In this document: positions 1 through 27,250 of the stretch, in pieces
Layout: each line of letters begins with the position of its first letter
How positions within the stretch are numbered: the first letter of the stretch is position 1
From: a virus
Length of the DNA: 27,250 nucleotides
Virus record (IMG/VR): IMGVR_UViG_3300025283_000004
Span: 1-27,250 of that record
Direction: 5' to 3' (one strand)
Notes under the pieces: generated by a model
Database searches by the model: none
What the model was told of the DNA's origin: nothing
Seen by the model: the letters and a program-made list of their open reading frames with translations, nothing else
Translations under genes and position numbers: made by a program

Positions 1-55
1 CCCCCCTGGGGGGCACCCCCTCTCCATCTCACCCCATCCCATCGCATCCCCTCTC

Positions 56-244
56 ATGATCATGTCCATGGCATCAGACCTCACCACTCGTCAGATCGTG
101 TGGGCAGGGCGTCCCACTGAGGGCGCACAGCAGACCATGGGGCTGCAGGTGCCCATCACTGTGGAGGCATCGTGGCTAGCAGGTGCTCATGCTGCCCGCT
201 ATCGTGAAGAGGCACTCGCCCGCCTGCCTCAGTGGGAGGACTGA
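56..244 (+). CDS. Small hypothetical protein in the GC-rich block
   Basis: This 62-residue ORF lies wholly in the GC-rich block. I do not recognise it. It is rich in Ala, Gly, Arg and Gln, has no membrane segment, and ends in an acidic QWED tail. There are in-frame ATGs at 56, 62 and 68; the last gives a start MASDLTTRQ. None has a clear Shine-Dalgarno site, because the upstream sequence is C-rich. The third codon positions are GC-rich, so its codon use differs sharply from the phage genes to the right, which suggests an origin outside the AT-rich virion gene cluster. It could also be a chance ORF, since GC-rich DNA has few stop codons. A hairpin (261-297) follows 17 bases after the stop. Confidence 0.4.
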   Translation: MIMSMASDLTTRQIVWAGRPTEGAQQTMGLQVPITVEASWLAGAHAARYREEALARLPQWED

Positions 245-260
245 CCCGCTATCCTAGCAC

Positions 261-297
261 ACCCCCAGACCATGCCGAAGGGCAGTGATTTGGGGGT
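261..297. repeat. Hairpin: ACCCCCA/TGGGGGT outer stem with TGCC/GGCA inner stem
   Basis: The outer arms (261-267 and 291-297) are exact 7-base complements. Inside them, TGCC (273-276) and GGCA (281-284) pair around the loop GAAG. The hairpin stands just after the stop of the ORF at 56-244 and exactly where composition falls from GC-rich to AT-rich. No T run follows, so it is not a classic intrinsic terminator. It could end a transcript with a protein factor, protect a 3' end, or mark a junction. Confidence 0.55.
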
Positions 298-306
298 AAT
301 ACGTTT

Positions 307-329
307 GTATCGGCGGAGCCGAGCGATAC
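307..329. repeat. Second hairpin: GTAT-CGGC / GCCG-(bulge)-ATAC
   Basis: CGGC (311-314) pairs with GCCG (318-321) around GGA. GTAT (307-310) pairs with ATAC (326-329) if AGCG is bulged out. A competing fold pairs GTATCG (307-312) with CGATAC (324-329). It starts only 9 bases after the previous hairpin, so the two would form a tandem structure in RNA or single-stranded DNA. Function unknown. Confidence 0.45.
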
Positions 330-361
330 CAAAAACGATAGATACTATTAACCTACAAAAC

Positions 362-405
362 TTTGAAAACGCTCGATCATTTACACGTTTCAAAAAAATT
401 TTTTT
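362..405. other. Imperfect stem followed by an A7T7 tract
   Basis: TTTGAAAACG (362-371) pairs with CGTTTCAAA (386-394) with one bulged A, around a 14-base loop. It runs into seven A (392-398) and seven T (399-405). On the + strand the stem-then-T-run order resembles a weak intrinsic terminator. The A7T7 tract is also a likely intrinsically bent site that could aid a promoter. Both readings are inference. Confidence 0.35.
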
Positions 406-543
406 CCCAAATCAAATGACTCAAAAAACCTCAATAACTTCAGTGCCCCCTTGGAGATCTGGCATTACCATCTGTAACCCCAAAAACACGAAAACCACAA
501 TCATCGAGGAACTTGGATATGTCTACATAGTATTGCAAGAACT

Positions 544-726
544 ATGGAGAATGTGGTGGAACAAGTCTCGCATATTATAGTAGAGATTCCAACGCTTTCA
601 ATATACGTGTGTAGTAATCGAGGTAGGCAAATGCCATTTCGATGTGACTCACAAGAAAGTTTGAATGATATTGTGGAATATATACATTTGCGGTTACCGT
701 TTACTAAGATTTTAATCAAACAATGA
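544..726 (+). CDS. Small hypothetical protein, 60 aa
   Basis: This is a 60-residue ORF ending 28 bases before the next gene. The central part alternates hydrophobic and polar residues (VEIPTLSIYVCSNRG) and is followed by a likely helix (ESLNDIVEYIHLRLP), a small alpha/beta pattern I associate with short cyanophage proteins, though I cannot name a family. It contains two Cys (residues 23 and 34). The ATG at 544 has only a weak upstream site (GCAAGAA); no better start is seen. A minus-strand frame (501-719) covers the same bases, but the + frame fits the direction of every neighbour. Called with moderate confidence because of the weak start. Confidence 0.5.
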   Translation: MENVVEQVSHIIVEIPTLSIYVCSNRGRQMPFRCDSQESLNDIVEYIHLRLPFTKILIKQ

Positions 727-754
727 ATATATAAGAAAGATTTGGTAAAACTTT

Positions 755-955
755 ATGACTAAAACATATGAAACAACGGTCGAGTACAATGAAGACTTTG
801 ACGAATACTATATTACATTACCCGACGAACTGATCGAATCACTTGCTTGGGACGAGGGAGATGTGGTAGAATGGCACATGAATAAAGACGGCACCGTTCT
901 TGTAGAGCGAGTCGATGAATTCTTTGAGAGTGAACAAAATGACGAAGATGAATAA
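755..955 (+). CDS. AbrB/MazE-like small acidic protein
   Basis: This 66-residue protein has the pattern of an AbrB/SpoVT-type swapped-hairpin fold. A strand with ITLPDELIESLAW is followed by DEGDVVEWHMNKDGTVLV, the usual layout of a strand, a short helix ending in a Trp or Gly turn, and a strand pair. In bacteria such domains bind DNA as transition-state regulators or antitoxins. In cyanophages similar short proteins are common, but their role is unknown to me. Here the protein is very acidic, with a Glu/Asp tail (FFESEQNDEDE) and few basic residues, so DNA binding is uncertain. No toxin partner lies beside it. Its end overlaps the next gene by 17 bases, so the two are likely translated together. 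Confidence 0.72.
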   Translation: MTKTYETTVEYNEDFDEYYITLPDELIESLAWDEGDVVEWHMNKDGTVLVERVDEFFESEQNDEDE

Positions 956-1268
956 AGTAAACTTTTCTATTGTAGGAAAGGATGGCACAGTTCAGCAGGA
1001 CTTATCTTTTGATGATTTTGATACGTTAGCAGATCACATGATGGATGTTGCTAGCAAATGGTATGAGGGAGTTTATGATCCCGATGATAGTATGAAGGTT
1101 GAAAGATTTGATGAAAATGACAATTTGATTTTAACTGAAGAACGTAAATTTGGAGAGGATATTAACGATGAGTTCGACGGAGAAGAGTTTAATCTCAACC
1201 TTCCAGAGCTTCCAGACCTCGGATCAACGAATAAACGAGGTAGAGGAAAGCCTAAAGGTTTTGGTTGA
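939..1268 (+). CDS. Conserved-looking hypothetical protein, 109 aa
   Basis: I choose the ATG at 939 because GAGAG (926-930) lies 8 bases upstream. ATGs at 915 and 948 fit the ribosome site less well. The product opens with short strands (VNFSIVGKDGTVQQD), has an acidic middle with a likely helix (DTLADHMMDVASKWYEGVYD), and closes with a short basic tail (NKRGRGKPKGFG). I do not recognise a named family. It starts inside the end of the AbrB-like gene and its last 101 bases overlap the next gene in another frame, so this part of the cluster is packed unusually tightly. No membrane segment or signal peptide is visible. Confidence 0.65.
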   Translation: MTKMNKVNFSIVGKDGTVQQDLSFDDFDTLADHMMDVASKWYEGVYDPDDSMKVERFDENDNLILTEERKFGEDINDEFDGEEFNLNLPELPDLGSTNKRGRGKPKGFG

Positions 1269-1434
1269 GCTATTATTGAATAGAATAGAGAAAATGGAGA
1301 AACAACTCTCTAGACTTCCTGATCCATTTGTGTTAGAATATCGAGTACCTGGAGACGATGAGTATACTGATCTCGGAACTGTTTTGACGGATATCTATGT
1401 TCGTCTAAATAGAATTGAAGAAAAGTTAAAGTAA
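1168..1434 (+). CDS. Coiled-coil hypothetical protein, 88 aa
   Basis: The start at 1168 has a good ribosome site (GGAGAGG at 1152-1158, 9 bases upstream). The product has a heptad-like stretch at about residues 22-50 (INEVEESLKVLVELLLNRI and onward), a middle strand region with LEYRVPGDDEYTDL, and a C-terminal helix (YVRLNRIEEKLK). It is probably an oligomer. The heptads begin in the part that overlaps the previous gene, which supports the long form. If that overlap were not real, the ATG at 1294 would give a protein about half as long. It sits directly before the PAAR gene, so a role in spike or tail assembly is possible but unproven. Confidence 0.62.
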   Translation: MSSTEKSLISTFQSFQTSDQRINEVEESLKVLVELLLNRIEKMEKQLSRLPDPFVLEYRVPGDDEYTDLGTVLTDIYVRLNRIEEKLK

Positions 1435-1435
1435 T

Positions 1436-1708
1436 ATGGCAATCCCTATAGCAGTTATTGGTGATATGGTTGGATCAGGCACATTAATCGCAAAACCATC
1501 GGTAACTGTGAAGATTGGTGGACAACCCGTATGTCTTGCGCCTGCTACCGTGTCACCACATGGTTCCGACGCCCATGCATCCGCAACGGTTGCTGCAGGG
1601 AAGATAACAAAGTTGAAGATTGACAAACAACCTGTCATTGGAGACGGCGATGTTGCCACTTGTGGCCATGTCGTGATTGCAAAAAATAAAAAAGTTACCG
1701 CAAGTTAG
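1436..1708 (+). CDS. PAAR-like baseplate spike tip protein
   Basis: This 90-residue protein has the features of PAAR-repeat tip proteins: short strands with many Gly and Pro, a start AIPIAVIGDMVGSGT, PSVTVKIGGQPVCLAPATVSPHG in the middle, and QPVIGDGDVATCGHVVI near the end. In the family, His and Cys residues near the apex hold a metal ion, and the small cone caps the trimeric spike, as gp5.4 does on gp5 in T4. Candidate metal ligands here are Cys34, His42, His47, Cys76 and His78; which ones bind is inference. The gene begins 1 base after the previous stop. The spike or lysozyme partner (gp5) is not in this window. Confidence 0.88.
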   Translation: MAIPIAVIGDMVGSGTLIAKPSVTVKIGGQPVCLAPATVSPHGSDAHASATVAAGKITKLKIDKQPVIGDGDVATCGHVVIAKNKKVTAS

Positions 1709-1710
1709 TT

Positions 1711-1857
1711 ATGGCAAAATCAAAAATCGGTCTAGTCAAGACAAATTATGTACCAGGCAAACCCAAAATTACGAGTCAGGGACGTTCGAAGAACACGAAT
1801 CGTGCCGCAACCAGTCGAAATGGTCGTAAAAAGCGTTATCGTGGGCAGGGCAGGTAA
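1711..1857 (+). CDS. Very basic 48-aa protein, conserved cyanophage type
   Basis: The ATG at 1711 comes 2 bases after the PAAR stop. The 48 residues include 8 Lys and 7 Arg and no Asp or Glu at all. The start MAKSKIGLVKTNYVPGKPK and the end KKRYRGQGR match, from memory, a small protein found in many marine T4-like phages. The role is unknown to me. The charge suggests binding to nucleic acid or to an acidic virion surface. It is the last gene before the strong terminator at 1873, so it ends the small-gene transcript. Confidence 0.75.
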   Translation: MAKSKIGLVKTNYVPGKPKITSQGRSKNTNRAATSRNGRKKRYRGQGR

Positions 1858-1872
1858 GAAATTTTGAGTAAG

Positions 1873-1895
1873 AACGCCATTTTTTGGCGTTTTTT
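1873..1895 (+). terminator. Intrinsic transcription terminator
   Basis: AACGCC (1873-1878) and GGCGTT (1886-1891) form a 6-base stem around a 7-base AT loop, followed by T through 1895. It lies 15 bases after the basic protein gene and separates the small-gene run from the baseplate block. Confidence 0.88.
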
Positions 1896-1967
1896 ATGAT
1901 ATTTGCCAAAAATCGGGATAGCAACCCCGTAAAAAGTTCTGTTTTATACCTTTTTTGGAAAAAACAG

Positions 1968-2159
1968 ATGGCAAAATACCAAGTTGACCGAGATATTTTG
2001 TATATGAAGGAAAACTGGGGCACCACAAAGCTTGTTACAGACTATATGGCGCTGACTCCGACAAAACAACGGAAGAAAAACGAACCACCAGATGATAGAA
2101 TGTCTAGACAATGTGGTGGTAAGGATGGTTTTGATGATTACGTTGAGTGGTGGGCTTGA
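1968..2159 (+). CDS. Hypothetical protein, 63 aa
   Basis: I start at ATG 1968 rather than further left, because the longer frame begins inside the terminator. A GGAA site stands just upstream. The product begins MAKYQVDRDILYMKENWGTT, has a basic middle (TPTKQRKKNEPP) and ends in an acidic, aromatic tail (DGFDDYVEWWA). It contains DDRMSRQCGGKDG, which looks like a conserved turn, with a single Cys. I do not know its function. It is alone between the terminator and the late promoter before gp25, and may be transcribed on its own or by read-through. Confidence 0.65.
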   Translation: MAKYQVDRDILYMKENWGTTKLVTDYMALTPTKQRKKNEPPDDRMSRQCGGKDGFDDYVEWWA

Positions 2160-2167
2160 ATATTGGG

Positions 2168-2175
2168 CATAAATA
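2168..2175 (+). promoter_or_regulatory. T4-type late promoter motif (CATAAATA) before gp25
   Basis: CATAAATA differs from the T4 late -10 consensus TATAAATA only in the first base, which is variable in cyanophage late promoters. It ends 22 bases before the gp25 start and lies after the terminator at 1873-1895, the expected place for a promoter of the baseplate block. In T4 such sites need the phage sigma factor gp55 and the sliding clamp. Confidence 0.7.
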
Positions 2176-2197
2176 ATAATATAAAAATAGCTCTCTC

Positions 2198-2590
2198 ATG
2201 CCTAAGTTCCGAGAATTTAAGGATTTAAGTGTAACGTTTGATAAACACATTCAAACGGGTGATCTGATTGTAACTAAGAATGAGAGAGCGATTAAAACGG
2301 CGATTCAAAATTTAGTTGTAACAAGAAGAGGAGAGCGTTTTTTCAACTCCGACATCGGAACTGGATTGACAAATCTCCTCTTTGAAGCGATGGATTATGG
2401 TATTGCTGGTTCTATTCAATCTGAAGTATCTCAAATCATTCAAAAATACGAACCAAGAGTTGATTTAGTTTCCGTTAATGCGTTTCCAAACTTTGATGAT
2501 AATCGTTATGAGATAGAAGTTGAGTTTAGAATCAAAGGCATCGATATTGTTCCCACTACAGTGGAAATTTTTCTAGAGAGAACCAGATAA
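2198..2590 (+). CDS. 25: Baseplate wedge subunit gp25
   Basis: At 130 residues it is close to the 132 of T4 gp25. The family pattern is visible: a helix with ERAIKTAIQNLVVTRRGERF (T4 has SIKNSLLGIITTRKGSRPF), then DIGTGLTNLLFE, a helix, and YEPRVDLVSV, which holds the EPR signature, followed by a strand pair. gp25 is related to GpW/TssE proteins and sits in the wedge next to the gp6 dimer, where it is thought to help start sheath assembly. The start has no clear Shine-Dalgarno site (AATAGCTCTCTC precedes it). The stop is directly followed by the gp6 ATG, so the two are surely co-translated. Confidence 0.95.
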   Translation: MPKFREFKDLSVTFDKHIQTGDLIVTKNERAIKTAIQNLVVTRRGERFFNSDIGTGLTNLLFEAMDYGIAGSIQSEVSQIIQKYEPRVDLVSVNAFPNFDDNRYEIEVEFRIKGIDIVPTTVEIFLERTR

Positions 2591-4390
2591 ATGCCATACA
2601 CACAGGTTAATAACTTAGATTATCTACAAATAAAAAACGCACTGAAGGATTATCTGAAGGCGCAAACGGATATTACTGACTATGATTACGAAGGGTCAGT
2701 TATTAGTCATTTACTTGATGTATTAGCATACAATACTTACTATACTGCGTTCAATACCAACATGGTAGTGAACGAGTTGTTCTTGGATTCTGCTACACTA
2801 AGAGATAATGTTGTTTCATTAGCAAAGCAACTAGGATATCGTCCTCGTTCAGTAACCTCTCCGTCAACAAGTATTAACTTCCAAGCAAGCTTTACTGGAA
2901 CAGCACCAGATACGATTACATTAAAAGCAGGTGCTGCATTTACAACAATCTTTGATGATACACTATATCAGTATAGTGTAGTTGATGATATCAAAGCAAA
3001 TGTAGTCGGTGGAGTTGCAAATTTTACAAATATAGTTATTAAAGAGGGAACCTACCTCAAAGCAAACTTTACCGTAAACTCAACGTTGAAGTCTCAGAAG
3101 TTTATTCTGTCAAATCCATTTATCGACACTTCTACAATCCGTGTAAAAGTGTTTCCTAACAGTTCTAGTACTTCGTTTGCGATTTATAGACCAGCAGATA
3201 ATGTTTTATCAATAACACCAAGTTCTAGAGTGTTTTTCATTGAAGAAGTAGAAGATGAAAACTACGAAATCACGTTCGGTGATGGCATTTTCGGAAGAAA
3301 ACTTCAAAATACTGAATATATTGAGATTTCATACCTCACAACTAACGGACCCGCTTCGAATGGAGCAAACTCATTTGTATTCAATGGTATTCTAGCAGAT
3401 ACATTTGGTAATACAACATACACCGTTACCGTAACTGTACCCACTGCACCTGAAGGATCTTCGGGTGGAGAAGACATTGAATCAATCGATAAGATCAAAA
3501 AGAACGCTCCTAAGATGTATGGAGCACAAGACCGCGCAGTAACAGCGGATGACTACGAAGCAATCATTCGTAAAATCTATCCAGCAACCTCTGACATTAT
3601 TATTTTTGGCGGTGAAGAAGACAATCCTCCGCAATATGGTAAAGTTAAGATTGTAATAAAACCAAGAAACACAGCATTCTTGACTGCATTTAGCAAGAGG
3701 TCGATTGTTGATGAACTCAAAAAGTATTGTGTTGCTTCGATTACTCCAGAAATCGTTGATCCATCAGTTGTTTATGTCGAGATAATCAGTGATATCTTCT
3801 ATGATACCAACAAAACAACACTAACTGCAGACAAAATCAAAGCTTTGGTTGTTGAAACTGTGGAAAAATATATTTTATCGTCAGATATTGAAAAGTTTAA
3901 TGGTAAGTTTAGATATAGTAAGGTAGTTGGTGCGATTGATAATGCAGAAAATGCCATTACAAGCAACTTGACATATATTGTCTTGAGAAAAGACTTTTAT
4001 CCCGCATTAAACGCAAGTTATTACTATGAACTATGTTTCCAAAACACATTTGATGAAGAATGTGATAGTTCTACCGTTTATAGCACTGGTTTTGTAGTTC
4101 AAGAATACCCCAATGATATAGTATATTTGGAAGATCGTGCTGGCAAAATGGTACTATATAGACTAGATTCTCAAACTGGAGATAAAATTGTTTTAAATCG
4201 TGAAATAGGAACGGTGGATTATGTGAAAGGTGAAGTGAAGTTATACGATCTTTCGATTATACAGGGAACATACAACGATAACAAAATCGAACTGAGAGTG
4301 ATTCCTCTAAAAAATGATATTAATGCTTCAAGAGAAGTTTACTTGGATGTTGATATTCCAAGAAGCACATTCACCGTAGTCCAAGAGTAA
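2591..4390 (+). CDS. 6: Baseplate wedge subunit gp6 (baseplate J-like)
   Basis: At 599 residues it is a little shorter than T4 gp6 (660). The N-terminal part has the gp6 helices (DYLKAQTDITDYDYEGSVIS and LAYNTYYTAFNTNMVVNELF). The middle carries the baseplate-J motif FGDGIFGRK at about residues 229-237, and then the segment AVTADDYEAIIRKIYP, usual for the J domain. gp6 dimers link neighbouring wedges into the ring around the hub. The ATG directly follows the gp25 stop, and the next start comes 4 bases after the gp6 stop. The C-terminal 110 residues are beta-rich and look like the usual cyanophage form. Nothing seems broken. Confidence 0.93.
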   Translation: MPYTQVNNLDYLQIKNALKDYLKAQTDITDYDYEGSVISHLLDVLAYNTYYTAFNTNMVVNELFLDSATLRDNVVSLAKQLGYRPRSVTSPSTSINFQASFTGTAPDTITLKAGAAFTTIFDDTLYQYSVVDDIKANVVGGVANFTNIVIKEGTYLKANFTVNSTLKSQKFILSNPFIDTSTIRVKVFPNSSSTSFAIYRPADNVLSITPSSRVFFIEEVEDENYEITFGDGIFGRKLQNTEYIEISYLTTNGPASNGANSFVFNGILADTFGNTTYTVTVTVPTAPEGSSGGEDIESIDKIKKNAPKMYGAQDRAVTADDYEAIIRKIYPATSDIIIFGGEEDNPPQYGKVKIVIKPRNTAFLTAFSKRSIVDELKKYCVASITPEIVDPSVVYVEIISDIFYDTNKTTLTADKIKALVVETVEKYILSSDIEKFNGKFRYSKVVGAIDNAENAITSNLTYIVLRKDFYPALNASYYYELCFQNTFDEECDSSTVYSTGFVVQEYPNDIVYLEDRAGKMVLYRLDSQTGDKIVLNREIGTVDYVKGEVKLYDLSIIQGTYNDNKIELRVIPLKNDINASREVYLDVDIPRSTFTVVQE

Positions 4391-4394
4391 ATAG

Positions 4395-7300
4395 ATGTCT
4401 AAGGCAAAAAAACTTTCGGTTCTAGTTGATACGCAGCTTCCCGATTTTATTGCATCCGAATACGACAATTTCTCCAAGTTCCTGCAGAAGTATTATGAGC
4501 AGCTAGAAACTGCTGGACAACCATTAGACATCATTAATAATCTCACAACCTATCATGATATTGATTTTTATGAAAAGAGTTTATTAAAGGAAAATACTAC
4601 ACTCAGTTCTTCGATTAATGCAACTGCTACGACAATCAACGTTGCATCAACCGCAGGATTCCCAGAAAAAAACGGATATTTCTCAATTGACGAAGAAATA
4701 ATCTTCTACAAGAAGACAACTTCTACTAGTTTTATTAACTGTTACCGTAATGTAAGCGGAACCACAAAACTTGGAGATCTGTATCACTTAAATGATTATA
4801 GATCAGTAGATCCAGCAAATGTAGGCACTGGAGTGCCGCATACTGCTGGTAAGATTGTTAATAATATAAGTAATCTCTTTCTATATGCTTTTGTTAAAAA
4901 CTTTGAAAGGGAATACTTGGATGCATTTCCAGAACAGAATTTAAAAACAGAAGTTGATAAAAGAATTTTAATCAAAAATATCAAACAGTTCTATAGAACA
5001 AAAGGAACTGAGCAATCAATCAAGTTTATTTTCAACTCCATTGTTGCTACTGAACCTTCAGATATTCCATCAGTATATTACCCAAAAGATAATACATTTA
5101 AAGCATCAAATGGCGAATGGATTGATAAGTATGGATTGCAGGTAAAAGTTCTTTCTGGAGATGTAACCCAGTTAGTTGGGCAAAAGATTGTTCAAAATAC
5201 TTCTGTATATTCAGATGCACCTTATTCTTTTGCTATTGTTGACGCAGTTGTTCCTATTGGAGACAAAGACGGAGAAACATTATACGAACTAGTTCTTGCC
5301 GAAGACACCATAGTTGGTAACTTTGTTCTTTCTGCAAAGACATATTTGACTAAAATTTTACCATCTAATGCAGTAGCAGGAAACTTTGTGAATGTTTACT
5401 CCACATCAGGATGGAATACTACTGAAGGAGAACTGAGAATAGGAAATGAGACGATCACGTATAAAACAAAAAATGTAAATCAGTTTAAAATAACTAGTAG
5501 AACTGGTTCATCCTCTTATTCTGTTGGAACTAGCGTATATTCAAACTCTTCTCTGTTTGGATACTATACTGACGGCAATGGAGTTATTCAAGAGGTCGGA
5601 CTATTACCACTTGGTTATCTATATGATTTGAAAGTTTTTGCAGGAGCTCCATATTCATCAGAAGGCGATAAAATCCAAGTAGAAGATTCTGGATTTTCTT
5701 CTTTAGATCCAATCATTTATAACAGTTCAACTAATAGCACTAGATGGATTATTAATGAATCAAATACGGCTCCATTAGTATCATCTCAATCATCGGTACA
5801 ATCTTTATTATCAGAAGTTATTGCTAATGTATCTGCAATCTATGAAGACGATCAATATTTTTATATTGCTTCATCTGGATTTCCTTCTTATTCTATTGGA
5901 CCTTTCACAGCATTAACTAATCCTCAAAATCAAAATCTATTAAAGTTAATAAAGAAAAATCCAACAACTTCCACGGAAATATTTACAACCACAACAAAAG
6001 ATGTTGGTATTTTAGTAAATGGTGTCCGTTTGTATAGTTATAAAGATGATGAAGAAGTTATCAACGGTCCTGTAGTAAAAATAGAAGTTACTAATCAAGG
6101 TACTTCTTATGCTGCTCCCCCATTTGTACTGTTTGGTAATGGTAGCGCATCTGCTACTGCTGTAATGTCTGGAGAAGTGGTCGAAAAGATCATTATCAAT
6201 GATGGAGGTACTGGATACACTTCAGATCCAGCAGTAACCATTACTTCGGGACGTGGAGCAGTTATAACTGCTACTGTTACTGGCGATAGAGTAACAAGAC
6301 TCAATATAGTGAACCCAGGCGAGTATTATTCGTCACCACCAACTGTTGTTATTAGAGATAGTCTTGGCAGAGGTAGATACGCCGAATATATTGCAAATGT
6401 TTCTGCAGAAGGGCAAATCACAGGATTTATTAAAATCCAAGAAGGTAAGTTCTATACCCAGGAAAATGTGATTGTTGAAATCATTCCTGTTGGAAAAAAT
6501 GCTACTGCAGTAGCTAAAGTAAAGAGATGGAGAAAAAATAGATTTACAAAACTACAAAGTTCGTTAGATTCTAGTTATGGATATTATTTTGACAATATTA
6601 ATCCAGCACTAGGTTATGGATATGGACATGTAGCAAATCCAAAAAAACTACGTGTAGCATTAAACGATAACTTAGATGGTAATGGGTTAATACCAGCTAC
6701 CTTGACTCACTCTCCAATCTTAGGATTTGCTTATGATGGTAATCCGATTTATGGACCATATGGATACACCAATCCATTGAGTAAGAAAACTGCTATTATA
6801 AGAATGACGAGCAGTTATGCATTAAACACCAGCAGAACAAATGGTCCAACCAATCCCCTAGGAACTTATGTAGAAGATTATACTTATGTTCATCGATCTG
6901 GATCTCTAGATGAAAATAATGGTAGATTTTGTGTAACACCAGAATATCCTTTCGGGGTGTATGCATATTTCATAACTATAGATTCAAATAATAATCCAGT
7001 TTTTCCATATTGCCTTGGTAAAAACTATTATTCATTACCAGTTTCTTCAAACTATGAAAATTTCATTTCTCAAGATGATTTGCCAAAAAACATCACAAGA
7101 TATAGAACAGATAAGATTCGTAATAATGGCATTGATACTTTTGCATTAATAGAAAGTGTAAACTCTGGATCTATTGATGGAGTTGACGTTGCATCATCAA
7201 GTAATAACTTTTCGGTTGGTTCTAAGGTTTATTTTAATGAAGAAAATACTGGAGGGGAAGATCTAACAGCAAGTGTTGGATCTTTGTATGGAAAACCTAT

Positions 7301-10300
7301 ATCTAGTATAAGATCAAAGCAAACAAAAATTTTAAAAATAAAAACAGTCAATAACTGTTACTTCTATAACGGAGATGTTGTTTCTCAACTTACATCTGGG
7401 GCAACTGGAGTGATGGTTGGTGACTGTTTTGATAACACAGAAATAGTAATACGTGTAACGGGAGGAACATTTAACAAAACGGGTACATTATACACCAATA
7501 GATCCATTAAAAGATTAACTCTAAGTAAAGAATCTTCATATGGAGAAAATAATATTGTATCTGTCACAAATGGAAACCAGGCAGTTATTGCTAATATTAC
7601 ATCAAACATATTAAATGTATCATACAATCCATTTAGTAATAATGATCCGATTATTTTTACCACTAGCTCTAATCAAATCTCTGCTTCCATCATTTATTAT
7701 GTAAAAAATGCTACTTCAACTTCTTTCCAGATTGCAACATCGGTGTCTGGATCTCCTATTACTATTACTAACATAAACACTCCTGGAATAGTTGCAATTA
7801 GTGAAAAAGGAAGAGCAAAAGTAATAAATGCAACTAACAAACAAAACTCAGTAACAGTTGAGCTTATTAGAGGTATCATAGAACCAACTGCGAACTATTA
7901 TTTGAGTAGTGCAGATATTAAAGATACAGTGGGTTCGGAAATAGTAGGTAAAACAGAATTATCACAAAATATCAACATAGAAACTTTAAATGATAATGTT
8001 GCATTAGTTAATACTACTACAAACCATGGATTATCTAAAGATGATGAAGTAAATATTGACATTATTCCCAACCCTTCCTCAACTACTACAGAATATAGAG
8101 TAAGAAGGAGAATACATCAAAAAGTAAATATTGGAAGACCTATATTTGATTCTATTATTAAGGATACTGGTATAGGAAAAGGTAGAATATTAAACTCTGG
8201 TGCAAGCTATGCATCCAATACCTCTGGAACAAACACATTTACTAACGTAGAACTTGTTTTCTTTGATCAGAAAAAAACCAGAGATTTATCAGGAGATGTT
8301 GTTGGATCTTCTTCCCCAAGAAGTGTTATTGGAGCTCCAGGAAACACAAATAATGCAAAAGCAACGATTGCAGTTAGTGCTGGCAAAGTTGCATCAATAA
8401 CCATCACATCTAAGGGAAGCGGATATGAGAAAGGAGACCTCCTAACAGTATCTAATACCTCATTAAACAGACTTGCATCTTCAACTAGCACCCAAGTATT
8501 AAAGTATGAAGTTCTTCATTCTGGTTTTGCTATTGGAGAAACTGTTTTATTTTTAAAATCCGTCAATAACTTATCGGTGAATGATTATTTGAATATAGAT
8601 GAAGAAGTTGTAAAAATATCCACCGTAAATACAACTGCAAATACTATTGTAGTACAAAGAGCACAAAATAACACAATACAAAAAGATCATTATAATGGTA
8701 CATCAGTATCTTTCTATAACTCAACTTTTAGATTTAGTTCTAGTTACAGAATAGGATCAAATCCAGAAGATCCTGTTATTTTTTCATATGATTCAAATAC
8801 TGGCGAGTTAGAAGTAGTATATAACACTACTCAAAATTTAAATACTATTAATGAACTTATTAATACTGCTTCTTTCTTCGATGAAAGTAGTCCAGCAAAA
8901 ATAGTAACAGTTAAAAATATAGTATACGATCCAAAATATAAATTTGAGTTTGCAAAAAGTCCTGGAAATGTTTGGGTAACAAATCCAATCATAGATGTAC
9001 AAAAATACTACCAATATAAGTTTAATACATCTAATACTACATTATTAGGATCTTTCTTGGAGTTTTCTCCAACAAAAAATAAAAATATTTTGACAATAGA
9101 ATCTTTTAGAGGTCCTGCTTTACCTGGAACTCCAGGATCTTACATTAATGTCACATTTGGATTTGGTGCTTTTTATACCGACGACGATTTTACTGTTGAT
9201 GGAGAGCTTGCGATAGATGGAGATTTTTCTGTTGGTCCTGGACTAGAAGTTATCAAAGAACAATCTAACTATGTCTATTACTATTACTACGATAAAAATG
9301 GAATTATTGATTCCGATGATTCTTATTTAAAGATAGTTGATGATCCACTACAAGGAACAAAAAAAGTAGTTTATACTACGCCATCTTCATTTGTATATGA
9401 AATGTCATCAAGACCAGAATATGATGGTTCTGGTATTATGGAATATGTTACTGTATCAAAAACTGCAGTTGGAGCAATACATCGTGTAAATATTCAAAAC
9501 CCAGGTAAAAACTATAAATCATTACCTACCGTTTCTTCTGTATCTGTAAACTCTTCTTTAGAATCTATTGTAGATGCGGTTTGGAACTCAAATACAAAAT
9601 CTATAGATTCTGTTATTTTTATTTCCAAAGGTTTAAATTACTCAAAACCAAAAGTTATTGTTGTTGATGGAGATGGAATAGATGCTGATTTTGATATTAC
9701 CAAAAATCCAGATAATTCAATCAAAGCAATCGTTGTAAAAAATAAAGGTAAAAGATATACATACAAACCAACTTTAAAAGTAGTTGAAGCGGACATAACT
9801 GCATACTGTAATAGTAATACTATTGGTGTTCCAAAAACGGTAAAGATAGTATCTAATGGTTTTGGATTTAATAGAGATTCTACAACTAAAAGAAAGTATA
9901 CCTCAGCATATTTCTTATCATTAAGTGGTTTTGGATCTAATGTATTTTTAGAAGGTGAAGAAATTGTTCAATATAGTGGAACTAATCTTATTGCAAAAGC
10001 AAGGATTTCAAAAAATGGATGGAAGTTATCATCTAACATCTTAAAAGTTGAAAATGTAACTGGAAAGTTTTTAGAAAGTTTAAAGATTATCTCAAAAACA
10101 ACAAATATTACTGCTACCGTAGAAAAGATTTTTACTACAGTATTTGATAGTGACATTCGTTCATATTATGATAATCTTGGTTATTATGCTTCGGATAGAT
10201 CAAAGTTAGGATCAGTAACACAAAAATTAGCGGATTCTTATTTCTATCAAGATTATTCTTATGTTATAAAATCAAAAACTCCAGTAGATATTTGGAGAAA

Positions 10301-13300
10301 CTTAATAAGACAAACAATACATCCATCTGGATTTAAAGTTTTTGGTGAGTTAAGTGTTGATAGTTTTGTAGACACTAAATCTCCAAGTATACAACCAAAT
10401 AGTAGCAACATAAGTATAATCAATCTGTGGGATCCTGTAAAAAATAAAGTTACTGTACAGAACACTTTCAGAACTTTAACGCAATCCATTGTTAATGTAT
10501 CTAATATTAATCAGGTACGAGGAAAAGGATCTGTACTGGCTTCTGCTTATGACACAGGAGAAACTTCTTCATATGAGTTTTACTTGGATCCAAAGTTTGA
10601 CGGATATTTTAATCAATCTGGCAATAGAGCTGGAACAAAAACATTTGCAATGAAGTTAAAAGGTTCTGGTAATGCATTAACTTTAGATAACATCAATAAC
10701 TTTATTGTTACATTGGATGGCGTACTTCAAGAACCAGGAAACGCATATTATCTTGGCGGAAGTGTGGGGACAAATCAATCCAGTGCTTCCCAGATAACTT
10801 TTTCTCAAGCACCACTAGGATATAGAAATATTTTTGGAGCAGCGATTTCTCAGAGTGTTTATGTTGATGGTTCTGATAGTCCTCCACAAAGGTTTATAGG
10901 AAGAGCCATCAAATTTAAAGATGCTTCATTAAATATTCAATATTTTAGAAAGATTAAAAATATTACATCACAGTTTAATGGAGTTAAAAAATCTTTCCAG
11001 TTGTACTATGAAAATAACACTGCGGTTGAGTTATCTGCGGGTGATAATCTATTAGTTTGTATTGATGGTGTAGTTCAGCAAGCAGGTTCAACACCTTTGC
11101 TGCCAGTAGATCGTGCATATTATATTAAGAGAACTGTTGTCCCCAATGAAATAGTATTTGTAGAAGCACCAAGGAAATTTGATAACATTACTCAAAACTT
11201 TTTTGCTTATAGCATTTCTTCATATGAAAGACTAACGATTGATTCAAAATATGTTAATGGTACAACTGTGGGTCCATTTTTGCTTAGATCCGCTGTTTCG
11301 GACAAAACTATAACTGTAGATGATGACAGAAATGTGTTGGTATTTTTAGATGGAGTTTTACAGGAAAGATTAAGAGCATATAACATTAATGGTGCAAATA
11401 TAACTTTTAACGAACCTATACGAGTCGGACAAAAAGTAAATATTTTATATGTTTATGGTAGAGACTATAAGAAAAATATAAAAGCATTTAACTTTGATAC
11501 AGTACCATTTTTTAATAGATTTACTATAACCTTAACTGGAAGACAAGTTATTGGAGATGGTGCAGCTCCTAATGATGGGATTCTGGTAGAAACATCAAGT
11601 GGTGCAGTGGGTCGTGTTAAAAATGTGTATTTTGATGGCGTAAACACCAAAATATTAGTAGATTCGAGAAATAAAGTATTTACTACTTCCGAAAATATTA
11701 TTTTTAGAAATGTAAACCCACCAACTGCTCCTTCTCCAGATTTTATACTATCTTCAGTTAATATTATCTCAATAGAAACATTTGAGGAAAATGAAGAGAG
11801 GCAGGATTATTTGAGAAGATCAAAACCAGGATGGTTAGTTGCTTCCAGGGATTCAACATCAGGATTAAACTCCTACAAAAACTTTGTTGAGATTGGTGAT
11901 TTAATAAAAATTGATGGAGAATCTGCCACTAGAAAAATATTAGATATACCTGATATTGCAATCAAAACAAACTACAGAGATGGAGATGATTTAAACTCAT
12001 CATATTATGGAAATATTGCAGTAACAAACTACAGTGGCGTTTCTTTGGGAGAAGGTTTAGATGTAGTAGCAAATATTTCTAGCGGCAAAGTAGTTTCTTT
12101 GACATGGAATAAAAAAGATTATCCATTCTATGAAACTAGAGGATTGCGCCCAGTACCAAATGCATATGGTTATGAAAGTGCTCCTCAACTAATTTTTGTT
12201 GCCCAACCTCTTAAAAATGTGGGCGGTGAGATTACTGCAGAAGCTCAAGGTGGTGGTGCAAGAGCATATGCCATAGTAGAAAATGGGGAAGTTATTGATC
12301 TGGTATTGTTGGATGGTGGTAGTGGTTATTTAACTCCACCTCGCGTATATATTACTCGCGGATATGAAATAATCAAGCAATCAAAACAGATTGATACTGT
12401 AAGAGTATTAAGTTTCTTAAATCCCCAAGTTCTTTCTGGAAATACTCTTTACATCACCTCTGGAGATACTTTATCCACTCCTGGTGGTCCTCCTATCCAG
12501 TCTATTACATCTGTGGTTACAGTAACTCCATATGATGCAAGTAGAAAATTAACTGCGATTATACAAAAACAAGCACCTGTACCGATTCCTCAAAGAAAAG
12601 CAGATACTTTGATTGTATGCAGCGTGCAGTCAGTTGGCGCTCAAATAACTTCTCTAAGTGTGCTTTCAGCGGTATTCAACTCTATATTAGAATCTCCAGC
12701 TGCAGATGTTGTAATAACTTCACAAAGAAGAAATACAGTTCAATCAGTATCTCCAGAAATATTATCTGGTGCCCGCACTTTCCTTAAGATTAAGACAGCA
12801 CCAGTATTTCCTACTTTATATGATACTGGAGCGTATCTTGACATTCCTATGTCAGTTACTGATACCATTGCTTATATTCCAACTACATCTAAGTTTACCT
12901 CAAATGGTAAGTTGATGATTGAAGATGAAATAGTATACTATGCTGCTAAACTAAATGATCGTTTTTATGGTATTATCCGCGAAAGAGATGGTACTACTGC
13001 AAAAGCACATCCGTCTGGGGCATTTTTGAGACAATATAGAGAAGATGTAACTATCGTTTCTGCAGGTGTTGTTGATGGTGGTATTCCAACACTTATTGAA
13101 ACAAGCATAAGTGTTTCTTCGCAACTCAATATTACACCAGTTATAGTTTCTGGAAGTCAACTTACTATTCTCAATAATGTAAGTACTGTAAACAGAGAAA
13201 GTCTAATAATCTCACAATGTAAGACTACTGTTCCAATGATTAGTGTATCGACTTCTCGCGCAGAAGCAGTTACAGAATCTAAGGTAACTACAGTATCTTA

Positions 13301-14003
13301 CTCTGTTGCTTCTTGTGCTGCAAATATAACTTCCCAGTATCAAGTATTAACGCCAATAGTTAATGTTAATATCACCCCAGAGTTAACCAAGTTTTATCCT
13401 GCAGGATTTACTGATTATTATATCGAGAAAGTATTATTCACTGATCCAATTTTAACAAGATCTGGTTCTTCTGTAACTCTAGATGCTCCAAAAAATAGAG
13501 TTTATCAAAGGTCTGGATACATTGTTTCTATTTACAACTTAGAAACAAATCCAGATGCGATTGCATATTCATATTATAAGTTAACTTTAGGACCAAGAAT
13601 GAGTACATTCAATGAATGGTATGGTTTGGGTGATGGAACAGCAGATGTTTCCAGTTTAACTTTAAATGATATTGATATCAACTATGGATCATTTACTATT
13701 CAAGATTTTACTTTAGCTTCCCAATATTCAGAAACTGGTGCTATATGGAACTTGGTATACCCATCTATTCAAAATCCAGTTGCAATTTCTTCAACTAGTG
13801 GAACAATACCATCAACAATAAATGTCGCAAAAACAACATATTTCCCAAGTAGTGGATACATTTATCACTCTAACGGATCTACTACATTTGGTGTAATTCA
13901 ATACACTGGAAAAACTGCAACATCATTTACTGGATGCACACGTTATAATGGATCAACAAATATTGTTTCTGGATCTCAAATCATTCCTTTTGAAGTGACC
14001 TAA
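4395..14003 (+). CDS. 7: Giant gp7-like baseplate wedge protein with YHYH domain
   Basis: At 3202 residues this is about three times T4 gp7 (1032). Residues 1-300 resemble the C-terminal part of T4 gp7: helices with FSKFLQKYYEQLE, then FYRTKGTEQSIKFIFN (about 199-214; T4 has FYSTKGIEASYKFLF), then a strand region. The rest of that gp7 domain reappears at about 1920-1988 (LADSYFYQDYSYVIKSKTP, then HPSGFKVFG; T4 has YYVMKIKS and HPVGFGF). Between them lie about 1600 inserted residues. These hold GxGY-type beta repeats (560-700, 1290-1340, 1680-1790), a YHYH-type domain (about 760-890, with GFAYDGNPIYGPYGY and RFCVTPEYPFGVYAYF), and a Tyr run near 1626. The C-terminal 1200 residues add three DGVxQ modules (2108, 2224, 2319) and another GxGY pair. 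T4 gp7 clamps the gp6-gp25 wedge core to gp8, gp10 and gp53, which fits the gene order. Confidence 0.85.
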   Translation: MSKAKKLSVLVDTQLPDFIASEYDNFSKFLQKYYEQLETAGQPLDIINNLTTYHDIDFYEKSLLKENTTLSSSINATATTINVASTAGFPEKNGYFSIDEEIIFYKKTTSTSFINCYRNVSGTTKLGDLYHLNDYRSVDPANVGTGVPHTAGKIVNNISNLFLYAFVKNFEREYLDAFPEQNLKTEVDKRILIKNIKQFYRTKGTEQSIKFIFNSIVATEPSDIPSVYYPKDNTFKASNGEWIDKYGLQVKVLSGDVTQLVGQKIVQNTSVYSDAPYSFAIVDAVVPIGDKDGETLYELVLAEDTIVGNFVLSAKTYLTKILPSNAVAGNFVNVYSTSGWNTTEGELRIGNETITYKTKNVNQFKITSRTGSSSYSVGTSVYSNSSLFGYYTDGNGVIQEVGLLPLGYLYDLKVFAGAPYSSEGDKIQVEDSGFSSLDPIIYNSSTNSTRWIINESNTAPLVSSQSSVQSLLSEVIANVSAIYEDDQYFYIASSGFPSYSIGPFTALTNPQNQNLLKLIKKNPTTSTEIFTTTTKDVGILVNGVRLYSYKDDEEVINGPVVKIEVTNQGTSYAAPPFVLFGNGSASATAVMSGEVVEKIIINDGGTGYTSDPAVTITSGRGAVITATVTGDRVTRLNIVNPGEYYSSPPTVVIRDSLGRGRYAEYIANVSAEGQITGFIKIQEGKFYTQENVIVEIIPVGKNATAVAKVKRWRKNRFTKLQSSLDSSYGYYFDNINPALGYGYGHVANPKKLRVALNDNLDGNGLIPATLTHSPILGFAYDGNPIYGPYGYTNPLSKKTAIIRMTSSYALNTSRTNGPTNPLGTYVEDYTYVHRSGSLDENNGRFCVTPEYPFGVYAYFITIDSNNNPVFPYCLGKNYYSLPVSSNYENFISQDDLPKNITRYRTDKIRNNGIDTFALIESVNSGSIDGVDVASSSNNFSVGSKVYFNEENTGGEDLTASVGSLYGKPISSIRSKQTKILKIKTVNNCYFYNGDVVSQLTSGATGVMVGDCFDNTEIVIRVTGGTFNKTGTLYTNRSIKRLTLSKESSYGENNIVSVTNGNQAVIANITSNILNVSYNPFSNNDPIIFTTSSNQISASIIYYVKNATSTSFQIATSVSGSPITITNINTPGIVAISEKGRAKVINATNKQNSVTVELIRGIIEPTANYYLSSADIKDTVGSEIVGKTELSQNINIETLNDNVALVNTTTNHGLSKDDEVNIDIIPNPSSTTTEYRVRRRIHQKVNIGRPIFDSIIKDTGIGKGRILNSGASYASNTSGTNTFTNVELVFFDQKKTRDLSGDVVGSSSPRSVIGAPGNTNNAKATIAVSAGKVASITITSKGSGYEKGDLLTVSNTSLNRLASSTSTQVLKYEVLHSGFAIGETVLFLKSVNNLSVNDYLNIDEEVVKISTVNTTANTIVVQRAQNNTIQKDHYNGTSVSFYNSTFRFSSSYRIGSNPEDPVIFSYDSNTGELEVVYNTTQNLNTINELINTASFFDESSPAKIVTVKNIVYDPKYKFEFAKSPGNVWVTNPIIDVQKYYQYKFNTSNTTLLGSFLEFSPTKNKNILTIESFRGPALPGTPGSYINVTFGFGAFYTDDDFTVDGELAIDGDFSVGPGLEVIKEQSNYVYYYYYDKNGIIDSDDSYLKIVDDPLQGTKKVVYTTPSSFVYEMSSRPEYDGSGIMEYVTVSKTAVGAIHRVNIQNPGKNYKSLPTVSSVSVNSSLESIVDAVWNSNTKSIDSVIFISKGLNYSKPKVIVVDGDGIDADFDITKNPDNSIKAIVVKNKGKRYTYKPTLKVVEADITAYCNSNTIGVPKTVKIVSNGFGFNRDSTTKRKYTSAYFLSLSGFGSNVFLEGEEIVQYSGTNLIAKARISKNGWKLSSNILKVENVTGKFLESLKIISKTTNITATVEKIFTTVFDSDIRSYYDNLGYYASDRSKLGSVTQKLADSYFYQDYSYVIKSKTPVDIWRNLIRQTIHPSGFKVFGELSVDSFVDTKSPSIQPNSSNISIINLWDPVKNKVTVQNTFRTLTQSIVNVSNINQVRGKGSVLASAYDTGETSSYEFYLDPKFDGYFNQSGNRAGTKTFAMKLKGSGNALTLDNINNFIVTLDGVLQEPGNAYYLGGSVGTNQSSASQITFSQAPLGYRNIFGAAISQSVYVDGSDSPPQRFIGRAIKFKDASLNIQYFRKIKNITSQFNGVKKSFQLYYENNTAVELSAGDNLLVCIDGVVQQAGSTPLLPVDRAYYIKRTVVPNEIVFVEAPRKFDNITQNFFAYSISSYERLTIDSKYVNGTTVGPFLLRSAVSDKTITVDDDRNVLVFLDGVLQERLRAYNINGANITFNEPIRVGQKVNILYVYGRDYKKNIKAFNFDTVPFFNRFTITLTGRQVIGDGAAPNDGILVETSSGAVGRVKNVYFDGVNTKILVDSRNKVFTTSENIIFRNVNPPTAPSPDFILSSVNIISIETFEENEERQDYLRRSKPGWLVASRDSTSGLNSYKNFVEIGDLIKIDGESATRKILDIPDIAIKTNYRDGDDLNSSYYGNIAVTNYSGVSLGEGLDVVANISSGKVVSLTWNKKDYPFYETRGLRPVPNAYGYESAPQLIFVAQPLKNVGGEITAEAQGGGARAYAIVENGEVIDLVLLDGGSGYLTPPRVYITRGYEIIKQSKQIDTVRVLSFLNPQVLSGNTLYITSGDTLSTPGGPPIQSITSVVTVTPYDASRKLTAIIQKQAPVPIPQRKADTLIVCSVQSVGAQITSLSVLSAVFNSILESPAADVVITSQRRNTVQSVSPEILSGARTFLKIKTAPVFPTLYDTGAYLDIPMSVTDTIAYIPTTSKFTSNGKLMIEDEIVYYAAKLNDRFYGIIRERDGTTAKAHPSGAFLRQYREDVTIVSAGVVDGGIPTLIETSISVSSQLNITPVIVSGSQLTILNNVSTVNRESLIISQCKTTVPMISVSTSRAEAVTESKVTTVSYSVASCAANITSQYQVLTPIVNVNITPELTKFYPAGFTDYYIEKVLFTDPILTRSGSSVTLDAPKNRVYQRSGYIVSIYNLETNPDAIAYSYYKLTLGPRMSTFNEWYGLGDGTADVSSLTLNDIDINYGSFTIQDFTLASQYSETGAIWNLVYPSIQNPVAISSTSGTIPSTINVAKTTYFPSSGYIYHSNGSTTFGVIQYTGKTATSFTGCTRYNGSTNIVSGSQIIPFEVT

Positions 14004-14010
14004 ATAACTG

Positions 14011-14024
14011 CATAAATATAAATA
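14011..14024 (+). promoter_or_regulatory. Paired late promoter motifs before gp8
   Basis: CATAAATA (14011-14018) overlaps a perfect T4 late consensus TATAAATA (14017-14024). They lie in the 49-base gap after the gp7-like gene, 28 bases before the gp8 start. This suggests fresh transcription of gp8 and the genes after it, so that gp8 does not depend on a 9.6-kb upstream gene being read to the end. Confidence 0.78.
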
Positions 14025-14052
14025 AAATAGCATTTTATAGAGAGACAAAAAC

Positions 14053-15789
14053 ATGCCAGCAATCATCTCTGAAAAATTCAGAATTTTTAACGCCAAACAA
14101 TTCCTGGAGTCACTTTCAGAAGGTTCTGGCGATACTGACCCAAATCGCTCAAGAATGTATTTCTATGTAGGTAGACCTCAACCATGGAGAGCATTCTTAG
14201 AAATCTATGGTAGAAGCACTACCAATTTTTCTGTTGGAGAAACTGTAACTGCTACTGGATTCAGTGGAGTTGTTTCAGAAGTTCATCCATTTAGTCTATT
14301 ACTAACAAATATTGGTCCAACTGTTTCTGCTGCTCCCGCTGCTGGATCCACAGTAACGGGTGGAACATCTGGAGCTACTGCAAAAGCAGGTGTTTATCGT
14401 TATGCAGATGAAAACACCCCAACTGCTCCTTATGACAACCAAGAAGAAAAGTTTGGTATTTATGATGAAATGATTGCTCTCAAGAGAATCACCTCTGCAT
14501 TTGCAAGACACGTAATCAGAAGATATAACTGGGATTTGTCAGTTAATGCTAAGTTTGATATGTGGATGCCTGATTATAGCGCACAAAAACTAACAGCAAC
14601 TGGAGAATCTTCATTATCTACAGCAAAATATGCTGTTATGAACAGTTCATATGAAGTTTTTGTTTGCTTGTACAATGGAACAAATCCAACAAACTTAAGC
14701 GGACAAAACGCAACATATTCTCCATCAACAAATCCTCCATCTGGACAAGGTACATATTCAGGTGGCATCTATACCGAACCATCTGGTACATATGTTTGGA
14801 AATATCTGTACACCATCCCAACCGATGATGTAATCAAGTTCCTTTCATCCGACTTCATGCCTATTGTTCTTGACAACACTGTTCAAAGTGCAGCAGTTGA
14901 CGGAGCAATTTCAAGCGTTCTTCTAAAAGATCCTGGAAGCAATCTTCCAACAAGTACTACCCTTTATGCCCAGATTCTCGGTGACGGTACTGGTGGTAAA
15001 GTCGCAATCACAACAAACGGTAGTGGTGTAATCACTGGAGTTAGTGTTAATGCTGCTGGATCTGGTTATACTTATGGTAATGTTCTTCTCAAGAACGGTT
15101 ATCTCTTCACTAACTCAGGTTTAACAACTTCAGCTACTGTTGCTGCCAGTGCAACTGGTAATCTAGAAGTCATCATTCCCCCTCAAGGAGGTCACGGCGC
15201 AGATCCAGTTCTAGAACTGAATGCAAAACGTGTTATGACGAATATTCGTCTAACATATGCTGAAGGACAAGGAGACTTCCCTGTAGATAACGATTTCAGA
15301 AGAATCGGTATTATTCAAGATCCTCTTCAATTTGGATCAACTAGTTTCCTTACCGCAGATACTGCTTCTGGATTGTTTGCAGTTAAACTCAGTGGAGCAA
15401 CAGGAAACTTTATTCCAGATGAAGAAATCACTCAAACAGTAAGTGGTAATATTTCAAAAGGCAAAGTTGTTTCTTGGACTTTAGACACTGGTAGCACAAC
15501 TGCTGGTGTTCTTAAGTATATTCAAGTTCCTGGTATTCATGAAGATAATGGTGTAGTAAAACCTTTTGTTTCAACTGGATCTGCTGCTGTTACTGGTGCT
15601 ACATCAGGTATTCAAGGAACCGTAAATACTTCATATAATGCTGCTTTACTAGGTTCAAACTTTGCTAACGGTTTAGCAACCCCAGAAGTTAAAAATAACT
15701 CAGGTGAACTAATCTATACAGAAAATAGAAAACTAATCACCAGAGCTCCAGACCAAATTGAAGATATTAAGCTAGTTATCGAATTCTGA
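14053..15789 (+). CDS. 8: Baseplate wedge subunit gp8, enlarged
   Basis: The ends match T4 gp8. Residues 1-46 carry SEKFRIFNAKQFLES and YFYVGRPQPW (T4: SKFRTEKMLNF and GRSEPW). Further on come GTYVWKYLYTIP (T4: GYVWEYLFEIP), FRRIGIIQDPL (T4: FRQISIITNPL) and the end SGELIYTENRKLITRAPDQI (T4: SGEMIYMENRPPIIMAMDQT). At 578 residues it is much longer than T4 gp8 (334). The extra length lies in about three places: residues 57-115 (TSGA-type module), 284-390 (GxGY module, ending near GHGADPVLELNAK) and 430-550 (two more TSGA-type stretches). gp8 is a dimer on the outer wedge, bound to gp7 and gp10 in T4. A GAGAG site stands upstream of the ATG. Confidence 0.93.
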   Translation: MPAIISEKFRIFNAKQFLESLSEGSGDTDPNRSRMYFYVGRPQPWRAFLEIYGRSTTNFSVGETVTATGFSGVVSEVHPFSLLLTNIGPTVSAAPAAGSTVTGGTSGATAKAGVYRYADENTPTAPYDNQEEKFGIYDEMIALKRITSAFARHVIRRYNWDLSVNAKFDMWMPDYSAQKLTATGESSLSTAKYAVMNSSYEVFVCLYNGTNPTNLSGQNATYSPSTNPPSGQGTYSGGIYTEPSGTYVWKYLYTIPTDDVIKFLSSDFMPIVLDNTVQSAAVDGAISSVLLKDPGSNLPTSTTLYAQILGDGTGGKVAITTNGSGVITGVSVNAAGSGYTYGNVLLKNGYLFTNSGLTTSATVAASATGNLEVIIPPQGGHGADPVLELNAKRVMTNIRLTYAEGQGDFPVDNDFRRIGIIQDPLQFGSTSFLTADTASGLFAVKLSGATGNFIPDEEITQTVSGNISKGKVVSWTLDTGSTTAGVLKYIQVPGIHEDNGVVKPFVSTGSAAVTGATSGIQGTVNTSYNAALLGSNFANGLATPEVKNNSGELIYTENRKLITRAPDQIEDIKLVIEF

Positions 15790-15807
15790 TATACTATCTT
15801 ATTCTTT

Positions 15808-15815
15808 GTTAAATA
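15808..15815 (+). promoter_or_regulatory. Possible late promoter motif before the DUF4815 gene
   Basis: GTTAAATA differs from NATAAATA at one position. It ends 23 bases before the ATG, the same distance as the motif before gp25 (22). It stands in the 49-base gap after gp8. The match is imperfect, so this is tentative. Confidence 0.38.
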
Positions 15816-15838
15816 TAACTAAGTAAAGATGAGCGGAA

Positions 15839-18800
15839 ATGCCACAGAAGACGAATCTTAACGTGCCTCCATATAATGATGATTTTGATACGTCAAAAAA
15901 CTTTTATAAGGTATTATTCAGACCAGGATATTCTATTCAAACAAGAGAGTTAACTAACTTACAGTCAATTCTTCAGAATCAGATAGAAAGTTTTGGTAGG
16001 AATGTATTTAAGCAGGGAGACATGGTGATCCCTGGTGAGATTAGTTTTACGAATCAAGTTGATTACGTTAAGTTGTCTTCTGTATCAGAAGTAGCAACTA
16101 ATATTAATGGTAACATTGTATTTGAAAAATTTAATGTTACTAACTTAGTTGGCGAAACTATACAAGGTCTGACATCTGGAGTTACTGCTACAGTTATTGA
16201 TGCGGCAGTATCAAATGAGTTTGAGTCGGATGTTTTATTTGTAACATATACCAGTAGTGGTAATGCAAACAACGAAAAAACTTTCCGACAGGGTGAGATT
16301 CTAGAAGCACTAGATATTTCCAATAGTCCTACCTTAGTTGTCGGAACAGATGGTAGTGTTCTCCCCATCACTCTCACTAGAGTTGATGGCGAAACAGGAG
16401 AAACATATCCTCCTATTAGTAGTCCAGCAATGGGATATGCTTCTGCTGTAAAAATAGAAGAAGGTATTTATTTTGTTAACGGTTATTTTGTAAGAAATAA
16501 AAAAGAAATACTTATCGTTGATAAGTATTACAGTAGACCTAGTGCTAAGGTTGGTTTCATCATTAGTGAAGATTTAGTATCTCCAGAAGAAGATGCTTCT
16601 TTATATGACAATGCACGAGGTTTTTCAAACTATTCTGCTCCTGGAGCACATAGATTAAAAATCAATCTAGATCTTGCTTCTTATGATGTAGAATCAAGCA
16701 CTGACAGTAACTTCATCAAGTTAATCACTATTCAAAATGGTGCTATTCAAAGTCTCGTTAAACCAACTAACTATTCTTTAATCGAAGAGACACTGGCAAG
16801 AAGAACATATGATGAATCTGGTGATTACATTGTAGATAACTTTCTTATTGAACTAAGAGAATATTATCAAAATAACAATAATAAAGGTTTATATCCATTA
16901 AAAACAAATGGCACTGTAAATGGATTGCAACCTAAAGAAGCCATTAAAAAAATGGTTGCTGGTCTCGGAGCAGGAAAAGCGTATGTAAAAGGATATGAGA
17001 TTGTAAATAAAGAGACTAAGTACGTTGCTATAGATAAAGCAAGAGATACTCTAGATAAAACTGATAATAGGATTAAAATAAAAAATCTTCCCTCGTTTAA
17101 CATCACTAATGTACACAGTAGTGTTTCGTTAAATGCTGAAGGAACAGAGATTAGTGCATATCCAACTGTTTATTTAAACTCCGTATTTAATGATGGATCC
17201 ATTGGATCAAACAACTCAGAATCTACTAGTGCATATAAGCAAACTTTAGATAGAAGAGGACTATCGTTTAATACTGATCAAGGAATAAAAACTATCTATT
17301 TACAACTTGGTCCTGGACAAGCAGCTCCAACTGCAAGTAACTTTCCTGGCACAACAGGTAATCAGGTTTTTGGCGCAGATAGAAAACTTTGGTACATTAA
17401 AACTAGAATTTCTGGAGACGCTTTACCGACTGCTCGTTCAGTAGAAATCTTAGCAGCAAATATGGCGAATCGCACTGAGGTAAATCCAGACCCTAGTGCC
17501 ACATTTGTTGAGTTAACACTAGTAGGAAATAAATACGACCTCAACGAGTTATTTTTAGAATATGACGAAGAAGATATTGTAAATGACCAGGGAACTAATC
17601 AAACAAGACTGACAAGAAGAAAGTTATTCCCAACAGAACAAGCTGCAAAAAATAATGCAGATTATTATGGGTTTATTGTAGATTATAATGACACTATCAC
17701 GCCAATCATCGGGTTAGCAAAACCTAAAAATTTCTCGTTATCTAAAATTGGAGTTGGATTTAATACTGATACAGATAAAGTTATATCTAGAGGAAGGTTG
17801 AGTGGAGGAATTCAAGTATATAACTCTATTTTCAAGTTTTCTTATTTCAATCCAGTTTTCTTTACCAAAATCACAGTAGATTCAAAAATTCTTACAGGAT
17901 TTACTAGTGGTCAATATATTAATGGATTGACTAGTGGAGCATATGGTGTCATTGAGAATACTCAAAATGGATATTATACACCAGCAGAAAGTTCCGTCTT
18001 GTTTGTAAGAACTCTTTCTGGCACTTTTGCCCCTGGAGAAACAATAATTGATGAATCTGGAAATGCACTAAGAATAGCAAGAGAAAATACTATTTCTCAT
18101 TTTATTACATCATCTAGAGGAACTGGTTACGATAACAGCACTGTAATCAAAATCAATGGTCAAGTAATCGATGCTTCTACGGTAACAGTAAAGATTGATA
18201 CTGGTAATGTAAATGCATTATATGCATTGAAGATTAAAAATAGAGATCTTCTCTCGACACAATACCTATATCCACCAACAGTAACGGCAACTTATGCAGG
18301 TGCAGCAGGTTGCGTTATTACACCAGTATTATATAGAAATACTGTAATAACTTACACTGATCAAGATGTGAAATCTTTTGCTTCTACATTTGGAACGTCA
18401 TATAAGTTTACGGCAGACATAGAAACACAAACAAATGGATATTACAATAGTGCTCAAGTAACAGATTTTTCTTTTGTAGGATTGCAAGGAACCAAATATT
18501 TAGAATGTCAAGGATTCTCTGGAGATGCTACTTTATATCTAAAACAAGGTGATGTGGTACAGTTTACTGATAATACTAATACCGTAGTTAGAGCAGTAGT
18601 ACAATATTCAACAAAACCAGAAGGTCTATTAAGATCTAGAGTGTATATTGATTCTTCACTAAAAAATAATGTTTCTAATAACTTAGTAAAAATCTTTGCT
18701 AAAATCAATGATACTAACTCAAGTTTGATTATCCCCACTGGATCTAAATATCTAAATTCTTTGGTTAAAGATCCAGCAGATTCAAAAATCAAATACCATT

Positions 18801-21800
18801 TCAGAAGAGATTTTGTTATTACTGGAACTTCTAGTGGTGGTACAGTAACGTTCAAGGCAGAGTTACCATTTGGTTCTCAACGCTTTGTTTCATTCACGCA
18901 AGATAATTTCTTGATTACTGTTTTAAGTGACGGTGGATCTAATACTGTAGACGCTGGAGATATTTTATACATCAAGTCAGACTGGGTACAGATTCAAAAC
19001 TCTACAGACATCTCTGGTCTTGTTGCTGGAACAGTATTGATCAATATTCCAGAAACATATTTTGGTACAGTTTCTAACTATGCAAATCTAAAGTTGAAGT
19101 TAACTGCAACTTTAGAAGTAAATAAAGCAGTCCCAAGATTAAAAACACTCAAAAAGAATAGAAGAATCCTGATTAACTCGCCTGGAGACAAGGTAGTTAT
19201 TATAAGAGGACAAAATTATGATACTGGAGAACCAACAGAACTCTCCTACTCGGATGTAATAAAAATAAACTACATCTATGAAGGTACAACAACCACGGCT
19301 CCTATTGTAGACGATGCTGGTAACTTAGTTCAAGGAAAAGATGTTGGACCAAGGTTTAGTTTTGATGATGGTCAAAGAGACACTTACTATGATGTCTCTA
19401 GACTTGTTCTAAAACCAGGATTTTCTGCTCCAAGTGGCATACTTTTAATCTCATTTGATTATTTTGACCATTCTCAAGGAGACTTCTGTACCGTCGATTC
19501 GTATGTTCACGAATCTGGAGTTTCTATTGGAGAGATTCCTATCTTCAACTCAAGTTCACTGGGCAAAGTATCACTTAGAGACGTTATAGATTTTCGTCCA
19601 AAAGTTGATACCGCCACTTCAATAAGTGGTTTCCAAAATACTTCTATTTTAGCACAACCAGATTACATTTCTTTCGTTGGTTCTGGTGGTATTACTTCAA
19701 GTAGTCCAGCATCCGATGCTAACTTAGATTATACTATTCAGTTTAACTCTTCACAATATTTGGACAGAATCGATGCTATTGCATTGAATAAGAAAGGAGA
19801 GTTTATTGTTCAATCTGGAAATGCATCATTGAATCCAGTAAAACCAGATGACATTAAAGATGCAGTAACACTATACTATCTCTACGTTCCTTCGTATACA
19901 GATTCTATTGATGACGTGAAGATTACTCCAGTCGATAACAAACGTTACACGATGAAGGATATTGGAAAACTGGAGAAAAGAATCGAAAGATTAGAATACT
20001 ATACTCAACTTAGTATTTTAGAGCAACAAGCATTAAATATGCAGATTAAAGATGAGATTGGGATTGATAGATTTAAAACAGGATTTATTGTTGACGGATT
20101 CGAGAATCATGGAATCGGCAATCTCAAATCTTTGGATTATAAGTGCGCTATTGATTCACAGCAATCTGTTCTTAGACCAACTTCAATAGAAAGCAATCTT
20201 GAACTAGAAGAAGTTTATAAAAATGATACAGATAGAACAAACAATGGATACAAAAATTCAAACAATGTAGTTACTTTACCATACACTGATTTAACTGCAT
20301 TCGAAAATGTTTTTGCTACGGATACCATCAATCCAAACCCATTCGTTGTTTTACAATATGTTGGCGATACCAATCTATCGCCTGCAGTAGATCAATGGTT
20401 TGACGATACTGAAAAACCGATTGTTTTAAACAATGATAGTTCTCTCTATTCGATTTTCTTTGCTAAACCAGATGCAAAAGAAGCATTAAGTTCCATTCAT
20501 AATGCATTTTCTATCAACTGGGTTGGAACAAACAAAACATTCTTTAATATTAATCCTCTTTCTAAATTATCAACAGATAGTGCATCAGCTTCAGTTAAGT
20601 TAGCTAGCATTAGTAGTTCATCAAACATAAGTCCAGAAAATAACGAGTTAGCGAAAGGTTCTAGTAACACTACTGTTAATGGATTGAATGTAGTTACTTC
20701 ACTACAGTTTTATGCAAGAACTAAACCAGTTCTATTTAAGATTAGCAGAATGAAACCAAACACAAAAATATATGTGTTTATAGATGGAAGAAAGATTGAT
20801 AGATGGATAGCTCCAGATTACAGATTTACTGGGATTGCTGGTAATTCAATCAGTTCTTTTGGTTCCTCTCTTAATACAGATGCTGATGGTAATGCAAGTG
20901 GTCTTTTGCTTATTCCTTCTGGGTATCCACCACAAGAAAGTAGTATTTGGACAGGTAACGTAAATGATATTGCATATGATACCACTCACGAACAGGTTAA
21001 CTTAGTTACTGGAGTTAAAACCGTTAGATTTACTTCAAGTGTTGATGATTCTAAAAGTTCTGATGTATCTACTTATTCTGAAGCTAAGTTTTATGCCACT
21101 GGTATCCTACCATCGCTTCCTGCTTCGATAGTATCTACTATTCCTCCTTATTTCAAAGCAAATGAAGGTATTCAATTTATAGAAGCAAATAAATCGGACG
21201 CAACTGGAGCTGCAACAACCCCAAGTCCATTAACACAAACTTTCAAAGTAGAAGGATATACTGGCGGTGTTTTCTTAACAGGTTTAGATCTTTTCTTCAG
21301 TCAAAAGAGTTTAAACATTCCCATCCGCGTTTATCTCACTAATGTTGATAGTGGTAAACCAGGAAAATACATTATTCCTGGATCAGAAGTAGTTAAATCG
21401 CCAAATACATATTTAAAAATCTATACAAATGGTACTGTGTATGTAACCAAAGGAGAAACTGTTACAGGCGCCGAATCTGGTGCTGCTGGACCTATTTACA
21501 ATGTTATTGATAAAAATGGTATCAACGTGATTCCTTCAACAACAGGAGTTTATACTCTCCAGAACGATCAAGTTTATACTTTAGTTTTAAATAATCATAA
21601 TGGCAAATCTTTCTTAGGTGGCAGTACAGGTGAGTTATTGACGGTTCCATCAGTTACTTCATACAATGCACTGCAAAATACAACCTTAAAAATAAATATT
21701 GCTAAAGATTCTGGTAGAATAACAAGATTGACAGTTTCAAATCTTGGATCTAACTACGAAACTGCAAAGATTACTATTGAAAGTCCTTCTCTTCCTGGCG

Positions 21801-23983
21801 GTGCGACTGCTGCGGCAACTCCATATGTTTCGAATGGTCAAATTTATGATGCCAATCTATCATTAAGTGGATCTGGGTATACTAGTGTTCCTTCTGTAAT
21901 CATATCTGGTACTGGTGCTGGAAATGGTGGCGCAGTTATACTTGCAGAACTAACTATTGATACTCCTGCAGTTAGAATGGGAGTTGCTATTGATCCAGTT
22001 GTATCTGGATCTACTCCCGCAACAACTGCTACAAAGTTTGTATTTGATTATCCTGTTTATCTACAAAATAATACAGAATATGCTTTTGTAGTTGAAACAG
22101 ATTCTGTTGATTATTTACTATGGACTTCCAAGCTCGGAAAAACAGATAAGATTACAAACTCTATTGTTACTACACAACCACTATTAGGATCTGTATTCAA
22201 ATCACAAAACGTAGATAACTGGACCGAAGATCTCTTTGAGGACATTAAGTTTAAATTGTATCGTGCTAAGTTTGATACATCTATTACATCAAATGTATAC
22301 TTAACAAATGTTCCTTTGGGATACGAACCATTAGCATATAACGCTATGGAAACAGATGCTTCTCAAGATAGTAGTGCAACTTCCTTATTATTCAGAAACA
22401 ATAATAAAATTATTAAAGTTAATCATTTGAATAATGGTTTTGAATCAAGTGGCAAATCTTATGTTGCATTTAAAAATGCACAGAATTTTGCTGGAATTGA
22501 TAGTTCAGTTGTCAACTCTACTCTGTTTAATGTTAAAAACGGAGGTACTAATTTCTACACTGTTTCTACAAATGTGCGAGCAGGATCTAGTGTCAATGGT
22601 GGTGGTCAGGTGTATGCTTCATACAACAGAAAGTATGAAAGATTATATGCACAAATTGGATTCTTAAACTTTAGTGGAACTAAGATTAATTCATTTGTAA
22701 AAACTACTGATATCAGACCAGTAGATTCTGTAGTTACTACATATGAATCATACGGTCAATCAGATTACGAAAAAACATTTTTAGGTGAGCAACATTATTT
22801 CACAAATCAAAAAGTTATTTGTTCTAGAGTAAATGAGTTAAAAAATACTATTACTCAAAGTTTAACATATAAAATTAATTTATCATCTGAATATGATAAT
22901 CTATCTCCAGTTGTAGATTTGAGAGTTTCTTCTATCAAGGTATCAAACAATCATGTTGAGAAGGCAACTGGTTATGAAGACAGATATGGAAGAAGAGATC
23001 AGATTCTACAGTTCTACCGCGTCTATAGATTCCAGATTGACGGATTGGGCGGTAATGTCCCAACTTTAGGACAAACGATAACTGGAGCAACGACTAAAGC
23101 ACAAGGAGTAGTCGTTAAATGGGATTCTGCAAATGGTAAGATTTTTGTTAAGATTACTACAGATTCTATTTTCATTCCTGGAGAAGCATTGCAGTTTAGT
23201 TTACAAAGCACTATTGTTGGTGCATCTGTAAACTCATTAGGTTTGGAATATTATCCAATAACTTTCCCAATCAACACTTCTGTAGTTGCTTTAGACTCTA
23301 TCAATCAACCTTATACCAATAAGATTGCAGGGAAAGTGGTTTCATGGGATTCTAAAAAACAACTACTAAGAATATCCAATAACAAATCACCTATTAATAA
23401 TGATTACACAACTGCTGCTTTAGTTGGATCAAGTTTTGCAAGAACATCAGTAGCAAACCAAACTGCTGACATTTTTAGAGTTGGTGATATTCTAAGTTAT
23501 CAAGGAATCATAACTGGAGAAGAAAAGTTTGTAGAGATTTCAAAAGTTTCATATACAACAGGGGATGTGTATGTCTCTGAACTAACTTCATCAAATAGTT
23601 CTTCTGTAGCAAAATATTGCACTAAAGAAATCTCACTTGATACTTCCTCAACTTCTGTAGATGTTCGTTTAACTGCAAATACTCTAAGTGCAGATGATAT
23701 TCAAGTCTACTACAAGATTAAAGAATCAAACTCACAGTTTAACTTTGATGATTTAAACTGGTATGAGTTCAATCTTGATGGTAAATCAAATAATGATGTG
23801 ATTCCTTCCGCAGACAACGTTATCTCTGGATACTTTGAAAATCAGGAAGCATATAAAGAATATAAGTATAGTGTAACCAACTTACCCGAGTTTTCTTCAT
23901 ATGCTATCAAAATTGTTATGAGATCATTCAACCCATGCTACGTTCCCAAGATTCAAGATATGAGAGCAGTTGCTTCATTCTAA
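15839..23983 (+). CDS. Giant DUF4815 tail/baseplate structural protein
   Basis: At 2714 residues, the first 1500 or so show the DUF4815 layout known from cyanophage tail proteins: DDFDTSKNFYKVLFRPGYS and IQTRELTNLQSILQNQIE at the start, GIYFVNGYFVRNKKE near 207, YSAPGAHRLK near 265, GAGKAYVKGYEI near 377, FDYFDHSQGDFCTV near 1204, a coiled coil (GKLEKRIERLEYYTQLSILE, about 1375-1400) and DRFKTGFIVDGFE. Later come MKPNTKIYVFIDGRKIDRW and GVFLTGLDLFFSQKSLNIPI, also usual for the family. TSGA-type modules occur near 107, 690 and 2410, and GxGY repeats near 1960-2040. It is a virion protein by family and context, probably a wedge-attached fibre or adapter. It sits where T4 has gp9 and gp10, but I see no likeness to either. 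Confidence 0.85.
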   Translation: MPQKTNLNVPPYNDDFDTSKNFYKVLFRPGYSIQTRELTNLQSILQNQIESFGRNVFKQGDMVIPGEISFTNQVDYVKLSSVSEVATNINGNIVFEKFNVTNLVGETIQGLTSGVTATVIDAAVSNEFESDVLFVTYTSSGNANNEKTFRQGEILEALDISNSPTLVVGTDGSVLPITLTRVDGETGETYPPISSPAMGYASAVKIEEGIYFVNGYFVRNKKEILIVDKYYSRPSAKVGFIISEDLVSPEEDASLYDNARGFSNYSAPGAHRLKINLDLASYDVESSTDSNFIKLITIQNGAIQSLVKPTNYSLIEETLARRTYDESGDYIVDNFLIELREYYQNNNNKGLYPLKTNGTVNGLQPKEAIKKMVAGLGAGKAYVKGYEIVNKETKYVAIDKARDTLDKTDNRIKIKNLPSFNITNVHSSVSLNAEGTEISAYPTVYLNSVFNDGSIGSNNSESTSAYKQTLDRRGLSFNTDQGIKTIYLQLGPGQAAPTASNFPGTTGNQVFGADRKLWYIKTRISGDALPTARSVEILAANMANRTEVNPDPSATFVELTLVGNKYDLNELFLEYDEEDIVNDQGTNQTRLTRRKLFPTEQAAKNNADYYGFIVDYNDTITPIIGLAKPKNFSLSKIGVGFNTDTDKVISRGRLSGGIQVYNSIFKFSYFNPVFFTKITVDSKILTGFTSGQYINGLTSGAYGVIENTQNGYYTPAESSVLFVRTLSGTFAPGETIIDESGNALRIARENTISHFITSSRGTGYDNSTVIKINGQVIDASTVTVKIDTGNVNALYALKIKNRDLLSTQYLYPPTVTATYAGAAGCVITPVLYRNTVITYTDQDVKSFASTFGTSYKFTADIETQTNGYYNSAQVTDFSFVGLQGTKYLECQGFSGDATLYLKQGDVVQFTDNTNTVVRAVVQYSTKPEGLLRSRVYIDSSLKNNVSNNLVKIFAKINDTNSSLIIPTGSKYLNSLVKDPADSKIKYHFRRDFVITGTSSGGTVTFKAELPFGSQRFVSFTQDNFLITVLSDGGSNTVDAGDILYIKSDWVQIQNSTDISGLVAGTVLINIPETYFGTVSNYANLKLKLTATLEVNKAVPRLKTLKKNRRILINSPGDKVVIIRGQNYDTGEPTELSYSDVIKINYIYEGTTTTAPIVDDAGNLVQGKDVGPRFSFDDGQRDTYYDVSRLVLKPGFSAPSGILLISFDYFDHSQGDFCTVDSYVHESGVSIGEIPIFNSSSLGKVSLRDVIDFRPKVDTATSISGFQNTSILAQPDYISFVGSGGITSSSPASDANLDYTIQFNSSQYLDRIDAIALNKKGEFIVQSGNASLNPVKPDDIKDAVTLYYLYVPSYTDSIDDVKITPVDNKRYTMKDIGKLEKRIERLEYYTQLSILEQQALNMQIKDEIGIDRFKTGFIVDGFENHGIGNLKSLDYKCAIDSQQSVLRPTSIESNLELEEVYKNDTDRTNNGYKNSNNVVTLPYTDLTAFENVFATDTINPNPFVVLQYVGDTNLSPAVDQWFDDTEKPIVLNNDSSLYSIFFAKPDAKEALSSIHNAFSINWVGTNKTFFNINPLSKLSTDSASASVKLASISSSSNISPENNELAKGSSNTTVNGLNVVTSLQFYARTKPVLFKISRMKPNTKIYVFIDGRKIDRWIAPDYRFTGIAGNSISSFGSSLNTDADGNASGLLLIPSGYPPQESSIWTGNVNDIAYDTTHEQVNLVTGVKTVRFTSSVDDSKSSDVSTYSEAKFYATGILPSLPASIVSTIPPYFKANEGIQFIEANKSDATGAATTPSPLTQTFKVEGYTGGVFLTGLDLFFSQKSLNIPIRVYLTNVDSGKPGKYIIPGSEVVKSPNTYLKIYTNGTVYVTKGETVTGAESGAAGPIYNVIDKNGINVIPSTTGVYTLQNDQVYTLVLNNHNGKSFLGGSTGELLTVPSVTSYNALQNTTLKINIAKDSGRITRLTVSNLGSNYETAKITIESPSLPGGATAAATPYVSNGQIYDANLSLSGSGYTSVPSVIISGTGAGNGGAVILAELTIDTPAVRMGVAIDPVVSGSTPATTATKFVFDYPVYLQNNTEYAFVVETDSVDYLLWTSKLGKTDKITNSIVTTQPLLGSVFKSQNVDNWTEDLFEDIKFKLYRAKFDTSITSNVYLTNVPLGYEPLAYNAMETDASQDSSATSLLFRNNNKIIKVNHLNNGFESSGKSYVAFKNAQNFAGIDSSVVNSTLFNVKNGGTNFYTVSTNVRAGSSVNGGGQVYASYNRKYERLYAQIGFLNFSGTKINSFVKTTDIRPVDSVVTTYESYGQSDYEKTFLGEQHYFTNQKVICSRVNELKNTITQSLTYKINLSSEYDNLSPVVDLRVSSIKVSNNHVEKATGYEDRYGRRDQILQFYRVYRFQIDGLGGNVPTLGQTITGATTKAQGVVVKWDSANGKIFVKITTDSIFIPGEALQFSLQSTIVGASVNSLGLEYYPITFPINTSVVALDSINQPYTNKIAGKVVSWDSKKQLLRISNNKSPINNDYTTAALVGSSFARTSVANQTADIFRVGDILSYQGIITGEEKFVEISKVSYTTGDVYVSELTSSNSSSVAKYCTKEISLDTSSTSVDVRLTANTLSADDIQVYYKIKESNSQFNFDDLNWYEFNLDGKSNNDVIPSADNVISGYFENQEAYKEYKYSVTNLPEFSSYAIKIVMRSFNPCYVPKIQDMRAVASF

Positions 23984-24201
23984 TGAGTTATATTAAAGTT
24001 GTTGGGTATGATAATCTAGTTCGTGATCCACATACGGGAGCCATTATAAATACTGATAAAAGTGTATTTGAAGAAGTCAAGAAACGTAAATACGGATCTG
24101 CTTCAATCAAACAACTTCAAAGTGATGTGGAAGATCTAAAGAATGAACTCTCAGATATCAAAAATCTTTTAAGAGAACTCATAAGAAATGGCAATACTTA
24201 G
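23983..24201 (+). CDS. Small coiled-coil protein, 72 aa, between tail genes
   Basis: The ATG shares its A with the last base of the previous stop (TAATG), a classic coupled start; a longer frame from 23935 would sit inside the DUF4815 gene. The product starts [20 protein letters not shown], a pattern (NLVRD followed by a conserved GAI-N-T) that I recall from short proteins of many T4-like phages. Residues 39-68 form a coiled coil ([20 protein letters not shown]). It may be a chaperone or a minor virion part; the role is not known to me. Its last 14 bases overlap the fibre gene. Confidence 0.78.
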
Positions 24202-27200
24202 AAATGTAGCTAAGACCGACACTCTGGAACTTCAGAGGCAGAAAATAAATCTAATAGCTTCTGATTTGTTTACAGTGCAAACATCGGTTGGCGCGGGTGC
24301 ATTTAGTATGAGTGATGGCACGGTGCAAGCACCAGCGTTGTTTTTTACAAATGCAAACGATGTAGGTATTTACCGAGGATCTTCAAAAGGATTATTTATT
24401 GGATCTGAAGGAAAGGGTGTTGCTTCATTTGAATCTTCATTTCTTACAGCACTCCAAGACATTAGAACATTATCTTCTCCGATTACACCTGGAGCAACTT
24501 CTTTAACTATTTCAAATGCTGGGGCTAACTACAATGTAGGAGCTTATCCTAAAGTAAAGTTATCTGGAGGTAGTGGACAAGGAGCTATTGCATCTTTATC
24601 TACATCTGTTACTGGCACTATTACTAATGCTGGTAGTAGTTATGCAGGTGGGGTGTATGCCAACGTTCCACTTACAGGTGGCAGTGGATCTAACATGGTT
24701 GCTGCTATAACTGTATCTGCATTTGCTGGAACTATAACAAATGCTGGAACTGGAGGATCATCCGCAAATACATTTACCAATGTTGCATTAACTGGTGGAT
24801 CTGGAACAGGGGTAAGAGCTACCATAACAACAAGTGCATTAGGTTTAAATATAGGCGTATCGAATGTAACTATTACCAATACAGGCACTGGATATAGTCC
24901 AGGAAATGTCCTTTCTGCTGCATCTGGAAGTATAGGTGGAGTAACAGGGTTTCAATATACCCTCAGTCATGTAGGAGAAGTTACTAATATACAAGTTACC
25001 GAGGGCGGTACTGGATATGCAGTGGGAAACGTTTTATCTGCAAGTAATACTAATCTAGGTGGATCTGGTAGTGGATTTCAGTTTGCAGTTTCTGCTATAG
25101 GAACATTAACAAATATCAATGTTACAAACGGGGGAGATAACTACAAAACTGGTGATGTGTTAAGTATTCCTCAATCTGAGTTAGTACAAATAGTTACATA
25201 TTATGTAAAGATTTTACCAACTCAGTTAGTAGAGTTTGCAACACCAGTCTCCGCCTCCAGTGGATTTGCGGTTGGAAATACAATCACTTATAATGGCGGC
25301 ACGGCAACTATTGTAAAAAGATTTGTATCTGGATCAAATATAACAGCTGTAACAGTTTCGGATTACAACCTTACATATTTGGCGGGTCAAACAGCAACTG
25401 CATCTGGTGGAGGATCAGGAACAGTTTCAGCAATAACTAGTGCTCTAAACTATTTCTTTAGTTCTAATGGTTCCTCTGGTTCTTATATCAATATACCAGA
25501 TTTAACATTACAAAAAAATGTTAGATATGTGTTTGATCAATCTGATCCCACAAATATTGGTCATCCACTACGTTTCAGTACAACTCCAGATGGATTCCAC
25601 ACAGTCGTTGTTCCAAATCCAACTGCATATGGAGTAAAGTATGAAGGTAGTGAAGTAGATTACACATATACATCAAACTCTATTGCTATCACACCAAATA
25701 GTAGCACGCCAACTACCTTGCATTATTATTGCGATGCTGGAACAGTGGGGGGAAATGCTCATATAGATGAGGGTGGATATAACGGAAGGGAAGCAACTGT
25801 TACTATAAGTGGCCAAGCATCCTTAACTGGTAGTGGCATTTCTTTAACTGTAAATAATGTAACAGAATCATCCAATATTTTATTACAAAAAAATGGTAAT
25901 GCAAATTTAGGCGCAACTAATGTTTTGTCTTTATATTCTGCTACGGACTTGGAAGTTGATGGAGATTCTATTTTCTTTGGAGATCTCAATGTAAATAATA
26001 ATTTTACTATTGCTGCAGCAACTGGCAATACAGTAATTGATGGTACACTTACAGTTAACTCTGATTTAGCATTTTTAAGTGATGCTGCTTTTGGTGGAAC
26101 ATTATATGTAGATTCCACCAATAATAGAGTTTCAGTAAATATAAATCCTAATGTAACTCCATTAACTTATGCATTTCAAGTTTCTGGTTCAGTTTTTACT
26201 AATAGCAACTGTATACTATCTGCAGGATCTGGCACTATAACAAAAATAGGAAATGCTAATGTTTTGGCATCCTCAGAAAGACTGCAAGTTGATGGTGGTA
26301 TTTACACAAATTCATATTATAGAGCTCCCGTAGACACTGGTGTTGCTTCTCCCGCATATACGTTTACTGGATTGACCAGGGTAGGTTTAACAGCAAATAG
26401 CACAAATAATACATTATCATTAGTATCTACTTCAGGAGAATCATTGACGATTTCTCCTACTTTAATAACTTCATATCGTGATATGAATTTTGATAAGTTA
26501 ACTGTAACTAGTTCTTCTTTTGTTGGTGGTGAAGGATATACTAATGGTTCTTATTCTGGTATTTTATTGTCTGGTGGATTGGGAACTGGTCTTGTCGCAA
26601 ATATTGTTGTATCTGGTGGTTCTGTAACATCAGTAACTGTTACAAATTCTGGGGAGGGATATATTTCTGGAGATAAACTCACATTACCATCAAATTCTTC
26701 TCTTGTAACAACTCAAGTCTTACCAATAGGTTCTACTACTTGGTTGCCACAACAATCAGTTTCGTTAAATCAGTTATTATTTTATAATGATATATTGTAC
26801 ACTGTTTCTGCAGCAGGAACCACAGGTCAACTAGCTCCCACACACACATCGTATTCTGCTCCAAACGGGACAGCAACTCTTACATTCAATAGATACATTA
26901 AATTTTCCTATAATATAAACACTACTAGTGTTTCTAGTACAATATCTATTGACAAAGATACTGGAACTATTACTGCTCAATCTATAAACACCCTCGGAAG
27001 CGGCATTTTAATAGACAATAATCTTTCTATTGATGGTACTAGTATTTCATCTACTCAAGATGAAGATATTTTTGTTGCTCCAGGATCTTCATCTAAATTG
27101 CTATCTGTTTCTGGAACTGGTGGTGTCAAACTTCCTGTAGGTAACTCTACTAATAGACCATCAGCAGCAACAGCAGGTATTATTCGTTATAATACCCAAA

Positions 27201-27250
27201 CATCTCAATATGAAGGATCTAATGGCGTTAACTTCATTTCTCTTGGTGGT
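24188..27250 (+). CDS. Tail fibre protein, 3' end outside the window
   Basis: The frame is open from ATG 24188 to the window edge, 1021 codons with no stop (I read it through). The start [16 protein letters not shown] is a common N-terminal pattern of cyanophage fibre proteins. Residues about 100-325 hold five or six GxGY/GGSG beta repeats. Residues about 430-530 form a cupredoxin-like domain ([36 protein letters not shown]) with lost copper ligands. Next come strand repeats ([19 protein letters not shown]), another GxGY pair near 780-840, [19 protein letters not shown] near 880, and [20 protein letters not shown] near the edge, a motif usual close to the end of such fibres. It is probably surface-exposed and trimeric. 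It overlaps the coiled-coil gene by 14 bases. Confidence 0.82.

Follow-up and report, generated by a model that had tools for sequence, protein, structure and literature searches.

A probable cupredoxin-fold module in a marine phage tail fibre with a metal site possibly remodelled to His2-Cys-Glu

The fibre gene at the 3′ end of a 27,250-base virus record (the whole stretch is called the window here) raises the question of whether a phage tail fibre contains a domain of the blue-copper kind and, if it does, what has become of the metal site. A sequence-only reading of this DNA had proposed a cupredoxin-like domain that has lost its copper ligands. In that proposal a first His and the Cys remain, the second His and the Met are missing, and the ligand loop is one residue shorter than in related marine proteins ending in YYYCxNHSGMGG. 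Below we place the fibre domain in a family of phage virion proteins, follow the ligands across that family, and consider what the rebuilt loop of the window copy may do.

Genomic setting of the fibre gene

The window carries a T4-like baseplate block, which the fibre gene follows. Its relevant features are:

2198-4390: baseplate wedge proteins, phrog_261 and phrog_219 (PHROG)
Within the baseplate block: an open reading frame of 3202 amino acids
14053-15789: gp8-like protein in the baseplate block
Within the baseplate block: a protein of 2714 amino acids
24188-27250, plus strand: fibre protein open reading frame of 1021 amino acids, following the baseplate block and open at the 3′ end of the window

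The protein encoded at 2591-4390 is 58% identical over its full length to the baseplate wedge subunit of Synechococcus phage S-WAM2, and the window phage is therefore a relative of the marine cyanomyoviruses. The open frames of the fibre protein in its relatives span 1282-1561 amino acids, compared with the 1021 present before the window frame runs off the 3′ end. The fibre matches the virion structural protein phrog_6005 (PHROG, E = 6.2e-98), with residues 360-543 also matching the baseplate wedge family phrog_708 (PHROG), and residues 1-244 resemble virion structural proteins of marine cyanophages (35-38%, among the 20 matches listed). Between 24500 and 25180 of the window, the fibre protein has repeated Gly-rich stretches of the TITNAG...LTGGSG kind; a search for DNA tandem repeats in the fibre gene found none.

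A domain family in marine-phage virion proteins

The domain under study and the two ligand positions that can be placed directly against the family are:

25439-25810, plus strand: cupredoxin-type domain, fibre residues about 418-541 (family profiles, hhalign)
25562-25564, plus strand: H459 codon; the first His of the site, in the family's invariant His column
25730-25732, plus strand: C515 codon; the Cys of the site, in the family's invariant Cys column

The three motifs named in the sequence-only reading are all found where it had put them in the translated reading frame, at fibre residues 445-454 (25520-25549), 458-469 (25559-25594) and 511-522 (25718-25753), and its numbering of H459 and C515 is correct. 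Its claim that these two residues are retained also holds, since both align with the invariant His and Cys of the family.

Sequence comparison shows that the window domain belongs to a large domain family in marine-phage virion proteins. Family profiles built without it match it with E-values from 4e-15 to 8e-15 (4e-15 for the seed profile and 7.7e-15 for the A5 profile), and hhalign aligns the window-domain profile with the canonical family over 95 columns (E = 6e-26). On the A5 match and the hhalign score we reject a similarity by motif only. The ligand set His, Cys-x2-His-x2(3)-Met is not present in the window copy, which is thus a divergent relative and not a full-ligand member.

A Pfam scan of the window gave no match to the plastocyanin/azurin models PF00127 or PF13473, and phmmer with the window domain against PDB sequences returned only an antibody (E = 0.53). 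For the family as a whole, no Pfam or NCBIfam model covers or names it at the curated cut-off; two of 76 members match PF00127 or PF13473 weakly (best E = 0.017), and the best sister domain scores 20.2 bits against PF00127, where the cut-off is 21.2. PHROGs labels the carriers as tail fibre or baseplate wedge proteins. A search of open-licence full texts, an incomplete listing of the literature, found no paper describing a cupredoxin-type virion domain in phages. The family is apparently both widespread and unnamed.

Its carriers are marine-phage tail fibres, gp7 and gp9-like baseplate proteins, and S8-protease proteins. Of 50,697 phage records, 35 match the window domain, and every one of them is named as a Synechococcus or Prochlorococcus phage or a cyanophage. 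A canonical fibre domain matches 144 of the 50,697, and the gp9-like baseplate connector, through its C-terminal domain, matches 336, with few exceptions cyanophages; a domain of the S8-protease protein of phage P-HM2 matches 59 phage records. Both P-HM2 (L012:5542-11025) and S-BM3 (L020:338-5117) have a large protein with cupredoxin-type domains, annotated as an S8 peptidase in S-BM3 and lying in the same T4-like cluster in P-HM2. For one sister domain of P-HM2 there is a match to plastocyanin 1b3i (E = 0.0017).

Predicted fold of the family and of the window copy

The model of the canonical family (mb45e536b7919), built from 71 sequences, has a mean pLDDT of 93.7 and a pTM of 0.88. All 50 PDB matches listed in a structural comparison with this model are copper proteins of the cupredoxin kind. 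The best of the matches listed is 2dv6 (Z = 9.5, rmsd 2.6 over 96 residues), and rusticyanin 2cal aligns with Z = 9.0 and rmsd 3.5 over 105 residues. Foldseek likewise puts 2dv6 first (E = 2.6e-3, probability 1.00); its listed matches are of the cupredoxin kind, none with an E-value below 0.001. A Greek-key cupredoxin fold is well supported for the family by this prediction, and the contrary proposition, that the fold is not a Greek-key cupredoxin, fails for the family since its confident model lists cupredoxins only. The closest solved structures to the canonical model among the matches listed are rusticyanin and the cupredoxin domain of Hyphomicrobium nitrite reductase; the likeness is structural, and a relationship between sequence families is not part of it. 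Profile searches of PDB sequences prove little here, one ranking pseudoazurin first with E = 0.046 and another ranking an unrelated enzyme first, with pseudoazurin at E = 0.27.

The model of the window domain itself, from 12 sequences, is of low confidence (pLDDT 63.4, pTM 0.64) and drops below a pLDDT of 50 at residues 111-113, inside the inserted loop described below. In the PDB it comes closest to dystroglycan and Ig domains (Z up to 6.2); rusticyanin (4.3), small laccase (4.3), mavicyanin (4.1) and azurin (3.8) rank lower, and the matches listed by Foldseek are mostly Ig-like folds. Against predicted viral structures, the same model best matches cyanophage fibres, baseplate proteins and an S8 peptidase protein. 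Structure prediction therefore bears out the cupredoxin proposal for the family, whereas the window's own model, at a pLDDT of 63, ranks Ig-like folds above cupredoxins. Taken at face value, this ranking would make the window domain an Ig-like or other Greek-key sandwich that shares only motifs with cupredoxins. We consider that highly improbable given the low confidence of the model, the profile comparison with the canonical family and the cupredoxin-only matches of the family model. We read the Ig-like ranking as a product of the poor model and take the probable fold of the window copy from homology.

Ligand conservation across the family

Two scans of viral_contigs used patterns that leave out the ligand loop, the first covering the N-terminal half including the GHP turn and the second a mid-domain stretch without any ligand; each gave at least 120 matches, of which 80 loci were listed. 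Among the matches listed for the first scan, 82 of 82 domains have the Cys, His and Met. The loop is C-x2-H-x2-M in 72 of the 82 and, by eye, C-x2-H-x3-M in nine and C-x4-H-x2-M in one. Within the 72, no loop is commoner than LYYYCTNHSGMGG, which was counted 11 times, and the YYYCxNHSGMGG relatives named in the sequence-only reading are real. Of the 80 loci listed for the second scan, 39 were already in the first sample; all 83 of its listed domains have C-x2-H-x2-M (in one, of the CxxHxHM type), and none of the 82 readable domains lacks the first His, one more being cut by the contig end. A scan for gp9-type domains finds His-Pro in 80 of 80 and C-x2-H-x2-M in 79 of 79 readable domains, again among the matches listed.

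Related phage proteins with the full type-1 ligand set thus exist, as had been supposed. When the collected homologues are scored on the C-x-x-H-x-x-M loop, the Cys, His and Met are kept throughout the three listed samples (82/82, 83/83 and 79/79), which rules out that the family never had the His and the Met. Across 76 family domains, the invariant columns are F, H, P, C, H, M and G. The full type-1 ligand set, with the spacing seen in amicyanin, appears nearly universal in these sequences.

All collected loci together give 243 distinct profile matches, of which 219 have all four ligands. The remainder consists of nine partial or split matches, eight members of the window lineage (the window included, some being near-duplicates) and seven real variants. 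One of the seven has Gln for Met (L191), one is without the Met (L014), and five are without the Cys and the loop His (L021, L022, and the second gp7 domain of L013, L014 and L015). In these five ligand-dead domains the Cys and loop His are absent together, and in four of them the first His is absent too. The gp7-like baseplate proteins of L013, L014 and L015 have two domain copies each, the first keeping His, Cys and His (and Met in two of the three) and the second without the Cys and His ligands. The domain with Gln in place of the axial Met is at L191:4001-4291, on a contig titled SAR86. Stellacyanin also uses Gln as its axial ligand.

From this conservation we infer metal binding in the canonical members of the family. 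It could be argued that the family-wide His/Cys/His/Met cluster is a structural relic, or a zinc or iron site, and not a copper site. Phage particles are put together in the cytoplasm, a compartment with little free copper and with competition from zinc, and the sampled domains are related, so that their conservation is not independent. We nevertheless regard this reading as unlikely, because the identity and spacing of the ligands equal those of amicyanin (His53, Cys92, His95 and Met98, as given in PMC12723479), and because the Cys, His and Met persist where the loop length changes (the nine C-x2-H-x3-M domains and the one C-x4-H-x2-M domain among the 82 listed). The canonical relatives share the same four ligands with amicyanin at C-x2-H-x2-M spacing and, like the plastocyanin-azurin cupredoxins of PF00127, are predicted to form a Greek-key sandwich. 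The PF00127 cupredoxins are secreted electron carriers, whereas the phage family is built into virion proteins, and the window copy departs from them further with its C-x9-H-x2-E loop.

Register and remodelling of the ligand loop

The part of the site that follows C515 in the window is:

25733-25759, plus strand: DAGTVGGNA, the nine-residue spacer from Cys to His, against two residues in the canonical loop (7-residue insertion)
25760-25762, plus strand: codon of H525, the putative shifted second His (alignment, score test, hhalign, lineage invariance)
25769-25771, plus strand: E528 codon, where the family has its axial Met (alignment, hhalign, lineage invariance)

Alignment with near relatives sets C515-x9-H525-ID-E528 of the window against C-EV-H-PN-M of the full-ligand relatives, the window loop being seven residues longer. 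The near relatives L037 and L036 read YYC-EV-H-PNM-AGLTGQRAEVTID and LYC-EV-H-PNM-NGFDGYEGEIT, respectively, and L033 has a long loop like that of the window, YFC-GEGTSEGAA-H-KDE-GGFDDREGTIT. From the loop His onward, the aligned near relatives are gap-free. Registered on this His, the alignment has a mean BLOSUM62 score of 28.8 over 35 sequence pairs, compared with -4.0 or less for the other ungapped offsets (0-9), and a score as high as the post-His one came up in 2 of 20000 column shuffles. Profile-profile alignment (hhalign) reproduces the H525/E528 register. A contrary register comes from the 71-row MAFFT alignment A6 of mixed rows and from hmmalign to the A6 profile, both of which place the loop differently; the H525/E528 register therefore rests on the near relatives.

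The sequence-only reading had set the loop ungapped against YYYCxNHSGMGG, hence its statement that the loop is one residue shorter. The near-relative alignment, the score test and hhalign instead make it seven residues longer. The second His, which had been counted as missing, is most likely kept in H525 and displaced by the insertion; it may have been overlooked because the range considered, to 25760, ends on the first base of the H525 codon. The window loop has no Met, as had been said, but the position is held by E528, an invariant Glu. The description "lost its copper ligands" thus does not stand: H459 and C515 are unchanged, the second His is most likely shifted, and a Glu occupies the Met place. 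The broader idea of a blue-copper-type fold is supported by the predicted cupredoxin fold of the family, and the window copy departs from the type-1 ligand set that related phage proteins have. On these alignments, its metal-binding loop looks rebuilt, not simply lost.

In IMG/VR the window lineage comprises the window and 10 contigs that carry 6 distinct sequences; searching with a loop-independent pattern brought up no further members there. The 9-residue spacer between Cys and His is present in all seven distinct sequences, and H459, C515, H525, D527 and E528 are invariant in all seven, at pairwise identities of 59-91%. Invariant columns make up 65 of 137 in the lineage, so that any four picked would all be invariant by chance in about 5% of cases, and the invariance of the four candidate ligands, taken alone, is weak evidence. 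H471 (25598-25600), the His of a DGxH turn, is invariant in the 12 A4 sequences and is not among the four expected ligands.

In a tree of 32 rows (12 of A4 and 20 hand-picked canonical rows), the lineage forms one clade (99/97), joined to five full-ligand orthologues at 100/99. One of these five, L036 with its CEVHPNM loop, is collinear with window fibre residues 2-900 (31% identity, E = 8e-106), and the loop change therefore occurred in place, in an orthologous protein. Each of the 10 lineage contigs, all possibly fragments, has one family domain, and a search of them for a gp9-type copy gave no match.

A candidate His2-Cys-Glu site

The explanation that we prefer takes fibre residues about 418-541 as a cupredoxin-fold module of a fibre and baseplate family of marine tailed phages, most modules of which keep the residues of a type-1-like site, namely the His in the GHP turn and the Cys-x2-His-x2-Met on the last loop. 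In the window lineage, alignment and tree show that the orthologous domain kept the first His and the Cys, gained seven residues before the second His, and exchanged the Met for Glu. The long loop would fold back, allowing H459, C515, H525 and E528 to hold one metal ion in a His2-Cys-Glu site that is not of the classical blue type. The metal would tie the last strands of the module together and shape the exposed loop at its end, and the site would serve fibre stability or contact and not electron transfer, which is not indicated for this domain. We give this explanation, a cupredoxin-fold fibre module with its metal site remodelled to a possible His2-Cys-Glu set, an even chance as a whole. An unchanging Cys, two His and an acidic residue where Met would be suggest continued metal binding by the window copy, and we put the probability that it does so through this candidate site just short of even.

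Nearly as likely as metal binding by the window copy is metal-free reuse, the idea of the sequence-only reading, to which we assign a somewhat less than even probability. The fold would then be a structural or host-contact module whose loop binds nothing, with H525 and E528 kept for folding or contact. The Met is absent in all seven lineage sequences, the 7-residue insertion lies beside the Cys, the loop is Gly-rich, and gp7 as well as phages PSS2 and P-RSM4 offer examples of the fold with its ligands lost, all of which would be consistent with such a module. It explains less readily why the Cys, both His and an acidic residue at the Met position are all invariant in the lineage, and the ligand-dead copies look different, having lost the Cys and loop His together.

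A more general claim goes beyond the remodelled site that we prefer for the window copy: that marine phages generally carry metal-loaded cupredoxin sites on their fibres and baseplates, with the window lineage as a derived, natural His2-Cys-Glu form (red-copper-like or with another metal) on a long Cys-x9-His loop. We consider this doubtful.

Comparison with known metal sites and wider meaning

To our knowledge, a Cys-His spacing of nine exceeds that of any single-copper cupredoxin loop, which counts against the candidate site in the window copy. Cupredoxin ligand loops tolerate exchange and differing lengths with the ligand set kept, according to PMC7480511, and the family itself has C-x4-H and H-x3-M variants in which the ligands are kept. 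For the ligand set, the nearest parallel is nitrosocyanin, a red copper protein described in PMC9241007 as having a His2CysGlu site. The candidate set of the window copy likewise consists of two His, a Cys and a Glu. The two differ in that the Glu of nitrosocyanin sits elsewhere in its sequence, and there is no sequence match between them.

Metal-binding residues on phage tails have been linked to ocean metals before, in the iron-binding HxH of the fibre tips of T4 gp37 and alterophage R22Y (PMC11705849). Those tips differ in fold, ligands and metal, with paired His in a trimeric tip, whereas the family described here has a Cys-His-Met loop in a beta sandwich. Abundant phages of the ocean carry a full set of type-1 copper ligands in proteins of their baseplates and fibres. 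Should the sites be loaded with metal, marine virions would be a pool of copper (or zinc), the metal may take part in adsorption or particle stability, and the family would be a copper counterpart to what has been proposed for iron on phage tails. The window lineage is a natural experiment in the rebuilding of a cupredoxin ligand loop, and metal on the tails of such viruses becomes a testable question.

The family also appears in a genome scan, at 20 loci that are nearly all titled as marine MAGs or single cells and may be phage contigs. One canonical-type domain (L185, 62% identity) is on a contig titled Epulopiscium sp. SCG-B11WGA-EpuloA1, a single-cell assembly in which it may derive from a phage or a contaminant.
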